From Rhodopseudomonas palustris (GTDB lineage Bacteria > Pseudomonadota > Alphaproteobacteria > Rhizobiales > Xanthobacteraceae), in NCBI RefSeq assembly GCF_034479375.1, contig NZ_CP140155.1, positions 2,294,001-2,358,000 of the forward strand: a stretch of 64,000 nt of DNA, read 5' to 3'. The notes beneath the pieces were generated by a model that worked only from the letters and a program-made list of their open reading frames with translations, ran no database searches and had not been told where the DNA came from. Shown here one piece after another: positions 1 to 64,000 of this stretch. A program made the position numbers and the translations under genes. Position 1 is the first letter of the stretch. Each line of letters opens with the position of its first letter.

Positions 1-39
1 CATCAGTTCATCCTCGCGCGTGACCGACGATCAGTTTAA
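1..39 (+). CDS. possible 3' end of a gene cut by the window edge
   Basis: Frame 1 is open from the first base and stops with TAA at 37-39, giving a last dozen residues (ends RDRRSV). It is followed directly by a palindromic repeat of the kind that elsewhere in this window mostly separates convergent genes, and purD lies beyond it on the other strand. This supports a plus-strand gene ending here, but twelve codons cannot prove coding and the product cannot be named. Confidence 0.25.
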   Translation, partial: HQFILARDRRSV

Positions 40-44
40 GCACC

Positions 45-134
45 CGTCATGCCCGGCCTTGTGCCGGGCATCCACGTCTTGCTGCAGACGCCGCGAGAAA
101 GACGTGGATGGCCGGGACGAGCCCGGCCATGACG
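45..134. repeat. palindromic intergenic repeat, GTCATGCCCGGC class
   Basis: The two ends are inverted: CGTCATGCCCGGCC at the left and GGCCATGACG at the right, with internal arms built on ACGTGGATG. The same design recurs at 36514-36615. It lies between the window edge and the purD stop codon, so it may form a bidirectional terminator-like hairpin. Confidence 0.7.
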
Positions 135-169
135 AATGGTGAGCAAAGCGACCGTAAGCTTCAACGTCG

Positions 170-1453
170 TTACTTCCCTCGCCGTTCCCGCGCCACCGCC
201 TGCCAGCCGATGTCGCGGCGGCAGAAGCCTTCGGGCCAGTTGATCACGCCGATCGCCTCGTAGGCGCGGCGCTGCGCTTCGGCCACCGTGTTCGCCGATG
301 CGGTGACCGCGAGCACGCGGCCGCCATTGGCGAGCACCCAGTCGCCCGACGCCATGGTGCCGGCATGGAAAATCTGCACGCCCGGGATCTTCTCGGCGCG
401 TTCGAGCCCGGCGATCCGCGTACCCTTCTCGTAGGCGCCGGGATAGCCCTTGGCGGCCATCACCACCGTCAGTGCCGGCTCGCCGATCCAGCGCAGGCTG
501 AAATGCGCGAGCTGGCCGTCGCAGCAGGCGAGCAGCGCCGGCACGATGTCGGACATCATCCGCATCATCAGCACCTGGCATTCCGGATCGCCGAACCGGA
601 CGTTGTATTCGATCAGTTGCGGGCCGTCCTCGGTGATCATCAGACCGGCGAACAGCACGCCCTTGAACGGCGCGCCCATCGCCTTCATCGCCTTCAGCGT
701 CGGGTTGATGATGCGCTCCATCGCCTGCGCGCAGATCGCGTCGGTCATCACCGGCGCCGGCGAATACGCGCCCATGCCGCCGGTGTTCGGCCCCTTGTCG
801 CCGTCGAAGGCGCGCTTGTGGTCCTGCGCGGTGGCGAGCGGCAGCGCGTGCTCGCCGTCGCACAGCACGAAGAACGACGCCTCCTCGCCGACCAGGAAAT
901 CCTCGACCACGACCTCGACGCCGGCGTCGCCGAGCCCGCCGCCGAACATCATGTCGACCGCATCTTCCGCCTCGGCCAGTGTCATCGCCACCACGACGCC
1001 CTTGCCGGCGGCGAGCCCGTCGGCCTTGACCACGATCGGCGCGCCCTGGACGCGGATATAGGCCTTGGCGTCGTCGGGCGAGCTGAAGCGCTCATAGGCG
1101 GCGGTGGGAATGCCGTGCGCCTTGCACAGGTCCTTTGTGAAGCCCTTGGAGCCTTCGAGCTGCGCGGCCTTGCGGGTCGGCCCGAACGCCTTGATGCCGG
1201 CGTCCGCGAGATCGTCGACGATGCCGGCCGCGAGCGGCGCCTCCGGCCCGACCACCACCAGCTCGATCGCATTCGCCTTGCAGAACTCGATCACCGCGCG
1301 ATGGTCGGTGACGTCGAGCGCGATGCAGCTCGCCTCGCGCGCGATCCCGGCATTGCCCGGCGCGCAAAACAGCTTGGTCACCAGAGGCGAGGCCGCGATC
1401 TTCCAGGCCAGCGCGTGTTCGCGGCCGCCCGAACCGAGCAACAAGATGTTCAT
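170..1453 (-). CDS. purD: phosphoribosylamine-glycine ligase
   Basis: PurD (GAR synthetase) joins glycine to 5-phosphoribosylamine using ATP, the second step of de novo purine synthesis in the cytoplasm. The 427-residue protein starts [18 protein letters not shown], the classical N-terminal signature. It carries the ATP-grasp stretch [14 protein letters not shown] near residue 145 and [16 protein letters not shown] near 229, and its length is normal for the family. The reading frame stays open upstream to 1615, but the family N-terminus begins exactly at the ATG at 1453, so that start was chosen. It is divergent from xseA with about 235 bases between them. Nothing unusual was seen. Confidence 0.97.
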
Positions 1454-1688
1454 CGCAAGCCTGACCGTGCCCCGTGGATGGTGCGCGAGGTGTAACACGG
1501 CGGGGGTTCCGGGCAACGAGGGCTTGGGTCCGGATGTGGATATGTCGTAAACCGGGCAGGAAAACCGGCCGCAGCGCGCGCACGGCACGCCGGCTGCGTG
1601 GCTGTGGCAGCACAATGTGGCCCGGCCGGTTGGCGTCGGCTGCGAAAGTCCCTATTTTCCGCAGCAACCCAAACAACTCGCGAATCGC

Positions 1689-3308
1689 ATGGCCCGACTG
1701 CTCGCTCCCGACACGCTCGTCAATGTCGCCGAATTCACCGTCTCCGAGCTGTCGCAGGCGCTCAAGCGGACGGTGGAGGACACCTATGGGCACGTCCGCG
1801 TGCGCGGCGAGATCTCCGGCTTTCGCGGCGCGCATTCGTCGGGGCATTGCTATTTCGCGCTGAAGGACGAGAGCGCCAAGATCGAGGCGGTGATCTGGAA
1901 GGGCGTCGCCGGGCGGATGCGGTTCAAGCCGCAGGAGGGCCTCGAGGTCATCGCCACCGGCAAGCTCACCACCTATCCCGGCTCGTCGAAATATCAGATC
2001 GTGATCGAGGCGCTGGAGCCCGCCGGGATCGGCGCGCTGATGGCGCTGATGGAAGAGCGCAAGCGCAAGCTCGGCGCCGAAGGCCTGTTCGACGAGGCGC
2101 GCAAGCAGCTCTTGCCGTGGCTGCCGGAAGTGATCGGCGTCGTCACCTCCCCCACCGGCGCGGTGATCCGCGACATCCTGCACCGGCTCGAGGACCGCTT
2201 CCCGCGCCGCGTGCTGGTGTGGCCGGTCAAGGTGCAGGGCGAAGGCTCGGCCGAGCAGGTCGCCGCCGCGATCCACGGCTTCAACGCGCTGCCCGAGGGC
2301 GGCCCGATCCCGCGGCCGGATCTGCTGATCGTCGCGCGCGGCGGCGGCTCGCTGGAGGATCTATGGTCCTTCAACGAGGAGATCGTGGTTCGCGCCGCGG
2401 CCGAGAGCATGATCCCGCTGATCTCCGCGGTCGGCCACGAGACCGACGTGACGCTGATCGATTTCGCCGCCGACAAGCGCGCGCCGACGCCGACCGCCGC
2501 GGCCGAAATGGCCGTGCCGGTGCGCGCCGAATTGTTCGTCGAGGTGCAGAGCTACGCGCGGCGGATGATGCTGTGCTGGACCCGCGGCCAGGACTCGCGC
2601 CGCAACGAGTTGCGCGCCGCCGCCCGCGCGCTGCCGGCGGCGAGCGAACTGCTCGCGATCCCGCGGCAGCGGCTCGACGGCGCATCGGCCGGGCTGCCGC
2701 GGGCCCTGCGCGCCAACACGCATGCGCATCATCGGCGCTATGCGCGGGCTGCGGCGGGCATCACGCTGAATGTGCTGCGCGCGCAGGTCGGCCACAGCGC
2801 GCAGCGGCTCGGCATCACCGGCGAGCGGCTGCGCCATTGCACCCGCGCGACGCTGCGCCATCGCCGCGACCGCTTCGAAGGGTTGGCGATCCGGCTGCAG
2901 GCCTCGAAGCTCGCCAACGAACAGGCGCAGCGGATGCGGATCGCACGCGAGCGCGAACGGATGCTCCGGCTCGCCGAGCGCGCACGGCGTGCGCTGGCCA
3001 CCCTGCTCGATCGCCAGCAGGCGCGCGTGACCCAATCAGGCAAATTGCTCACCGCTCTGTCGTATCGCGGCGTGCTGGCGCGCGGCTTCGCGTTGGTGCG
3101 CGACGCCGGCGGCCACGCCGTCCACGCCGCGGCAGCGGTGAATGCCGGCGCGCAGCTCAGCGTCGAGTTCGCCGACGGCCGCGTCGGCGTCACTGCCGAT
3201 GGCGGCGGGTCGACGAGATCCGAAGCTTCGAAGCCCTCCTCGGCCCCCTCCTCCAAGCCGGCGGCCAAGCGCGTATCGAAGCCGATAGACCAGGGCTCGT
3301 TGTTCTAG
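1689..3308 (+). CDS. xseA: exodeoxyribonuclease VII large subunit
   Basis: XseA is the catalytic subunit of exonuclease VII, which degrades single-stranded DNA to oligonucleotides during repair, together with several small XseB subunits (not in this window). An N-terminal OB-type domain (roughly residues 10-110) includes [20 protein letters not shown]. It is followed by the family signature [14 protein letters not shown] and a long Arg-rich, probably coiled C-terminal region. At 539 residues it is longer than the E. coli protein; the extra length is in the C-terminal part. The ATG at 1689 was preferred because the homologous region ([12 protein letters not shown]) follows closely; an in-frame ATG at 1617 would add 24 residues. 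Confidence 0.93.
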
Positions 3309-3560
3309 AGCTGGAAAATCGATCTTCGAAATCGTGATACGATTTTGTCGTTTAGGAATGAGCTTTCCGAAAGCCGCCGTGCACGTTTGGGGTCGATTGC
3401 TTCGGCAATAGGCTCACGCTGCAGAAAACCAGTCCGTGACACCAAAACTTCGACCCCCCGAAATAGTCATCCATAAGCCATTGATATTATTGATTTGTTC
3501 CTCGACGTTGAAAAACCTCGCTAGCGAAGGTAGTATTATTAATAAATTAAGCAGTGTGAC

Positions 3561-5066
3561 ATGAACGATATCAAGGCCATCCTAGCTACCCACGGCCCGA
3601 GCCGATCGTCTCTTATAGCAGAGCATCTGCAGAAGCAGCTCGGCATCAATGCCGATGCGGCGCGAAAACGCCTGTCGCGAGTGTCGAAGCCTATCGTCCG
3701 TTTTCCCATCCCTCTTTTGCCCAAGCGTGAAGCTTTTCTTTACCGGCTTCCTGATCGCAACACTGAACGATTCTGGACGAATTTTCATCGCGACCTGCGC
3801 GCGACAAACTCGGTCTACGGTGCCGCTATCGACGGTGTGCTTGCCCGGGGTGGCACAGTTCTTAAGGAGGACTTCTCTGTTATCAGCGGAGCACCGATTG
3901 CGCAGAAAGGACAAATTTCTGCAGACCGCGTCGCGTCCCAGTTGGTGGATGCCGGTTTTCTCACCGCATTTGATTTGCCAGAGAGCTGCTATACGGCCGC
4001 TAGGGCTGATGCGGTTGGCTCGGCGAACCGTACTGCCCGTTCGCTCTCCGAAGGCGTTCTGCTCGATGCGCTTCGCGAATGGGCGCGCAAGATTGGTCTC
4101 GCCAGTTATAGTTCAATCGCCATTCGTGGCGATGCTCGAAAGCCGCAGGTCGGCCCGTTCGTGTGGGACCTATCAGGTCCCAGTTATTTGATGCCGCTGC
4201 GCAACGGTGATTCAAAGCCGGGCTTCTTGGTGGCTGACGTATTTGCCGATGGACGGCTGAATGAGTTCCACATCCGATATTTCATTCGCAAGGCTCGGAT
4301 GTCGAAGGCTGCGCTGAATGGTACGGGCATTTTCCCAATTTTGCTGGCAGAATCATTCACGTCCGCAGCGCTGACCGAAGGACATAAAGCCGGTGTTGTG
4401 CTGGCGACACACGAGAACCTCTTTGGCGGGCGCGTTGCGCAGTCAATTCGTAGTCTTGTGAAGACGCTCAATGATGCCGCCGCCATGGTGTCCGGCTATC
4501 CGGAGCGACTTGAAGAATACATTCACGAACTATCTTCGATCGAAGGTAAGGCCGGCAATTTGCGCGGCATTCTCTTTCACCTGCTCTCGGCGCATCTTCT
4601 GCGGCGTTCTGCGGTGTCGATCGATATAGGCATAAGCGCGTATGATGAAAAGACTGGTAAACGCGGAGATATCGACATCATCGCCATAACAGAGCAGTCA
4701 GCATCCTGTACGCTTGTCGAATGCAAGGGCAAACAGCCGGGTGGTGTTGTCGAAATCGACGAGGTCGAGGACTGGCTGCGGCGTATTCCGACGTTCAATG
4801 CTTATCTCCAAAGCCATCGAACGCTTCGCGAGGCCGACCGGCGGTTCGAGCTGTGGACATCAGGCACATTCAGCGTAGATTCGGTTCAGTTGCTCGAGGC
4901 AGAAAAAGTCAAACGGACGCGGCTCCCCATCGATTGGAAGGACGGCCAGCAGGTTCTGGCGCTTGCGCGCTCAGGCAAACAGAAGGTTATCAAGGACACG
5001 CTGTTTGAGCATTTCTTGCGCCACCCGCTCGCTGAGATTGCGTCCGACATGGAGGCTGCTGAATAA
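3561..5066 (+). CDS. lone PD-(D/E)XK-type nuclease-like protein, possible defence gene
   Basis: This 501-residue protein has no family I can name. Residues 1-60 look like a winged-helix/HTH domain with a basic segment (AARKRLSR). Near the C-terminus, GDIDII (Asp370, Asp372) is followed 15 residues later by VECKGK (Glu387, Lys389), the D-x(n)-E-x-K pattern of restriction-endonuclease-fold enzymes, and a helix before it holds Glu328. Residues about 160-290 look like a second, degenerate domain of similar type. No signal peptide or membrane segment is seen. The gene and its flanks are visibly AT-richer and use more T/A-ending codons than neighbours, suggesting transfer. It stands alone between xseA and a hydrolase gene. 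A role in restriction or phage defence is inference only. Confidence 0.8.
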   Translation: MNDIKAILATHGPSRSSLIAEHLQKQLGINADAARKRLSRVSKPIVRFPIPLLPKREAFLYRLPDRNTERFWTNFHRDLRATNSVYGAAIDGVLARGGTVLKEDFSVISGAPIAQKGQISADRVASQLVDAGFLTAFDLPESCYTAARADAVGSANRTARSLSEGVLLDALREWARKIGLASYSSIAIRGDARKPQVGPFVWDLSGPSYLMPLRNGDSKPGFLVADVFADGRLNEFHIRYFIRKARMSKAALNGTGIFPILLAESFTSAALTEGHKAGVVLATHENLFGGRVAQSIRSLVKTLNDAAAMVSGYPERLEEYIHELSSIEGKAGNLRGILFHLLSAHLLRRSAVSIDIGISAYDEKTGKRGDIDIIAITEQSASCTLVECKGKQPGGVVEIDEVEDWLRRIPTFNAYLQSHRTLREADRRFELWTSGTFSVDSVQLLEAEKVKRTRLPIDWKDGQQVLALARSGKQKVIKDTLFEHFLRHPLAEIASDMEAAE

Positions 5067-5140
5067 TTCTTAGAACTCTGCTCTTTGACGCCAAAAATTG
5101 ATATGATGGAATGCTCGACCATCTAGACTAGATTTGCCAC

Positions 5141-5968
5141 TCACCGCCCGAGCCAATGCGATACCCGCCTTTCGGCATCGCTGCGCGCGGCCGCATCGAA
5201 GCCGCGATGGCCCTGCTCAGGCACTTCCGGATCGTCGGCGCCGGCGAGATGCGGCGTGACGCCGGCGTGGTCGAAATCGTGATCGGCGCCGGGATAGACC
5301 ACGATCCGCGCCAGCGCGCTGCGGCCGCGGGCGCCGTCGATCATCGCCCGGCAGGCCGAGGCCGAGCTGATGGCGTCATTGCCGCCGATCAGCACCAGCG
5401 TCGGCACCCGTGCACTCCATCCGAGCCGCGCCGAGATCCGGCAATCCGGATAGAACGCGATCGCCGAGCGGAACTCGGGCTCGCCGCTGGCGGACACGGT
5501 TTGCGGGCGCACCGCCCACAGCAGCGCGCTCGCGCCATTGTCCCAGCCGATCAGGCCGATGCGCTGGCGCGCGACGAAGGGCTGCTGCGCGAGCCAGTGC
5601 CGTGCGGCGGCGATGTCCGCTAGGCGCTCGCGCCGCGCCAGCGAGCGGCGGCCCCGGGCGTCGCACTGAGGACCGAGACCGCGTGAACCGTAACTGTCCG
5701 GCAGCAGCACGGCATGGCCGGATTTCAGCAATTGTCTGGCCCAATCGGCGTAGCGTGGCCTGATGGCGCCGGACCTGCCGACCAGTCCACCGCAGCCATG
5801 CAAGGCGACGACCGCGGGAAACGGACCGTCGCCGTGGGGCCTGAACAGGAATGCGCTGAGCTTGCCCTCCGCCGCCGAAATATTCACGATTTCGGGCGCG
5901 GGCGCCGCCACGGCGGCCTGCCCCGCGGCGAGCAGAACCGCAATCGACAGAAACAAAGGCAGGCGCAT
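5141..5968 (-). CDS. secreted dienelactone-hydrolase-family alpha/beta hydrolase
   Basis: A 275-residue protein starting MRLPLFLSIAVLLAAGQAAVAA, a clear Sec signal peptide, so probably periplasmic. The mature part has the alpha/beta-hydrolase oxyanion loop LHGCGG, a nucleophile-elbow sequence GWDNG at 141-145, an acid candidate Asp198 in GGND, and His230 in GADHDFD. The family normally has Cys or Ser at the elbow; here it is Asp143, as in haloalkane-dehalogenase-like enzymes, so the reaction may differ. The open frame runs upstream to 6247, but the signal peptide fixes the start at 5968. Substrate unknown. Confidence 0.85.
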   Translation of the reverse strand: MRLPLFLSIAVLLAAGQAAVAAPAPEIVNISAAEGKLSAFLFRPHGDGPFPAVVALHGCGGLVGRSGAIRPRYADWARQLLKSGHAVLLPDSYGSRGLGPQCDARGRRSLARRERLADIAAARHWLAQQPFVARQRIGLIGWDNGASALLWAVRPQTVSASGEPEFRSAIAFYPDCRISARLGWSARVPTLVLIGGNDAISSASACRAMIDGARGRSALARIVVYPGADHDFDHAGVTPHLAGADDPEVPEQGHRGFDAAARSDAERRVSHWLGR

Positions 5969-6161
5969 TGCACAGGTCCAGGCGGTAATCCCGGTCGGCC
6001 GGCGAGCGCCCACCGCAATACAGATTATCATGCGCCAGAACTGCGATTTCATCACAAGTCGGTGGTTTGCAACGCCGCTCATCCGTTCTATCTGTGGGAG
6101 ATATCGACCGCGAGCGGCCGGGGCAACGCCTCGCCGCATGCGGTATCTCAGGAGATCAGCC

Positions 6162-6389
6162 GTGCTGAACAAATTTGGCCCCTCGGGCTCGGGCGAAGCG
6201 CAGGTGCAATACCTCGACGGAGATTTCCGCGTGATCTCTCCGGGCACCTATGTCCGCTGCGCGGTGACCGGCGTGCAGATTCCGCTCGACGAGTTGAAAT
6301 ACTGGAGCGTCGATCTCAAGGAAGCCTACGCCACGCCGATCGCGGTGCTGCAGCGGCATTATCCCGAGGCGGCGAAGCCGCTGATCTGA
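6162..6389 (+). CDS. DUF2093 small protein
   Basis: A 75-residue cytoplasmic protein of the DUF2093 family, known from alphaproteobacteria and of unknown function. Its sequence contains QYLDGDFRVISPGTYVRCAV followed by LDELKYWSVDLKEAY, which I recognise as this family. The start is GTG at 6162 because AGGAG lies about eight bases upstream; an in-frame ATG at 6138 has no such site. It stands between the divergent hydrolase gene and the convergent methyltransferase gene. Confidence 0.85.
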   Translation: MLNKFGPSGSGEAQVQYLDGDFRVISPGTYVRCAVTGVQIPLDELKYWSVDLKEAYATPIAVLQRHYPEAAKPLI

Positions 6390-6420
6390 CGGCCGGGCAA
6401 ACCGCGGGCTCGATTTCCGT

Positions 6421-7146
6421 TCACGCGACGGGCCGTCGCGCGGTGGCGACGTATTGCGCGCCGAGCGGCAGCCTGCGAATCGCGTGCTCGATCTTGCGGA
6501 CCGCTGCGTTCTCGAACGGCGTGAAGAAGATGTACTCGATCTCCGGCGGCGCGAAGCCGGCTTGCGCCAGCAGCGCGCGCGCCGTCGGCGCGCTGAGCAG
6601 CACCGCGTCGTGATCGAACGCGCAGCGATGCACCGCCAGCCGCGTCAGCGGGTTCCACGGATTGTGCTCGCAGATCACCAGCGCCCCGCCGGGCCGCAGC
6701 ACCCGCAGCGCTTCTTCGAGAAACCCGACCCATTCGGCGACGGCGACGTGGTGGACGACGCACACCGTGACCGCCAGATCGAAACTCGCATCGGCGAACG
6801 GAAGCGTGCGGCCGTCATAGAGCTGATAGTCATTGCCCGGATGGCGCTGTCTGGCGATGTCGAGCGGCGTCGGGCTGACGTCGACGCCCGAGACCTCGCA
6901 GACCGATGGCGGCAGGAAGCCGTGGATCAGCCCGGGGCCGCAGCCGATATCGAGCAGCCGCGCTGGTCGCCCCAGGCCGAGGCTCTTCACCTTCTCGATC
7001 ACCTTGTCGGCCTTGCCGCGGGTGAAGAACGACTGGTCGAGGCCCGAGAAATTGATCGACTGGTTCACCTCGGGCGCGTAGTCCGGATAGGGATCGCTGG
7101 CCCAGCGCGAGGCGGCGCCGTCGTTGCGGTCGGGACTGCTGGTCAT
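6421..7146 (-). CDS. class I SAM-dependent methyltransferase
   Basis: This 241-residue protein has the class I methyltransferase motifs: LLDIGCGPGLIHG (motif I), VSGVDVSPTPLDIA (motif II) and LPFADASFDLAVTV, followed by VLRPGG. It is the last gene of a translationally coupled trio: its ATG overlaps the stop of the upstream membrane-protein gene (ATGA). With a polyprenyl-phosphate glycosyltransferase and a GT-C-like membrane protein as partners, a role in modifying a lipid-linked or envelope glycan is likely. The substrate cannot be read from the sequence. Confidence 0.88.
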   Translation of the reverse strand: MTSSPDRNDGAASRWASDPYPDYAPEVNQSINFSGLDQSFFTRGKADKVIEKVKSLGLGRPARLLDIGCGPGLIHGFLPPSVCEVSGVDVSPTPLDIARQRHPGNDYQLYDGRTLPFADASFDLAVTVCVVHHVAVAEWVGFLEEALRVLRPGGALVICEHNPWNPLTRLAVHRCAFDHDAVLLSAPTARALLAQAGFAPPEIEYIFFTPFENAAVRKIEHAIRRLPLGAQYVATARRPVA

Positions 7147-8501
7147 CGCGCATCTCCCTGTGGGCTTTTCATCCAGCCGATCGAGAAGCCCCCGACCCGG
7201 TCGACCGGCGTCACATCCGGCCGCGACGTGCGGCCGACCACCAGCACCGGCCGCGATAGGCCGCGGATCTGCGGCGCGATCTCGGCATCCTCGGGCAGCC
7301 AGACATATTGATCGGGCGTCGGCGCACCGGGCAACGCCGGATGCGGCCCCAGCACCAGCATGTTCGGCGCCGCGACCCTGCGAATGGCCGCGGCGAGCCG
7401 CGCGTGGCTGTAGTCGCCATTGTACAGCATCAGCGCCAGATAGCTCGCGAGATGAAACGCCAGCAGCGGCAGCAGCGCCGACGGCCGGATCCGCAACGCC
7501 AGCAGATAGAACGGCACGAAGATCCAGACGACGTAGAGATAGCTGCCGCGTCCGAGCAGTTCCAGCAGCACCACCGCCAGCACGATCTGCAGGATCGGCT
7601 CGCGCGCCTCGTTCCAGATCTGCGGCAGACTCCGGGCGTGGAGCATGATCGCGCCGGCGAGGCCGATGCAGGCCAGTTCCGGCAGATGGCGCTTGTACTG
7701 CGCGTGCCAGAAGTAAGCGGCCAGTGGCGAACGGATGCCGTTGGTGCCCTGCCGGCCGCCGAGATCGTGCAGCCATCGCAGCGACACCATGTCCGGATGC
7801 AGCGCCCAGAACAGCGCCATGCCGAGCACGCCGCCCAGCGCGAGTTGCACCAGCGCGCGCAGGCCCATGCGATCCAGCAGCACGCGCAGCGCGACGAAGC
7901 CGGCGCCGATCACGCCGGTGGCGTGGATCTCCACTGCGAGCACCGCCAGCGCGCCGCCGAGCCAGACCAGGCGCGGCCGGCGCACGCACAGCAAGGCTAT
8001 CAGCGTCGCCGCCAGCGACAGCGTTTCGGCGCGGAGAGAGACCACGCCGCGCAGCACCGGCTCCATCAGGCACAGCACGATCGCCATCGTCAGCGCCGTC
8101 ACCGGACGGTAGTCGAACTCGGCGCGCAGGAAGCCGTAGAACGCGGCGAGGATCAGCAGCAGCCACAATTCGTTGGCGACGAACACGGTCCAGTAGCCGT
8201 GGCCCATCAGCGCATACACCGCCGCGATCAGCGCGGTCGGGATCATCGAGAACACGTAGGTGCCCCCGACCAGGTCGTTCGGATAGAAGAAGCGGTCGGC
8301 GCGGATGCCGTGATCGACCAGATTGACCGCCCAGGAGTAGATCCAGAACGCGTCCATCTCGTTCGGCGTGAACACCAGGAACAGCTTCACCGAGATCGCC
8401 AGCAAAGCCGCCGCAGCGAGCGCCAGCACCGGCGCGCGGCCGGCAAGTCCGATCCAGCGATCCGACGCCGGCGGCGCGGCGGTGAGCGACGCCCCGGTCA
8501 T
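7143..8501 (-). CDS. polytopic membrane protein, possible GT-C-type glycosyltransferase
   Basis: A 452-residue protein with about ten hydrophobic segments and a small hydrophilic C-terminal domain (DQYVWLPEDAEIAPQI onward). The first extracytoplasmic loop contains NEMDAFWIYSW, an acidic motif in the position where GT-C glycosyltransferases (for example ArnT/RgtA-type enzymes) keep catalytic acidic residues. It overlaps its neighbours on both sides by four bases (ATGA), between a dolichyl/undecaprenyl-phosphate sugar synthase and a methyltransferase. It probably uses a polyprenyl-phosphate sugar on the periplasmic face, but no family assignment is certain. Confidence 0.8.
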   Translation of the reverse strand: MTGASLTAAPPASDRWIGLAGRAPVLALAAAALLAISVKLFLVFTPNEMDAFWIYSWAVNLVDHGIRADRFFYPNDLVGGTYVFSMIPTALIAAVYALMGHGYWTVFVANELWLLLILAAFYGFLRAEFDYRPVTALTMAIVLCLMEPVLRGVVSLRAETLSLAATLIALLCVRRPRLVWLGGALAVLAVEIHATGVIGAGFVALRVLLDRMGLRALVQLALGGVLGMALFWALHPDMVSLRWLHDLGGRQGTNGIRSPLAAYFWHAQYKRHLPELACIGLAGAIMLHARSLPQIWNEAREPILQIVLAVVLLELLGRGSYLYVVWIFVPFYLLALRIRPSALLPLLAFHLASYLALMLYNGDYSHARLAAAIRRVAAPNMLVLGPHPALPGAPTPDQYVWLPEDAEIAPQIRGLSRPVLVVGRTSRPDVTPVDRVGGFSIGWMKSPQGDAR

Positions 8502-9502
8502 CGCGCGCCTCCTTCGCGCTCGCGCCGGTCCGGCCGCGCGGCGATGCCGTCGCTCGCGGTCTCGCGAACGATGAATCGCGGCCGCCGCTTCGTCTCCAGA
8601 AAGATCTTGCCGACGTACTCCCCGATCACGCCGAGGAAGATGAACTGCAACCCCTGGAACAGCATCAGCGGCAGCATGATCGAGGCCCAGCCGGGAATCG
8701 ATTGGTCGGTGAACAGTTTGGCCCACAGCGTCCAGAGGCCGAGCAGGAAGGCGAGCAGCGACACCGCGAGACCGATGATCCCGATCGCCCGCAGCGGCGC
8801 CACCGACCACGAGGTGATGCCGTCGATCGCGAAATGCAGCATCTTGCCGAGCGGGTACTTGGTCGCGCCGGCGACGCGGGGCGTGCGCCGATAGGCGACC
8901 TGCGCGGTCTCGAAGCCGAGCCGGTGCACCAGCGCCCGCAGGAACAGGTTGGTTTCCGAATATTGCAGCAGCGCCGCGATCGCGCGCCGGCTCATCAGCC
9001 GGAAGTCGGCGTGCTGCGGCAGGATCTCGGCGCCGAGCAGGCCGAGCAGCTTGTAGTACAGGCCGGCGGAGTTGCGCTTGAACCAGGTGTCGGACTGCCG
9101 CTCGGAGCGGACGCCGTAAACGATGTCGGCGCCGTCGTGATAGCGCGCCACCATGGTCTCGATCGCGTTCGGATCGTCCTGCAGATCGGCGTCGATCGTC
9201 ACCACCATCTCGGCGGTCGAGGCCGAGAGCCCCGCCCACAGCGCCGCCTGATGCCCGAAATTGCCCGACAACCGGATGCCATCGTAGCGCTGCGGTTGCG
9301 ACGCGTGCAGCGCCTCGATCAATCGCCATGTCTTGTCGGAGGAGCCGTCGTCGACGAACAGCACGCTGCTCGAATTCGCGATCGATCCGCGCGCGATGCA
9401 GGATTCGATCACGCCGCAGAGTTGCCGCGCGGTTTCCGGCAGCGCCTCTTCCTCGTTGAAGCAGGGAACGACGATCTGCAGACGATCCACCAATGCCACC
9501 AT
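8498..9502 (-). CDS. GT2 polyprenyl-phosphate glycosyltransferase (ArnC/DPM1-like)
   Basis: A 334-residue family 2 glycosyltransferase of the type that transfers a sugar from a nucleotide donor to undecaprenyl or dodecaprenyl phosphate at the inner membrane. It has VVPCFNEEEALPE at the N-terminus, FVDDGSSD at 49-56 and TIDADLQDDP at 102-111. Two C-terminal membrane helices end in GVIGEYVGKIFLETKRRPRF, the usual end of this class. It is the first gene of a coupled trio. A paralogue of the same architecture lies at 20598-21641. The sugar is unknown; a product used in lipid A or LPS decoration is plausible since lpxK and waaA are next door. Confidence 0.92.
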   Translation of the reverse strand: MVALVDRLQIVVPCFNEEEALPETARQLCGVIESCIARGSIANSSSVLFVDDGSSDKTWRLIEALHASQPQRYDGIRLSGNFGHQAALWAGLSASTAEMVVTIDADLQDDPNAIETMVARYHDGADIVYGVRSERQSDTWFKRNSAGLYYKLLGLLGAEILPQHADFRLMSRRAIAALLQYSETNLFLRALVHRLGFETAQVAYRRTPRVAGATKYPLGKMLHFAIDGITSWSVAPLRAIGIIGLAVSLLAFLLGLWTLWAKLFTDQSIPGWASIMLPLMLFQGLQFIFLGVIGEYVGKIFLETKRRPRFIVRETASDGIAARPDRREREGGAR

Positions 9503-9629
9503 CCCCTGGCGCCTCGGGTTGCGAGGCGGTCTTCACTCGGCGGAAGAGAAACTCTCAATTCAATCGATGAGCACAACCGGCAATGACGGCAGGATCGTCA
9601 AATCGGCCGCGCAGTCAATCGCGGATCGC

Positions 9630-10652
9630 TCAGCTCCGCCGACGAAACCGACCGGCGCGGGCCTGATTGAGCCGTTCGAGCACGAAGCCCCGCCACCTTA
9701 CCGGATCGTCGACCGCCAGCGTCACCGCGAACGGAACGATGGCGCTGCCGAGCGTTGCCGCCGCGGCCCCGATCCGCGCCAGATCCTTCTCGGTCGTCAC
9801 CAGCGTCAGGCCGTCGCGGCGGGCGGTGTCGGCGAGGCTCGCGAGATCGTCCGCCGTAAACGGATGATGATCGGCGAATGCCCGCGCTTCCGCCACGTCG
9901 ATGCCGCTGGCGCGCAGCGTCGCGAAGAACCGCGCCGGGTCGCCGATGCCGGCGAAGGCCAGCACGCGCTGCCCCTGCAGCCGCTCCACCGAGGCCTCGT
10001 CGGGCCGAAGCTGCGCACGCAGGAGGACGCCGCCCTGCGCTGCGATCTGCGCCGCGACGTCATCGGCCGCCGCGCCGTCGCCGATGATCATCAGCGCGTC
10101 GGTGCGTTCGATCTGCAGCGGCAGCGGCGCGCGCAGCGGGCCGGCGGGAAAGACGCAAGCGTTGCCGACGCCGCGCCGGCTGTCGATCACGATCAGCGCG
10201 ACATGCTTGAGCAGCGCCGGATTCTGGAAGCCGTCGTCCATCACGATGACGCTCGCGCCCTGCGATCGCGCCAGCGCCGCGCCGTCGACGCGGTCGCGCG
10301 CCACCACCACCGGCACGCTGCGCGCCATCATCAACGGCTCGTCGCCGACATCCGCCGCGCCGTGGCGTTGCGGATCGACGCCGATCGGTCCGCGCAGCCG
10401 GCCGCCATAGCCGCGGCTCAGCACGACCGGATTTTCATCGAGATCGCGGAGGAGTTGCACCAGCGCCAGCGTCGTCGGCGTCTTGCCGGCGCCGCCGAGA
10501 TGATAATTGCCGACGCAGATCACCGGCACGCCGGCCTCGACGCCGGTCTTGCGCATCCGCCAGGACGTGATTTCGCCGTAGACGGCGCCGAGCGGCAGCA
10601 GCAATCGCGACAGCAACGAAGGAGGCCGGTGCCAGAAGCCCGGCTCACGCAT
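9630..10652 (-). CDS. lpxK: tetraacyldisaccharide 4'-kinase
   Basis: LpxK phosphorylates the 4' position of the lipid A disaccharide at the inner membrane. The 340-residue protein starts MREPGFWHRPPSLLS, has the short N-terminal hydrophobic anchor and the Walker A stretch GGAGKTPTTLAL near residue 60, then VLSRGYGGR and VMDDGFQNP, all typical of LpxK. The start at 10652 overlaps the end of waaA by eight bases, showing translational coupling. The upstream extension of the open frame is waaA in another frame and was discarded. Confidence 0.96.
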   Translation of the reverse strand: MREPGFWHRPPSLLSRLLLPLGAVYGEITSWRMRKTGVEAGVPVICVGNYHLGGAGKTPTTLALVQLLRDLDENPVVLSRGYGGRLRGPIGVDPQRHGAADVGDEPLMMARSVPVVVARDRVDGAALARSQGASVIVMDDGFQNPALLKHVALIVIDSRRGVGNACVFPAGPLRAPLPLQIERTDALMIIGDGAAADDVAAQIAAQGGVLLRAQLRPDEASVERLQGQRVLAFAGIGDPARFFATLRASGIDVAEARAFADHHPFTADDLASLADTARRDGLTLVTTEKDLARIGAAAATLGSAIVPFAVTLAVDDPVRWRGFVLERLNQARAGRFRRRS

Positions 10653-11991
10653 CGGCGGCGCCCTGCTCGATGCGCAATTGCAGCAGATAGGGTTCGAGCG
10701 CGGCGACGGTGCGGTCCAGCGCGCCGCCGAGCCGGTCGACCACGCGGGTCGCGGCATCGATCGAGGTCTGGCGCGCATTGGCGTCGGACAGCAACTGGCC
10801 GAACCGCCTGACCAGCGCGGCGGCGTCGGCCGCGGTGAAGGCGCCGCCCTCGTCGTCGAGCGCGCGATAGACGTCGCTGAAATTCGAGACGTGCGGGCCG
10901 TGCACGATCGAGGCGCCGAGCTTGACCGCCTCGATCGGATTCTGGCCGCCGTGCTCGATCAGCGAACCGCCCATGAACACGATCGGCGCCAGCCGATAGA
11001 ACAGGCCGAGTTCACCCATGGTGTCGGCGACGTAGATCGCGGTGGCCGCGGTCGGCAGTTGCTCGCGCGAGCGCAATGCGGCGTGCAGGCCGGAGGCCTC
11101 GATCAGACCGGCGATCTGTTCGCCGCGATGCGGATGCCGCGGCACGATCACGGTGAGCAGCGCAGGAAACACGCCGATGAGCGTGCGGTGGACGTCGAGC
11201 AGGATCTCCTCCTCGCCCGGATGGGTCGAGGCGGCGACGATCACCGGCCGGCCGCGCGTCACCGCCATCAGCCGTTCCAGCCGCGCCGGGTCGCCCGGCG
11301 GCGGCTCGACGTCCATCTTCAGATTGCCGGTGGTGATGACGTTGCGGCTGCCCAGCGCCGAAAACCGCTCCGCATCCATCCGCGACTGCGCCAGGCAGAT
11401 GTCGAATTTGCCGAGCAGCGTGCCGATCGTCGCCGAGGCCCGGCGCCAGCGCGGGAACGAGCGCTGCGACATCCGGCCGTTGATCAGCACCATCGGCAAT
11501 CGCCGCGCCGCCGAGGCGAGGATCAGGTTCGGCCACAGGTCGGATTCGATGAACAGCGCCAGCGACGGCTGCCAGTGGTCGAGGAAGCGCGCGACGAAGC
11601 GCGGCGCGTCATAGGGGATGAACTGGTGGATGATGTCGGGCGGAAACCGCTTCGCCACCACCGCCGCCGAGGTCACGGTTCCCGACGTCAGCAGGATGCG
11701 CAGATTGAGCGCGCGCAGCCGCTCGATCAGCCCGGCCGCGGCCAGCACCTCGCCGACGCTGGCGCCATGAATCCACACCAGCGGTCCGTGCGGCCGCACA
11801 TGCGCGGCGACGCCGCGGCGCTCGTCGACCCGCGCCGCCTCCTCTTTGCCCTGGTTGAGCCGCCGCTTGATCAGCAGCGGGACCAGTGGGGCCATGCCGG
11901 CGGTAAGCCTCTGATAGACGCGCAGCGTCATCGGCAACGGTTCGGCCAGCGAAGGCCCCGTCTGCCACCGCGGGGGTGACGCGCTCGTCAT
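10645..11991 (-). CDS. waaA: 3-deoxy-D-manno-octulosonic acid (Kdo) transferase
   Basis: WaaA (KdtA) adds Kdo from CMP-Kdo to the lipid A precursor at the inner membrane. The sequence shows LVWIHGASVGEVLAAAGLI, FIPYDAPRFVARFLDHW, ESDLWPNL and GRMSQRSFPRW, all family hallmarks, and the acceptor-binding part around VFMGGSLIEHGGQNPIE. Length is 448 residues from the ATG at 11991. An in-frame ATG at 11931 (MTLRVYQR) matches the usual family N-terminus and would give 428; neither has a strong ribosome site. It sits between a DUF4170 gene and lpxK, an order I know from Rhizobiales. Confidence 0.95.
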   Translation of the reverse strand: MTSASPPRWQTGPSLAEPLPMTLRVYQRLTAGMAPLVPLLIKRRLNQGKEEAARVDERRGVAAHVRPHGPLVWIHGASVGEVLAAAGLIERLRALNLRILLTSGTVTSAAVVAKRFPPDIIHQFIPYDAPRFVARFLDHWQPSLALFIESDLWPNLILASAARRLPMVLINGRMSQRSFPRWRRASATIGTLLGKFDICLAQSRMDAERFSALGSRNVITTGNLKMDVEPPPGDPARLERLMAVTRGRPVIVAASTHPGEEEILLDVHRTLIGVFPALLTVIVPRHPHRGEQIAGLIEASGLHAALRSREQLPTAATAIYVADTMGELGLFYRLAPIVFMGGSLIEHGGQNPIEAVKLGASIVHGPHVSNFSDVYRALDDEGGAFTAADAAALVRRFGQLLSDANARQTSIDAATRVVDRLGGALDRTVAALEPYLLQLRIEQGAADA

Positions 11992-12007
11992 CGCACAGCG
12001 AGCCCGG

Positions 12008-12253
12008 TCAACGTGCCAGCTTTGCGTCCTGGCCGGGATCCAGCAGGCGATGGAGATGAACGATGAAATAGCGCATGTGGGCGTTGTCGACGGTCTGGTG
12101 GGCCTTCGCCTTCCACGCCGCGAAGGCCGACGCGTAGCTCGGATACACCCCGACGATGTCGACCTTGTCGAGGTCGCGGAAGGTGACGTTCTCGAGATCC
12201 TCGAGCTCGCCGCCGATGACGAGATGAAGCAATTGCTGCGCAGTGTCGGGCAT
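12008..12253 (-). CDS. DUF4170 small protein
   Basis: An 81-residue cytoplasmic protein with the sequence LLHLVIGGELEDLENV and DIVGVYPSYASAFAAWKAKA, recognised as DUF4170. Members are small alphaproteobacterial proteins of unknown function habitually found beside waaA. Here it lies between the IMPase-family gene and waaA, separated from waaA by only 16 bases, so it is probably in the same transcript and may act in lipid A or LPS assembly. Confidence 0.88.
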   Translation of the reverse strand: MPDTAQQLLHLVIGGELEDLENVTFRDLDKVDIVGVYPSYASAFAAWKAKAHQTVDNAHMRYFIVHLHRLLDPGQDAKLAR

Positions 12254-12288
12254 CGAGGTTCCTCAGCGGCAAACGGGCAGATGCAGGC

Positions 12289-13104
12289 TCAACTCGCAGG
12301 GCGATTGCGAAAATGCTCGACGATTCGAGCATGACGATCGCGCCCCGCGGCCACCAGAACGCCGTGCGTGACCTCGGGACGGTTGTAGACGATGGCTTCG
12401 CCCGCGAGGGTTGTTAGTGTACCATCCGCTTCGTGCACGATCAAATCGGCCGCGGCAAGGTCCCAGTCGCGGCTTTGCCCACCTGCGAACGCGACGTCGA
12501 TCCGACGATCGGCGACGCCACATAAACGCAATGCCAGCGAGCCGATCCGCGGAAGAATGTGAGCGCCTTCCGGCAGCGCGAGCCGCTCGATCAACGGTTT
12601 CGGCCCCGCAACTTTGATGAAATCCAGATCCGGGCCGGCGCTCGCGCGAATCGGGAGCCCGTTCAGCGTCGCCCCCGCCCCCCGGGCGGCAAAGAAGAAC
12701 TCCTGACTGACCGGAGCGAATACCGCCGCGAGAATCGGCGAGGCGTTCTCGACCAGCGCCGCGGAGACGCACCAGTCCTCGCGCCCGGCGAGATAGGCGC
12801 GGGTGCCGTCGATCGGGTCGATGATCCAGACCCGCTGGCTGTCCAGCCGCGCTGGATCGTCGGCGCTTTCTTCGGACAGCCATCCGTATTCTGGAACGGC
12901 GGATTGCAGCCGGTCGCGGATCAGATCGTTGACGGCGATGTCGGCCTCGGACACCGGCGACGACGCGCCCTTGGTCCACTCGCGCAGCTTGGTGCGGAAC
13001 ATCGACAGCGCCAGCGCGCCCGCCTCGCGGACCGTCTCGGCCAGCAGCGCGGCGTCGCGCCCTCCGGCTTCGCTATGCCGCGTATCGGGACTAGCGTCCG
13101 GCAA
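12289..13104 (-). CDS. inositol monophosphatase-family (CysQ/BPNase-like) phosphatase
   Basis: A 271-residue Mg-dependent phosphatase of the IMPase superfamily. Metal-binding residues are visible in SEES (77-80) and in IDPIDGTRAYLAG around 95-107, and WDLAAADLIVHEADG near 214 supplies the last metal ligand. It is probably a 3'(2'),5'-bisphosphate nucleotidase (CysQ) or an inositol-phosphate phosphatase; the sequence alone does not decide. The start is TTG at 13104, overlapping the pmbA stop by 14 bases. A later start inside the Ser/Ala-rich N-terminus is possible. Confidence 0.88.
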   Translation of the reverse strand: MPDASPDTRHSEAGGRDAALLAETVREAGALALSMFRTKLREWTKGASSPVSEADIAVNDLIRDRLQSAVPEYGWLSEESADDPARLDSQRVWIIDPIDGTRAYLAGREDWCVSAALVENASPILAAVFAPVSQEFFFAARGAGATLNGLPIRASAGPDLDFIKVAGPKPLIERLALPEGAHILPRIGSLALRLCGVADRRIDVAFAGGQSRDWDLAAADLIVHEADGTLTTLAGEAIVYNRPEVTHGVLVAAGRDRHARIVEHFRNRPAS

Positions 13105-14488
13105 TCGTCAGCCCCTCGATCCGCAGCGTCGGCGCGTTGACGCCGTAGCGGAAGGTCAGATCATTGGCCGGCGTCAGCGTCTTGTACATCTCGATCAGAT
13201 GGCCCGCGATGGTGACCTCGCTGACCGCGTAGGTGCATTCGCCGTTCTCGATCCAGAAACCCGCGGCGCCGCGGCTGTAGTCGCCGGTGACGCCGTTGAC
13301 GCCGGAGCCGATCAGATCGGTGACGTAGAAGCCCTGCTTGATGTCGCCCATCAGCTCGGCCGGACTCATCGTGCCGCCTTCGAGATGCAGATTATAGGGC
13401 CCGGGCGACGGCGACGACGACACGCCGCGATGCGCGTGCCCGGTGGTGGTGAGCCCGAGTTCGCGCGCGGTGGCGCAGTCGAGCAGCCAGGTGGTCAGCA
13501 CGCCGTCATCGACGATCGCGAGTTCCTTGACCGCGACGCCCTCGGCATCGAACGCCTGCGAACGCAGCCCGCGCTTGCGCAGTGGATCGTCGACGATGCG
13601 AATGCCGTCGCGGAACAGCTTGTCGCCGAGCCGGTCCTTGAGGAACGAGGTCTTGCGCGCGATCGCGGCGCCGTTGACGGCGCCGACCAGATGCCCGACC
13701 AGCGAGCCTGCGACGCGCGGATCGAAGATCACCGGCACCTTGCAGGTTTCGACCTTGCGCGGGCCGACCCGCGCCGCGGTGCGCTCGCCGGCGACACGGC
13801 CGACGGTTTCCGGCGACATCAGATCCGCGGCGTGCGGCGCCGTGGTGTATTCGTAGTCGCGCTCCATCCCGGTGCCGTCGCCAGCGATCGCGGTCATCGA
13901 GATGCCGTGGCTGGAGCGCAGGAACGCGCCGTGGAAGCCGGTCGAAGTCACCAGCACCATGCCGCCGATCCCCGACGAGGCGGAGGCGCCGCCCGATTTG
14001 GTGACGCCCTCGACCGCCAGCGCCGCCTGCTCGGCTTCGCGCGCCCGGCGCTCCAGCTCGGCGGTCGACGGGGTCTGCGGATCGAGCACATCGAGCTGCG
14101 GAAAATCGCGGGCCAAAAGCGCCGGATCGGCGAGGCCGACATATTTGTCGTCGGGCGCGACGCGGGCCATCGCCACCGCGCGCTCGGCGAGCTTCGACAC
14201 GCCGTCGCCGGTGATGTCGTTGGTCGAGACCACCGCCTGACGGCGGCCGACCAGCACGCGCAGGCCGACGTCGTCGCCCTCCGAGCGCTCGGATTCCTGC
14301 ATTCGCCCGTCGCGTACTTCGACGCCGTGCGAGACGCCGCGCACCGCGACCGCATCGGCCTGATCGGCGCCGGCGCGCGTCGCCGCTTCGACCAGCCGTT
14401 GCGCCAGTTCGCTCAACGCCGACTGATCGAGCAGGTCTTGATCCCTGGAAGGCGACGACGGCGATCGGACGCTTGGTGAAGAGTTCAC
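13091..14488 (-). CDS. pmbA: TldE/PmbA-type metalloprotease subunit
   Basis: PmbA (TldE) forms a heterodimer with TldD that degrades unfolded or modified peptides; only TldD carries the zinc site. The sequence has the PmbA landmarks VRDGRMQESERSEGDDVGLR, TSFLKDRLGDKLF and, near the C-terminus, SRGAAGFWIENGECTYAVSE. GTG at 14488 is chosen as start since AGGATT precedes it and it gives 465 residues, close to the usual 450; an ATG at 14551 would add 21 unconserved residues. It is the first gene of the minus-strand operon running to lpxK. The tldD partner is not in this window. Confidence 0.93.
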   Translation of the reverse strand: MNSSPSVRSPSSPSRDQDLLDQSALSELAQRLVEAATRAGADQADAVAVRGVSHGVEVRDGRMQESERSEGDDVGLRVLVGRRQAVVSTNDITGDGVSKLAERAVAMARVAPDDKYVGLADPALLARDFPQLDVLDPQTPSTAELERRAREAEQAALAVEGVTKSGGASASSGIGGMVLVTSTGFHGAFLRSSHGISMTAIAGDGTGMERDYEYTTAPHAADLMSPETVGRVAGERTAARVGPRKVETCKVPVIFDPRVAGSLVGHLVGAVNGAAIARKTSFLKDRLGDKLFRDGIRIVDDPLRKRGLRSQAFDAEGVAVKELAIVDDGVLTTWLLDCATARELGLTTTGHAHRGVSSSPSPGPYNLHLEGGTMSPAELMGDIKQGFYVTDLIGSGVNGVTGDYSRGAAGFWIENGECTYAVSEVTIAGHLIEMYKTLTPANDLTFRYGVNAPTLRIEGLTIAGR

Positions 14489-14622
14489 AAACAGAAATCC
14501 TGAGGCTGAAAGCAATGACGGCGGGTCCGGAAACGCATCCCGAGATTTCACAGATGTGCCTGTTCGGCGCGGACTTCAAGCACCTTGCGCGGCGAAGGAA
14601 CAAATCATTGTCGGCTTCGCGG

Positions 14623-14670
14623 CAAGCTTCCGTCAATCATGCCGGCCAAGCTTCTGTCAATCATGCGGGG
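14623..14670. repeat. 24-bp tandem duplication upstream of pmbA
   Basis: Two adjacent 24-base units beginning CAAGCTTC at 14623 and 14647 differ at only a few positions (core GTCAATCATGC in both). They lie in the 296-base divergent gap between pmbA and the DUF6101-like gene. Whether they bind a regulator is unknown. Confidence 0.6.
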
Positions 14671-14784
14671 CGAAGCAAGCCGCGCAAGCTTCGATTAACC
14701 GAGCTTTTTAAGCGATTCCGGACGCCGCTCTGGCATCCTTCACCCATCGACCGGACAGATAAATCCGGCGGGGAGAACAAAGCC

Positions 14785-15309
14785 GTGAGGCGTCAAACAG
14801 CAACAGGCGGGAGCAATCCCGTCGGGTCGAGCCGCGCTCTGCGGCTCGACCCCCTCTCACTGCCGATCCGCTTCGACGCGCACGACGTTCGCGCCGATGG
14901 CGGCATCCGGCAAATCGAATTGCATCGCGAACGCGTGATCCTGCACCGCGCCGTCGCCGGCATGCGGATGGCGATCAAGGTGCGCGTCAGCGACTTCCGC
15001 GGCATCGCCTGCCGCGGGCTCGACGACGGCCGGATGCTGATGCTGGTGCATCGCGATCCGTCGCTGTCGGTGCCGCTGTGTATCAGCGACGACAACGACG
15101 AGATCGAACGCGCCCGCGCGCTGTGGAGCGAAATCTTCGCGCTGCCGCAACTGCCCGACGACACGCCGCGCGAACCCGCGCAACGCCGCCGCCGCCACAG
15201 CGTGATCAGCCGGCGCCGGCCGCGCTTCCTGATGCGACGGCGCACCGGTGCGCTGCTGGAGGCGCCGCGCAACTACGCCGGCGAGCGCGAGATCATCGCC
15301 CGAAACTGA
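14785..15309 (+). CDS. DUF6101-like protein
   Basis: A 174-residue soluble protein; residues about 20-110 form a beta-rich domain (LDPLSLPIRFDAHDVRADGG, RVILHRAVAGMRMAIKVRV, LVHRDPSLSVPLCIS) and the C-terminal third is very Arg-rich. I associate this with DUF6101, an alphaproteobacterial family of unknown function. The frame is open upstream to 14473, but GTG at 14785 preceded by GGGGAG is the best start, as the upstream part is low-complexity and contains the tandem repeat. It is divergent from pmbA and convergent with ubiA. Confidence 0.75.
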   Translation: MRRQTATGGSNPVGSSRALRLDPLSLPIRFDAHDVRADGGIRQIELHRERVILHRAVAGMRMAIKVRVSDFRGIACRGLDDGRMLMLVHRDPSLSVPLCISDDNDEIERARALWSEIFALPQLPDDTPREPAQRRRRHSVISRRRPRFLMRRRTGALLEAPRNYAGEREIIARN

Positions 15310-15397
15310 GTCCCTCGAGGAACGCCGCGCGCTGCGAGTTCGGCACGCGCGGCTTCACGATCCGCAGAGAACGAGCCGCCGACGATTGCGCGGATGA

Positions 15398-16348
15398 TTA
15401 CGCCATCGTCCGGGCGACCGCGTCGCACGACAGGCCGATGAACAGCAGCAGGCCGGCATCGCGGTTCGACTTGAACAGTTTCAGGCACAATCCGCTGTCG
15501 TGGATGTCGAGCCGGACGATCTGCGAAGCCAGATGCACCGCGAAGGCAACGAGCCCGACCCAGCCGAGCCAGCCGGAGCCGGCCAGCACCAGAGCAGTGC
15601 CCAGCAACGTCACCGAAAGCCCGTACAGCATCATCAGCGCGGCGTGAGTCCTGTCGCCGAACAACAGCGCGGTGGACTTGATGCCGATCATCAGATCGTC
15701 TTCGGCATCCTGATGCGCGTAGATGGTGTCGTAGCCGACCACCCAGGCGATCGAACCGGCATAGAGCACGAACGCCACCAGTTCGAGCCGCGCGAAGGTG
15801 CCGGCGAAGCCCATCAGCGCGCCCCACGAGAACGCGAGCCCGAGCACGATCTGCGGCCAGTAGGTGATCCGCTTCATGAACGGATAGGCCGCGACGATGA
15901 TCAGCGAGGCGATGCCGGTCGCGATGGTGAAATTGTTGAACTGCAGCAGAACCGCGAGGCCGATGAACGACAGCGTCACCATGAAGGCCGCGGCGTTGCG
16001 GGCGCTGACCTGCCCGGACGGGATCGGCCGCGATCGGGTGCGCTCGACCTTGCCGTCGAGATCGCGGTCGGTGATGTCGTTCCAGGTACAGCCGGCGCCG
16101 CGCATCACGAAGGCGCCGACGAAGAACAGCGCGCAGAACAGCGGCAGGTGGCTGAGGTCCTTCGCCATGCCGGCTGCCAGCGCGGCCGACCACCAGCACG
16201 GCATCAGCAGCAGCCAGGAACCGATCGGACGATCGAACCGCGCGAGACGGAGATAGGGCCGCGACCATTCCGGCGCGTGGCTGTCGACCCAGTTGCCGGT
16301 CGAGTCGGCAACCGGCGCCGTCGCGCCGCTGATCGGAACGCCGGTCAT
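15398..16348 (-). CDS. ubiA: 4-hydroxybenzoate polyprenyltransferase
   Basis: UbiA prenylates 4-hydroxybenzoate in ubiquinone synthesis and is an integral inner-membrane enzyme. The 316-residue protein has about eight hydrophobic segments and both Asp-rich motifs: NDITDRDLDGKVERTRSRP (first) and DAEDDLMIGIKSTA preceded by YDTIYAHQ (second). The start at 16348 overlaps the stop of the upstream gene (ATGA), so the two are translated together. No other ubiquinone gene is in the window. Confidence 0.95.
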   Translation of the reverse strand: MTGVPISGATAPVADSTGNWVDSHAPEWSRPYLRLARFDRPIGSWLLLMPCWWSAALAAGMAKDLSHLPLFCALFFVGAFVMRGAGCTWNDITDRDLDGKVERTRSRPIPSGQVSARNAAAFMVTLSFIGLAVLLQFNNFTIATGIASLIIVAAYPFMKRITYWPQIVLGLAFSWGALMGFAGTFARLELVAFVLYAGSIAWVVGYDTIYAHQDAEDDLMIGIKSTALLFGDRTHAALMMLYGLSVTLLGTALVLAGSGWLGWVGLVAFAVHLASQIVRLDIHDSGLCLKLFKSNRDAGLLLFIGLSCDAVARTMA

Positions 16349-17070
16349 CTCTGCAGCACGTTGCCGTTCAACGTGTCGAACGTGGTGCCGCCGTATTTCT
16401 TCGCCGAGGTATTCGCCTCGGGTGCCGCGGCCGACGAGCCGAGAACGTCGGCGAGGCTCGGGCCGGCCGGACCGCGCTGCTGCTGCTGGGCCGCGATGTC
16501 GCAGACCTTCTTCTGCATCCCCGTGGTGTTCTGATGGCCCTTCTTGAGCTGGTCGGCGATCTCGCCGGGGATGCCGCACTTCTTGGCGTTGGTGGTCACG
16601 TAGTTGATCATCTTGGTCTCGGCGACCGCGAAGGCGTTGATCAGCTTGCAGGCTTCGGCTGCAGGAGCCTTCCGCTTGCCGGCGGCCTGAATCGCCGCGC
16701 CGCGCTTCTCGGCGTCCTGCCGCAGCTTGAGGAAGTCGTTCATGCACTCTTCGCCGCCGGCCTGCTGCCCCATCGGCGCGGCCTGCTGAGGCGGCGGCGC
16801 GAACCCTCCTCCACCTCCCGCGAGCGGAGCTGCACCGGCCCCGAACGCGCTGCCGCTATTGACCGGCGGAAACGGCGAGGACTGCGCAGGCGCCGAAGCG
16901 GCCTGGTTCGGCAACGGCGCCGGAAAAGCCGACATCGGAGCTGTCGTCTGCGTGGACGTCGCGGCCTGGTTGGGCAAGGGTGCCGGAAATGCGCTTTGCG
17001 CATTCGCCTGCACGGCGTGCAAAGTAAAGACGGCGGCGACCGTCGGCACTATCAAACGTGGGATGATCAA
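16345..17070 (-). CDS. secreted Pro/Gln-rich protein with internal repeat, unknown function
   Basis: A 241-residue protein with a signal peptide (hydrophobic IVPTVAAVFTLHAV, cleavage near NAQS). Next comes a linker holding two copies of SAFPAPLPNQAA about 21 residues apart, a Gly/Pro/Gln-rich stretch, and a conserved-looking C-terminal domain with Cys residues (GGEECMNDFLKLRQDAEKRG, KKCGIPGEI, KKVCDI). The start is TTG at 17070: GGAGGAG stands seven bases upstream and the signal peptide begins there, while the longer frame to 17232 would bury it. It is coupled to ubiA by ATGA overlap. The product is not recognised; periplasmic location is inferred. Confidence 0.82.
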   Translation of the reverse strand: MIIPRLIVPTVAAVFTLHAVQANAQSAFPAPLPNQAATSTQTTAPMSAFPAPLPNQAASAPAQSSPFPPVNSGSAFGAGAAPLAGGGGGFAPPPQQAAPMGQQAGGEECMNDFLKLRQDAEKRGAAIQAAGKRKAPAAEACKLINAFAVAETKMINYVTTNAKKCGIPGEIADQLKKGHQNTTGMQKKVCDIAAQQQQRGPAGPSLADVLGSSAAAPEANTSAKKYGGTTFDTLNGNVLQR

Positions 17071-17291
17071 GGCTGCTCCTCCGGCAAAGGTTCGATGGTC
17101 CCCAAGAATCCCCAAAAACAGTCCCCGAATGCCCGTCTGGCGCGACGATGCGCTCGTCGCCCTCGGCCTTTTACGATTCCCGAATGCCCTTAACAACCCG
17201 TGGAATAGGGCGGCAGCGCGGCGGTTCGCCACGTTTACTCGCTGATTTTGCTGGACGTTTGGATTAGAACCGGCTCCTGGAACCCACTGCC

Positions 17292-18044
17292 ATGTCCCGA
17301 TACGATTTCCGCAGCCCCCGTCTTTTCATCGACGCCGCCCTCGCCGCCGGTGTGCAGGTGCCGCTGAACCGCGACCAGAGCAATTATCTCGGCAACGTGC
17401 TGCGGCTCGGTTCCGGCGCGCCGGTGCTCGCCTTCAATGGCCGCGACGGCGAGTGGCGCGCCGTGCTCGCCGGCCGCAAGCGACCGGAAGAACTGGAAGT
17501 CGCCGAGCAGACCCGGCCGCAGGATCGCCTGCCCGATCTGACCTACGCATTCGCGCCGCTGAAGCACGCGCGGCTCGACTATATGGCGCAGAAGGCCGTC
17601 GAAATGGGCGCCGGGCGGCTGCAGCCGGTGCTGACGCGGCACACCCAGGTGCATCGGCTCAACACCGAGCGGATGCGCGCCAATGTGATCGAGGCGGCCG
17701 AGCAATGCGGCATCCTCAGCCTCGCCGGGGTCGAGGAACCGGTCGCGCTGGAGCGCTGGCTCGCGGTCCGGGCCGAAAGCAGTCGCCTGCTGGTATTCTG
17801 CGACGAGGACGCCGAGGTCGCCAATCCGGTCGCCGCGCTGCAGGCCGCCCGCCCCGCGGCTGCGCAGGGAATCGACCTTTTGGTCGGCCCAGAAGGCGGG
17901 TTCGCCGCCGACGAGCGCGAGCTTTTGCTGCGACAGCCGAAAATCCTGCGGCTGGCGCTCGGCCCCCGCATCATGCGCGCCGACACCGCCGCGGTCGCGG
18001 CGCTGGCGCTGGTCCAGGCGGTGGCGGGTGATTGGACGGCGTAG
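17292..18044 (+). CDS. rsmE: 16S rRNA m3U1498 methyltransferase
   Basis: RsmE methylates N3 of U1498 in 16S rRNA. The 250-residue protein has an N-terminal PUA-like part (YLGNVLRLGSGAPVLAFNGR), the central KAVEMGAGRLQPVLTRHTQV, then EAAEQCG and the SPOUT knot signatures LLVGPEGGFAADE and LALGPRIMRADTAA. Length is normal. It is divergent from the secreted-protein gene. It precedes hisZ by about 315 bases that are mostly a palindromic repeat. Confidence 0.96.
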   Translation: MSRYDFRSPRLFIDAALAAGVQVPLNRDQSNYLGNVLRLGSGAPVLAFNGRDGEWRAVLAGRKRPEELEVAEQTRPQDRLPDLTYAFAPLKHARLDYMAQKAVEMGAGRLQPVLTRHTQVHRLNTERMRANVIEAAEQCGILSLAGVEEPVALERWLAVRAESSRLLVFCDEDAEVANPVAALQAARPAAAQGIDLLVGPEGGFAADERELLLRQPKILRLALGPRIMRADTAAVAALALVQAVAGDWTA

Positions 18045-18097
18045 CCAGTCGGCCTATCGCACATGATCAAATGTTCAGCCGCAACACCCGCAACGAG

Positions 18098-18216
18098 TCG
18101 TCCCCGCGCAGGCGGGGATCCATAACCCCCCGGCTTTTCAAGCAAAGGAATGCCACTGCCACCGGACTTCAGTCGAGATGCTACGGCGTATGGGTCCCCG
18201 CCTGCGCGGCGACGAC
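18098..18216. repeat. palindromic intergenic repeat, TCGTCCCCGC class
   Basis: Left arm TCGTCCCCGCGCAGGCGGGG and right arm ending GCGGCGACGAC are inverted copies with nested short hairpins. It fills the gap between rsmE and hisZ; the remaining 140 bases before hisZ show no gene. Related in design to the elements at 29966 and 35813. Confidence 0.7.
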
Positions 18217-18359
18217 ACAGGAGTGGCGTTCAACGATTGGCCCCAAACGGCCTTAACGCATCTCTTGAATGACGGTCGAAACTGTCATTCGGCCGTGTTA
18301 AGGGCTGCGCAGACGACCCTTTTGCCCCTTCCCTGCCCGGGACCGCTGGAATTTCGACC

Positions 18360-19511
18360 ATGACCAAGACCGCCGCCGCTCGCGCGACCGGATCCGCCGA
18401 GTGGGCGGAGGCGCTGCTGCAATCGTTCAGCCAGGCCGGCTATGTCCGGGCCGAGCCGGCGATCCTGCAGCCGGCCGACCCGTTCCTCGACCTCTCCGGC
18501 GAGGACATCCGCAAGAGCCTCTACCTCACCACCGATTCCAGCGGCGAAGAGCTGTGCCTGCGCCCCGACCTGACGATTCCCGTCGCGCGCGACTATCTCG
18601 CCTCGCCCGGCGCCGGCCAGCCGGCGGGGTTCTGCTATCTCGGCCCGGTGTTCCGCCAACGCAGCGGCAAGCCGAGCGAGTTCCTGCAGGCCGGCATCGA
18701 ATCCTTCGGCCGACAGGACCGCGCCGCGGCGGACGCCGAGATGCTGGCGCTCGGGCTGGAAGCAACTTCCGCATTCGGCCTCACTGAAATCGACATCCGC
18801 ACCGGCGACGTCGCGTTGTTCTCGGCGCTGATCGACGCGCTCGGGCTGTATCCGGTGTGGCGGCGGCGGCTGATGAAGGACTTCAACCGTAAGATCAGCC
18901 TGGCGCAGGACCTCGAGCGGCTGACGCTCGCGACCTCCAGCGCCAACGAATACGAGGGCGTGCTGGCGGCGCTGGCCGGCTCCGACCGCAAGGCGGCGCT
19001 GGCGCTGGTCACCGACCTGATGTCGATCGCCGGCGCCACCACGCTCGGCGGCCGCGCGGTGTCCGAGATCGCCGACCGCTTCCTCGAACAATCGACGCTG
19101 AAGAGCGGCGCGCTGCCGCGCGACGCGCTGCAGAAGATCCAGCGCTTCCTCGCCATCAGCGGCGATCCGAACGACGCGCTGCAACAGCTTCGCGCGCTCG
19201 CCGCCGACGCCCAACTTGCGATCGATGCGGCGATCGATCAGTTCGAGAGCCGGATCGGCTTCATGGCCGCGCGCGGCATCGACCTCGCAAAGACCCGGTT
19301 CTCGACCTCGTTCGGCCGCGGCGTCGATTACTACACCGGCTTCGAATTCGAGCTTCACCGCGCCGGCAATGGCGACGATCCGCTGGTCGCCGGCGGCCGC
19401 TATGACGGGCTGATGAGTCAGCTCGGCGCGAGCGCCCCGATCCCCGCGGTCGGCTTCTCGATCTGGATCGAGGCGATGACGCAAACCACGGTCTCCGGAG
19501 GTGCGGCATGA
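18360..19511 (+). CDS. hisZ: ATP phosphoribosyltransferase regulatory subunit
   Basis: HisZ is a catalytically inactive histidyl-tRNA synthetase-like protein that forms a complex with short-form HisG, the first enzyme of histidine synthesis. The 383-residue sequence has class II synthetase-like motifs ([60 protein letters not shown]) but lacks the tRNA-binding C-terminal domain of true HisS. It is coupled to hisG by ATGA overlap. The partner gene being adjacent supports HisZ rather than HisS. Confidence 0.95.
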
Positions 19512-20485
19512 GCGCGCCGTTCGTTCTCGCGGTCCCGTCCAAGGGCCGCCTGCAGGAAAACGCCGAAGCCTTCTTCGCCCGCGCCGGTCTGGCGCTGTCG
19601 AAGTCCGGCGGCGCCCGCGACTATCGCGGCACCATCGCCGGCCTCGACAATGTCGAGGTCGCGTATCTGTCGGCCAGCGAGATCGCCGCCAATCTGGCGC
19701 GCGGCTCGGTGCATTTCGGCGTCACCGGCGAGGATCTGCTGCGCGAGAGCATCGCCGACGCCGACCGCCGCGTGCTGCTGATCGACGGGCTCGGCTTCGG
19801 CTACGCCAATGTGGTCGTCGCGGTGCCGCAGGCGTGGATCGACGTCCGCACCATGGCGGATCTCGACGACGTCACCACCGGCTTCCGCGCCCAGCACAAT
19901 CGAAGGATGCGGGTCGCGACCAAATACATCAACCTGACGCGCGGCTTCTTCGCCCAGCACAATGTCGTCGACTACCGCATCGTCGAAAGCGCCGGCGCCA
20001 CCGAGGGCGCGCCCGCGGTCGGCACCGCGGAGATGATCGTCGACATCACCACCACCGGCGCGACGCTGGCCGCCAACGGCCTCAAGGTGCTCGACGACGG
20101 CGTCATGCTGCGCAGCCAGGCCAATCTGGTCGCCTCGCGCGACGCCGACTGGTCGGACGAGACGCGCGAGACGGCGCGCGTGATCCTCGACCAGATCGCC
20201 TCGCGCGCCCGCGCCAGCAAATACAAGGAAGTCCGCACCCGCTTCACGGGCTGCAACGACGCGCTGCTCGCCGAGGCGCACAGCCGGTTCGGCGTGGTGT
20301 CGCCGTTCGGCGGGCCGACCTCCTCGGGGATGCTGACGCTGCACTGCCCGCCGGCGCAGATCTACGGGCTCGGCAGCTTCCTGCGCGACCACGGCGCCGA
20401 CACGGTGTCGGTGGCCTCGCTCGACTACGTGTTCGACAAGGACAATCCGCTGTTCAGCAAACTTGCAGCATTCCTGAGGCAATAA
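19508..20485 (+). CDS. hisG: ATP phosphoribosyltransferase catalytic subunit
   Basis: HisG condenses ATP with PRPP, the first step of histidine synthesis. The sequence begins [20 protein letters not shown] and has the PRPP-binding segment [20 protein letters not shown] followed by ITTTGATL. At 325 residues it is longer than the usual short form but lacks a recognisable C-terminal regulatory ACT-like domain, fitting its dependence on HisZ. Its ATG overlaps the hisZ stop. About 110 non-coding bases follow before the next gene. Confidence 0.95.
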
Positions 20486-20597
20486 TGCCGGGTTATGGTT
20501 CCGCCGACATGGCGACAGCACCGCGCCGCCGCCATATCGTGCAGTGGACCGATGCGTGCGGAACTAACAACACAGCAAGCCAAGCCGGAACCGACCG

Positions 20598-21641
20598 ATG
20601 AGACTGGGGAGTGACCTGTCAGGCCTGAGCGCCGGTGCAAGCGCAGTTGCGCTGGGGCTGTCGATCGTGGTGCCGGCGTTCAACGAGGCCGCCGGATTGC
20701 CGGCGCTGCACGATCGGCTGGCGACGCTCGCGGCGACGCTGCGGCAGCGCTACGGGCTGGCCTGCGAAGTGGTCTATGTCGACGACGGCAGCGCCGATGC
20801 GACGCTGAGCATCGCCCGCAACCTGCCGGCCAATGGCATCGACGTCCAGGTGGTGTCGCTGTCGCGCAATTTCGGCAAGGAGGCAGCCCTGCTCGCCGGC
20901 CTCGATCACGCCCGCCGCGGCGCGGTGCTGTTCATGGACGGCGATGGCCAGCACGCGCCGGAGCTGGTCGAGAAGCTGGTGTCGCACTGGATCGACGACG
21001 GCTACGACGTCGTCTACACCGCGAAGGCGCATCGCGACAACGAGCCGCGGCTGCGCCGCGCCGCGGTGCGCGGCTTCTACGCGATGATCAATTGGGGCGC
21101 GCGGCAGAAGATTCCGGAAGACGCCGGCGACTTCCGGTTGCTGTCGCCGCGCGCCGCCGCGGCGCTGAAGCTGCTGCCCGAGCGCAACCGCTTCTTCAAG
21201 GGGCTGGCGAGCTGGATCGGCTTCAAGCAGTTCCGGGTCGACTACGAACCGGCGCCGCGCACCCACGGTTTCACCACTTTCAGCGCCGGCCGGCTGATCG
21301 GCCTGTCGATCGAAGGCCTGACCTCGTTCTCGGTGGCGCCGCTGCGGATCGCCAGCCTGCTCGGCGCCGCATTGGCGCTCGGCGCGTTCCTGTTCGGACT
21401 GTCGATTCTATGGGAGACCTGGGTCGGCGGCAAGTCGGTGCCGGGCTATCCGTCGCTGATGGTCGGCATGATGACGATCGGCGGCGTGCAATTGCTGATG
21501 ATCGGCATCGTCGGCGAGTATATCGGCAAGATCCTGTCCGAGCTGAAGGCGCGGCCGATCTACTTCGTCGCCGAGCACAGCGTCCGGAATTCCGAGCCGA
21601 ACGCCGACGCCGGCCCGGCCAAGCAGACCGCCGCCGAATGA
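20598..21641 (+). CDS. GT2 polyprenyl-phosphate glycosyltransferase (ArnC/DPM1-like)
   Basis: A 347-residue membrane-anchored family 2 glycosyltransferase with VVPAFNEAAGLPAL, VDDGSADATL at 61-70 and MDGDGQHAPELV around 113-124. Two C-terminal membrane helices end GEYIGKILSELKARPIY. It probably loads a sugar on undecaprenyl phosphate. It is coupled by ATGA overlap to a YdjC-family deacetylase, the same pairing as FlmF2 with NaxD in Francisella and functionally similar to ArnC with ArnD. It shares architecture with the protein encoded at 8498-9502. Confidence 0.92.
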   Translation: MRLGSDLSGLSAGASAVALGLSIVVPAFNEAAGLPALHDRLATLAATLRQRYGLACEVVYVDDGSADATLSIARNLPANGIDVQVVSLSRNFGKEAALLAGLDHARRGAVLFMDGDGQHAPELVEKLVSHWIDDGYDVVYTAKAHRDNEPRLRRAAVRGFYAMINWGARQKIPEDAGDFRLLSPRAAAALKLLPERNRFFKGLASWIGFKQFRVDYEPAPRTHGFTTFSAGRLIGLSIEGLTSFSVAPLRIASLLGAALALGAFLFGLSILWETWVGGKSVPGYPSLMVGMMTIGGVQLLMIGIVGEYIGKILSELKARPIYFVAEHSVRNSEPNADAGPAKQTAAE

Positions 21642-22486
21642 GCGACGCTGCGCCGCGGCGGATCTGGCTGTGCGCCGACGATTACGGCATCAGCCCGGGC
21701 GTCAACCGCGCGATCCTCGACCTGATCGAGCGCCGGCGTATCAACGCGACGTCGGTGATGATGGTGGCGCCGGCGATCACTCGGACCGACGTCCGCGCTC
21801 TGCTCGACGCCACCGCCGCCAATCCCGACTGCGCCATCGGCCTGCACGCGACGCTGACCGCGCCGTTCTCGCCGCTGACGATGCACTACCGGCCGCTGCA
21901 TGGCGGGATCTTCCTGCCGCTCGGCCGCAAGCTGCGTGGCAGCCTGCTGCGCCGGCACGACCCGCATCTGATCGCCGCGGAATTGACCGCGCAGCTCGAA
22001 GCCTTCGCCGAGCGGTTCGGACGGATGCCGGACTACGTCGACGGCCATCAGCACGTGCAACTGTTTCCGCAGGTCCGCGACGCCTTCGTCGGCGTGGTGA
22101 AGGCGCTGGCGCCGAACGCCTGGGTCCGGCAATGCGGCCGCGCGCAGCCGCTGGCGCAACGACTGGGCGCACCGAAGCCGCTCTTGCTCGACGTGCTCAG
22201 CCGGCAATTCCGGCTGCGCGCGACGCGCGCCGGGCTGGCGTTCAATCCCGGCTTCGCCGGCGCCTATGATTTTGCCCGCGAGACCGATTTCGAAAAGCTG
22301 CTGGCGTCGTTTCTCGACGGCCTGCCCGACGGCGGGCTGGTGATGTGCCATCCCGGCTTCGTCGATGATGTGCTGATCAGTCTCGATCCGTTCACCGATC
22401 AGCGCGAACGCGAACACGCTTTTCTCGCCGGCGACCGCTTCCTGCCGCTACTCGCGGAGCACAATGTGATCTTGGCGACAAAGTGA
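21638..22486 (+). CDS. ChbG/HpnK (YdjC)-family carbohydrate deacetylase
   Basis: A 282-residue metal-dependent deacetylase of the YdjC fold. Metal-site residues are visible: Asp14-Asp15 in CADDYGIS, His70 in GLHATL, and the DGHQH motif with His137 and His139. MCHPGFVDD is present near the C-terminus. The start ATG at 21638 overlaps the glycosyltransferase stop. Known members act on chitooligosaccharides, hopanoid GlcNAc (HpnK) or lipid-linked GalNAc (NaxD). The partner glycosyltransferase favours a lipid-linked N-acetylhexosamine here, by inference. Confidence 0.9.
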   Translation: MSDAAPRRIWLCADDYGISPGVNRAILDLIERRRINATSVMMVAPAITRTDVRALLDATAANPDCAIGLHATLTAPFSPLTMHYRPLHGGIFLPLGRKLRGSLLRRHDPHLIAAELTAQLEAFAERFGRMPDYVDGHQHVQLFPQVRDAFVGVVKALAPNAWVRQCGRAQPLAQRLGAPKPLLLDVLSRQFRLRATRAGLAFNPGFAGAYDFARETDFEKLLASFLDGLPDGGLVMCHPGFVDDVLISLDPFTDQREREHAFLAGDRFLPLLAEHNVILATK

Positions 22487-22509
22487 CCTGCGGGCGCAAG
22501 CCCGCGGTC
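22485..22509 (+). terminator. hairpin after the deacetylase gene
   Basis: GACC-T-GCGGGC / GCAA loop / GCCCGC-GGTC forms a strong stem with one bulge directly at the stop codon. No T-tract follows, so it may be a weak terminator or a transcript-stabilising hairpin. Confidence 0.45.
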
Positions 22510-22665
22510 ACTCCGGCGCCGGTCGTTCTGTCGCATACCAAAAATTAATCCCGGCCGGGACTTATTGCGGCCCAAACCCTCCCTACATTTTCCAGGCTCA
22601 CGCCCGCTGCGCCGCTTTCCGCGATCGCGCGTCGTGTGAGGTAACGGATGCTCAGGGAGACCATC

Positions 22666-23496
22666 ATGACACCGCAAGAACGCCAGCTTGTGGACGATCT
22701 GTTCGAAAGGCTCGCCCGTCTCGAATCCGCCCCGCGCGATCCCGACGCAGCCGCGGCAATCGCCCAGGGCCAGCGGGTTGCGCCGAATGCGATCTATGGG
22801 CTGGTGCAGACCGTGCTGGTGCAGGACGAGGCGCTGAAGCGAGCGCACGAGCGCATTCAGGAACTGGAAAGCGACGGCGAAGCCGACTCTCATCGCGGCG
22901 GCGGCTTCCTCGACACGATGCGTGATACGATCTTCGGTCAGGGTCAGCAGCGCGGTTCGGTCCCGAACGTGCCGCCTCCCGGCGGCGGCCGACCGGCCTG
23001 GAATACCGGGCAGGTGCTCGGACAACAGCAGATGGGCCAACCTTCACCCGGCCAATACGCCCCGCAACAGGGCGGCGGATTCGGCAGCCCGTTCGGCGGC
23101 GGCGCGGCTTCGCCGATGGGCGGCGGCGGTGGATCGTTCCTCGGCACCGCCGCGGCGGCGGCGGCCGGTGTGGTCGGCGGCTCGCTGCTGCTCTCCAGCA
23201 TCCGCGGCATGATGGGCGGCGGCAGCGGCCAGCAGAGCGCGGCGGATCAGTCCGGCCTCGGCGGCGGCACCCAGAGCCCGTGGGGCGGCGATTCCTCGGG
23301 CGGCAATCTCGCGCAGCAGGCCGGCCTCGGCGACATCGGCTCGCAGCGCGGCGGCGTCGATGACGGCTCGTCGCGCCAGAGCGCGATGGATCCGGGATCG
23401 AGCAACGATCGCATGGCCGACGCCGGCTACGACCAGGACGACATGGATCTCGACTCCGACGATTTCGACGGCGGCGGCGACAGCGACTTCGCCTGA
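22666..23496 (+). CDS. DUF2076 domain protein
   Basis: A 276-residue protein whose first 75 residues (MTPQERQLVDDLFERLARLE and on) match the DUF2076 N-terminal helical region. The rest is Gly/Gln/Pro-rich with one hydrophobic Ala/Gly segment (GTAAAAAAGVVGGSLLLSSI) and a very acidic tail. The start ATG at 22666 has GGGAGA just upstream, better than the in-frame ATG at 22648. Function unknown; location may be envelope-associated. It converges on the L,D-transpeptidase gene with a shared hairpin between them. Confidence 0.87.
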   Translation: MTPQERQLVDDLFERLARLESAPRDPDAAAAIAQGQRVAPNAIYGLVQTVLVQDEALKRAHERIQELESDGEADSHRGGGFLDTMRDTIFGQGQQRGSVPNVPPPGGGRPAWNTGQVLGQQQMGQPSPGQYAPQQGGGFGSPFGGGAASPMGGGGGSFLGTAAAAAAGVVGGSLLLSSIRGMMGGGSGQQSAADQSGLGGGTQSPWGGDSSGGNLAQQAGLGDIGSQRGGVDDGSSRQSAMDPGSSNDRMADAGYDQDDMDLDSDDFDGGGDSDFA

Positions 23497-23526
23497 ACCG
23501 ACCGGGTTCGCCACTCCCCGAACAGA

Positions 23527-23550
23527 AACGGCCGCCCACGGGCGGCCGTT
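23527..23550. terminator. bidirectional hairpin between convergent genes
   Basis: AACGGCCGCC and GGCGGCCGTT form a ten-base-pair perfect stem between the stops of the DUF2076 gene and the L,D-transpeptidase gene. It is short and GC-rich with A residues on one side and T on the other, so it can serve both strands. Confidence 0.7.
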
Positions 23551-23570
23551 GTCGTGACGGGCGGCGGCGA

Positions 23571-24356
23571 TCAGATCACCACCACCCGCGCGCCGACATT
23601 GACGCGGCCATAGAGGTCGATGACGTCCTCGTTGCGCATCCGGATGCAGCCGGAGGAGACGTTGGTGCCGATCGTCCACGGTTCGTTGGAGCCGTGGATC
23701 CGATACAGCGACGAGCCGAGATACATCGCCCGCGCGCCGAGCGGATTGTCCGGGCCGCCTTCCATGTGCCGCGGCAGATCGGGACGGCGCGCCAGCATTT
23801 CCTTCGGCGGCGTCCAGGACGGCCATTCGCGCTTGGCGGAGATCGTCTTGACGCCCGACCAGGTGAAGCCCGGCCGGCCGACGCCGATGCCGTAGCGCAG
23901 TGCCCGGCCGTCGCCCTGCACCAGGTACAGAAACTTGTTCGGCGTATCGACGACGATGGTCCCCGGCTTTTCGTTGCCCTGGTAATCGACGAGTTGCTTT
24001 TCGTATCGCGGATCGAACGCCGGCCGCGCCGGATCGATCGCCTCGGGCTGACGCATGGCCTGCGGATCCATCGGCGGCAGGTATTGACGCCGCTGCTCGT
24101 AGGACGGCGGTGGCTCGTAGTAACCCGGGTGCGACGGCTCGCCGCCGTCCCTGAAAAGAAACTCGATGAAGCCGCCGCCCATATTGGAGCGTTGCGCCGA
24201 AGCGGTGCGGACCGGCGCGGGCTGCGGCGCCTGGCGCGCCCCGTAAATCACCGTGGGCTCGGGCACCGGTGACGTTTCATAGGCCGCCGCATGTGGCAGG
24301 CCGGCGGCAAGACAGGACGCACTGGTCAACAAGGCGAGTGTGGTTTTCCTGAACAT
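23571..24356 (-). CDS. L,D-transpeptidase (YkuD/ErfK family)
   Basis: A 261-residue secreted enzyme that makes 3-3 peptidoglycan crosslinks or attaches proteins to the wall in the periplasm. It has a signal peptide (FRKTTLALLTSASCLAAG), a Pro/Gln-rich linker and a C-terminal YkuD domain beginning near GTIVVDTPNKFLYLVQGDG. The catalytic motif is present: HGSNEPWTIG followed by SSGCIRM, with Cys as nucleophile. The start at 24356 (MFRKTT) is chosen because the signal peptide begins there; the frame is open to 24473. About 296 non-coding bases follow before the divergent CheZ-like gene. Confidence 0.93.
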   Translation of the reverse strand: MFRKTTLALLTSASCLAAGLPHAAAYETSPVPEPTVIYGARQAPQPAPVRTASAQRSNMGGGFIEFLFRDGGEPSHPGYYEPPPSYEQRRQYLPPMDPQAMRQPEAIDPARPAFDPRYEKQLVDYQGNEKPGTIVVDTPNKFLYLVQGDGRALRYGIGVGRPGFTWSGVKTISAKREWPSWTPPKEMLARRPDLPRHMEGGPDNPLGARAMYLGSSLYRIHGSNEPWTIGTNVSSGCIRMRNEDVIDLYGRVNVGARVVVI

Positions 24357-24652
24357 CGACGTACTCTGAACTGGTTTCGTCGTGGACACGCCCGAAGGCG
24401 CCGGTGAACGCAACGGATCAGAAACCAAAACTCGATCGGTTTGGTAAACGACGGCCCGTTGTGGATTCACCACGTCGGCAAACGGCGCTGTTCTCGAAGA
24501 CAGCGTTTATTTTCCATGAAGTCGCGGCCGGGATGGTTAACCCGGCGTTTCGGCGGTGCCCCGGCCGTTCCGCGGGTTAGTTCCGGACTGGCAACGCACC
24601 GTTAAACAGATGGCACTACAAACAAGTAATTGCCTGAAAACAGGATGAGCCG

Positions 24653-25432
24653 ATGTCACTTCCACGCAAGCGCTTCCGGATCGAAGAACTCACGCTCGGC
24701 AGCGCGCCCCCGCTCGCACCGATCGACTACGAAGCGGGGCCGACTCACCACGACATCATGGCAGAGCTGCGCGCGATACGTGCCCAGATCGTCGGAGGCG
24801 GCGGAGCGGTCGCCACCGGCAGCGGCACGCAGCAGATCAATGCCGCGGCAGCCGCCGAGGCCGCGGAGGCCAAAGCCCTGCTGGCGACCTACCGCGCCCA
24901 GATCGAGCAGTTCGAGAAGCTCAGGATCGAACTCGATCTGATCCACAACGCGATCGACCAGACCAAGCGCGAGATCGCGGTGCTGCACACCAAGAGCTTC
25001 AACGGCGAGGAGATGGCCAAGGTCAACGGCGAACTCGGCGCCGTCGTCGGAGGCACCGAGGAAGCCACCCAGCAGATCCTCGAGGCTGCCGAAGCGATCG
25101 ACCAGGCCGCGACGGCGCTGGGCAAGATCACGTCCGTGGATCAGCAGAAGGCGCTGAGCGAGGAAGTTCAGGAGCGCGTGATCGCGATCTTCGAGGCCTG
25201 CAACTTCCAGGACCTCACCGGCCAGCGCATCAGCAAAGTGATGAGCACCATGAAGTTCATCGAACAGCACATCGTGGCGATGATGGACATCTGGGGCGGC
25301 GTCGACGCGATCAAGGCCCACGCTCCGCCGATCGTCGACCACCGCGAAGGCGACGACAGGCTGCTCAACGGGCCGAAGCTCGACGACGAAGGCCACGCCT
25401 CGCAGGACGACATCGACGCGATGTTCAACTGA
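24653..25432 (+). CDS. CheZ-like CheY-P phosphatase
   Basis: A 259-residue, mostly helical protein. The CheZ catalytic signature is present as ACNFQDLTGQRISKV: Asp187 and Gln191 align with E. coli CheZ Asp143 and Gln147, which activate water on CheY-P. The long helix before it matches the CheZ coiled-coil arm. The last residues, ASQDDIDAMF, resemble the N-terminal CheY-binding peptide of FliM and take the position of the CheZ C-terminal CheY-binding tail. No chemotaxis or flagellar genes are adjacent, so its response regulator must be encoded elsewhere. Confidence 0.87.
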   Translation: MSLPRKRFRIEELTLGSAPPLAPIDYEAGPTHHDIMAELRAIRAQIVGGGGAVATGSGTQQINAAAAAEAAEAKALLATYRAQIEQFEKLRIELDLIHNAIDQTKREIAVLHTKSFNGEEMAKVNGELGAVVGGTEEATQQILEAAEAIDQAATALGKITSVDQQKALSEEVQERVIAIFEACNFQDLTGQRISKVMSTMKFIEQHIVAMMDIWGGVDAIKAHAPPIVDHREGDDRLLNGPKLDDEGHASQDDIDAMFN

Positions 25433-25461
25433 TCGCACGCGCCGCTCGCCACAGACAATTG

Positions 25462-25493
25462 CGCCCCGGTTCCGATCAGGACCGGGGCGTTTT
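25462..25493 (+). terminator. rho-independent terminator of the CheZ-like gene
   Basis: CGCCCCGGT and ACCGGGGCG form a nine-base-pair stem around a ten-base loop, followed directly by TTTT. It starts 30 bases after the stop codon. Confidence 0.9.
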
Positions 25494-25632
25494 GTCGACC
25501 GCCCGAGCCCAGATCACGACCAGCGTGAATCGTCTATCACACGGCGATCCGGTTTCCGGGTTCGCACCCTGGAGCCGCTCTGTCTCCGATGGAATCGGCA
25601 CTGGCCTTCAGGGATACTCGCCGCAGGCACAA

Positions 25633-25740
25633 CCTCATGGTGAGGAGGCGCGAAGCGCCGTCTCGAACCATGCGCCGCCGGCACTGCGTCGCCCCATCCT
25701 TCGAGACGCCCGGCTTTGCCGGGCTCCTCAGGATGAGGAG
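25633..25740. repeat. palindromic intergenic repeat, CCTCATGGTGAGGAG class
   Basis: Left part CCTCATGGTGAGGAGGCGCG and right part ending CTCCTCAGGATGAGGAG are inverted, with nested hairpins (GAGACGCCCGGC). The same class recurs at 39119 and 43965, with a partial copy near 35705. It occupies the gap between the convergent CheZ-like and MFS genes; no gene is seen in the rest of this 371-base gap. Confidence 0.7.
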
Positions 25741-25803
25741 TCACTGCATCCGGCAAGGGCCACATCGCTTCAACAGATCGCTTCAATCAATCGATGAAAC
25801 GCG

Positions 25804-27012
25804 CTAGCGCCGCGACGCCGCCCGCGGCGGCCGGATCAGCAGGAAACATCCCAGCCCGGCCAGCGCCGCCACCATGCCGACCTCGATCACCGCAGCGTCC
25901 GAGAACCGTTCCACCGCCGCCGCGACCACGAACGGCGCCGAGGCCTGAACGAACAGCGCCGGTCGTGCGATCCGGCCGATCACCCGGCCATAGCCCGCAT
26001 GGCCGAACATCAGCAGCGGCAGGCTGCCGCGCGCGATCGTCATCACCCCATTGGCGGCGCCGAAGGCGATACAGAACAGCCCCGCCACCGGGGCGGACAC
26101 GCCGAAGAACGCCAGCATTCCGAACGACACCGCCATCAGGGTGATCGCGCCGCGCGCGATCCACAGCGGATGCGTTCGACCCGCGAGGAGAAAATCGATC
26201 AGCCGCGCCGCCACCTGCGCCGGCCCGAACAGCGCGCCCAGCGTCACCACCGTGGCGCCGCTCAGCCCGCCGCGCTCGAACATCGCCAGCAAATTCGAGG
26301 TGACGCCGGACATGATCAGCGCATGCAGCGCGAACGCCATTGCCAGCAACAGGAATGGCCGCCCTTCCGGCCGCAGCGGCTCTTCCGGCACCGGATGCGG
26401 TCCGGACACGACCGCGCCGTGCGAGGGCGACGGCTTCCGCGGCAGCACGAAGCCGTGCAGCGGCGCGACGATGAAGGCCATCACGGCGGCGAACACCAGA
26501 TAGGTGCCGCGCCAGCCGACATGCTCGAGCAGGAGATGCGTCGCCGGCCAGCCGACCGTCGATGCGAAGCCGCCGGCAAAGGTGACGAAGGTGATCTGCC
26601 GCCGCGCCGAGCTGCCGAACAGCCGGGCCAGCGTCGCGAACGCCGGATCGTACAGGCTCGACGACATCGAAACGCCGATCAGCGCCCAACTCACGAAGTA
26701 CATCGGCCGCGTATCGGTGGTGGCGAGCAGCGCCAGGCCGAGCGCGCCGGCGAGCGCACCGGGCGCCATCACCACATTGCCGCCGTGACGGTCGATCAGG
26801 CCGCCGACGATCGGCGACATGATCCCGGAGATCACCAGCGCCAGCGAGAATCCCGCCATGCCGAAGGCCAGCGACCAGCCGCGATCCGCGGTCAGATGCG
26901 GCATCGTCAGCACGGGCGGGTAGATCAGGATTCCCCAGCACAGGATCTGGGTGATCGCCAGCACCACGACCGCGCGTCCGGGTCCGAACCCGAGATTACG
27001 CAGCGCGGTCAT
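25804..27012 (-). CDS. MFS transporter
   Basis: A 402-residue major facilitator superfamily protein with about twelve hydrophobic segments and a central hydrophilic loop (FVLPRKPSPSHGAVVSG). The loop between helices 2 and 3 has SPIVGGLIDRHGGNVVM, a form of MFS motif A. The substrate cannot be deduced. It runs convergent to the CheZ-like gene and in the same direction as the lipoprotein gene upstream, 41 bases apart. Confidence 0.9.
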   Translation of the reverse strand: MTALRNLGFGPGRAVVVLAITQILCWGILIYPPVLTMPHLTADRGWSLAFGMAGFSLALVISGIMSPIVGGLIDRHGGNVVMAPGALAGALGLALLATTDTRPMYFVSWALIGVSMSSSLYDPAFATLARLFGSSARRQITFVTFAGGFASTVGWPATHLLLEHVGWRGTYLVFAAVMAFIVAPLHGFVLPRKPSPSHGAVVSGPHPVPEEPLRPEGRPFLLLAMAFALHALIMSGVTSNLLAMFERGGLSGATVVTLGALFGPAQVAARLIDFLLAGRTHPLWIARGAITLMAVSFGMLAFFGVSAPVAGLFCIAFGAANGVMTIARGSLPLLMFGHAGYGRVIGRIARPALFVQASAPFVVAAAVERFSDAAVIEVGMVAALAGLGCFLLIRPPRAASRR

Positions 27013-27053
27013 GAAGGCATGGCGTCAGCTCGGCTCGATCGGTCGGTCGGATA

Positions 27054-27572
27054 TCAGGCGCGCGGCGAACACCGCACATAGACCATATTACCGTACCGGG
27101 TCGCGGCATCCTTGTCGATGAACCGGGTGACCAGGGTGCGACCGTCGAACGACAGGATTTCACGATCCTGATCGCCGATCGGACCGGCCGGGCCGATATA
27201 GTTCTTGCCGCCCGGCGATCCCTTCAGCCGCAGTTCCTGCGGCGTCGCCTGATCGGCGAGATGCATGATGACGCCGCCGGTCGCGCCGGCGCCGATCACG
27301 TAGGGATTTTTGCACTGCGACAACGCCGCCTTTTCGGTGCGCGCGCGGTCCGCCGGATTCTGGAACGACGCCAGACCCCAGCGGCCGACGATCTCGTCGG
27401 CGCGAATCGTCGCCGGCACTTCCGGCGGCGGCGCGGGCTCTGCGACCTCGGCCGGCTGCGAGCCGCCCATTCCGCCGAACCCGCCGAAGCTGCCGCACGC
27501 ACCCAGGCCCAGCGCCATCAGAGACGCGATTGCCAAATTCACCGGCGCGCGTGCGTTGCTTGTAATGATCAT
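27054..27572 (-). CDS. outer-membrane-type lipoprotein, unknown function
   Basis: A 172-residue protein starting MIITSNARAPVNLAIASLMA with lipobox LGAC, so the mature protein is lipid-anchored at Cys. A Gly/Pro-rich linker (GGFGGMGGSQPAEVAEPAPP) leads to a compact domain (EIVGRWGLASFQNPADRART, SQCKNPYVIGAG, RFIDKDAATRYGNMVYVRC). GGGGAGA before the ATG at 27572 supports this start over the one at 27641. Function is not recognised. It is divergent from groES and may share the promoter region. Confidence 0.85.
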   Translation of the reverse strand: MIITSNARAPVNLAIASLMALGLGACGSFGGFGGMGGSQPAEVAEPAPPPEVPATIRADEIVGRWGLASFQNPADRARTEKAALSQCKNPYVIGAGATGGVIMHLADQATPQELRLKGSPGGKNYIGPAGPIGDQDREILSFDGRTLVTRFIDKDAATRYGNMVYVRCSPRA

Positions 27573-27722
27573 AACGTCTCCCCGAGAGAACATCCCCATG
27601 CGCCCTTGCGGCACACAAGCGCAAAATGCCACGGCAGGCAATGCGGTCGGCGAAGATGCCGGTGCCCCGATCCGTTTTCGGAGAATCCTACATCAGCCTC
27701 ACCAAGCTATTAAGCCCTCAAC

Positions 27723-27751
27723 TTGACAGAACCAGCATCAAGCCATATTCC
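27723..27751 (+). promoter_or_regulatory. groESL promoter (sigma70-type)
   Basis: TTGACA at 27723-27728, 17 bases, then TATTCC at 27746-27751. The predicted transcription start falls just before the CIRCE operator. In this GC-rich context a perfect -35 is notable. Confidence 0.7.
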
Positions 27752-27761
27752 GGAACCACAA

Positions 27762-27788
27762 TTAGCACTCTCGCAGCGCGATTGCCAA
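27762..27788 (+). promoter_or_regulatory. CIRCE operator for HrcA, with a degenerate right arm
   Basis: TTAGCACTC, nine bases, GATTGCCAA. The left arm is the perfect CIRCE half-site; the right arm differs from GAGTGCTAA at two positions. It lies between the promoter and groES, the usual place for HrcA repression of heat-shock operons. Confidence 0.8.
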
Positions 27789-27867
27789 CAACGCGGACGA
27801 CACCCGAACCGCGCACCGGGCCCGGCATTCGACGCCGACCTCCTCCAGCAACAGCACAGGATCACCG

Positions 27868-28164
27868 ATGGCTAAGCTCAATTTTCGTCCACTCCATGAC
27901 CGTGTCGTGGTGAAGCGCATCGACGCGGAAACCAAGACCAAGGGCGGCATCATCATTCCGGACTCCGCCAAGGAGAAGCCGCAGGAAGGCGAAATCGTCG
28001 CCGTCGGCCCGGGTGGCCGCGACGAAGCCGGCAAGCTGATCCCGATCGACGTCAAGGCCGGCGACCGCGTGCTGTTCGGCAAGTGGTCGGGCACCGAGAT
28101 CAAGCTGGACGGCCAGGAACTCCTGATCATGAAGGAGTCGGACATCATGGGCGTGGTCGGCTGA
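27868..28164 (+). CDS. groES: co-chaperonin GroES
   Basis: GroES is the heptameric lid of the GroEL folding chamber in the cytoplasm. The 98-residue sequence [19 protein letters not shown], the mobile loop [20 protein letters not shown] and the tail [15 protein letters not shown] end ([14 protein letters not shown]) are canonical. AGGA precedes the start. It is first in the operon and 32 bases before groEL, under the promoter and CIRCE element upstream. Confidence 0.98.
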
Positions 28165-28196
28165 TCACCTCTCAACAGACATCAGGAGCAAATTGA

Positions 28197-29849
<1,653 letters not shown>

Positions 29850-29880
29850 GCCCGGCGCCCCTCCTCCGATAACGATCACG

Positions 29881-29911
29881 CAAGGCCGCCTCCGGGCGGC
29901 CTTGTTGTTTT
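29881..29911 (+). terminator. groESL terminator
   Basis: CAAGGCCGCC and GGCGGCCTTG form a ten-base-pair stem with a TCCG loop, followed by a T-rich run (TTGTTTTG). It lies 31 bases after the groEL stop. Confidence 0.9.
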
Positions 29912-29965
29912 GTGGGCTACGATGGCTAAGACCGCGCGATGGCACGGCCGGCGTCACTCTCTCAG

Positions 29966-30066
29966 CCGTCATCGCCCGCGAAAGCGGGCGACCCAGTATT
30001 CCAGTGCGTCGGCGTTCAACCACGGGCTCTCTGGGATACTGGATCCCCGCATGCACGGGATGACGG
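29966..30066. repeat. palindromic intergenic repeat, CGTCATCGCCCGC class
   Basis: Left arm CCGTCATCGCCCGCGAAAGC followed by GGGCGACCCAGTATTCCAG; right arm CTGGGATACTGGATCCCCGC ending GGGATGACGG. The same class is at 35813-35925. Apart from this element and the groESL terminator, the 340-base gap to the next gene shows nothing. Confidence 0.75.
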
Positions 30067-30189
30067 CTGTAGGTGTCTTAGCGCTTGTTTTTTGGCGCGG
30101 GCTCCGCGATTTGCTAGTCAGGCCTTGGTTCGGATTCAATTCGAATCGACAACGATCCGAAACGGCAAATCCTGCGAGGAAAGTCCCCG

Positions 30190-31380
30190 ATGCGCGCGCT
30201 CATGTTCAGCCTGCTGATGCTGCTGCCTGCGACCGATCTCGCTGTCGCCCAGAGCAAGCTCGCACCGAAAGCGGCGGCGCCCGCCAGCGAGACGCGCTAC
30301 TTCACCGCCCTCGACGGCTTCCTCGACGGCGCCGACGTCATCCTGAAGGAAACCCGGCAGGGCAAGACGGTGACCGGCGCGGTGCTCGACGTCTGCTACT
30401 CGCCGGCCAGGGGGTCCGACCACAAGGAGCGCTTCGTCGCCAATCTGCAGGTCACCGGCCAGAGCCTCACCGGAACCACGCAGACGACCGGCGACAAGGC
30501 GGCGGTGACGGTGAAGCTGACCCGCAAGCCGAACGGCGAGACCGTCGACTTCAATGGCGAGATCAGCGTCGGCACGACGGTTCACGAGATCACGTCGAGC
30601 GACAATTCGGATCTGAGCGAGAAGGAATATCTGGAGAACCAGACCACCGACGACAGCATCGCCACGGCGCCGAAGGATTTCACCGAAGTGTCGCCGGAGG
30701 CGGTCGGCATACGGGTCAATCTCGAAGCCGCCGCAGACTTCCTGAAGACGCTGAAAGGCCAGAACCTGCAGGTGGCGCTGTCGAGCCTGAGCGTCGGCTG
30801 CGACGCGTTGCGCGCCGGCACGCTGGTGATCAATCTGACCACGGACCCGGCGCGCGCCGCTGCGGTGATCGCCAGAGCGAAGACGTTCCCGGGCGTGATC
30901 GCGGCGGGCTGGACCAACGGCATCATCGAGATGGACCGCACCATCCTGTTCCCCGCCGCCGGCTGGCGCGACGGCGACCGGCTGAACCGCGACAAGCTCG
31001 CCGCCACCGTCGCCGGCGTGCTGTCGCAAACGCTCGGCGCGAAGCTGTCCGCGTCGGCCTGGAACGACGACACCGGCAAGCTGAAGCTGACCTTCAAGCG
31101 GCCGAGCGATCTGGTCCCCTCGCTGCAGCTCACCGAAACCATCGAGGTCGAGGCGATGGTCAGCGCCGACAGGCCGGGCCCGACCGACAGGCTGATGCTG
31201 TGGCTCGGCAACCCTTCGGATACCACCTCCGACGAGAGCGCCGGCCCCAGGCTCACCATCAACGACGATGCCACCGGCGAAGAGGGAGCCGAACCGCGCA
31301 GCGATGGCGGCGCGGTCGCGGCGCTGGCGAAGGAGCTGAAAGGCCAGCGCTGGGATTCCGAAAGCGCGACCTGGCAGTAA
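30190..31380 (+). CDS. secreted protein of unknown function
   Basis: A 396-residue protein with a Sec signal peptide (RALMFSLLMLLPATDLAVA, cut near AQS). The mature part is soluble, rich in Thr/Asp and predicted mostly beta, with two Cys (one in LDVCYSPARG, one in SVGCDALRAG) that could form a disulfide. GAGGAAAG precedes the ATG at 30190. I do not recognise a family. It stands alone between repeat-filled gaps, so the context gives no clue to its role; periplasmic location is inferred. Confidence 0.8.
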   Translation: MRALMFSLLMLLPATDLAVAQSKLAPKAAAPASETRYFTALDGFLDGADVILKETRQGKTVTGAVLDVCYSPARGSDHKERFVANLQVTGQSLTGTTQTTGDKAAVTVKLTRKPNGETVDFNGEISVGTTVHEITSSDNSDLSEKEYLENQTTDDSIATAPKDFTEVSPEAVGIRVNLEAAADFLKTLKGQNLQVALSSLSVGCDALRAGTLVINLTTDPARAAAVIARAKTFPGVIAAGWTNGIIEMDRTILFPAAGWRDGDRLNRDKLAATVAGVLSQTLGAKLSASAWNDDTGKLKLTFKRPSDLVPSLQLTETIEVEAMVSADRPGPTDRLMLWLGNPSDTTSDESAGPRLTINDDATGEEGAEPRSDGGAVAALAKELKGQRWDSESATWQ

Positions 31381-31480
31381 TACCGTCCCGCTCCTCACGC
31401 CAAGAATACAGTGACGGCCAGGCCACGACCAAGTCTGGCGCTTCGTGACTCGACCAGCCTCTCGACGGCCGCAGCCTGCT

Positions 31481-31638
31481 CCCTCGCCCCGCTCTTCGCG
31501 GGGAGAGGGCTGGGGTGTGGTCTGCGGCCTCCCCGCAGATACCGACGCCGCCGGATCGCACTGCCTCGCCCCTCACCCGACCGGCTTCGCTGCGCGATGC
31601 CGGTCGACCTCTCCCCGCAGAAGGGCGGGGAGAGGTAA
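31481..31638. repeat. inverted repeat, CTCCCTCGCCCC / GGGGAGAGG class
   Basis: CCCTCGCCCCGCTCTTCGCG with GGGGAGAGGGC at the left, and CCTCTCCCCGC with GGGCGGGGAGAGG at the right, form nested hairpins. It fills most of the 350-base gap before the CrtI-like gene; no gene was seen in the remainder. Confidence 0.65.
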
Positions 31639-31731
31639 AACCCGTCCGTGACTGCCCGCGGAGCAGCGATTTGACATGCCGCTGCATTGCGGCAAAGAAG
31701 CGCTTCCGTTCTGCGCAGGAATATCGATTGA

Positions 31732-33246
31732 ATGACGCGCTTTGACGTAGTGGTGGTCGGCGCCGGCCTCGGCGGCCTGACCGCGGGCGCAATCCTCGCC
31801 CGCGAAGGCCGCAAGGTGCTGGTGCTGGAGCGCGGCAATTCGGTCGGCGGCGCGGCGTCGAGCTACAAGGTCGGCGATCTGTTCGTCGAGGGCTCGCTGC
31901 ATATCACCGGCGATCCGCAGCATCCGCGCGACCCCAAGCACGCGGCGCTGGGCCGCGCCGGGGCGCGCGACGCGGTGCAGTTTGTCCCGGCGGGCGCGCT
32001 GTACGAGATCCGCGGCGGCCCGCTCGCGCAGCCCTTCGTGCTGCCGGACGATTTCGCCGGCGCCCGCATGGCGCTGCTGGCGCGGTTTCCCGGCGCCCGC
32101 AGCGGCATCGAACAATTCCTCGGCGAGATGGAGCAACTGGCTGCGGCCGCCGGCGACGGCGGCCTCGACGCGGTGTTCGCGCTGGCGCCGGAGTTTCCCG
32201 ACTGGTCGTCGTCGCTGGCCGACAAGCTGCAGGCGCTGTTCGGCGACGACGAAGCGCTGAAATGCGCGATCGCCGGCAACCTCTCCTACTTCCACGACGA
32301 CCCCGCCAGGCTGTGGTGGGTTCCGTTCGCGATGATGCAGGGCGGCTTTCTCCTGACCGGCGCCCGCTACGTCCAGGGCGGCTCGCAGCGGCTGTCGAGC
32401 GCCCTCGCCCGCGCGATACGCAAAGGCGGCGGCGACGTGATGCTGCGCCGCGCCGTCAGCGGCATCGAGATGGGTGAGCCCGGCGCGATCCATCGCGTCG
32501 CCCACACCGCGCGCGACGGCAGCGATCCGCAATCGGTCGAAGCCCTCACCGTGATCGGCAACGCCGCGCCGGGCGCGCTGGCGGCGCTGATGCCCGATGC
32601 GCAAGACCGGCGACTGACCGAGAGCTATGCCGGCCGCACGCTGTCGCTGTCGCTGTTCGCGCTGACGCTCGGCCTATCGCAGCCGCCGCGCGAGTTCGGC
32701 GTCACCAGCTACTCGACGCAGGTGCTGCCGGACTGGATGAACAACCTCGCGGACTACGCCGACGGCAAGGCGCTGATGGCCGGCGAGCCCGCCGAGCGGA
32801 TGCCGCCGCTGGCGATCGCCGACTACGCCGCGATCGATTCCGGCGTGCCGTCGCCGCCTTATGTGCTGTCGGTGGTCGGGCCGGATCAGATCACCAACTG
32901 GAGCGGCCTCGATCAGGACGACTACCGCGCCAAGCGCGGCCGCTGGCAGCAGGCGATCGTCGCTCATCTCGACCGCATCTATCCCGGCATCGCCGGCGCG
33001 GTGACCGCTTCCTCGTTCAACGTCGCCCTGTCGGTGCAGCAATATCTCAACGTGCCGCAAGGCTCGGTCTACGGCTTCGCGCCGCTGCCGCCGGACGACG
33101 GCGGCGCGCCGTATCGTTCGCCGCGCACGGTGCTGCCGGGGCTGTATCTGGCCTCGGCCTATGCCGGGCTCGGCGGCTACAGCGGCGTCGTGCAGTCCGC
33201 GGCGGCCTGCGCCGACATCATCCTGCGCGACGGCCCGACGAGTTAG
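31732..33246 (+). CDS. FAD-dependent oxidoreductase of the phytoene desaturase/retinol saturase type
   Basis: A 504-residue flavoprotein. The N-terminal dinucleotide fold is clear: VVVVGAGLGGLTAGAILARE (GxGxxG) followed by VLVLERGNSVGGAASSY. The C-terminal FAD-binding segment is GLYLASAYAGLGGYSGVVQS. Overall architecture is that of CrtI-like desaturases, isomerases and saturases. No carotenoid genes are adjacent, so it is probably not a pathway CrtI, and the substrate is unknown. Its stop codon overlaps that of the convergent gene by four bases. Confidence 0.88.
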   Translation: MTRFDVVVVGAGLGGLTAGAILAREGRKVLVLERGNSVGGAASSYKVGDLFVEGSLHITGDPQHPRDPKHAALGRAGARDAVQFVPAGALYEIRGGPLAQPFVLPDDFAGARMALLARFPGARSGIEQFLGEMEQLAAAAGDGGLDAVFALAPEFPDWSSSLADKLQALFGDDEALKCAIAGNLSYFHDDPARLWWVPFAMMQGGFLLTGARYVQGGSQRLSSALARAIRKGGGDVMLRRAVSGIEMGEPGAIHRVAHTARDGSDPQSVEALTVIGNAAPGALAALMPDAQDRRLTESYAGRTLSLSLFALTLGLSQPPREFGVTSYSTQVLPDWMNNLADYADGKALMAGEPAERMPPLAIADYAAIDSGVPSPPYVLSVVGPDQITNWSGLDQDDYRAKRGRWQQAIVAHLDRIYPGIAGAVTASSFNVALSVQQYLNVPQGSVYGFAPLPPDDGGAPYRSPRTVLPGLYLASAYAGLGGYSGVVQSAAACADIILRDGPTS

Positions 33247-33653
33247 TTGCTGTTGAGCCGGAACCGCAGCGTCTCGCCGCCCGAGAACGTCACGTAGTCG
33301 CCCTGCCGGCTCCAGCCGGTGGCCGCCGTCAGCGCCGCGATTAGCGCATCGTCGGCCTGAGCGCGATCCGGCGGGCAATTGCGATCCTCCAGCGCGCCGG
33401 GCACGAAGATCACGCTGGCGCCGGCGACCGAGAACTGGCCGCTGCCGCCCTTGCACCACAGTTCGAGCCGGACCTCGCCCTTGTCGCCGATTTCGAGATT
33501 CGGAATCCGTTTCGAGCCCGGCTTCGGCGGGGCTTCCAGCGTCATTTCCAGACCGAACGGAAATTCGCCGTCCGGCTGAGCCTTTGCGGGGCCCGAGAGC
33601 GCGACGACGAGAGCCGCCGCCAGCGCGGCGCCTGTCAGCAGAGAAGAACGCAT
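33243..33653 (-). CDS. small secreted protein, META/HslJ-like
   Basis: A 136-residue protein with a signal peptide (RSSLLTGAALAAALVVALSG, cut after AKA). The mature domain has two Cys (LWCKGG, NCPPD) and a C-terminal WSRQGDYVTFSGGETLRFRL that resembles the end of META/HslJ domains, envelope proteins of poorly known function. GAGGAAAG precedes the ATG at 33653, which fixes the start; the frame is open far upstream. It converges on the flavoprotein gene with overlapping stop codons. Confidence 0.8.
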   Translation of the reverse strand: MRSSLLTGAALAAALVVALSGPAKAQPDGEFPFGLEMTLEAPPKPGSKRIPNLEIGDKGEVRLELWCKGGSGQFSVAGASVIFVPGALEDRNCPPDRAQADDALIAALTAATGWSRQGDYVTFSGGETLRFRLNSN

Positions 33654-33918
33654 CTTTCCTCGTCTGTTGTTCGAGATCATGGCGCTGTCTATCGCGGATG
33701 CGGCCCGCTTGACCAGTGATCGCCCGCATCGGCGACAGCGCGCGATCAGGTGAACCCGGGCCCGCGGATGCTCACAAACGCGCGAAACAGGCCGGACCCG
33801 GTTCCGCGCCGCGGCCGTCATGCTAGGGTGCGACAAGTGGGCGCGCGCCGTAGGTCGTACACCTGCAATCTTGTCGAACGGCCCTCGGGCGAGGGCCTCG
33901 CACCCGGAGAACTCATCC

Positions 33919-35670
33919 GTGACCAGCATTCGTTCCACCCTGGCGACCGTGTGGCGCATCGCGGTGCCGTATTTCAAATCCGAGGACCGGCGGATGGGCC
34001 GCATCCTGCTGGCGACGGTGGTCGTCATCGAACTCGCCGTGGTCGGCCTCGCGGTGCTGTTCAATCGCTGGAACAACGTCTTCTACAACGCGCTGCAGGA
34101 GCGCGACTTCAACGTCTTCGCCTATCAGCTCGGCTATTTCTGCGTGCTCGCGGCGATCTTCATCGCACTCAAGGTCTATCAGCTCTATCTCAACCAGTGG
34201 CTGCAGATCCGCTGGCGGCGCTGGATGACCGAGCGCTATCTCGGCGAATGGCTGCACGATTCCAACCACTACCAGATGCAGTTGCAGGGCGACGCCGCCG
34301 ACAACCCGGATCAGCGCATCGCCGAAGACACCCAGATGTTCGTCGAGCGCACGCTGCTGCTGGGCATCGGCCTGCTGAATTCGGTGGTGACGCTGTTCTC
34401 GTTCGTCATCATCCTGTGGGGGCTGTCGAACGATGCGCCGCTCCACGTGTTCGGGCGTGACATCCCGATCCCGGGCTATCTGGTGTGGGGCGCGCTGATC
34501 TACGCGACCATCGGCACCGTGCTGACGCACTGGATCGGCTCGCCGCTGGCCGATCTGAATTTCCGCCAGCAGCGGTTCGAGGCCGACTTCCGCTTCAACC
34601 TGGTGCGGGCTCGCGAAAATTCCGAACAGATCGCCCTGCTACGTGGCGAGCCTGCGGAACGTGGCAAGCTGTCGTCGCGGTTCGGGCTGGTCGCCGACAA
34701 CTTCATGCGGATCATGACGCGCACCAAGAAGCTCACGGCATTCACCGCGAGCTACTCGCAGGCCTCGATCATCTTTCCCTATATCCTGGTCGCCCCTGCC
34801 TATTTCGCCGGAAAGGTCCAGCTCGGCGGGCTGATGCAGACCGCCTCTGCCTTCAACAACGTGCAGGACTCGCTGTCGTTCTTCGTCACCGCCTATCGCA
34901 CGCTGGCGGAATGGCAATCGGTGGTGGCGAGGCTCGATGGCTTCGAGGCCGCGATCCGGAACGCAACCGCGCAGCGCGCCAATCCCGGCATCAGCCGCGT
35001 GGTCACGCAAGCCGGCGATGCGATCGATCTCGACGACCTCGAACTGACTCTGCCCGCCGGGAAGCCGCTGATGCGCGCGGACGATTTCCGGATCAGCGGC
35101 AAGGAGCGCACCTTGATCGCCGGACCGTCGGGCGCCGGCAAGTCGACGCTGTTCCGCGCCATCGCGGGGATCTGGCCGTTCGGCTCCGGCGCGATCGCGA
35201 TTCCCGCCGACGCCACCATCATGATGCTGCCGCAGCGGCCCTACTTCCCGGTCGGCGAGCTCCAGGCCGCGATCGTCTATCCCGCGGAGACCGAGGCGTT
35301 CACCGCCGCGCAGGTGGCCGACGTGGTGAAGCAGGTCGGGCTTCCGGCGCTGGCGGACCGGCTCGCCGAACACGGCCACTGGAACCGGACGCTGTCGCTC
35401 GGCGAGCAGCAGCGGCTCGGCGTCGCGCGCGCGCTGTTGCACGCGCCGCGCTACCTGTTCCTCGACGAAGCCACCGCCTCGCTCGACGAACCGTCGGAAG
35501 CCGCGCTGTATCGTCTGCTCGATCAGAAGCTGCCCGACACCACCATCGTCTCGATCGGCCACCGCTCGACGCTCAACGCCTTCCACGACCGCGACGCGAT
35601 CCTGACCCGCTCCGGCGACAGCTTCACCTTGCAGGACAAGATGAAGGCGGCCGCGCCGGCGGCGAGCTGA
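33919..35670 (+). CDS. fused ABC transporter, SbmA/BacA-related membrane domain plus ATPase
   Basis: A 583-residue inner-membrane protein. Residues 1-350 form a six-helix membrane domain of the ABC_membrane_2/SbmA-BacA type (NRWNNVFYNALQERDFNVF, QLYLNQWLQIRWRRWMTERY, NPDQRIAEDTQMF). A complete ATPase follows: Walker A GPSGAGKST near 401, signature LSLGEQQRLGVAR near 492, Walker B YLFLDEATASLD near 512. This is the YddA/BclA-like architecture; BclA in Bradyrhizobium handles antimicrobial peptides in symbiosis. GTG at 33919 with GGAGA upstream is the preferred start; ATG at 33820 would add 33 residues. Compare the ATPase-less relative at 62435. Confidence 0.92.
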   Translation: MTSIRSTLATVWRIAVPYFKSEDRRMGRILLATVVVIELAVVGLAVLFNRWNNVFYNALQERDFNVFAYQLGYFCVLAAIFIALKVYQLYLNQWLQIRWRRWMTERYLGEWLHDSNHYQMQLQGDAADNPDQRIAEDTQMFVERTLLLGIGLLNSVVTLFSFVIILWGLSNDAPLHVFGRDIPIPGYLVWGALIYATIGTVLTHWIGSPLADLNFRQQRFEADFRFNLVRARENSEQIALLRGEPAERGKLSSRFGLVADNFMRIMTRTKKLTAFTASYSQASIIFPYILVAPAYFAGKVQLGGLMQTASAFNNVQDSLSFFVTAYRTLAEWQSVVARLDGFEAAIRNATAQRANPGISRVVTQAGDAIDLDDLELTLPAGKPLMRADDFRISGKERTLIAGPSGAGKSTLFRAIAGIWPFGSGAIAIPADATIMMLPQRPYFPVGELQAAIVYPAETEAFTAAQVADVVKQVGLPALADRLAEHGHWNRTLSLGEQQRLGVARALLHAPRYLFLDEATASLDEPSEAALYRLLDQKLPDTTIVSIGHRSTLNAFHDRDAILTRSGDSFTLQDKMKAAAPAAS

Positions 35671-35812
35671 CGGGAAGTTCGGCGCGAACGCCCGCAGTCT
35701 CGACCCTCATGGAGAGGAGCATCGCGCAGCATCGCGAAGCCGGGTGTCGCGAACCACGAGGCGGATCCGACGAGCGGTCCGGAGGCAACGGGACGGAGCA
35801 GCATCCACTCCC

Positions 35813-35925
35813 CGTCATCGCCCGCGCAGGCGGGCGACCCAGTATCCCAGAGCCTCTGTGGGGGGCTATGCATTCGCCGCGCGCGCCCTGCGATACTGGA
35901 TCACCCGCCTGCGCGGGTGATGACG
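35813..35925. repeat. palindromic intergenic repeat, CGTCATCGCCCGC class
   Basis: CGTCATCGCCCGCGCAGGCG with GGCGACCCAGTATCCCAG at the left and GCGATACTGGATCACCCGC ending GGGTGATGACG at the right are inverted copies. Same class as 29966-30066. A shorter, degraded relative of the CCTCATGG class lies just before it (about 35707-35760). Confidence 0.78.
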
Positions 35926-35944
35926 ATCTTGCCGGCGGCATCTC

Positions 35945-35972
35945 TTGACAACATTCCTAATATGATTATAGT
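35945..35972 (+). promoter_or_regulatory. near-consensus sigma70 promoter
   Basis: TTGACA at 35945-35950, a 16-base AT-rich spacer, then TATAGT at 35967-35972. This is one of the best promoter matches in a very GC-rich window and it has no recognised gene behind it. The predicted start is near 35979. Confidence 0.65.
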
Positions 35973-35978
35973 CCGCAT

Positions 35979-36463
35979 CGTCCTGTCCGTGAGGGGCGCT
36001 TCTCGAGGGCGCTTTTGAAGCGGGACAGATCGACGGGCCGGGCAACCGGTCCGGAACGATGGTTCGATCAAGCCGGCGCTGTGCCGGGGGATTCGGATTG
36101 ACGCGGCGTCCTGCGCGTCGTGCCTCGCAAGCACGCGTCCGGGAGGCTTCGGGTACCCGTCCGGGCCTACTACGAGGCTCTGCGACTTGTTAGTTCGCTG
36201 CACGGGGGCAGGCGAAGGCGGCGTAATCCGCCGGACCGTGGGGTTTCATTACCCTTGCCTGTCAACGGAAGCACGGGCCTGACAGCCTAAAACCGCCGCA
36301 GGTGGGCGCGCCGACGAGGCGTTGCGCGATGACTTCGAAAGAAGCCATCGCGAACTCACCACCTTCGCGCCACGCGGCGCGCCCCCACCCCTCGCTGCGA
36401 CAGCGACGGGTGCACAACTCGGGCTCGATGGAGCCGCGAGACCAATTTGCCGTGGCTGTTTGA
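35979..36463 (+). ncRNA. candidate structured RNA or long leader of unknown identity
   Basis: From the promoter onward the sequence is full of short inverted repeats, for example CTGTCC with GGGACAG framing 36000-36030, GGGCCGGGCAACCGGTCC, and CGTCCGGGAGGCTTCGGGTA. It has no convincing long reading frame until a 44-codon frame at its end. RNase P, tmRNA, 6S and SRP RNA were considered: I find no RNase P core motif, tmRNA tag or CCA end. The 3' limit is unknown; the repeat at 36514 may terminate it. Identity and even strand remain uncertain. Confidence 0.35.
36329..36463 (+). CDS. possible 44-residue small protein
   Basis: An ATG at 36329 with GAGG nine bases upstream opens a 44-codon frame (MTSKEAIANSPPSRHAARPH at the start, ending FAVAV) closed by TGA and TAG in tandem. 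It is basic, rich in Ser, Pro and His, with no membrane segment. It sits about 350 bases behind the strong promoter. Codon use is not decisive, and overlapping frames are also open, so this may be chance. Confidence 0.3.
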   Translation: MTSKEAIANSPPSRHAARPHPSLRQRRVHNSGSMEPRDQFAVAV

Positions 36464-36513
36464 TAGTCGAATCGGGGATCGCGGAGAGGCAACGGGCTCG
36501 CTCCACCACCTGA

Positions 36514-36615
36514 CGTCATCCGCGGGCTTGACCCGCGGATCCATCGCGCGCAGAGCGCGCTAATCGATGCATCTTGCGAAGAAGATGGATTGCCGGGTCG
36601 AGCCCGGCAATGACG
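36514..36615. repeat. palindromic intergenic repeat, CGTCAT(C)CGCGGGC class
   Basis: Left CGTCATCCGCGGGCTTGACC with GCGGATCCATCGCG, right GATGGATTGCCGGGTCGAGC ending GGCAATGACG. The ends are inverted, like the element at 45-134. It stands just beyond the acyl-CoA dehydrogenase stop codon. Confidence 0.72.
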
Positions 36616-36652
36616 TGTGTTGGACGGCAGATGAACACCGCCCAGATCGCCT

Positions 36653-37927
36653 TCACCTCTTGTTCGCCCCCATATAGCCGAACAGGAATCCCGCGACCTT
36701 GCGCATCTGGATTTCCTCGCTGCCTTCGGTGATGCGATAGCGGCGGTGGTGGCGGTAGATGTGCTCGAACTGTTTGTGGCGCGAATAGCCGATGCCGCCG
36801 TGAACCTGAATCGCGCGATCGGCGGCCTGGCCGCACAGCCGGTTCGCCCAGTAGTTGCACATCGACACCTTGTCGGACAGCGTGTGCTCGACCTGCGCCT
36901 GGGTCATCTGGTCCATCTCCCACGCGGTCTTGCGGATCAGCAGGCGAAGCATTTCGGCCTGGGTCGCGAGTTCGACCAGCGGAAACTGGATCGCCTGGTT
37001 GCGCGCCAGTTCCTCGCCGAACGGCTTGCGCTCCCGCGCGTATTTGACGCTTTCATTGATGCAGAACACCGCGGCGCCCAGCGAACTCGCCGCCTGGCGG
37101 ATGCGGTTCTCGTGCACGAAGCACTGCGCCAACGACAGGCCGCGGCCGACCTCGCCGAACAACGCCTCCTCGGTGACGAACACGTCGGTGAAGCTCACCC
37201 GCGGATGGTCGGTCGGCATGTTGAAGGTCCACAGATATTCCTCGACCTTCACGCCCGGCGCATCGGCCGGCACCAGAAAGCAGGTGATGCCGCGCGCGTC
37301 GCCATCGTTGCCCGAGGTGCGGGCGAACAAAGCGCAATGCGTGGCGACGTGCATGCCGGTCGTCCACATCTTCTCGCCGTTGATCACCCAGCCCTTCTTG
37401 CCGTCGCGCGTCGCCTCGACCGCGCGCGTTTCCATATGCGTCGCGTCGGAACCGTGATCGGGTTCCGTCAGGCCGAAGGTGATGCGAAATTTGCCGGTGA
37501 TCGAGCCGTCGATCATCGCCTTCTGATCGTCGCGGCCGTACAGGTCGAGCATCTTCACGATCGGAAAATTGCCGACGATCGAATGCTCGTTCTGCAAATC
37601 GTTGTGCAGGCCGAGGCCCTTGGCGGCGAAGTGCTCACGGATCACCGCCATCGACAGATTGGTGCCGTCCTGCCCGCCATAGCGCTTCGGGATCGCGAAG
37701 CGCAGATGCCCGGCATCGTCGGCGATGTTCTTCGCCTTGCGCAGCAGCTCTTCCCATTCGTGACGCGGCAGCCCGCCGCCCTCGAAATCGGTGCGCGCCC
37801 ATTCGCGGCGATGATCGAAGAAACGGATGTTGTCGTCCGCCTGTTCCAGCGGCTTGATCTTGGCATCGATGAAGCGATCGAGCTCGGCGAGATAGGCGAC
37901 CAGCTCCGGCGGCAGAGAAAAATCCAA
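36653..37927 (-). CDS. acyl-CoA dehydrogenase (ACAD11-like)
   Basis: A 424-residue FAD-dependent acyl-CoA dehydrogenase. Signatures seen: FRITFGLTEPDHGSDATHME (FAD/substrate site), GWVINGEKMWTTGMHVA, RKPFGEELARNQAIQFPL and the C-terminal IQVHGGIGYSRHKQFEHIYR. TTG at 37927 is taken as start because GGGAG precedes it and the family N-terminus (DFSLPPELVAYLAELDRF) follows at once; an ATG at 37984 is less likely. A nearby APH-type kinase and DUF6285 gene match the domain pair of ACAD10/11 and the Lva pathway, where the dehydrogenase acts on a 4-phosphoacyl-CoA. Confidence 0.92.
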   Translation of the reverse strand: MDFSLPPELVAYLAELDRFIDAKIKPLEQADDNIRFFDHRREWARTDFEGGGLPRHEWEELLRKAKNIADDAGHLRFAIPKRYGGQDGTNLSMAVIREHFAAKGLGLHNDLQNEHSIVGNFPIVKMLDLYGRDDQKAMIDGSITGKFRITFGLTEPDHGSDATHMETRAVEATRDGKKGWVINGEKMWTTGMHVATHCALFARTSGNDGDARGITCFLVPADAPGVKVEEYLWTFNMPTDHPRVSFTDVFVTEEALFGEVGRGLSLAQCFVHENRIRQAASSLGAAVFCINESVKYARERKPFGEELARNQAIQFPLVELATQAEMLRLLIRKTAWEMDQMTQAQVEHTLSDKVSMCNYWANRLCGQAADRAIQVHGGIGYSRHKQFEHIYRHHRRYRITEGSEEIQMRKVAGFLFGYMGANKR

Positions 37928-37964
37928 GGCGTGCTCCCACGGTCTTCGCGTTGTTGTTGATCTT

Positions 37965-37982
37965 GTTAAGCGACCGATTAAC
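37965..37982. promoter_or_regulatory. possible operator between divergent fatty-acid genes
   Basis: GTTAA and TTAAC frame eight bases in the short divergent gap between the acyl-CoA dehydrogenase and enoyl-CoA hydratase genes. The arms are only five bases, so a regulator site is a weak suggestion. Confidence 0.3.
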
Positions 37983-38053
37983 ATGCGCGCGTCTCGTCAA
38001 GTCAAGCGCGCATGCGACGCGCAAATTCTGCTCAACGAAAAAAGGAAACGCCG

Positions 38054-38833
38054 ATGGCGCTGCAATTCTCCAATGTGACGCGCAAGGGCCCGATCACCAT
38101 CGTCACGCTGTCGCGGCCGGAGGTCTACAACGCGCTGCACACCGATGCGCATTACGAACTCGAAGGCGTGTTCAACGACTTCTCGGCCGATCCCGAACAA
38201 TGGGTGGCGATCGTCACCGGCGCCGGCGACAAGGCGTTCTGCGCCGGCAACGATCTGAAGTGGCAGGCGAGCGGCGGCAAGCGCGGCTGGGGCGAGACCG
38301 GCTTCGCCGGGCTGACGTCGCGGTTCGATTGCGACAAGCCGATCATCGCCGCGGTCAACGGCGTGGCGATGGGCGGCGGCTTCGAAATTGCGCTCGCCTG
38401 CGACTTGATCATCGCCGCGGAGAACGCCACCTTTGCCCTGCCCGAGCCGCGCGTCGGCCTCGCGGCGCTGGCCGGCGGCCTGCACCGCCTGCCCCGCCAG
38501 ATCGGGCTGAAGCGCGCGATGGGCATGATCCTCACCGCCCGCCACGTCTCGGCGAGAGAGGGTCACGAGCTCGGCTTCGTCAACGAGGTGGTGCCCCCGG
38601 GGCAGGCCCTCGCCGCCGCCGAGCGCTGGGCCGAAACCATCTGCACCGTCTCCCCGATGTCGATCCGCGCCTCGAAACAGACGCTGTCGCGCGGGCTGGA
38701 CGTCTCACTGCCGCAGGCGATCGCCGAGCAGCGCGACTATCCGGCCGTGAAAGCGATGGTCGCGTCGCAGGACTACGTCGAGGGTCCGAAGGCGTTCTCG
38801 GAAAAGCGCAAGCCGAACTGGCAGGGCAAGTAG
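38054..38833 (+). CDS. enoyl-CoA hydratase/isomerase family protein
   Basis: A 259-residue crotonase-fold protein. The two oxyanion-hole regions are present: AFCAGNDLKW and VNGVAMGGGFEIALACDLII, followed by FALPEPRVGLAALAGGLHRL. The glutamate in the second region (PEPRVG) and the first-loop arrangement allow hydratase chemistry, but the exact substrate cannot be told. AAGGAAA precedes the ATG at 38054. Divergent from the acyl-CoA dehydrogenase; both belong to the acyl-CoA cluster running to 43957. Confidence 0.92.
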   Translation: MALQFSNVTRKGPITIVTLSRPEVYNALHTDAHYELEGVFNDFSADPEQWVAIVTGAGDKAFCAGNDLKWQASGGKRGWGETGFAGLTSRFDCDKPIIAAVNGVAMGGGFEIALACDLIIAAENATFALPEPRVGLAALAGGLHRLPRQIGLKRAMGMILTARHVSAREGHELGFVNEVVPPGQALAAAERWAETICTVSPMSIRASKQTLSRGLDVSLPQAIAEQRDYPAVKAMVASQDYVEGPKAFSEKRKPNWQGK

Positions 38834-38856
38834 TTCGTCAGCACGACCTCTTGGCC

Positions 38857-38974
38857 TCATTGCGAGCGAAGCGAAGCAATCCAGAAGCTCCGAGCCCGGC
38901 GCTGGATCGCTTCGTCGCGGAGCCTGTACTCGGACGGCGCAAAGCGCCGATCCTGGTGCTCCTCGCAATGACGG
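38857..38974. repeat. palindromic intergenic repeat, CATTGCGAGCGAAGC class
   Basis: Left TCATTGCGAGCGAAGCGAAG with CAATCCAGAAGCTC, right CTCCTCGCAATGACGG. Same class as 49700-49785 and 53151-53236. First of three different repeats in a row between convergent genes. Confidence 0.72.
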
Positions 38975-38987
38975 CAAACCAACGTCG

Positions 38988-39083
38988 GTCATTCCGGGGC
39001 GCGAGCGCAGCTCGCGAACCCGGAATCCAGAGGTGATGAACTCTTCGAGATTCCGGGTTCGCGCTACGCGCGCCCCGGAATGA
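38988..39083. repeat. palindromic intergenic repeat, GTCATTCCGGGGC class
   Basis: GTCATTCCGGGGCGCGAGCG with GCGAACCCGGAATC at the left is mirrored by GATTCCGGGTTCGCG and GCGCCCCGGAATGAC at the right, a very good inverted repeat of about 35 bases per arm. Confidence 0.78.
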
Positions 39084-39118
39084 CAACTGAGAAATTCCTC
39101 GGATGAACACTGCTGAAT

Positions 39119-39248
39119 CGTCATCCTGAGGTGCGAGCGCAGCGAGCCTCGAAGGATGCGGCGACGAGTCGCTGACGTCGATTGCGGCCCATCCTCCGAG
39201 ACGCGCAGCTTCGCGCAACTCGCGAAGCAGGGCTCCTCAGGATGACGG
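39119..39248. repeat. palindromic intergenic repeat running into the DUF6285 gene
   Basis: CGTCATCCTGAGGTGCGAGC with CTCGAAGGATG at the left and CATCCTCCGAGACGCG with GGCTCCTCAGGATGACGG at the right are inverted. The right end covers the last codons and the stop of the DUF6285 gene (stop at 39237-39239). Confidence 0.75.
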
Positions 39249-39644
39249 AGTGTTTGTTGGAAGGCCTTGTTCACCGCCTTCCAGCTCGCGCCGATAGCTC
39301 GCGTAGTTGGGCTGATCGACCGCGAGCTTGGCGAGCGTGGTACGCCACAGATGGTCCTTGACGCCCGGCGTCGACAGGTCGACCGCGCCGGACGCGATGC
39401 GATCGGCGAGTTCGGCGTTGAGGTTGAACAGCGAGCCGTCGTGGCCGAGCAGCGCCTTCAGGCTGGCGTGTTCTGCGGCGTCGCTTTCGCCGGTCAGCGC
39501 CAATTGCCGCGTCACCAGATCGAGCGCGTTGATGCCGACGCGCAGCTTGAACGCGGCGTGGCCGGAAATCTGCGGCGCGATCTGGTCGCGCAGGAAGTCG
39601 GCGACCGCCTTGATCAGTTCGTCGGGCCTCGGTTCGTCCTGCAT
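39237..39644 (-). CDS. DUF6285 protein, LvaB-like partner of the adjacent kinase
   Basis: A 135-residue soluble helical protein (DELIKAVADFLRDQIAPQIS, FKLRVGINALDLVTRQLAL, AELADRIASGAVDL) recognised as DUF6285. In many bacteria this family sits beside an APH-type phosphotransferase, as here (18 bases apart). The small LvaB protein of Pseudomonas putida, needed by the kinase LvaA, has the same context, so a kinase-partner role is inferred. Its last residues and stop codon come from an intergenic repeat. Confidence 0.82.
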   Translation of the reverse strand: MQDEPRPDELIKAVADFLRDQIAPQISGHAAFKLRVGINALDLVTRQLALTGESDAAEHASLKALLGHDGSLFNLNAELADRIASGAVDLSTPGVKDHLWRTTLAKLAVDQPNYASYRRELEGGEQGLPTNTPSS

Positions 39645-39662
39645 CGCTGCCTCGTTGAATGA

Positions 39663-40658
39663 TTAGCCGCGCGGCGCCAGCAGCCGCAGCAGATCGATTT
39701 CCGTCTCCGACGAGCGGCGGCCGATCATCGCGCGCTCCATCGAGTGATCGGGTCCTTGCCTGAACCGCTGCATCATGCCGCAGCACATGATGCCCCAGCG
39801 CAGCGTGCCCATCACTTCCCAGAATTTCACGCGTGCTTGATCGACGTGCCCGCCCGCGGCTTCGTAGCCGGCGAACATCTCCTCGCGCGAGCCGAGCCCG
39901 CCGACCGGTCTGTCGATCTCGCCGAACCGCCACGAATTGACGCAGACCCAGCCGAGATCCTCCATCGGATCGCCGAGATGCGCGAGCTCCCAATCCAGCA
40001 CGGCGCGGACGCCGTCGGGGCCGATGATCAGATTGCCGTGGCGGAAATCGCCGTGCACCAGCGAAATCTGCTTGGAGACGCCGGGGTCGTGATCGGCGAG
40101 CCAGCGCAGCGCCAGTTCGAACACCGGCCGCGGCCAATCGTAGGCTCGATAGTCGTCGCGCAGCAGCCCGATCTCCTGCGTCGAACTGATCGTCCGCAAG
40201 CTCGGCAGCGCGGCGCTGTCGATGCCGTGCAGGCCGGCGAGGATGGCGCCGATCTGCCGCGCCAGTTTTGGACGTGCGGCGGCGAATAGTTCATCGCGCA
40301 GGATCTTGCGCGGGATGGTTTCGCCATCCACCTTCTGCATCAAAAAACCGTCGCCCAGCCCGTCGCGCTCGGTGAGCACGTGCAGGACGCGCGGCGACGG
40401 CACCCCGGCGTCATAAGCGAGCCGCATCAGCTCGGCCTCCGCGTCGAGGCCGGCGGCGCGACCCGACACGCTGCCATAACCCGGCGGCGAGCGGCGCAGG
40501 ATCGCCGCGACGTCGCCGTCCGGCCGTTCGATCACGAACGACCATGTTTCCTGACTGGCGCCGCCGGAGAGCTGCGCGACGTCGCGGACGCCGGTCGCGC
40601 CGGCGCACCACGATCGCACGCTGCGCGCCAGCGCCTCGACAAAAGCCGTTGCGGCCAT
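39663..40658 (-). CDS. APH-type phosphotransferase (LvaA/ACAD11-kinase-like)
   Basis: A 331-residue kinase-fold protein. Motifs: SGGASQETWSFVIER near the N-terminus (nucleotide site), the catalytic loop LVHGDFRHGNLII and the metal-binding VRAVLDWELAHLGDPMEDLGW. These match the N-terminal kinase domain of ACAD10/11 and bacterial LvaA, which phosphorylates the hydroxyl of 4-hydroxyacyl-CoA. The gene lies between DUF6285 and an enoyl-CoA hydratase gene with gaps of 18 and 7 bases, so co-expression is nearly certain. Substrate is inferred from context, not shown. Confidence 0.9.
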   Translation of the reverse strand: MAATAFVEALARSVRSWCAGATGVRDVAQLSGGASQETWSFVIERPDGDVAAILRRSPPGYGSVSGRAAGLDAEAELMRLAYDAGVPSPRVLHVLTERDGLGDGFLMQKVDGETIPRKILRDELFAAARPKLARQIGAILAGLHGIDSAALPSLRTISSTQEIGLLRDDYRAYDWPRPVFELALRWLADHDPGVSKQISLVHGDFRHGNLIIGPDGVRAVLDWELAHLGDPMEDLGWVCVNSWRFGEIDRPVGGLGSREEMFAGYEAAGGHVDQARVKFWEVMGTLRWGIMCCGMMQRFRQGPDHSMERAMIGRRSSETEIDLLRLLAPRG

Positions 40659-40665
40659 CGCGCGC

Positions 40666-41466
40666 TTATTTGCCCTGGAACTTCGCGGGGCGCTTTTCGA
40701 GAAACGCGCCGACGCCTTCCTTGAAGTCGTCGGTCGAGCCTGCGATGCGCTGGGATTCGAATTCGAGGTTGAGCTGCTCCTCGAACGAATTCTCCGGCGA
40801 ATCCCAATACAGCTTGCGGATCAGCGACAGCGCGATGGTCGGGCCGTTGGCGAGTTCCTGCGCGAGCTTCATGGTCTCGGCCCACAGCTCGGCATCGTCG
40901 TAGACGCGATTGACGAGGCCCCATTCCAGCGCCTTCTCGGCCGGCAGCTTCTCGCCGAGCAGCGACAATTCGACCGAGCGCGCTTTGCCGATCACGCGCG
41001 GCAGCAGCCAGGTCGAGCCGCAATCCGGCACCAGACCGATGCGGCGGAACGCCTGCAGGAAGTAGGACGACTTCGCGCAGAGGATCATGTCGCCCATCAG
41101 CGCGAAGCTCATGCCGGCGCCTGCGGCCGGACCGTTGACCGAGGTGACGATCGGGCAATGCAGCTTGCGCAGACGGCGCAGGAACGGATGGAAGGCGGTT
41201 TCGAGCGCGGCGCCGGCGCCTTTGCCGCTTTGACTCATGTTGTTGCTCGAGCTGCGCCCCTGCAGATTGGCACCGGTACAGAACGCGCGGCCCGCGCCGG
41301 TGATGACCAGGCAACGCACTTCGGCGCGCTTGTCCTCGATCGCGTCGAGCGCCTCGCCGAGGCCGCCGAGCATGTCGATTGAAACCGCGTTCATCACCTC
41401 CTGATGATCGAGCTTCAGGATCGCGACGGGGCCATCGAAATCGAGCGTGACGTGTTTGAACTGCAT
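40666..41466 (-). CDS. enoyl-CoA hydratase/isomerase family protein
   Basis: A 266-residue crotonase-fold protein with LVITGAGRAFCTGANLQG (first oxyanion segment), SVNGPAAGAGMSFALMGDMI (second) and FRRIGLVPDCGSTWLLPR. In the place of the second catalytic glutamate it has Asp (PDCGST), the pattern often found in PaaG-type isomerases and related hydratases. It starts the kinase-DUF6285 operon and is divergent from the SDR gene with 164 bases between. Confidence 0.92.
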   Translation of the reverse strand: MQFKHVTLDFDGPVAILKLDHQEVMNAVSIDMLGGLGEALDAIEDKRAEVRCLVITGAGRAFCTGANLQGRSSSNNMSQSGKGAGAALETAFHPFLRRLRKLHCPIVTSVNGPAAGAGMSFALMGDMILCAKSSYFLQAFRRIGLVPDCGSTWLLPRVIGKARSVELSLLGEKLPAEKALEWGLVNRVYDDAELWAETMKLAQELANGPTIALSLIRKLYWDSPENSFEEQLNLEFESQRIAGSTDDFKEGVGAFLEKRPAKFQGK

Positions 41467-41630
41467 CTGTTTCCTCGCGCTTGCTCCGCGTTATTCCGCG
41501 GTGTGGAAGGCTCTCGGACCTGGAGCCATATTTGATTTTTGCGGCGCGCTTGTCCATGGTCGGGCGACGATAACAGCGCGCAGCCGTGATGAACGGTTTA
41601 GCGCGCGACAAACAAAAATGGAAACGCTGT

Positions 41631-42410
41631 ATGAGCATTTTCGATCTGAGCGGACGCGTTGCGGTCATCACCGGTGGCAATGGCGGCATCGGGCTCGGCA
41701 TGGCGCAGGCGCTCGCCGCCGCCGGCTGCAACGTCTCGATCTGGGGCCGCAATCCCGAGAAGAACAAGGCGGCGTTGGAGAGCCTCGCCGGCGCGCGCGG
41801 CAAGGCGGAAGCGCGGGTCTGTGACGTCACCGATCCGGCGTCGGTCAAGGCCGCGATGGAGGCGACGCTGCAATCCTTCGGCCGGGTCGACGGCTGCTTC
41901 GCCAATGCCGGCATCGGCGGCGGCGGACGACAGCCGTTCATCGAACGCACCGAAGAGCAATGGCGCACGATGTTCGCGACCAATCTCGACGGCGTCTTCC
42001 ATGCCTTCCAGGCCGCCGCGCGGCACATGACCGAACGCGCCGCCAACGGCGATCCGTTCGGCCGGCTTGTCGCCACCTCGAGCCTCGCCTCGATCTTCGG
42101 CACCGCGCGCAACGAGCACTACGCCGCGACCAAGGCGGCGATCAACGCGCTGGTGCGCGCGCTCGCGGTCGAGTTGGCGCGCAACGGCATCACCGCCAAC
42201 GCGATCCTGCCGGGCTGGATCAAGAGCGACATGACCGCGGGCATCATGGGCAACGACAAATTCGTCGCCAATGTGATGCCGCGCATTCCGGTGCGCCGGT
42301 TCGGCGAGCCGGAGGATTTCGGCGGCATCGCGGTGTATCTGATGAGCAAGGCGTCGTCCTATCACACCGCCGACACCTTCGTGATCGACGGCGGCTACAC
42401 CGCGTTCTGA
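41631..42410 (+). CDS. short-chain dehydrogenase/reductase
   Basis: A 259-residue classical SDR. It has the NAD(P) motif TGGNGGIGLGMAQAL, the NAG motif in CFANAGIGGG, and the catalytic set Ser in VATSSLAS, Tyr and Lys in HYAATKAA, then LPGWIKSDM and VIDGGYTAF at the end. MSIFDLSGRVAVI at 41631 is the typical start; the in-frame ATG at 41586 is less likely. It is followed 35 bases later by the thiolase-like gene. In a Lva-type pathway an SDR interconverts 4-oxo and 4-hydroxyacyl-CoA, a possible role here. Confidence 0.93.
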   Translation: MSIFDLSGRVAVITGGNGGIGLGMAQALAAAGCNVSIWGRNPEKNKAALESLAGARGKAEARVCDVTDPASVKAAMEATLQSFGRVDGCFANAGIGGGGRQPFIERTEEQWRTMFATNLDGVFHAFQAAARHMTERAANGDPFGRLVATSSLASIFGTARNEHYAATKAAINALVRALAVELARNGITANAILPGWIKSDMTAGIMGNDKFVANVMPRIPVRRFGEPEDFGGIAVYLMSKASSYHTADTFVIDGGYTAF

Positions 42411-42445
42411 CGATCGCGCCCCTCCACCAACAAAAAGAACAAGAG

Positions 42446-43957
42446 ATGGCCAGCGAACTCACGCCCGAGCGCATTCCCGTCATCGTCGGCATCGGCGAAA
42501 TCGCCGACCATCCGAACGACCTCGCGCAAGGGCTGGAGCCGCTGGCGCTGCTGGAAGCCGCGGTGCGGCGCGCCGGAGATGACAGCGCCACGAGCCTCCT
42601 GCGCGATATCAACTCGCTCGACGTCGTCAACTTCCTGAGCTGGCGCTATCACGCGCCGGAGCAGCAGCTCACCGCACGGCTCGGCGTGTCACCACGGCAC
42701 TGCTATTACGGTCCGGTCGGCGGCGAGAGCCCGATCCGTTTCATCCACGAGGCGGCGCTGCGCATCGCGCGCGGCGAGGCCAATGTCGCGGTGGTGTGCG
42801 GCGCCGAGGCGCAATCGACCGCGACCAAGGCGGCGCGTGCCAAGCTCGAATTGCCGTGGACGCCGTTCGCCAGCGACGTTCCCGAGCCGAAGCGCGGCGC
42901 GGCGTTCCAGAAGCCGATCGCCACGCAGCTCGGCGTGGCGCGGCCGATCACCGTGTATCCTTTGTACGAGGCGGCGACCGCGGCGCATTGGGGCCAGACG
43001 CCACGGCAGGCGCTCGACGAGTCCGGAGTCTTGTGGTCGCGCTACGCCCAGGCCGCAGCAAGCAATCCCAGCGCCTGGATCAAGCGCGCCTTCGCACCAA
43101 GCGAGATCACCACGCCATCGCCCGATAATCGGCTGATCGCCTGGCCCTACACCAAGCTGATGGTCGCCAATCCCAGCGTCAATCTCGGCGCCGCGGTGCT
43201 GCTGACCTCGCTGGCGAAGGCGCGCGAGGCCGGCATCGCCGAGGAGAAACTGATCTACATTCACGGCGGCGCCTCGGCCGAGGAGCCGCGCGATTATCTC
43301 GCCCGTGATCAGTTCCACCAGAGCCACGCGCAGAACGCCGTGCTGGAGACGATCAAGGCGATGGTCGGCGGCGACGGCCGCGCCTTCGACGCGATCGAGC
43401 TTTACTCCTGCTTCCCGGTTGTGCCGAAAATGGCGCGGCGCACGCTCGGCCTCGGCGACGACGTGCAGCCGACGGTGACCGGCGGCCTGACCTTCTTCGG
43501 CGCGCCACTCAACACCTACATGACCCACGCCGCCTGCGCGATGGTGCGCAAGCTGCGCGGCGGCGCCAGGCTCGGCCTGCTGTACGGGCAAGGCGGATTC
43601 GTCACCAAGCATCACGCGCTGGTGGTGTCGCGAACGCCTCCGGAAGAAGCGCTTAGCGAGAACGTCAGCGTGCAGGCGAACGCCGATGCGGCTTACGGCG
43701 ACGTGCCGGCGTTCGTGACGGAAGCCTCGGGCGACGGCACGGTCGAGAGCTTCACCGTGATCTACACCAGCAAGGGCGACGTCGAACACGGCGTCGTCAT
43801 GCTGCGCACGTCGAACGGCGCGCGCACGCTGGCACGGGTGCCGGCGCAGGATCAGGCGACTCTGGCGGCGCTGACGAACATGGACCGCAGCCCGGTCGGC
43901 GCGCGTGGCGCTATCTCGACGGCGGCCGATGGCGTGCCGGAGTGGCGTGCGGTTTGA
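42446..43957 (+). CDS. thiolase-like acetyl-CoA acetyltransferase family protein
   Basis: A 503-residue thiolase-superfamily protein (GGESPIRFIHEAALRIARGE, VAVVCGAEAQST, FDAIELYSCFPVV, GAPLNTYMTHAACAMVRKLR). The position that normally holds the acyl-accepting Cys in the N-terminal half reads GPVGGESP, with Gly92-Gly93, so the usual nucleophile appears missing. The His of the GHP-type motif is represented by THAAC. It belongs to the subgroup often called acetyl-CoA acetyltransferase with an extra C-terminal OB-like domain. It is probably co-transcribed with the SDR. Confidence 0.88.
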   Translation: MASELTPERIPVIVGIGEIADHPNDLAQGLEPLALLEAAVRRAGDDSATSLLRDINSLDVVNFLSWRYHAPEQQLTARLGVSPRHCYYGPVGGESPIRFIHEAALRIARGEANVAVVCGAEAQSTATKAARAKLELPWTPFASDVPEPKRGAAFQKPIATQLGVARPITVYPLYEAATAAHWGQTPRQALDESGVLWSRYAQAAASNPSAWIKRAFAPSEITTPSPDNRLIAWPYTKLMVANPSVNLGAAVLLTSLAKAREAGIAEEKLIYIHGGASAEEPRDYLARDQFHQSHAQNAVLETIKAMVGGDGRAFDAIELYSCFPVVPKMARRTLGLGDDVQPTVTGGLTFFGAPLNTYMTHAACAMVRKLRGGARLGLLYGQGGFVTKHHALVVSRTPPEEALSENVSVQANADAAYGDVPAFVTEASGDGTVESFTVIYTSKGDVEHGVVMLRTSNGARTLARVPAQDQATLAALTNMDRSPVGARGAISTAADGVPEWRAV

Positions 43958-43964
43958 CGTGGGC

Positions 43965-44095
43965 CCTCATGGTGAGGAGCCCGGTGTAGCGCAGCGAAGC
44001 CGGGCGTCTCGAACCATGAGCTGCACGCGCTCGTGTACATCCTTCGAGACGCCCGGCTTCGCGCTGCGGGCTTCGACGGGCTCCTCAGGATGAGG
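43965..44095. repeat. palindromic intergenic repeat, CCTCATGGTGAGGAG class
   Basis: CCTCATGGTGAGGAGCCCGG with GGGCGTCTCGAACCATGAG at the left, and CATCCTTCGAGACGCCCGGC ending CTCCTCAGGATGAGG at the right. It separates the convergent thiolase-like and RND adaptor genes. Confidence 0.75.
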
Positions 44096-44137
44096 TCAGT
44101 CGTGTGGCGACGCTCGATCGCAGTTGGTCTTCCGCAG

Positions 44138-45337
44138 CTACCCCTTCACGTCCTGCTTCTCCGACGCCGTCGGTTTTCCTTTGCCGGCATCGCCGCCGAC
44201 GACGCGGACTTTTTCGCCGTCGGCGATGCCGTCCGGCGGGGCGACGATGATGCGGTCGTCGGGCGACAGCCCCGAGGCGAGTTCGATTTCGCGGCCGAGA
44301 TCGCGCGCGATCTTCACGGTCTTGAGCTGCACGCGGTCGTCCGGTCCGACGACCGCGACGCGCAGCCCGCTGCGATTGAACATCAGCGCGCTGGCCGGGA
44401 TGTGCAGCGGCACGCCGTCGCGCACCAGGCTGAGCTTCACATTGGCGTATCCGCCCGGCATCAGTTCGCCTTTGGCGTTGTCGAGCGCGAGCTGCATCCG
44501 CGTGGTGCCGGAGGATACATCGACCGCCTGCGACGAGGCCTCGACCGTCGCCGGGAAGCTGCGGTTCGGATATTCCGGCAGCGTGATCACCGCCTTGGCG
44601 CCGATCTTGATCATCGGCACATAGGTCTGCGGCACGTTGACGTAGACGCGTAGCTTCGCAATGTCCGACACCACGAACATCGCGGGACCAGCGCTCGAGC
44701 CGGCGCTGATCAGCGCGCCGACATCGGTGTTGCGCTCGGTGACGACGCCGTCGAACGGCGCGGTGATCTTCTTGTAGCCGGCCAGCGCTTCCAGCCGTTC
44801 GACATTGGCCTGGCCGGAATTCACAGCGGCCTTCTTGTTGGCGAGATCCGCGGTGCGCTCGTCGATCTCCTGCGCCGAGACGAAGTTCGACGCCAGCAGT
44901 GTCTTGCGGCGGTTCAGCGTCGCCTCGGACAAACGCGCGCTGGCCTGCTGGCTGGCGAGATCGGCTCGCGCCTGCAGCAATTGCTGATCGAGGTCGGGCG
45001 CCTCGACTTCGGCGATCACCTGCCCGGCCTTGACCTTCGCGCCGATGTCCGCGTTCCAGCTCTTCACATAGCCGGAGACGCGGGCGTAGATCGGCGCGCG
45101 CGAATAGGCCTCGAGCCGGCCCGGCAGATCCAGCGTGTTGGTCAGCACCTTGCCGTCGGGCCGCGTCACCGCGACGCTGGAGATCGCCTGCTCATCGGTC
45201 CAGTTGCGCAGATCGGCGTCGCTCTTCTCGCGCGCATTGATGCCCGTGACCACGACGGCGACTGCGGCGCAGGCGAGCAGAATGCCGGCGATGCCGAGGC
45301 CGCGACGGGATTTTCGCGGCGGGGCGTCAGTGGACAT
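44138..45337 (-). CDS. RND efflux periplasmic adaptor (MFP)
   Basis: A 399-residue membrane fusion protein. One N-terminal membrane anchor (GLGIAGILLACAAVAVVVTG) is followed by the lipoyl half-motif YARVSGYVKSWNADIGAKVK, a coiled-coil hairpin (LLQARADLASQQASARLSEA onward), the second lipoyl half ITAPFDGVVTERNTDVG and a beta-barrel. It bridges the inner-membrane pump encoded immediately downstream to an outer-membrane channel that is not encoded here. Its end (Lys/Gly-rich tail) is ordinary. It overlaps the pump gene by 11 bases. Confidence 0.95.
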   Translation of the reverse strand: MSTDAPPRKSRRGLGIAGILLACAAVAVVVTGINAREKSDADLRNWTDEQAISSVAVTRPDGKVLTNTLDLPGRLEAYSRAPIYARVSGYVKSWNADIGAKVKAGQVIAEVEAPDLDQQLLQARADLASQQASARLSEATLNRRKTLLASNFVSAQEIDERTADLANKKAAVNSGQANVERLEALAGYKKITAPFDGVVTERNTDVGALISAGSSAGPAMFVVSDIAKLRVYVNVPQTYVPMIKIGAKAVITLPEYPNRSFPATVEASSQAVDVSSGTTRMQLALDNAKGELMPGGYANVKLSLVRDGVPLHIPASALMFNRSGLRVAVVGPDDRVQLKTVKIARDLGREIELASGLSPDDRIIVAPPDGIADGEKVRVVGGDAGKGKPTASEKQDVKG

Positions 45338-48300
45338 GCGACATCTCCGGGGCAGGCTCAGCGTCTTGCGCCGGCTGCTTCTTGTGAACCATGCTGAACA
45401 CCACCGGCACGAACATCAGTGTCGCGATGGTAGCAAAAATCAGGCCGCCGATCACGGCGCGGCCGAGCGGCGCGTTCTGCTCGCCGCCTTCTCCCAAGCC
45501 CAACGCCATCGGCGCCATGCCGATCACCATCGCCAGCGCCGTCATCAGCACCGGACGGAACCGGACGAAGCCGGATTCCAGCGCCGCCTGCACCGGATCG
45601 CCGAGCGCGGCGTAGCGCTCGCGCGCGAACGAGATCACCAGCACGCTGTTGGCGGTGGCGACGCCCATGCACATGATGGCGCCGGTCAGCGCCGGCACCG
45701 ACAGCGTCGTGCCGGTCGCGAACAGCATCCAGACGATGCCGGCGAGCGCCGCCGGCAGCGCGGTGATGATCACGAACGGATCGGCCCAGGACTGGAAGTT
45801 GACCACGATCAACAGATAGATCAGCACGATCGCGCCGAGCAGGCCGAACAGCAGGCCCGAGAATGCGCTGTTCATGGTCTCGACCTGGCCGAGCAGAACT
45901 ACCGACGAGCCCTTCGGCACCTCGGCCTTGGTCTCCTCGATCACCCTGCGGATATCGGCGGACACCGCGCCGAGATCGCGGCCCTGGGTGGTGGCGAAGA
46001 TCTGCACCATCGACTGGATGTCGTATTGCGAGATCACCGCATTGCCGGCCGCGCGTCTGATATCGGCGAGGCCACCGAGGATCGGCGCGCTGGCGCCGGC
46101 GCTCCCGGTCGCCGAAATCGGGATCGTTTCCAGTTTGCCCAGCGAGTCGATCTGGTATTGCGGGGTCTGCATCACGATCGAGTACGACACGCCATTGTCG
46201 GGGTTGAGATAATAGGTCGGCGCCACCTGCGACGAGCCGGCGAGATTCACCACCAGGCTGTTGGTGACGTCGCGCGTCGTCAGCCCGACATATTGGGCGC
46301 GGGTGCGGTCGACATCGATATTGAACATCGGATTGTTCGGCGATTGCTGAATCCGCGCATCGGCGACGCCGGGAATCCGCTTGATCTTCGCCAGCAGCTT
46401 GCCGGCGTATTCGAAATTCGCCGGCAGGTTGGCGCCGCGCACCTGCAGGTCGATCGGCGCCGGCGCGCCGAAATTGAGGATCTGGCTGACGATGTCGGCG
46501 GGCAGGAACGCGAAGCTCATGCCGGGAAACTGCCTCGGCAATTGCTCACGCAGCGCACGGACGTAGGTTTCGGTCGGCTCGTGCTCGCCCTTCAGCTTGA
46601 TCTGGATATCGCCGTCCTGGGTGCCGATCACGCCCGTATTGTTGTAGGTCAGATTGATGCCGGAGATCGGCATGCCGATGTTGTCGGTCATGGTTTCGAT
46701 CTGATCCGGCGGGATGATTCTGCGGATCGCCTTCTGCACCTCGGCGAGCTGATTGGCGGTTTCCTCGACGCGGGTGCCGACCTGGGTGCGAACGTGCATC
46801 AGGATCTGCCCGGAATCCACCGACGGAAAGAAGTTGCGTCCGAGATACGGCACCAGCGCGAACGAGATCGCGACGACGCCGAGGAAGCCCGCGACGAACA
46901 GCCTGCGGTGCCCCATCGCCAGCGTCAGCAGATCACCGTAGCCGTGGCGGAACCGGGCGAACAGGCCTTCGAAACCCTGCTGGAAACGAACCAGCGGATT
47001 GCGCGAGCGCTGCTTGGCGTCGAGGCTGCCGTGATGCACGTGCGGCTTCAGCAGATACTTCGCCATCGTCGGCACCAGCGTGCGCGACAGGATGAACGAC
47101 CAGATCATCGCGAACATCACCGCTTCGGCCATCGGCACGAACAGGAAGCGCGCCACGCCCTCGAGGAAGAACATCGGCACGAACACGATGCAGATGCACA
47201 GCAGCGAGACGAAGGCCGGCGTCACGATCTGCCGGGCGCCGTCCATGATCGACGTCTCGACCTCCTTGCCCTGCTCCAGATGCCAGTTGATGTTCTCGAT
47301 CGTCACCGTGGCGTCATCGACCAGAATGCCGACCGCGAGCGCGAGGCCGCCGAGGGTCATGATGTTCAGCGTCTCGCCGATCGCCGACAGCATCACGATG
47401 GCGCCGAGCACCGACAGCGGAATCGACACCGCGATGATGATCGTCGAGCGCCAGCTGCCGAGGAACAGCAGGATCATCACGCTGGTCAGCAGCGCGGCGA
47501 TCACGCCCTCGACCGCGACGCCTGTGATGGCGCCGCGCACGAACACCGACTGGTCGCCAATGAAGGCGATCTTCAGTTGTTCGGGCAACGCGTCCTTGAC
47601 CTCGGCGACCTTGCGCTTGATGCCCGAAATGATGTCGAGCGTCGACACCGCTCCCGCCTTCAGCACCATCATCAGCACCGAACGGTTGCCGTCGACGTGG
47701 ACGATGTTGGTCTGCGGCGGATTGCCGTCGCGCACCGAGGCGACGTCGCGCACATAGACCATCGCGCCGTTGACCGCCCTGATCGGCAGATTGCCGAGAT
47801 CGGCCATTTGCTTCGGCGAGTTGTTAAGCTGGATGACGTATTCGAACTCGCCGATCTTCTGAGTGCCGACCGGGGTGATCAGGTTCTGCGCGGCCAGCGC
47901 GTTGGCGACGTCCTGCCCGGACAGGCCGCGGGCCTGCAGCGCGGCGGGGTCGAGGTCGATCTGGACCTGACGCTGCTTGCCGCCGAACGGCCACGGGATC
48001 GCCGCGCCCGGCACGGTGACGAGCGGCGTGCGGAGCTGATTGATGGCGAGGTCGGCGAGGTTCTGCTCGGTCAGCCCGTCGCCGGACAGCGCAAGCTGGA
48101 TGATCGGCACCGTCGAGGCCGAGTAGTTCAGGATCAGAGGCGGCGTCGCGCCGGGCGGCATCTGCCTCAGCATCGTCTGCGAGATCGCCGTCACCTGGGC
48201 GTTGGCGGTGCGGATGTCGACGTTGGGCTGGAAGAAGATCTTGACGATACCGAAGCCGTTATACGAATTGGCGACGATGTGCTCGATGTCGTTGACCGTG

Positions 48301-48521
48301 GTGGTCAGCGCGCGCTGGAACGGCGTGGTCATGCGGCCGGCCATCTGGTCCGGCGGCAGGCCGGTGTATTGCCAGACCACGCCGATCACCGGGATGCGGA
48401 TTTCGGGGAAGATGTCGGTGGGCGTGCGCAATGCGGCGAGCGGACCGATGATCAGCAGGAGCAGCGCGAGCACCACGAAGGTGTAGGGCCGGCTCAGTGC
48501 GATGCGGACCAGCGATATCAT
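45327..48521 (-). CDS. RND efflux pump permease (HAE1/AcrB class)
   Basis: A 1064-residue inner-membrane proton-driven pump with twelve membrane helices and two large periplasmic loops. It starts MISLVRIALSRPYTFVVLAL. The helix-4 proton relay is present as GLALAVGILVDDATVTIENI, with the paired Asp of AcrB-type pumps; the duplicated half is seen in PALTGAIMCMGVATANSVLV. The gene order in transcription is pump, then adaptor. Substrate unknown; no TetR or MarR regulator is adjacent. The 249 bases upstream hold no gene I can see. Confidence 0.96.
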   Translation of the reverse strand: MISLVRIALSRPYTFVVLALLLLIIGPLAALRTPTDIFPEIRIPVIGVVWQYTGLPPDQMAGRMTTPFQRALTTTVNDIEHIVANSYNGFGIVKIFFQPNVDIRTANAQVTAISQTMLRQMPPGATPPLILNYSASTVPIIQLALSGDGLTEQNLADLAINQLRTPLVTVPGAAIPWPFGGKQRQVQIDLDPAALQARGLSGQDVANALAAQNLITPVGTQKIGEFEYVIQLNNSPKQMADLGNLPIRAVNGAMVYVRDVASVRDGNPPQTNIVHVDGNRSVLMMVLKAGAVSTLDIISGIKRKVAEVKDALPEQLKIAFIGDQSVFVRGAITGVAVEGVIAALLTSVMILLFLGSWRSTIIIAVSIPLSVLGAIVMLSAIGETLNIMTLGGLALAVGILVDDATVTIENINWHLEQGKEVETSIMDGARQIVTPAFVSLLCICIVFVPMFFLEGVARFLFVPMAEAVMFAMIWSFILSRTLVPTMAKYLLKPHVHHGSLDAKQRSRNPLVRFQQGFEGLFARFRHGYGDLLTLAMGHRRLFVAGFLGVVAISFALVPYLGRNFFPSVDSGQILMHVRTQVGTRVEETANQLAEVQKAIRRIIPPDQIETMTDNIGMPISGINLTYNNTGVIGTQDGDIQIKLKGEHEPTETYVRALREQLPRQFPGMSFAFLPADIVSQILNFGAPAPIDLQVRGANLPANFEYAGKLLAKIKRIPGVADARIQQSPNNPMFNIDVDRTRAQYVGLTTRDVTNSLVVNLAGSSQVAPTYYLNPDNGVSYSIVMQTPQYQIDSLGKLETIPISATGSAGASAPILGGLADIRRAAGNAVISQYDIQSMVQIFATTQGRDLGAVSADIRRVIEETKAEVPKGSSVVLLGQVETMNSAFSGLLFGLLGAIVLIYLLIVVNFQSWADPFVIITALPAALAGIVWMLFATGTTLSVPALTGAIMCMGVATANSVLVISFARERYAALGDPVQAALESGFVRFRPVLMTALAMVIGMAPMALGLGEGGEQNAPLGRAVIGGLIFATIATLMFVPVVFSMVHKKQPAQDAEPAPEMSHVH

Positions 48522-48770
48522 CCGTCAGGCCGTTCCCGATGCTGTCGTCGATGACGGCGACCCTGCCGCGATGTCTGATCTACCTGAACGCACCCGGGGT
48601 CGCCAAGCTGTTGCAACGCACAAGCTCCCTGCAGAGATCGAATAGCAGCGTATTTCGGCCGGTCGCGGATGGATGGTCACGACAGAGTGATCGCAAGCGG
48701 AGAGAGTCCGGGACGGCCCGCCGCCGATCACGAGAGCGGAGCGTGGAAGCCGAGGGAACTCGCGGATGCG

Positions 48771-49643
48771 TCAGCGCGGCCGCGGGTCGCCGAAGCATGA
48801 AGTTCGGCGGACCGGCGATCTTCCGTCATCTGGCTCGAATTCCACGTCGCGACACAACGACGTCTTGGAGTTCACAGCGTAGGGCGCGAACCAGCCGAGT
48901 CCGTCCAGCGTCACGCCGCGCGGCCGATATTCGGCGCCGACGAAGCCGGCATAGCCGAGCCGGTCGAGTTCGTCGAACAGGAAGGGATAGTTCAATTCCT
49001 CGCCGTCCGGTTCGTGACGCGACGGCACGCTGGCGATCTGGATGTGGCCGATGATCGGCATCATCTCGCGCAGCCGCATCACGACGTCGCCGTGCAGGAT
49101 CTGGCAGTGATAGATGTCGAACTGCAGCTTGAGGTTCGGGATCTGCAATTCGCGGATCAGGTCACGGGCGAAGGCGAAATCGCCGAGGAAATAGCCCGGC
49201 ACGTCGCGCGTGTTGAGCGGCTCGATCAGCACATCGATGCCGTGCGGCGCAAAGAAATGCGCCGCCACCGCGAGTGATCGGCGAAACGCCAGCGCCGCTT
49301 CGCCGTCGTGGCGATCGGCGATCCCGGCCATCAGATGCACGCGTTTCGCGCCGGTCGCCAGCGCATAGGGCAGCGCGGTGTGCAAGCTCTGCTGTAGCTC
49401 TGCGAACTTCTCCGGCCGCGCCGCAAACCCCTTTTCGCCGGCCGCCCAGTCGCCGGGCGGCAGATTGAACAGCGCCTGCGTGAGGTGATTGCGCCTCAAT
49501 CGCTCGGCGATGTCGTCGGGCCTGTGCTCATAGGGAAACAGAAACTCCACCGCGGAGAACCCGGCTGCGGCTGCGGCATCGAAGCGATCGAGAAACGGGT
49601 GCTCGGTGAACATCAGGCTGAGATTGGCGGCAAAGCGCGGCAT
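48771..49643 (-). CDS. hydroxypyruvate isomerase-like TIM-barrel protein
   Basis: A 290-residue xylose-isomerase-like TIM barrel (MPRFAANLSLMFTEHPFLDR, FPYEHRPDDIAERL, metal and substrate residues in LIEPLNTRDVPGYF, FDIYHCQILHGDV and HIQIASVPSRHEPDGEELNY). This matches Hyi/OtnI, which isomerise hydroxypyruvate or 2-oxo-tetronate. The family normally ends around residue 258 with GLGWFAPY; here about 33 unconserved residues follow, perhaps from a lost stop. The start at 49643 (MPRFAAN) is the family start. It is downstream of the Liv-type transporter but separated by a repeat. Confidence 0.88.
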   Translation of the reverse strand: MPRFAANLSLMFTEHPFLDRFDAAAAAGFSAVEFLFPYEHRPDDIAERLRRNHLTQALFNLPPGDWAAGEKGFAARPEKFAELQQSLHTALPYALATGAKRVHLMAGIADRHDGEAALAFRRSLAVAAHFFAPHGIDVLIEPLNTRDVPGYFLGDFAFARDLIRELQIPNLKLQFDIYHCQILHGDVVMRLREMMPIIGHIQIASVPSRHEPDGEELNYPFLFDELDRLGYAGFVGAEYRPRGVTLDGLGWFAPYAVNSKTSLCRDVEFEPDDGRSPVRRTSCFGDPRPR

Positions 49644-49699
49644 GTTGAGCGTCCCTCGGCATCCTTGGAGGCTCAAGAGATACGATGAATTTCAGCATC

Positions 49700-49785
49700 C
49701 GTCATCGCGAGCACAGCGAAGCAATCCAGGACCAGATGCACGGGACATCTGGATTGCTTCGTCGCTCTGCGCCTTGCAATGACGC
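49700..49785. repeat. palindromic intergenic repeat, GTCATCGCGAGCACAGCGAAGC class
   Basis: CGTCATCGCGAGCACAGCGA with AGCAATCCAGG at the left, CTGGATTGCTTCGTCGCTC ending TTGCAATGACG at the right. It lies between livF and the isomerase-like gene. Confidence 0.72.
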
Positions 49786-49832
49786 GGAGCGATGGAGACT
49801 CAACTCGGAGGCAAAACCCGCAGCAAACTCAG

Positions 49833-50537
49833 CTAAAGGCCCAGATATGCTTTGCGGACGTCCGGATTGTCCATCAGCTCGGCGGATTTGCCCTGCATCA
49901 GCACCCTGCCCGTCTGCAGGATGTAGGCGCGGTCGGCGATTTCGAGGCATTCGGCCATGCGCTGCTCGACGATCAGAACGGTCATGCCGGCGTCGCGGAT
50001 CTTCTTCACCGACTGAAAGATCTCGCTGACCAGCTTTGGCATGATGCCCTGCGACGGCTCGTCGAGCATCAACAGCCGCGGCCGCGTCATCAGCGCGCGA
50101 CCGATCGCCAGCATCTGCTGTTCGCCGCCGCTCAATGTCTCGGCGCGCTGTTCGAGCCGTTCCTGCAGGCGCGGAAACAGACTGAAGACGAACTCGAGCG
50201 GCTGCTCGCGGTCCGGCTTGCCGCGGAACAGATAGCTGCCGAGCCGCAGATTGTCGTGCACCGACAGCCGCGGAAACAGCCTGCGGTTCTCCGGCACGTA
50301 AGCGATGCCGCGCGCGGTGATCAGGTGCTGCGCGGTGCCGTCGATGCGTTCGCCGTCGAACGACACCTGTCCGGAACGCGGACGCTCGGCGCCGGCGATC
50401 GATTTCAGCAGCGTCGACTTGCCCGCGCCGTTGGCGCCGGCGACGCAGACGATCTCGCCCTTCTCGACCTCGATCGAGACCTGCGAAATCGCGACCAGCC
50501 CCTGATAGGCCGTGGTGATCTCACGCACCGACAGCAT
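49833..50537 (-). CDS. livF: branched-chain amino acid-type ABC transporter ATPase (LivF)
   Basis: A 234-residue cytoplasmic ATPase of the Liv/Urt class. Walker [17 protein letters not shown], signature LSGGEQQMLAIGRAL, Walker B LLMLDEPSQGIMP and the LivF-type EQRMAECLEIADRAY are seen. ATG at 50537 with GGGGA upstream is preferred to the TTG at 50549. It overlaps livG by 17 bases. It completes the H-M-G-F set of an ABC importer. Confidence 0.94.
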   Translation of the reverse strand: MLSVREITTAYQGLVAISQVSIEVEKGEIVCVAGANGAGKSTLLKSIAGAERPRSGQVSFDGERIDGTAQHLITARGIAYVPENRRLFPRLSVHDNLRLGSYLFRGKPDREQPLEFVFSLFPRLQERLEQRAETLSGGEQQMLAIGRALMTRPRLLMLDEPSQGIMPKLVSEIFQSVKKIRDAGMTVLIVEQRMAECLEIADRAYILQTGRVLMQGKSAELMDNPDVRKAYLGL

Positions 50538-51255
50538 GGCGATCCCCAAGATAGGCAGTGATGACTTTCGGATCCCGCACGACGTCCGCCGGCTCGCCTT
50601 CGACCAGCACCTTGCCGAGATCGAGCACGATAGCGCGATCGACCAGCGGCATCACGATTTCCATGACGTGTTCGACCATCAGCACGGTGACGCCGGTGTC
50701 ACGGACACGGCGCACCAGTTCGACGCCGGTCTGCGCCTCGGTCGGCGTCAGCCCGGTCAGCACCTCGTCGAGCAGCAGTAGCTTCGGCTCGGTGGCGAGC
50801 GCGCGCGCGACCTCGAGCCGGCGCTTTTCGGACGGGATGAGCTGGTTCGCCAGCACGTCGGCGCGGGCGTCGAGGCCGCAGAAGGCCAGCACTTCGTGCG
50901 CCTTGCGGCGCGCTTCGCGCATCACCGTGGTGCGGATCAGCGCGCCGACGATGACGTTGTCGATCACCGTCATCGACTCGAAACTCTTCACCACCTGGAA
51001 GGTGCGGGCGATGCCGCGCGCGCAACGCGCGGTAGCGGGAAGTTTCGTCACGTCCTCGCCGTCGAAAATGATCGAGCCCTGGGTCGGCGGCAGCACGCCG
51101 GCGATCAGGTTGAACAGCGTCGATTTGCCGGCGCCGTTCGGGCCGATCAGCCCGACGATCTCACCACGGCCGACCGAGATCGACACGTCGCTGTTGGCGA
51201 TCAGACCGCCGAAGCGCTGCCACACGCCGCGGGTCTCGAGCAAGGGCACGGTCAT
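50521..51255 (-). CDS. livG: branched-chain amino acid-type ABC transporter ATPase (LivG)
   Basis: A 244-residue ATPase with Walker [17 protein letters not shown], the LivG-specific [20 protein letters not shown], and Walker [16 protein letters not shown]. The signature loop before Walker B reads [15 protein letters not shown] rather than LSGGQ-like LPYGQQRRLEIARAL; Gly is replaced, which is unusual but the flanking helix is conserved. It is coupled to livM by ATGA overlap. Confidence 0.94.
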
Positions 51256-52238
51256 CGCGGCGCTCCCTTCGAGGCGGGTCGCCGCGAGAACAATCCGATC
51301 AGCCCCTCCGGCCGCGCCAGCGAGATCAGCACGATCACGGTGCCGTAGAGAATGAGATCGACGCCCCGTCCGGAGCCGCCGATGAAGGAGCGCGTCAATT
51401 CGGTCAGCGGGATCAGGATCACGGCGCCGAGCACCGGCCCCCACAGCGTGCCGATGCCGCCGAGCACCGCCGGCAGCGCCATCAGCAGCGAGAACTGGAA
51501 CGTCATCACGCTTTCGGGATCGATGTAGGACACGAACATCGCATAGAAGGCTCCTCCGATCGCGGTGAGGAAGGCGGACACCGCGGCGGCGCCCATCTTG
51601 GAGTTGAACACCACCACGCCGAGGCTTTCAGCGGCTTCCGGATTGTCCTTCACCGCGCGCCACCAATAGCCCCATTTCGAGTTCTCCAGCCACCACGTCA
51701 CCAGCCAGGCGACGCAGCAGAACACCAGGGCGAAGTAGTAGTAGGGCAGCTTGCTGCGGGTGAACTGGAATTTGGCCCAACTGTCGCCGCGCACCGGGAT
51801 GTCGATGCCGAGCGCAGCTCCGGCCCAGTCCCAGTTGTGGAACAGCAGGAAGCCGATTTCGGCGATCACGATGGTGGCGATGACGAAATAATGCCCGCGC
51901 AGCCGGAAGGTCGGATAGCCGAGCGCCAGTGCGATCACCGCCGAGATCAGGCCGCCGCCGAGCATCCCGAACCACGGCAGCACGCCGAATTTGGTGAACA
52001 GCAGCGCCGTGGTGTAGGCGCCGAGCCCGAAATACAATGCGTGGCCCAGCGAAATCTGGCCGCAATAGCCACCGAGGATGTTCCAGGCCTGCGACAGCGC
52101 CGCATACATCAGGGTCAGCACCATGATGTTCTGGACGTAGACGTCCTTGACGAACAGCGGCACCAGCGCCGCGATACAGGCGAGCACGGCGGCGACGATG
52201 AGGTCGCGGCGGCGGCGTTTGGCGTGTGCCTGGTCCAT
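51252..52238 (-). CDS. livM: branched-chain amino acid-type ABC transporter permease (LivM)
   Basis: A 328-residue inner-membrane permease with about nine hydrophobic segments. It has the LivM landmarks [36 protein letters not shown], and the EAA-like loop [18 protein letters not shown]. It starts with a basic cytoplasmic tail (HAKRRRRD). The start ATG at 52238 overlaps the livH stop by one base and its end overlaps livG by ATGA. Confidence 0.94.
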
Positions 52239-53116
52239 CAGATCGATCCGAACAGGCCACGCGGCCGAATGAAGACGACGAGCAAATAGACGGCGTAGAT
52301 GCCGACCGCTTTCAGCGACGGCGGCATGATCAGCGCGGTGGTGGCCTCGACGAGGCCGACGATGATGCCGCCGGCGAACGCGCCGAATACGCTGCCGAAG
52401 CCGCCCAGCGCCACGGTGACATAGGCGATCAGCGCGAACGAGGCGCCGACGTCGGGATAGATGTAGAAGAACATCGCCATCACCGCGCCGGCAAGGCCGA
52501 CCAGCGCAGAGCCGAGCCCCCAGCCGAGCGCGAACACCCGGTTCTTGTCGATGCCGACCAGCGCCACCGCGCCGGCATCCTCACGGGTCGCCTCCAGCGC
52601 GCGGCCGAAATCGGTCTTCTTGATGAAGAAGTACAGCGCGCCGAACGCCGCCAGCGACACCAGCGCGCCGACAAGTTGCGGCACCGGCAGGAATATGCCG
52701 CCGAACGAGATCGTCTTGCCGCCGAGCCAGGAGACGTTGATGCTGCGATAGTCCGGCGTGAAGAAATACTGCGCCAGGCCGCGCATCAGAATGGCGAGGC
52801 CGAAGGTGGTGAAGATCTGCACCATGCCGATATTGGCTTTCGCCCGCATCGCGAAGCGAATGATGAACAAGTAAGCGACCGCTCCGAAGACGAACATCGC
52901 CGCACCTACCAGCGGCGCGGAGAGCAACGGGTCGATCGCGAAGAAGGCGAACAGGAAGAACGAGATGTACATCGCCAGCATCAGGAATTCGCCGTGGGCG
53001 AAATTGGTGACGTCCATCAGGCCGAAGATCAGAGCCAGCCCGACCGCGACCAGGCCATACAGCAGCCCCATCAGCAGGCCGCTGGCCAGGGATTGGATGA
53101 TGGTTGCGGTGGTCAA
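52238..53116 (-). CDS. livH: branched-chain amino acid-type ABC transporter permease (LivH)
   Basis: A 292-residue inner-membrane permease with GLLMGLLYGLVAVGLALIFG, MDVTNFAHGEFLMLAMY and ALEATREDAGAVALVGIDKN (EAA loop), all LivH features. The start is a TTG: the one at 53116 stands eight bases after AGGAG and is preferred over the TTG at 53122, which is only two bases from it. It is separated from the binding-protein gene upstream by 142 bases that contain a repeat. Confidence 0.93.
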   Translation of the reverse strand: MTTATIIQSLASGLLMGLLYGLVAVGLALIFGLMDVTNFAHGEFLMLAMYISFFLFAFFAIDPLLSAPLVGAAMFVFGAVAYLFIIRFAMRAKANIGMVQIFTTFGLAILMRGLAQYFFTPDYRSINVSWLGGKTISFGGIFLPVPQLVGALVSLAAFGALYFFIKKTDFGRALEATREDAGAVALVGIDKNRVFALGWGLGSALVGLAGAVMAMFFYIYPDVGASFALIAYVTVALGGFGSVFGAFAGGIIVGLVEATTALIMPPSLKAVGIYAVYLLVVFIRPRGLFGSI

Positions 53117-53150
53117 AGGCAAAGCTCCTGAACAAGAAGAAGCGGGCTGC

Positions 53151-53236
53151 CGTCATTGCGAGGAGCGAAGCGACGAAGCAATTCAGCGGCGCCGTACTCG
53201 GAGCTTCTGGATTGCTTCGCTGCGCTCGCAATGACG
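53151..53236. repeat. palindromic repeat inside the liv operon
   Basis: CGTCATTGCGAGGAGCGAAG with CGACGAAGCAATTCAG at the left and TGGATTGCTTCGCTGCGCTC ending GCAATGACG at the right. It lies between the binding-protein gene and livH, where a partial terminator could raise binding protein over permease. Confidence 0.75.
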
Positions 53237-53258
53237 ACGAACAGCGGCGAGCCGTCGC

Positions 53259-54509
53259 CTACGGCATCGGCCAGATCGCCTCGGCGACCGCGGCCTGTTC
53301 CGGGAAGATCGTCACGAACTTGCCGCCGACATATTGCAGCAGTACCGGGTCGGCGAAGGTGTTCTGGCCTTCGGCGTCGAATTTCACCTGCTTCCACGGC
53401 ATGATGGTCTTGTCGCCCGGCATGTCGGTCGCGACCAGCGCCTCGCGGATCTTCTCGCCGTCGGTCGACTTGGCGCGGTTGATCGCATCGGCCATCACGA
53501 TCAGGCCCATGAACTGCCGCGACGAATAGTCGTTGAAGTCCTTGCCGGACCTCTCCTTGTACATGTCGTTGATCTTGCCGACCATCGGCCGCTTGGCCGC
53601 GAGGTCGAGCGAGAACGAGCCGCGCGAGATCACGCCCGGGATCTTGTCACCGACCGCATCGTACAGCGCCTTCTCGGAGAAGCCGGCGTCCTGCGCGACG
53701 ATGTTCTTGGCCTTGTAGCCGAGTTCGCCCATGGTGCGGATCAGCAGAATGCCGTCGGTGGTGTAGCTCGACGGCATCAGCACGTCGGCGTCGGCGGCCT
53801 TGAGCTGCTGCACCTCGGCGGTCAGCGACGGCGAGTTGGCGCGATACTTGATGTCGGCGACGACCTTGTAGCCGCGATCCTTGGCGAGCTTGAGTTGGGC
53901 GTTCGCCGAATCGGTGCCGAAGATGGTGTCTTCGTGGAACAGCGCAAGCGTCTCGATCTTCTGGCCCTTCTTCTTCTGCGCGTCGAAGAAGTCGAACATC
54001 GCCTGCGAGAACATCTCGTCGTGCGGCGCGGCGCGGAAGTAGAACTTCAGGCCGCGGCGATGCAGGCTCGGCGACGAATTGTCGGCCGACAGGAACGGGA
54101 CCTGATAGCGCTCGCAGATCTGGCTGACGGTGACGGCGACCGCGCTCTGATAGGTGCCGACGATGGCGCTGACCTTTTCCTGCGTGATCAGGCGCTCGGC
54201 CTCCGCGCGGCCCTTTTGCGGGTCGGCCTGGTGGTCGGCGAACACCAGCCGCACCTTGGCGCCGCCGAGCCCGGGCAGGCCCTCGTCGCGCGCCAGCGGC
54301 AGATCGTAGTCGTATTTGTTGTTGATCAGTTCGGCCGCGGTCTGAAACGCCTTCTGGGCATCGACGCCGATCTGGGCGCTGGCGCCGGACAAGGGATAGA
54401 TCACACCGATCACGACTTCCTTGGCCTGCGCGCGGGCGGCCGTTCCGAACGGCAGCACGGCGGCGCTCGCTGCGCCTCCGATCACGAGATGACGGCGATT
54501 GATCTTCAT
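53259..54509 (-). CDS. Liv-type ABC transporter substrate-binding protein
   Basis: A 416-residue periplasmic binding protein (type I fold, Peripla_BP_6). The N-terminus NRRHLVIGGAASAAVLPFGT has a twin Arg before the hydrophobic stretch, so export may be by Tat; cleavage is near ARAQA. The ligand domain starts EVVIGVIYPLSGASAQIG and has AIVGTYQSAVAVTVSQICER and FFRAAPHDEMFSQAMFDFFD-like segments. It is the first gene of the transporter operon, 57 bases after a DUF1445 gene. The ligand may be an amino acid, amide or ureido compound; not decided by sequence. Confidence 0.94.
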   Translation of the reverse strand: MKINRRHLVIGGAASAAVLPFGTAARAQAKEVVIGVIYPLSGASAQIGVDAQKAFQTAAELINNKYDYDLPLARDEGLPGLGGAKVRLVFADHQADPQKGRAEAERLITQEKVSAIVGTYQSAVAVTVSQICERYQVPFLSADNSSPSLHRRGLKFYFRAAPHDEMFSQAMFDFFDAQKKKGQKIETLALFHEDTIFGTDSANAQLKLAKDRGYKVVADIKYRANSPSLTAEVQQLKAADADVLMPSSYTTDGILLIRTMGELGYKAKNIVAQDAGFSEKALYDAVGDKIPGVISRGSFSLDLAAKRPMVGKINDMYKERSGKDFNDYSSRQFMGLIVMADAINRAKSTDGEKIREALVATDMPGDKTIMPWKQVKFDAEGQNTFADPVLLQYVGGKFVTIFPEQAAVAEAIWPMP

Positions 54510-54566
54510 GGCATGTTCCTTTGCTACCAGCGCTGATGGTAATGCGATCGAAGGTTCGGGTTAGCC

Positions 54567-55385
54567 TCAGAGCACCGCAAGGTGCTTGTTCTTCAGGTCG
54601 GTGACAAGCATCAATCCGGGCGCATGGGTGATTGCGAACGGCACCTTGGCGGCCGCGATCACGGCCTGCGGAGTGACGCCGCAAGCCCAGAACACCGGCA
54701 ATTCGTCGTTCGCGATCGGCACCGGATCGCCGTAGTCGGGCTTGCCGATGTCGGCGATGCCGATCGACTGCGGCAGGCCGATATGCACCGGCGCGCCGTG
54801 GACCGAGGGAAAACGCGAAGTAATCTGCACGGCGCGGATGGCGTCCTTGGGCTTCAGCGGGCGCATCGACACCACCATCGGCCCGGCGAACGGACCGGCC
54901 GGCGCGCATGGGATGTTGGTGCGATACATCGGAACACGCACCTTGCAATCGATGTGCCGGATCGCGATGTCGTCCGCCAGCAGCGCTTCCTCGAAGGAGA
55001 ACGAGCAGCCGATCACGAACGCGACCAGATCGTCGCGCCAATGCGCCATCACGTCGGTCGGCTCCTCGATCACTTCGCCATCGCGCCACACCCGGTAGCG
55101 CGGCAGATCGGTGCGGATATCAAGGTCGAGCCCGAGCGCGGCGATCATCGGATTGCCGACATCGGACATGCCGATGATCGGGCACGGCTTCGGGTTGAGC
55201 TGGCAGAACCGATGGAAAGCGGCGGCGAATTTCTCGGGCAGGATGGCCAGATTGCCCTGCACGAAGCCGGGCGCGATGCCGGCGGTGCTGGCGGACTGTC
55301 CAGCCCGATAGGCGAGTCTGGCCTGATAGGAAGGAAGCGTCTGGCCATCGGCCTGGAACTGCTGATCTGCTATAGAAACAGTCAT
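54567..55385 (-). CDS. DUF1445 putative hydro-lyase (YcsI/D-glutamate cyclase-like)
   Basis: A 272-residue cytoplasmic protein of the DUF1445 family: [20 protein letters not shown] at the N-terminus, [22 protein letters not shown] segment ([16 protein letters not shown]), [20 protein letters not shown] and [20 protein letters not shown] with [11 protein letters not shown]. The family includes D-glutamate cyclase and proteins near 5-oxoproline and biotin-dependent carboxylase genes. It lies upstream of the Liv-type operon and is divergent from the LysR gene, so the regulator probably controls it. Confidence 0.92.
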
Positions 55386-55449
55386 TCTTTCGCCCTGCCC
55401 ACTATCTCGACAGCAGTGGAGCGCAAGCCTAGTATAATGTCTAATCTTT

Positions 55450-55465
55450 GTTTCTGATCAGAAAC
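55450..55465. promoter_or_regulatory. perfect 16-bp palindrome, probable LysR-type operator
   Basis: GTTTCTGATCAGAAAC is a perfect palindrome, includes a T-N11-A core, and lies in the 114-base divergent gap between the DUF1445 gene and the LysR regulator. A TATAAT/TATACT box (55431-55438) lies next to it, readable on both strands. Confidence 0.65.
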
Positions 55466-55499
55466 GATAAATCTCAATTATCCTAAGGCGGGCCGTCGG

Positions 55500-56450
55500 A
55501 TGGTGGACTTCAAGGCGCTCGAAACCTTCCTCTGGGTCGTCACGCTCGGCAGCTTTCGCGGCGCAGCGCAAAAGCTCAACACCACCCAGCCGGCGATCTC
55601 GCAGCGGATCGCCCAGCTCGAGCGCGAGCTCGGCGTGCGGCTGTTGCAGCGCGACCACCGCATGGCGTCGCCGACTCCGAGCGGGCGGCAACTGATGCTG
55701 TATGCGGAAAAGCTGATCGGGCTGCGCACCGAGATGCTAGCCGCGATCGGCGATCAATCGAGCATGCGCGGCGTGCTGCGGCTCGGCGTCGCCGAGACCA
55801 TCGTGCACACGTGGTTGCCGCGGCTGATCGAACGGGTGAACCGGCTCTATCCCGACCTGTCGCTGGAGATCGAGGTCGATATCACCCCCAACCTGCGCGC
55901 GCGACTGCTGGCGCAGGAGATCGAGCTGGCCTTTCTGCTCGGCCCGATGACGGCATCGACGGTGCGCAGCCGCGTGCTGTGCGACTATCCGATCGGCTTC
56001 CTGGCGAGCCCCGCGCTCGGGCTCGGCACCGGTCCGCTCACGGTGCAAGACCTTGCGAGATTTCCGATCATCACCTTCCCGCGCAAGACCCAGCCCTACG
56101 AGATCGTGCGCTCGCTGTTCAACAAGCCGGAATTGCCGCCGATCCGCCTGCACGCCTCGGCGTCGCTCGGCACCGTCATCCATATGGCGATCGAAGGCCT
56201 CGGCGTCGCCGTGATCCCGACCGCTATCGTCGAGAACGAACTCGCCGACGGCCGGTTACGATTGCTGCAGACCGACCTCCGGATCGCGCCGCTGCGGTTC
56301 TCGGCGAGTTGGCTCTCCTCGCCCGACACCATGGCGGTCGAACGCGTCGCCGAGCTCGCGGCCGAGATCGCCCACTCCGGCGGCTTCATGCCGGAGGTCT
56401 CAAATCTGGCCCCAGACATTCTGCCGGCGGCAGAGCCAGTGGCAGGTTGA
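55500..56450 (+). CDS. LysR-family transcriptional regulator
   Basis: A 316-residue LTTR. The N-terminal helix-turn-helix (FKALETFLWVVTLGSFRGAA, TTQPAISQRIAQLERELGVR) occupies residues 4-60, and an effector domain follows (GVLRLGVAETIVHTWLPRLI, MAIEGLGVAVIPTAIVENEL). It is divergent from the DUF1445-liv genes and upstream of the M20 hydrolase gene in the same direction. With the palindrome in the gap, it probably controls both groups. The inducer is unknown. Confidence 0.93.
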   Translation: MVDFKALETFLWVVTLGSFRGAAQKLNTTQPAISQRIAQLERELGVRLLQRDHRMASPTPSGRQLMLYAEKLIGLRTEMLAAIGDQSSMRGVLRLGVAETIVHTWLPRLIERVNRLYPDLSLEIEVDITPNLRARLLAQEIELAFLLGPMTASTVRSRVLCDYPIGFLASPALGLGTGPLTVQDLARFPIITFPRKTQPYEIVRSLFNKPELPPIRLHASASLGTVIHMAIEGLGVAVIPTAIVENELADGRLRLLQTDLRIAPLRFSASWLSSPDTMAVERVAELAAEIAHSGGFMPEVSNLAPDILPAAEPVAG

Positions 56451-56518
56451 CGCGCGCCGCGCGGCGTTGAACTCTCCGTCCTTTCTCGCGCCGTTCGGCG
56501 ACGTTGTCCGGAGATCGC

Positions 56519-57766
56519 ATGACCAAGCCTGTCTCGAACCTACAGATCGATTCCTCACGACTGTGGGAGACCATCCACACCACCGCGCAATTCGGCGCCA
56601 CGCCGAAGGGCGGCGTGCGACGGCTGACGCTCGGGCCGGAGGACAAGCAGGTCCGCGACTGGTTTCGAACCGCATGCGAAAATGCCGGCCTCGACGTGCA
56701 GGTCGACGGGCTCGGCAATATGTTCGCGCTGCGCAAGGGACGCGACATGTCGAAACCGCCGCTCGGATTCGGCTCGCATCTCGACACCCAGCCGACCGGC
56801 GGCAAGTTCGACGGCGTCCTCGGCACGCTCGCCGCGCTCGAAGTGATCCGCACCCTGAACGACGCCGGCATCGAAACCGAGATACCGCTCTGCGTGACGA
56901 ACTGGACCAACGAGGAGGGCTCGCGCTACGCCCCGGCGATGATGGGATCGGCCGCCTTCGTCGGCGACTTCACCGTGGACGATATCCTCGGCCGCAAGGA
57001 TGCCGCCGGAATCAGCGTTGCGGAAGCGCTCGACAGCATCGGCTATCGCGGCGACAGGCCAGTCGGCGCGCAGCCGTTCAGTGGCTTCCTCGAATTGCAC
57101 ATCGAACAGGGGCCGATCCTCGAAGCCGAAGGCAAGACCATCGGCGTGGTGGAGCACGGCCAGGGAACCTTGTGGTACGACGGCAAGATCACCGGCTTCG
57201 AGAGCCATGCCGGATCGACGCCGATGAATCTCCGCCGCGACGCGCTGGCGACGCTGTCGGAGATCGTGCTGGCGATCGAATCCATGGCGATCGAGCTCGG
57301 CAATGCCGTCGGCACCGTCGGCGAAGCCGCGATCGCTTCGCCCTCCCGCAACGTCATCCCCGGTGAAATCGCCTTCACGATCGATGCGCGCAGCGCCGAC
57401 GCGGCGATCCTCGCGCAACTCGACGAACGCATTCGCGCCGCCGCGGCCGGGATCGCGGCGAAACGCAACGTCGAGGTCACGCTCGATCTGGTCTGGCGCA
57501 AGGAGCCGACGCATTTCGACAAAACGCTGGTCGGCGCCGTCGAGAGCGCGGCGAACGCGCTCGGCTATGCCAGCCGCCGGATCACCTCCGGCGCCGGCCA
57601 CGATGCCTGCAACCTCAACACCAAGGTGCCCACGGCGATGATCTTCGTGCCCTGCAAGGACGGCGTCAGCCACAACGAGCTCGAAGACGCCACGCAGACC
57701 GACTGCGCCTCCGGCGCCAACGTGCTGCTGCACACGGTGCTGTCGCTCGCGGGCGTCGCGAAGTAA
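56519..57766 (+). CDS. M20-family amidohydrolase (N-carbamoyl-amino-acid hydrolase/allantoate amidohydrolase-like)
   Basis: A 415-residue zinc enzyme of the hydantoinase/carbamoylase class. Metal ligands are visible in GFGSHLDTQPTGGKFDGVLG, CVTNWTNEEGSRYAPAMMGS and LELHIEQGPILE; the dimer domain contains GFESHAGSTPMNLRRDALA; and ITSGAGHDACNLNTKVPTAM gives the last ligand. ATG at 56519 has GGAG upstream and is preferred over the TTG at 56504. It probably hydrolyses an N-carbamoyl or ureido amide taken up by the Liv-type system; the exact substrate is not shown. Confidence 0.93.
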   Translation: MTKPVSNLQIDSSRLWETIHTTAQFGATPKGGVRRLTLGPEDKQVRDWFRTACENAGLDVQVDGLGNMFALRKGRDMSKPPLGFGSHLDTQPTGGKFDGVLGTLAALEVIRTLNDAGIETEIPLCVTNWTNEEGSRYAPAMMGSAAFVGDFTVDDILGRKDAAGISVAEALDSIGYRGDRPVGAQPFSGFLELHIEQGPILEAEGKTIGVVEHGQGTLWYDGKITGFESHAGSTPMNLRRDALATLSEIVLAIESMAIELGNAVGTVGEAAIASPSRNVIPGEIAFTIDARSADAAILAQLDERIRAAAAGIAAKRNVEVTLDLVWRKEPTHFDKTLVGAVESAANALGYASRRITSGAGHDACNLNTKVPTAMIFVPCKDGVSHNELEDATQTDCASGANVLLHTVLSLAGVAK

Positions 57767-57791
57767 CACGACGACCGGATCGGAGAGACAC

Positions 57792-58706
57792 ATGCACGCG
57801 GTGTTCGTCGACGCCAGCGAAACGCTGGCGATGATCATGGAAGCGCAGGCCCTGCCGGACGATCAGCCGATGGTGATCCATCGCGATCCCGACGTGACGC
57901 CGGAGGAACTGCCAGGCGTACTCGCCGGCGCAGCCATCGCGATCATCGATCACACCTATCTGCCGACCGCGATCGCGCGGCAATGCGTCGGCCTGAAACA
58001 CGTGGTGTTTCTCGGCACGGGCGCACGCAGCTACATGAACATCGAGGAGCTCGCCGAGCTCGGCATCGAGGTCCACCTGATCCGCGGCTACGGCGACACC
58101 GCAGTCGCCGAAGCCACGATCGCGCTGATGTGGGCGGCGGCGCGCAACCTCGCCCTGATGGACCGCGAGATGCGCGCCGGCCAATGGCTGCGCGAGGACG
58201 GCATGCAACTCACCGGCAAGACGCTCGGACTGGTCGGATTCGGCGGCATCGCCGCGGAAGTCGCACGGATCGCACATGGCTCCGGCATGAATGTGATCGC
58301 CTGGAATCGCACGCCCAAGCCAGCGCCCGACGTCACGTTCGTCGACATCGACACGCTGCTGCGCGACAGCCACGTCGTCTCGCTACACCTGCTGCTCAAC
58401 GACGAGACTCGCGGGTTCCTGTCGCGCGAGCGGATCGGTGCGATGCGGCCCGGTGCGATCCTGGTCAACACCGCCCGCGCCGGCCTCACCGACGAGGCGG
58501 CGATGATCGAGGCGCTGCAATCGGGCCATCTGCGCCACGCCGCGCTCGACGTATTCGAGATCGAACCGCTACCCGCCGATCATCCGCTGACGACGCTGCC
58601 CAACGTGACGCTGTCGGCGCACTCCGCATTCCGCACGCCGGAGGCGAGCGAAAACCTGATCGCCGCGTCGCTCGCGCATTGCCGCCGGATCGCGAAAGCG
58701 GATTAG
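57792..58706 (+). CDS. D-2-hydroxyacid dehydrogenase
   Basis: A 304-residue NAD(P)-dependent dehydrogenase. The dinucleotide motif is GKTLGLVGFGGIAAEVARIA near residue 150; the catalytic Arg lies in LVNTARAGLTDEAAMIEALQ, the Glu in LDVFEIEPLP and the His in LSAHSAFRTPEASENL. It is 25 bases after the M20 hydrolase gene, so co-transcription is likely. It may reduce or oxidise a 2-oxo/2-hydroxy acid made downstream of the hydrolase. Confidence 0.93.
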   Translation: MHAVFVDASETLAMIMEAQALPDDQPMVIHRDPDVTPEELPGVLAGAAIAIIDHTYLPTAIARQCVGLKHVVFLGTGARSYMNIEELAELGIEVHLIRGYGDTAVAEATIALMWAAARNLALMDREMRAGQWLREDGMQLTGKTLGLVGFGGIAAEVARIAHGSGMNVIAWNRTPKPAPDVTFVDIDTLLRDSHVVSLHLLLNDETRGFLSRERIGAMRPGAILVNTARAGLTDEAAMIEALQSGHLRHAALDVFEIEPLPADHPLTTLPNVTLSAHSAFRTPEASENLIAASLAHCRRIAKAD

Positions 58707-58840
58707 CTACCACGTCTAACCAGCGCAAACGGCAATTAGTTACCAGGACTCGGAGGGCGACTGATTGAAAGCCGTGATCCGGATCAAGGCCGGGTCGCCG
58801 ATCCGCGTGCGACACTTCTGCAGCAGCAGGGAGTTTGCAC

Positions 58841-59650
58841 ATGAAGGACTGGTTTGCCGCTTGCGCCGTCGGGCTCGTGATCATCGTCGGCTCCGCTGCC
58901 GGACTTGGCGGCACGCTGGCTTTCCTGCTGGCATTCGGGATCGCCTGGTATCTCCTCGCGGCACGCGACATCGGCTTCGCGGCAGCTCGCAACGCGCTGG
59001 ACATCAAGCTCCTGCCGCCGATTTGGCGACGCGGCAACTGGATGTGGCTCGACACATTGTTCGGAGACGGCGACAAGCTGCTGAAGGCGGCGACGGTCGC
59101 ACTCGCAGTGACCGGCGCGGGATTGATGTTCAGGGCGGACATCGTCTACGGCGCCGCCCTGCTGATCGCCGCGTTCTACGTCTCCGAAATCCTGCGCGGA
59201 ACCCGGGCACCACCACCCCGTGGGGTGCGAATTCCCGATGCCGGCGCACATGGCGCGCTGATCGAGACCGCCCCAGCCAATGCGCCGCCGACGTCGGCGC
59301 TCGCCGCGCCGGCGACCACGGTCCTTTCCGCGATCGTTGCGCCGCCGATCATCCCCGCCGCGACCAGCCGCGTACTCGTCGTTCGCCCGCGCGAACTACG
59401 CAAGCCGGTGGTGCTGAAGCAGCGTCCCATCGGCCGGCGCCCCGACGCGAAGCGGACGAAGCGTCCTGCGCGCGACAGGTCCAAGCAACCACAGCCGCAA
59501 CTGCCGAGCCGCAAGCCGGACCATCCGATCGCGATCCGCCGTCGCAAACCGCAGCGGCCAAGGCCGCTGCTCCGTCGCCGGACGATCTGCAAGCCGTCCA
59601 CCCCGGTCGGCCGACGTAGCCAGAGACCGGTCATCGCCACCCGGCGTTAG
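58841..59650 (+). CDS. membrane protein with a basic Pro/Arg-rich tail, unknown function
   Basis: A 269-residue protein. Two hydrophobic segments form the N-terminus (FAACAVGLVIIVGSAAGLGG and TLAFLLAFGIAWYLLAARDI) and two more lie near 85-125 (KAATVALAVTGAGLM, ADIVYGAALLIAAFYVSEIL). The C-terminal half is low-complexity and strongly basic (many Arg, Pro, Lys), and probably cytoplasmic. GGGAG precedes the ATG at 58841. No family recognised. It ends 12 bases from the convergent TtuC-like gene. Confidence 0.72.
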   Translation: MKDWFAACAVGLVIIVGSAAGLGGTLAFLLAFGIAWYLLAARDIGFAAARNALDIKLLPPIWRRGNWMWLDTLFGDGDKLLKAATVALAVTGAGLMFRADIVYGAALLIAAFYVSEILRGTRAPPPRGVRIPDAGAHGALIETAPANAPPTSALAAPATTVLSAIVAPPIIPAATSRVLVVRPRELRKPVVLKQRPIGRRPDAKRTKRPARDRSKQPQPQLPSRKPDHPIAIRRRKPQRPRPLLRRRTICKPSTPVGRRSQRPVIATRR

Positions 59651-59662
59651 CAGCGCACGTCC

Positions 59663-60751
59663 CTACTCCACCATTTCCGCCACAGCTTTGCCGCAAGCCG
59701 TCGTGTCGGCCTGACCACCGAGATCGCGGGTGCGCAGCGTGCCCTCCGCCAGCGTGCGCTCGATCGCCTTGACGATCGCATCGGCCGCGTTCTTCTCGCC
59801 GAGGTGCTCGAGCATCATCGCGCCGGACCAGATCATCCCGATCGGATTGGCGATGCCCTGCCCCGCAATGTCCGGCGCCGAACCGTGCACCGGCTCGAAC
59901 ACGCTGGGAAAATCGCCATCCGGATTGATGTTGCCCGACGGCGCGATGCCGATCGTGCCCGTGCAGGCCGGGCCGAGGTCCGACAGGATGTCGCCGAACA
60001 GATTAGAGCCGACCACGACGTCGAACCAGTCCGGATGCAGCACGAAATGAGCGGTGAGGATGTCGATGTGATACTTGTCCCACTTCACCTCGGGATAGGC
60101 CTTCGCCATCGCCTCGACGCGCTCGTCCCAATACGGCATGGTGATCGAAATGCCGTTCGACTTGGTCGCCGAGGTCAAATGCCGCTTCGGCCGTGACTGC
60201 GCCAGCTCGAAGGCGAATTTCAGGATGCGGTCGACGCCGGTCCGGGTCATCACCGTCTGCTGGGTGACGAATTCGCGCTCGGTGTCCGGAAACATCCGGC
60301 CGCCGACCGATGAATATTCGCCCTCGGTGTTCTCGCGCACCACCCAGAAATCGATGTCGCCCGGCTTGCGTCCGGCGAGCGGCGACGGCACGCCCGGCAT
60401 CAGCCGGACCGGGCGCAGATTGACGTATTGATCGAACTCGCGGCGGAATTTGATCAGCGATCCCCACAGCGAGATGTGATCCGGGATCTTCTGTGGCCAG
60501 CCCACCGCCCCGAAGAAGATCGCATCGTGGCTGCCGATCTTGTCCTTCCAGTCGTCCGGCATCATCTGGCCGTGCTTGGCGTAGTAGTCGTAGCTGGCGA
60601 AGTCGAAATGATCGAATCTCAGCTTGACGCGATGCTTCTTCGCGGCGGCTTCGAGCGCACGCAGCCCTTCCGGCATCACCTCCTTGCCGATTCCGTCGCC
60701 GGGGATGACCGCGATCCGGTATTCGTCCTTCTTCTTCATGTTCTGGTCCAT
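59663..60751 (-). CDS. tartrate dehydrogenase-like (TtuC) isopropylmalate-dehydrogenase-family enzyme
   Basis: A 362-residue NAD-dependent beta-decarboxylating dehydrogenase. It begins DEYRIAVIPGDGIGKEVMPE and shows the tartrate/malate-type pattern LWGSLIKFRREFDQYVNLRP, WVVRENTEGEYSSVGG and the metal site in VVGSNLFGDILSDLGP. The GEYSSVGGR stretch fits tartrate dehydrogenase/decarboxylase rather than LeuB or Icd. Start ATG at 60751; an ATG at 60739 (MKKKDEYR) is an equal alternative. It is divergent from the GH1 gene with about 297 bases between that hold no other gene. Confidence 0.92.
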   Translation of the reverse strand: MDQNMKKKDEYRIAVIPGDGIGKEVMPEGLRALEAAAKKHRVKLRFDHFDFASYDYYAKHGQMMPDDWKDKIGSHDAIFFGAVGWPQKIPDHISLWGSLIKFRREFDQYVNLRPVRLMPGVPSPLAGRKPGDIDFWVVRENTEGEYSSVGGRMFPDTEREFVTQQTVMTRTGVDRILKFAFELAQSRPKRHLTSATKSNGISITMPYWDERVEAMAKAYPEVKWDKYHIDILTAHFVLHPDWFDVVVGSNLFGDILSDLGPACTGTIGIAPSGNINPDGDFPSVFEPVHGSAPDIAGQGIANPIGMIWSGAMMLEHLGEKNAADAIVKAIERTLAEGTLRTRDLGGQADTTACGKAVAEMVE

Positions 60752-61048
60752 CGCGTGAGTGCGCCGATCTCGAAAGCCGAGCAGAGCACAAGCATGTGGA
60801 CCAAACGCCGCCGGCGATCAACGCTGCACCGCACACATCCACCCCTGCGAGCGCTGACCCGGCGCTTGCGCAGATCAGCCATGACGCCATCGATGGCCAC
60901 GTCGTAACGTGCTGCTGCAACGGGCCCCGGCTCGCCGCGAGCGCCATCGCCGCGGCGGCACAAGGTCGCGTTTTGATCCAGCGCAAGCGCATCGCCCGAC
61001 GGCGCGGCGTATCAGAACACAAAAGCCGCCAATCTGGAGACGAAGGCC

Positions 61049-62425
61049 ATGGACAAGCTCGCACCGCCCGCCAACGAGCCGATGCTGGGTCTTCCATCGC
61101 TATCGCATGTCCGCCCCGATTTCATCTGGGGCGCGTCGACGGCGAGCTTTCAGATCGAGGGCGCGGCCAATGAGGATGGACGCGGTCAAAGCGTCTGGGA
61201 CACCTATTGCCGCACCGGACAGGTCGCCAACAACGACACCGGCGACGTCGCCTGCGACCACTATCATCGCTACAAGGAAGACGTCGCACTGATGAAGGCG
61301 CTCGGCCTGCAGGCCTATCGCTTCTCGGTGGCGTGGCCACGCGTGCTGCCGCAAGGCACCGGCGCGGTGAACGAAGCCGGCCTCGCCTTCTACGACCGGC
61401 TGATCGACGAACTCGAGGCCGCCGGAATCGAGCCGTGGCTGTGCCTCTATCACTGGGATCTGCCGCAGGCGCTCGAAGATCGCGGCGGCTGGCTCAATCG
61501 CGACATCGTCGACTGGTTCGCCGACTACGCCCGACTGATCGGCCAACGCTACGGCCGGCGCGTCAAGCGGTTCGTGACCTTCAACGAGCCCGGCATCTTC
61601 AGCCTGTTCGCCCGCTCCTTCGGCGCCCGCGACCGCAGCGCCGACGACAAGCTGCATCGCTGGATCCACCACGTCAATCTCGCCCACGGTGCGGCAGTCG
61701 ACGTGCTGCGCCAGACCGTCGCGAACGCCGAGATCGGGCTGGTCACCAACTATCAGCCGATCTATCCGTCGACCGACAAGCCCGAGGACATCGCGGAAGC
61801 CGCGCTGATCGGCGATTACTGGAACCGGGCCTTCGCCGATCCGCAATATCTCGGCGAATATCCCTCGCTGATCCGCGACGCCATCGCACCGCACGTCCGG
61901 CCCGGCGACATGGAGCGGATTCACCGCCCGCTCGACTGGTTCGGGCTGAACCATTACAGCCCGGTCTACATCAACTCCGATCCCAATGCGATCATCGGTC
62001 TCGGCTGGGGCGCCAAGCCCGATGACATCCCGCGCACGCCGATCGACTGGACGATCGAGCCCGACGCCTTCCGCGACACCTTGATCGAAGTCAGCCGCCG
62101 CTACGGCAAGCCGGTCTACGTCACCGAGAACGGCTATGGCAGCAACATCGAAAAGCCCGACGATAAAGGCGCGGTGATCGATCCCGGCCGCATCGCCTTT
62201 CTGCGCGACTACATCTCCGGCCTCGACGCGGCGATCGCAGCGGGCGCCGATGTGCGCGGCTATTTCGTCTGGTCGCTGCTCGACAATTTCGAATGGGAGT
62301 CGGGCTACGGCGTTCGCTTCGGCCTGATCTTCATCGACTACGCGACGCAGCGGCGAATTCCGAAATCATCGTTCCGCTGGTACGCCGACGTCATTCGCCA
62401 GGCCCGCGGCGGAACGACAACTTAA
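61049..62425 (+). CDS. GH1 beta-glucosidase
   Basis: A 458-residue glycoside hydrolase family 1 enzyme without signal peptide, so cytoplasmic. The N-terminal family signature is DFIWGASTASFQIEGAANED; the acid/base is Glu180 in VTFNEPGIF and the nucleophile Glu360 in VYVTENGYGS, with WSLLDNFEWESGYGVRFGL near the end. Length is standard. Such enzymes hydrolyse beta-glucosides or related disaccharides. It ends nine bases before the convergent membrane-domain gene. No sugar transporter is adjacent. Confidence 0.96.
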   Translation: MDKLAPPANEPMLGLPSLSHVRPDFIWGASTASFQIEGAANEDGRGQSVWDTYCRTGQVANNDTGDVACDHYHRYKEDVALMKALGLQAYRFSVAWPRVLPQGTGAVNEAGLAFYDRLIDELEAAGIEPWLCLYHWDLPQALEDRGGWLNRDIVDWFADYARLIGQRYGRRVKRFVTFNEPGIFSLFARSFGARDRSADDKLHRWIHHVNLAHGAAVDVLRQTVANAEIGLVTNYQPIYPSTDKPEDIAEAALIGDYWNRAFADPQYLGEYPSLIRDAIAPHVRPGDMERIHRPLDWFGLNHYSPVYINSDPNAIIGLGWGAKPDDIPRTPIDWTIEPDAFRDTLIEVSRRYGKPVYVTENGYGSNIEKPDDKGAVIDPGRIAFLRDYISGLDAAIAAGADVRGYFVWSLLDNFEWESGYGVRFGLIFIDYATQRRIPKSSFRWYADVIRQARGGTTT

Positions 62426-62434
62426 GCGCCGCCG

Positions 62435-63541
62435 TCAGCGCGGCAACGGCTCGGCTGCTTCCACCGACGCGGGGCTATCATCCGGCATTCTGTCGATCGC
62501 GGCCAGCAGCGCCGCGACGCGGTTGGCCGACGAGCGCCAGTCCGCCAGCCGCTGATAGTTGTCGACCAGCCAGTTCACCGCGCCCTGCACGGTGACGAAA
62601 GCGGCCGCGCTCTGCGTCACCTCGCCGAGCGACATCGCGCCGCTGAGATACTTCGGAAAGCACAGGAAATACGCCACCACAGGCGCGAACAGGAAGTTGC
62701 CGTGCGACACCAGCGTCATGTCGACCAGTTGCCAGCATAGATCGCGCCACGACCGCAGCACCGCCTGGAGGCGTCGCTCGAGCCTTTCCATCCAACCCGC
62801 TTCGTCCGCCTCGGTCGCCGGCTGGCAGCCGCGCAGCACCTCGGCGGCGGCGCGAAATTCGGCCTCGTTCTGGTTGCGCTGCTCGCTGATGCTGGTCATC
62901 CGGCGTCCGAACCACAGCATCAGCGCGGTCATCAGTGTCGAATAGGCGATCACGCCGAGCACCAGATAGCCGGGGATTTCCAGACGGGAGCCGAACGGAC
63001 TGACGACGATGCTGCCGCCGACGCTCCACAACACGCTGAAGAACGTCAGCGCCGTCAGCACCGAGGACAGGAAGGCGAGGATCAGGTCGACCGGCGCATC
63101 GGTGGCGACGCGGACGTCCTCCGCTAGGCGATATTCGGGATTCTCGGCGCCATGATCATGGCCGTTCATCGGCTCGTCGTGGCGCTTGAGCGACCATTTT
63201 GCCAGGATGGAACGGGTCATGGATTCGCGCCAATGGCGCTGCCCGGTCATCCGCGCCCACACCGAGGTCGCGGCCAGGCAAATGCTGGTACAGGCCAAGG
63301 CCAGAAACACGAAAGTTTGAGTCCAGAGCTCGGCCCCGTCGCGCCGCTCCAGCGCGTCGAAGAAGTGCCGATTCCACAGGTTGAGATAGAATTGCATGGT
63401 CAGTTGCGCCAGGACGACGGTGATCAGCAAGGCGATCAGGCCGGTCACCCGGGGCGTGCCGCTGAGCCAGAACCGGTGCGACAATTGCCAGAACCCGGAC
63501 AGGTTGTGGCCGTTCGAGTCGTTATGTGAGAAGAGACCCAT
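62435..63541 (-). CDS. ABC/SbmA-type membrane domain without ATPase
   Basis: A 368-residue inner-membrane protein of the same ABC_membrane_2/SbmA-BacA type as the protein at 33919. Both share the pattern of NLWNRHFFDALERRDGAELW (here) and NRWNNVFYNALQERDFNVF (there), and NPEYRLAEDVRVATDAPVDL with NPDQRIAEDTQMF. Here the protein ends about 25 residues after the last helices with no Walker A. It may work as a proton-driven peptide importer like SbmA/BacA, pair with a separate ATPase, or be a truncated copy. An acidic tail (SVEAAEPLPR) ends it. Confidence 0.88.
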   Translation of the reverse strand: MGLFSHNDSNGHNLSGFWQLSHRFWLSGTPRVTGLIALLITVVLAQLTMQFYLNLWNRHFFDALERRDGAELWTQTFVFLALACTSICLAATSVWARMTGQRHWRESMTRSILAKWSLKRHDEPMNGHDHGAENPEYRLAEDVRVATDAPVDLILAFLSSVLTALTFFSVLWSVGGSIVVSPFGSRLEIPGYLVLGVIAYSTLMTALMLWFGRRMTSISEQRNQNEAEFRAAAEVLRGCQPATEADEAGWMERLERRLQAVLRSWRDLCWQLVDMTLVSHGNFLFAPVVAYFLCFPKYLSGAMSLGEVTQSAAAFVTVQGAVNWLVDNYQRLADWRSSANRVAALLAAIDRMPDDSPASVEAAEPLPR

Positions 63542-63676
63542 GGCGCGATATAAGGCCCGAACCGGTGACTTGAAAAGCAGGCCGGGCTACCCAATGCGTC
63601 GTAGTCGGATGGCGCCACGCGCCCGCCCTGCCTTGCACCCGCATGGCCGGCCGATCAAGTCAGGAGAGACAACAGG

Positions 63677-64000
63677 ATGGCGGCACACCACGAGTTGATT
63701 CAGGCGACGGCCTGCAGGATCGTCGACCAGCTCCGAAGCGGCGAGGTCACGCCGCTCGATCTGCTCGACGCGCTGGAGCAGCGGATCTCCGAGGTCGACG
63801 GCGCCGTCAACGCGCTGCCGACGCTGTGCTTCGATCGCGCCCGCGCCCGTGCCGCCGAGCTGATGAAGAAGCCGCAATCCGAGCGCGGCGTGCTCGCCGG
63901 CCTGCCGGTGCCGATCAAGGACCTCACCGCGGTCGAAGGCGTGCTGACGACCCAGGGGTCGCCGATCTTCAAGGACCACGTTCCGACCCGCTCCGACCTG
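63677..64000 (+). CDS. amidase (amidase signature family), 5' part only
   Basis: The first 108 codons of an amidase-signature enzyme, cut by the window edge. The start MAAHHELIQATACRIVDQLR and the segment LEQRISEVDGAVNALPTLCF are typical of the N-terminal helices, and LAGLPVPIKDLTAVEGVLTT contains the catalytic Lys of the Ser-Ser-Lys triad; the two serines would lie beyond the edge. AACAGG precedes the ATG. Substrate unknown. Confidence 0.9.
   Translation, partial: MAAHHELIQATACRIVDQLRSGEVTPLDLLDALEQRISEVDGAVNALPTLCFDRARARAAELMKKPQSERGVLAGLPVPIKDLTAVEGVLTTQGSPIFKDHVPTRSDL

Follow-up and report, generated by a model that had tools for sequence, protein, structure and literature searches.

Restriction-type nucleases and the window protein

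Proteins with PD-(D/E)XK domains occur in defence systems that have been validated in E. coli (PMC9519451 and PMC13092281). Both papers describe domains of this type in settings not seen before; in PMC9519451 just one of the systems includes a methylase, and PMC13092281 counts 14 PD-(D/E)XK proteins among the DefensePredictor DS systems. The protein considered here shares with them the domain type and its occurrence in a new setting. It is a 501-residue product of a gene at 3561..5066 on the + strand (ORF list and translation) of the window, by which we mean the whole 64,000-nucleotide stretch of Rhodopseudomonas palustris DNA that was analysed.

Several described proteins resemble parts of this product. 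AF1548 (PDB 1y88), a protein of unknown function, is a chain of 184 residues versus 501 here, and the two share 14% identity over the part compared. The middle fold of the window protein is like that of the NucS/EndoMS mismatch endonuclease (2vld, 5gke) but is without the ExK motif, and NucS is not known to have winged helices. The NucS_C model (PF01939) has no match in the window genome and is absent from the Pfam matches up to E 5; across 21 genomes it gives one match, which is under the cut-off. Unlike the type IIS enzymes FokI and Nt.BspD6I, the window protein has an additional nuclease fold at its centre and no methyltransferase was found nearby; the structural match to FokI, with an rmsd of 9 to 11, is not one rigid match. 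The modification-dependent (type IV) enzymes Mrr, MspJI and AspBHI differ as well, in that neither an SRA nor an Mrr family is present among the Pfam matches of the window protein up to E 5. A type II restriction-modification (R-M) partner was also sought: none of the 47 ORFs scanned, out of the 55 others in the window, matches a methyltransferase model, and no such gene is annotated on a 5.66-kb E. coli plasmid that carries a relative, though that annotation may omit genes.

The original prediction could assign the layout to no named family, and the libraries searched agree. No Pfam family exceeds its curated cut-off (best 14.8 bits), PDDEXK_11 and DUF234 lying over the nuclease motif at Pfam E values of only 0.22 and 0.06, under the cut-off. 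The best NCBIfam match, at 13.3 bits, is likewise under its cut-off, and PADLOC-DB 2.0.0 has no family that the window protein matches at E <= 5, nor one that any of five relatives matches at E <= 1. When 75 relatives were searched with Pfam, two matched Myb_DNA-bind_8 and one matched DUF234, with E between 0.0029 and 0.01. Sequence searches of the PDB, by single sequence or by profile, gave nothing meaningful. Matches in a viral structure library were to generic nucleases only; a family absent from the VIA-align structure lists is not thereby excluded.

Domain architecture and candidate active sites

Structural modeling predicts a protein composed of two winged helices (wHTH), a NucS-like nuclease fold without ExK, and a canonical PD-(D/E)XK nuclease, in that order. 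A possible winged helix had been proposed; the modeled N-terminus probably holds two, one at residues 1-62 (3561..3746), whose structural match is weak, and one at residues 69-152 (3765..4016). No similarity between the two is detected by hhalign.

The C-terminal nuclease domain is predicted to span residues 314-477 (4500..4991), with low model confidence up to about residue 340; confidence is low throughout residues 291-340 and again at 211-220. The model contains the alpha-beta core fold of the superfamily, placing D372 (4674..4676) in strand 368-377 and E387 and K389 of the E387-C388-K389 motif (4719..4727) at the end of strand 382-389, as expected for catalytic residues. Conservation was scored in 75 close relatives and in a diverse set of 18 rows that includes E. 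coli and Vibrio plasmid copies of 28 to 31% identity. E387 is present in every row of both sets (75/75 and 18/18), K389 in 75/75 and 17/18 (one R), and D372 in 74/75 (one N) and 17/18 (one V). Thus, the PD-(D/E)XK-like core with Glu387-x-Lys389 and Asp372 that was read from the sequence is borne out by a predicted core fold and by residues kept in 74 to 75 of the 75 relatives.

Residues 157-288 (4029..4424) are predicted to form a second PD-(D/E)XK-type fold. Comparison of predicted structures finds a nuclease core in both the middle and the C-terminal domains, which supports the original suggestion of two such folds, the first lacking ExK; the sequences lend it no support, hhalign detecting no similarity between the two domains. 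The canonical D...ExK is indeed missing from the middle domain, where strand 221-227 reads GFLVADV, consistent with the proposal that residues 160-290 are inactive. That proposal is complicated, however, by three residues that are invariant in the 75 close relatives: D203 (4167..4169; 17/18 in the diverse set, with one H), D226 (4236..4238; 18/18), and K244 (4290..4292; 18/18), the last lying in helix 239-251, which follows the D226 strand. Other PD-(D/E)XK members, those with the RecB motif, put an active-site residue on the helix after the ExK strand. One could imagine, as a long shot, two working metal sites in one chain: D372/E387/K389 together with a rearranged D203, D226, and K244 site in the NucS-like fold, the lysine having shifted onto the helix that follows. 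With two such sites, a monomer guided by its pair of winged helices could cleave each strand, and would be a single-chain restriction-like defence enzyme spread on plasmids of Enterobacteria and through the Alphaproteobacteria. If true, this would be a two-site layout for which the libraries searched hold no family model. A middle domain that serves as a dead scaffold is the simpler reading.

An insertion between two convergent genes

To the left of the nuclease gene, at 1617..3308 (+ strand), lies an ORF taken, as in the original prediction, to be xseA, encoding the large subunit of exodeoxyribonuclease VII; its 3' part is present in all 16 genomes of the genus that were searched. To the right, at 5141..6247 (- strand; ORF list and junction BLAST), lies a gene that was named a hydrolase gene in the original prediction. 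The xseA-hydrolase junction was compared by BLAST in all 15 congeners, none of which carries the nuclease gene (weak matches of at most 23 bits were set aside). In five, both flanks are present and close: the spacing is 18 bp in G012, whose aligned flanks correspond to window 3312 and 5143, 72 bp in G005, and 142, 109, and 105 bp in G011, G008, and G013, where part of the gap is unaligned xseA tail. Because the flanks lie close together in several congeners, which have next to nothing there, the 1.8 kb from the xseA stop to the stop of the convergent gene (3309..5140) is an insertion. The junction varies within the genus, since two other congeners hold different genes of about 67% G+C between the flanks, 0.7 kb in G001 and 3.1 kb in G007. 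In the other eight, different sequence adjoins the xseA flank, or the sequence fetched contains no match to the right flank. By eye, the G007 filler (L071:503-3619) contains transporter, SDR-type, and LysR-type genes; that of G001 is L070:606-1326. No target duplication was seen by eye at the insert. Weak matches of 18-25 bits and 29-34% identity to residues ~100-231, seen in the window genome itself as well as in relatives, were rejected, the one in the window falling within ORF 13091-14551, which is presumably TldD/PmbA-like.

The composition of the insert sets it apart, as had been claimed from base composition, codon use, and AT-rich flanks. At 55.7% G+C, the nuclease gene is the lowest of the 56 ORFs called in the window, versus 70.6% and 68.5% for the flanking xseA and hydrolase genes. 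Its synonymous codon score of -1.395 is the most deviant of 40 ORFs scored (mean of the other 39, -0.873; sd 0.145). The flanks within the insert have a G+C of 44.4% on the left (3309..3560) and 40.3% on the right (5067..5140, measured over 5067-5138). The left flank includes a weak sigma-70-like match, TTGAAA at 3508 and TAGTAT ending at 3536; promoter-like sites in 3200-5250 number four on both strands versus a mean of 1.0 in shuffles, which is a weak signal. No tRNA was found within the 64-kb window. The ORFs behind the neighbour counts at other loci given below were called with a simple script rather than a gene finder.

Distribution and transfer of relatives

The gene is patchily distributed. 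Of 149 genomes searched in the family, 4 carry it, and of 398 in the phylum, 2; each count includes the window genome. A scan of a species-genome collection with two peptide patterns, which reaches only relatives sharing those patterns, gave 21 loci assigned by record titles to Alpha-, Beta-, and Gammaproteobacteria. By tblastn, 355 of 72,556 plasmid records contain a relative, 334 of them at a coverage of at least 80%; 192 of the 355 are typed conjugative, and the leading genera are Klebsiella (185), Escherichia (85), and Salmonella (26). None of 50,697 phage records has a relative, nor was one found in viral contigs with the two peptide patterns.

In E. coli, a first version of the relative is present at a query coverage of at least 80% in 64 of 5,426 genomes, with 77 places in all (72 on plasmids and 5 on chromosomes), a few of which are only a transposase piece. 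Another version reaches this coverage in 5 of 5,426 genomes, with 7 of 7 places on plasmids. One E. coli plasmid of 5,658 bp, which has a Rop gene, bears a relative as its sole large annotated gene. An E. coli chromosomal relative is full-length and shares 30% identity with the window protein and 46% with the E. coli plasmid form. In E. coli XJW9B263 (L037), the chromosomal copy lies in an IS26-rich region annotated with aac(3)-IId and fosA3. Copies that are split, or that an IS element interrupts, also occur in E. coli, and a Novosphingobium relative (L029, 8001-8456) has a stop within its first 152 codons, and is possibly a decayed copy.

The original prediction that the gene was acquired by transfer fits the empty site in congeners, this patchy distribution, and near-identical relatives in distant taxa. 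Judged from the sequences, relatives have moved recently between distant taxa, because near-identical copies are present in Devosia, Brevundimonas, G028, and Paracoccus: dS is 0.010-0.018 among the Devosia, Brevundimonas, and G028 copies and 0.041-0.054 from these to Paracoccus. For L010/L011, dN is 0.0189 and dS 0.162, a ratio of about 0.12 that points to selection. Among the youngest copies (L011/L012/L026/L039), which differ by few changes, dN/dS lies between 0.19 and 0.47, values that do not amount to strong purifying selection. Compared with the window gene, dS is saturated (2.7-3.0 where computable). A cassette of type III R-M genes and the nuclease gene, at ~3000-9930 of L011, L012, and L026, occurs in Paracoccus, Devosia, and Brevundimonas with a common discrete right end at ~9,930-9,937; between L011 and L026, the Mod proteins diverge over a central part. 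In several species of Sphingopyxis (L013, L014, L015, L016, and L018), at least 9,763 bp are common and 98.7 to 99.98% identical to L013. The nuclease gene lies near the end of the segment in L013, strain H053 has two copies on one contig, and the shared block looks like a recent mobile segment.

Genomic context of relatives

Gene neighbourhoods were compared at 16 non-redundant genome loci (L010-L013 and L019-L030), leaving out L014-L016 and L018, which are copies of the L013 block, and L017, which is 3.4 kb. A known defence system adjoins the relative in 7 of the 16. L010 has SoFic together with a SIR2-type Ago-associated protein and a short pAgo; L024 has a TIR-type Ago-associated protein and a short pAgo; L019 has GajA and GajB; L020 has GajA/GajB-like genes; and L011, L012, and L026 have type III R-M. 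The Ago pairs of L010 and L024 correspond to SPARSA and SPARTA, respectively. Because L011, L012, and L026 carry related cassettes, these seven loci amount to five independent contexts. In L024 (4874-9506), the TIR-type Ago-associated gene, the short pAgo gene, and, directly after it, the nuclease relative run in the same direction and are possibly a three-gene unit.

At other loci, a HEPN/polymerase-beta-type gene lies two genes from the relative (L013), a RES-domain gene (L023) or an integrase (L027) is near it, tyrosine-recombinase-like genes below the Pfam cut-off are next to it (L022), and a reverse-transcriptase gene, which was not counted as defence, is near it (L021). No adjacent known system was seen in 9 of the 16 loci, most of them viewed without a gene-by-gene scan. 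The scans comprised a pooled PADLOC search of 120 ORFs from 11 loci, in which the best 25 of 180 families were listed without the name of the member ORF, and single-ORF searches of 20 ORFs with PADLOC and 20 entries with Pfam, some of them the same ORFs; L024, L026, and L027 were covered by one or two ORFs each, and L029 and L030 were unscanned. The 120 neighbours of relatives match 180 PADLOC models versus 3 for a control set of 47 from the 55 ORFs that accompany the nuclease gene in the window, a contrast that, given redundant models, indicates a direction and not a ratio. None of those 47 window ORFs was found by PADLOC to be a defence gene.

The enterobacterial copies have further neighbours of this type. 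The E. coli chromosomal relative of 30% identity adjoins mrr and type I R-M. Other copies adjoin HEPN, DUF4238, SIR2, and ATP-binding genes, one E. coli copy having HEPN, SIR2, and ATP-binding genes together. In L031, L032, L036, and L037, the relative is followed in the same direction by a DUF4238 gene and then by a small ORF (korC in one annotation), a possible three-gene operon. The annotation shown for several other plasmid copies has no known defence gene, and in several plasmids partition, ccdAB, or replication genes lie near the relative. Across the loci examined, contexts differ from one to the next and no constant partner gene was found.

Proposed function and alternatives

We consider it reasonably probable that the protein is a mobile, stand-alone, methyltransferase-independent nuclease of the restriction type that defends its host or carrier plasmid against phages or other incoming DNA. 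This predicted function is the simplest reading of a predicted nuclease that has DNA-reading winged helices, lacks a dedicated methylase, moves as a single gene, and, in its relatives, often lies beside defence genes. The winged helices would hold duplex DNA, the middle fold may contact DNA or make a dimer, and the C-terminal domain would cut using D372/E387/K389 and metal. The protein cannot be free to cut the DNA of its host, so cutting would have to be conditional: a small Rop-type plasmid that carries a relative but no methylase is tolerated in its host. The trigger may be DNA that is modified or unusual in structure, or else something produced by the phage. Functional support for defence comes only from genomic context, the window protein itself matching no Pfam, NCBIfam, or PADLOC model, and this context is biased by the related cassettes in L011, L012, and L026 and by the redundant PADLOC models. 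Against defence, no defence gene was found near the window copy, and neither the phage records nor the viral contigs searched contain a relative, although prophages carry many defence genes. The orphan restriction-like or defence role originally proposed is thus favored by the surroundings of the relatives but not by those of the window gene.

The best rival is plasmid competition, to which we give a minor but real chance. Here the protein would be a weapon or maintenance factor of plasmids or mobile elements, cutting competing plasmids or conjugative DNA or stabilising its own replicon, rather than acting against phage. The 355 plasmid records, 192 of them typed conjugative, the partition, ccdAB, or replication genes nearby, the preponderance of plasmid places in E. 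coli (72/77, a few only the transposase piece, and 7/7), and the lack of copies in phage records and viral contigs searched would all be expected of such a factor. Chromosomal insertions of the single gene, such as that in the window, fit it poorly, as do the anti-phage systems that adjoin relatives in genome loci. This last argument is tempered by cases in which short Argonautes target plasmids. We think it improbable that the protein is instead a toxin-like effector, that is, a nuclease that on being triggered breaks down the DNA of its host in abortive infection, whether alone or with a neighbouring system: no sensor domain is predicted besides the winged helices, and no partner gene that recurs throughout the loci examined was found.

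The mobility of the gene might also be its whole purpose, in a selfish freestanding endonuclease or a component of transposition or homing that spreads itself. Insertion of a single gene between xseA and the hydrolase gene, the recombinase-like genes of L022 (below the Pfam cut-off), the integrase of L027, and the discrete common right end near 9,930 of L012/L026/L011 are compatible with this. Yet contexts differ among loci and the empty site is kept in 5 of 15 congeners, making a selfish element very improbable. Least credible of all is a remnant or decaying gene that has no present function in the window; the interrupted copies in E. coli and the early stop in L029 indicate that relatives can decay, but the window copy is intact and keeps its predicted catalytic residues.

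Implications

If the preferred reading, a one-gene defence nuclease that needs no methylase, is correct, then it is a compact protein of 501 residues that has relatives on hundreds of sequenced plasmids and escapes the libraries of defence systems and domains that were searched (Pfam, NCBIfam, and PADLOC). The paired folds, if true, would show the reuse of a motif-less nuclease fold inside a nuclease. Such a protein would shed light on the ways in which plasmids and their hosts resist phages or rivals.
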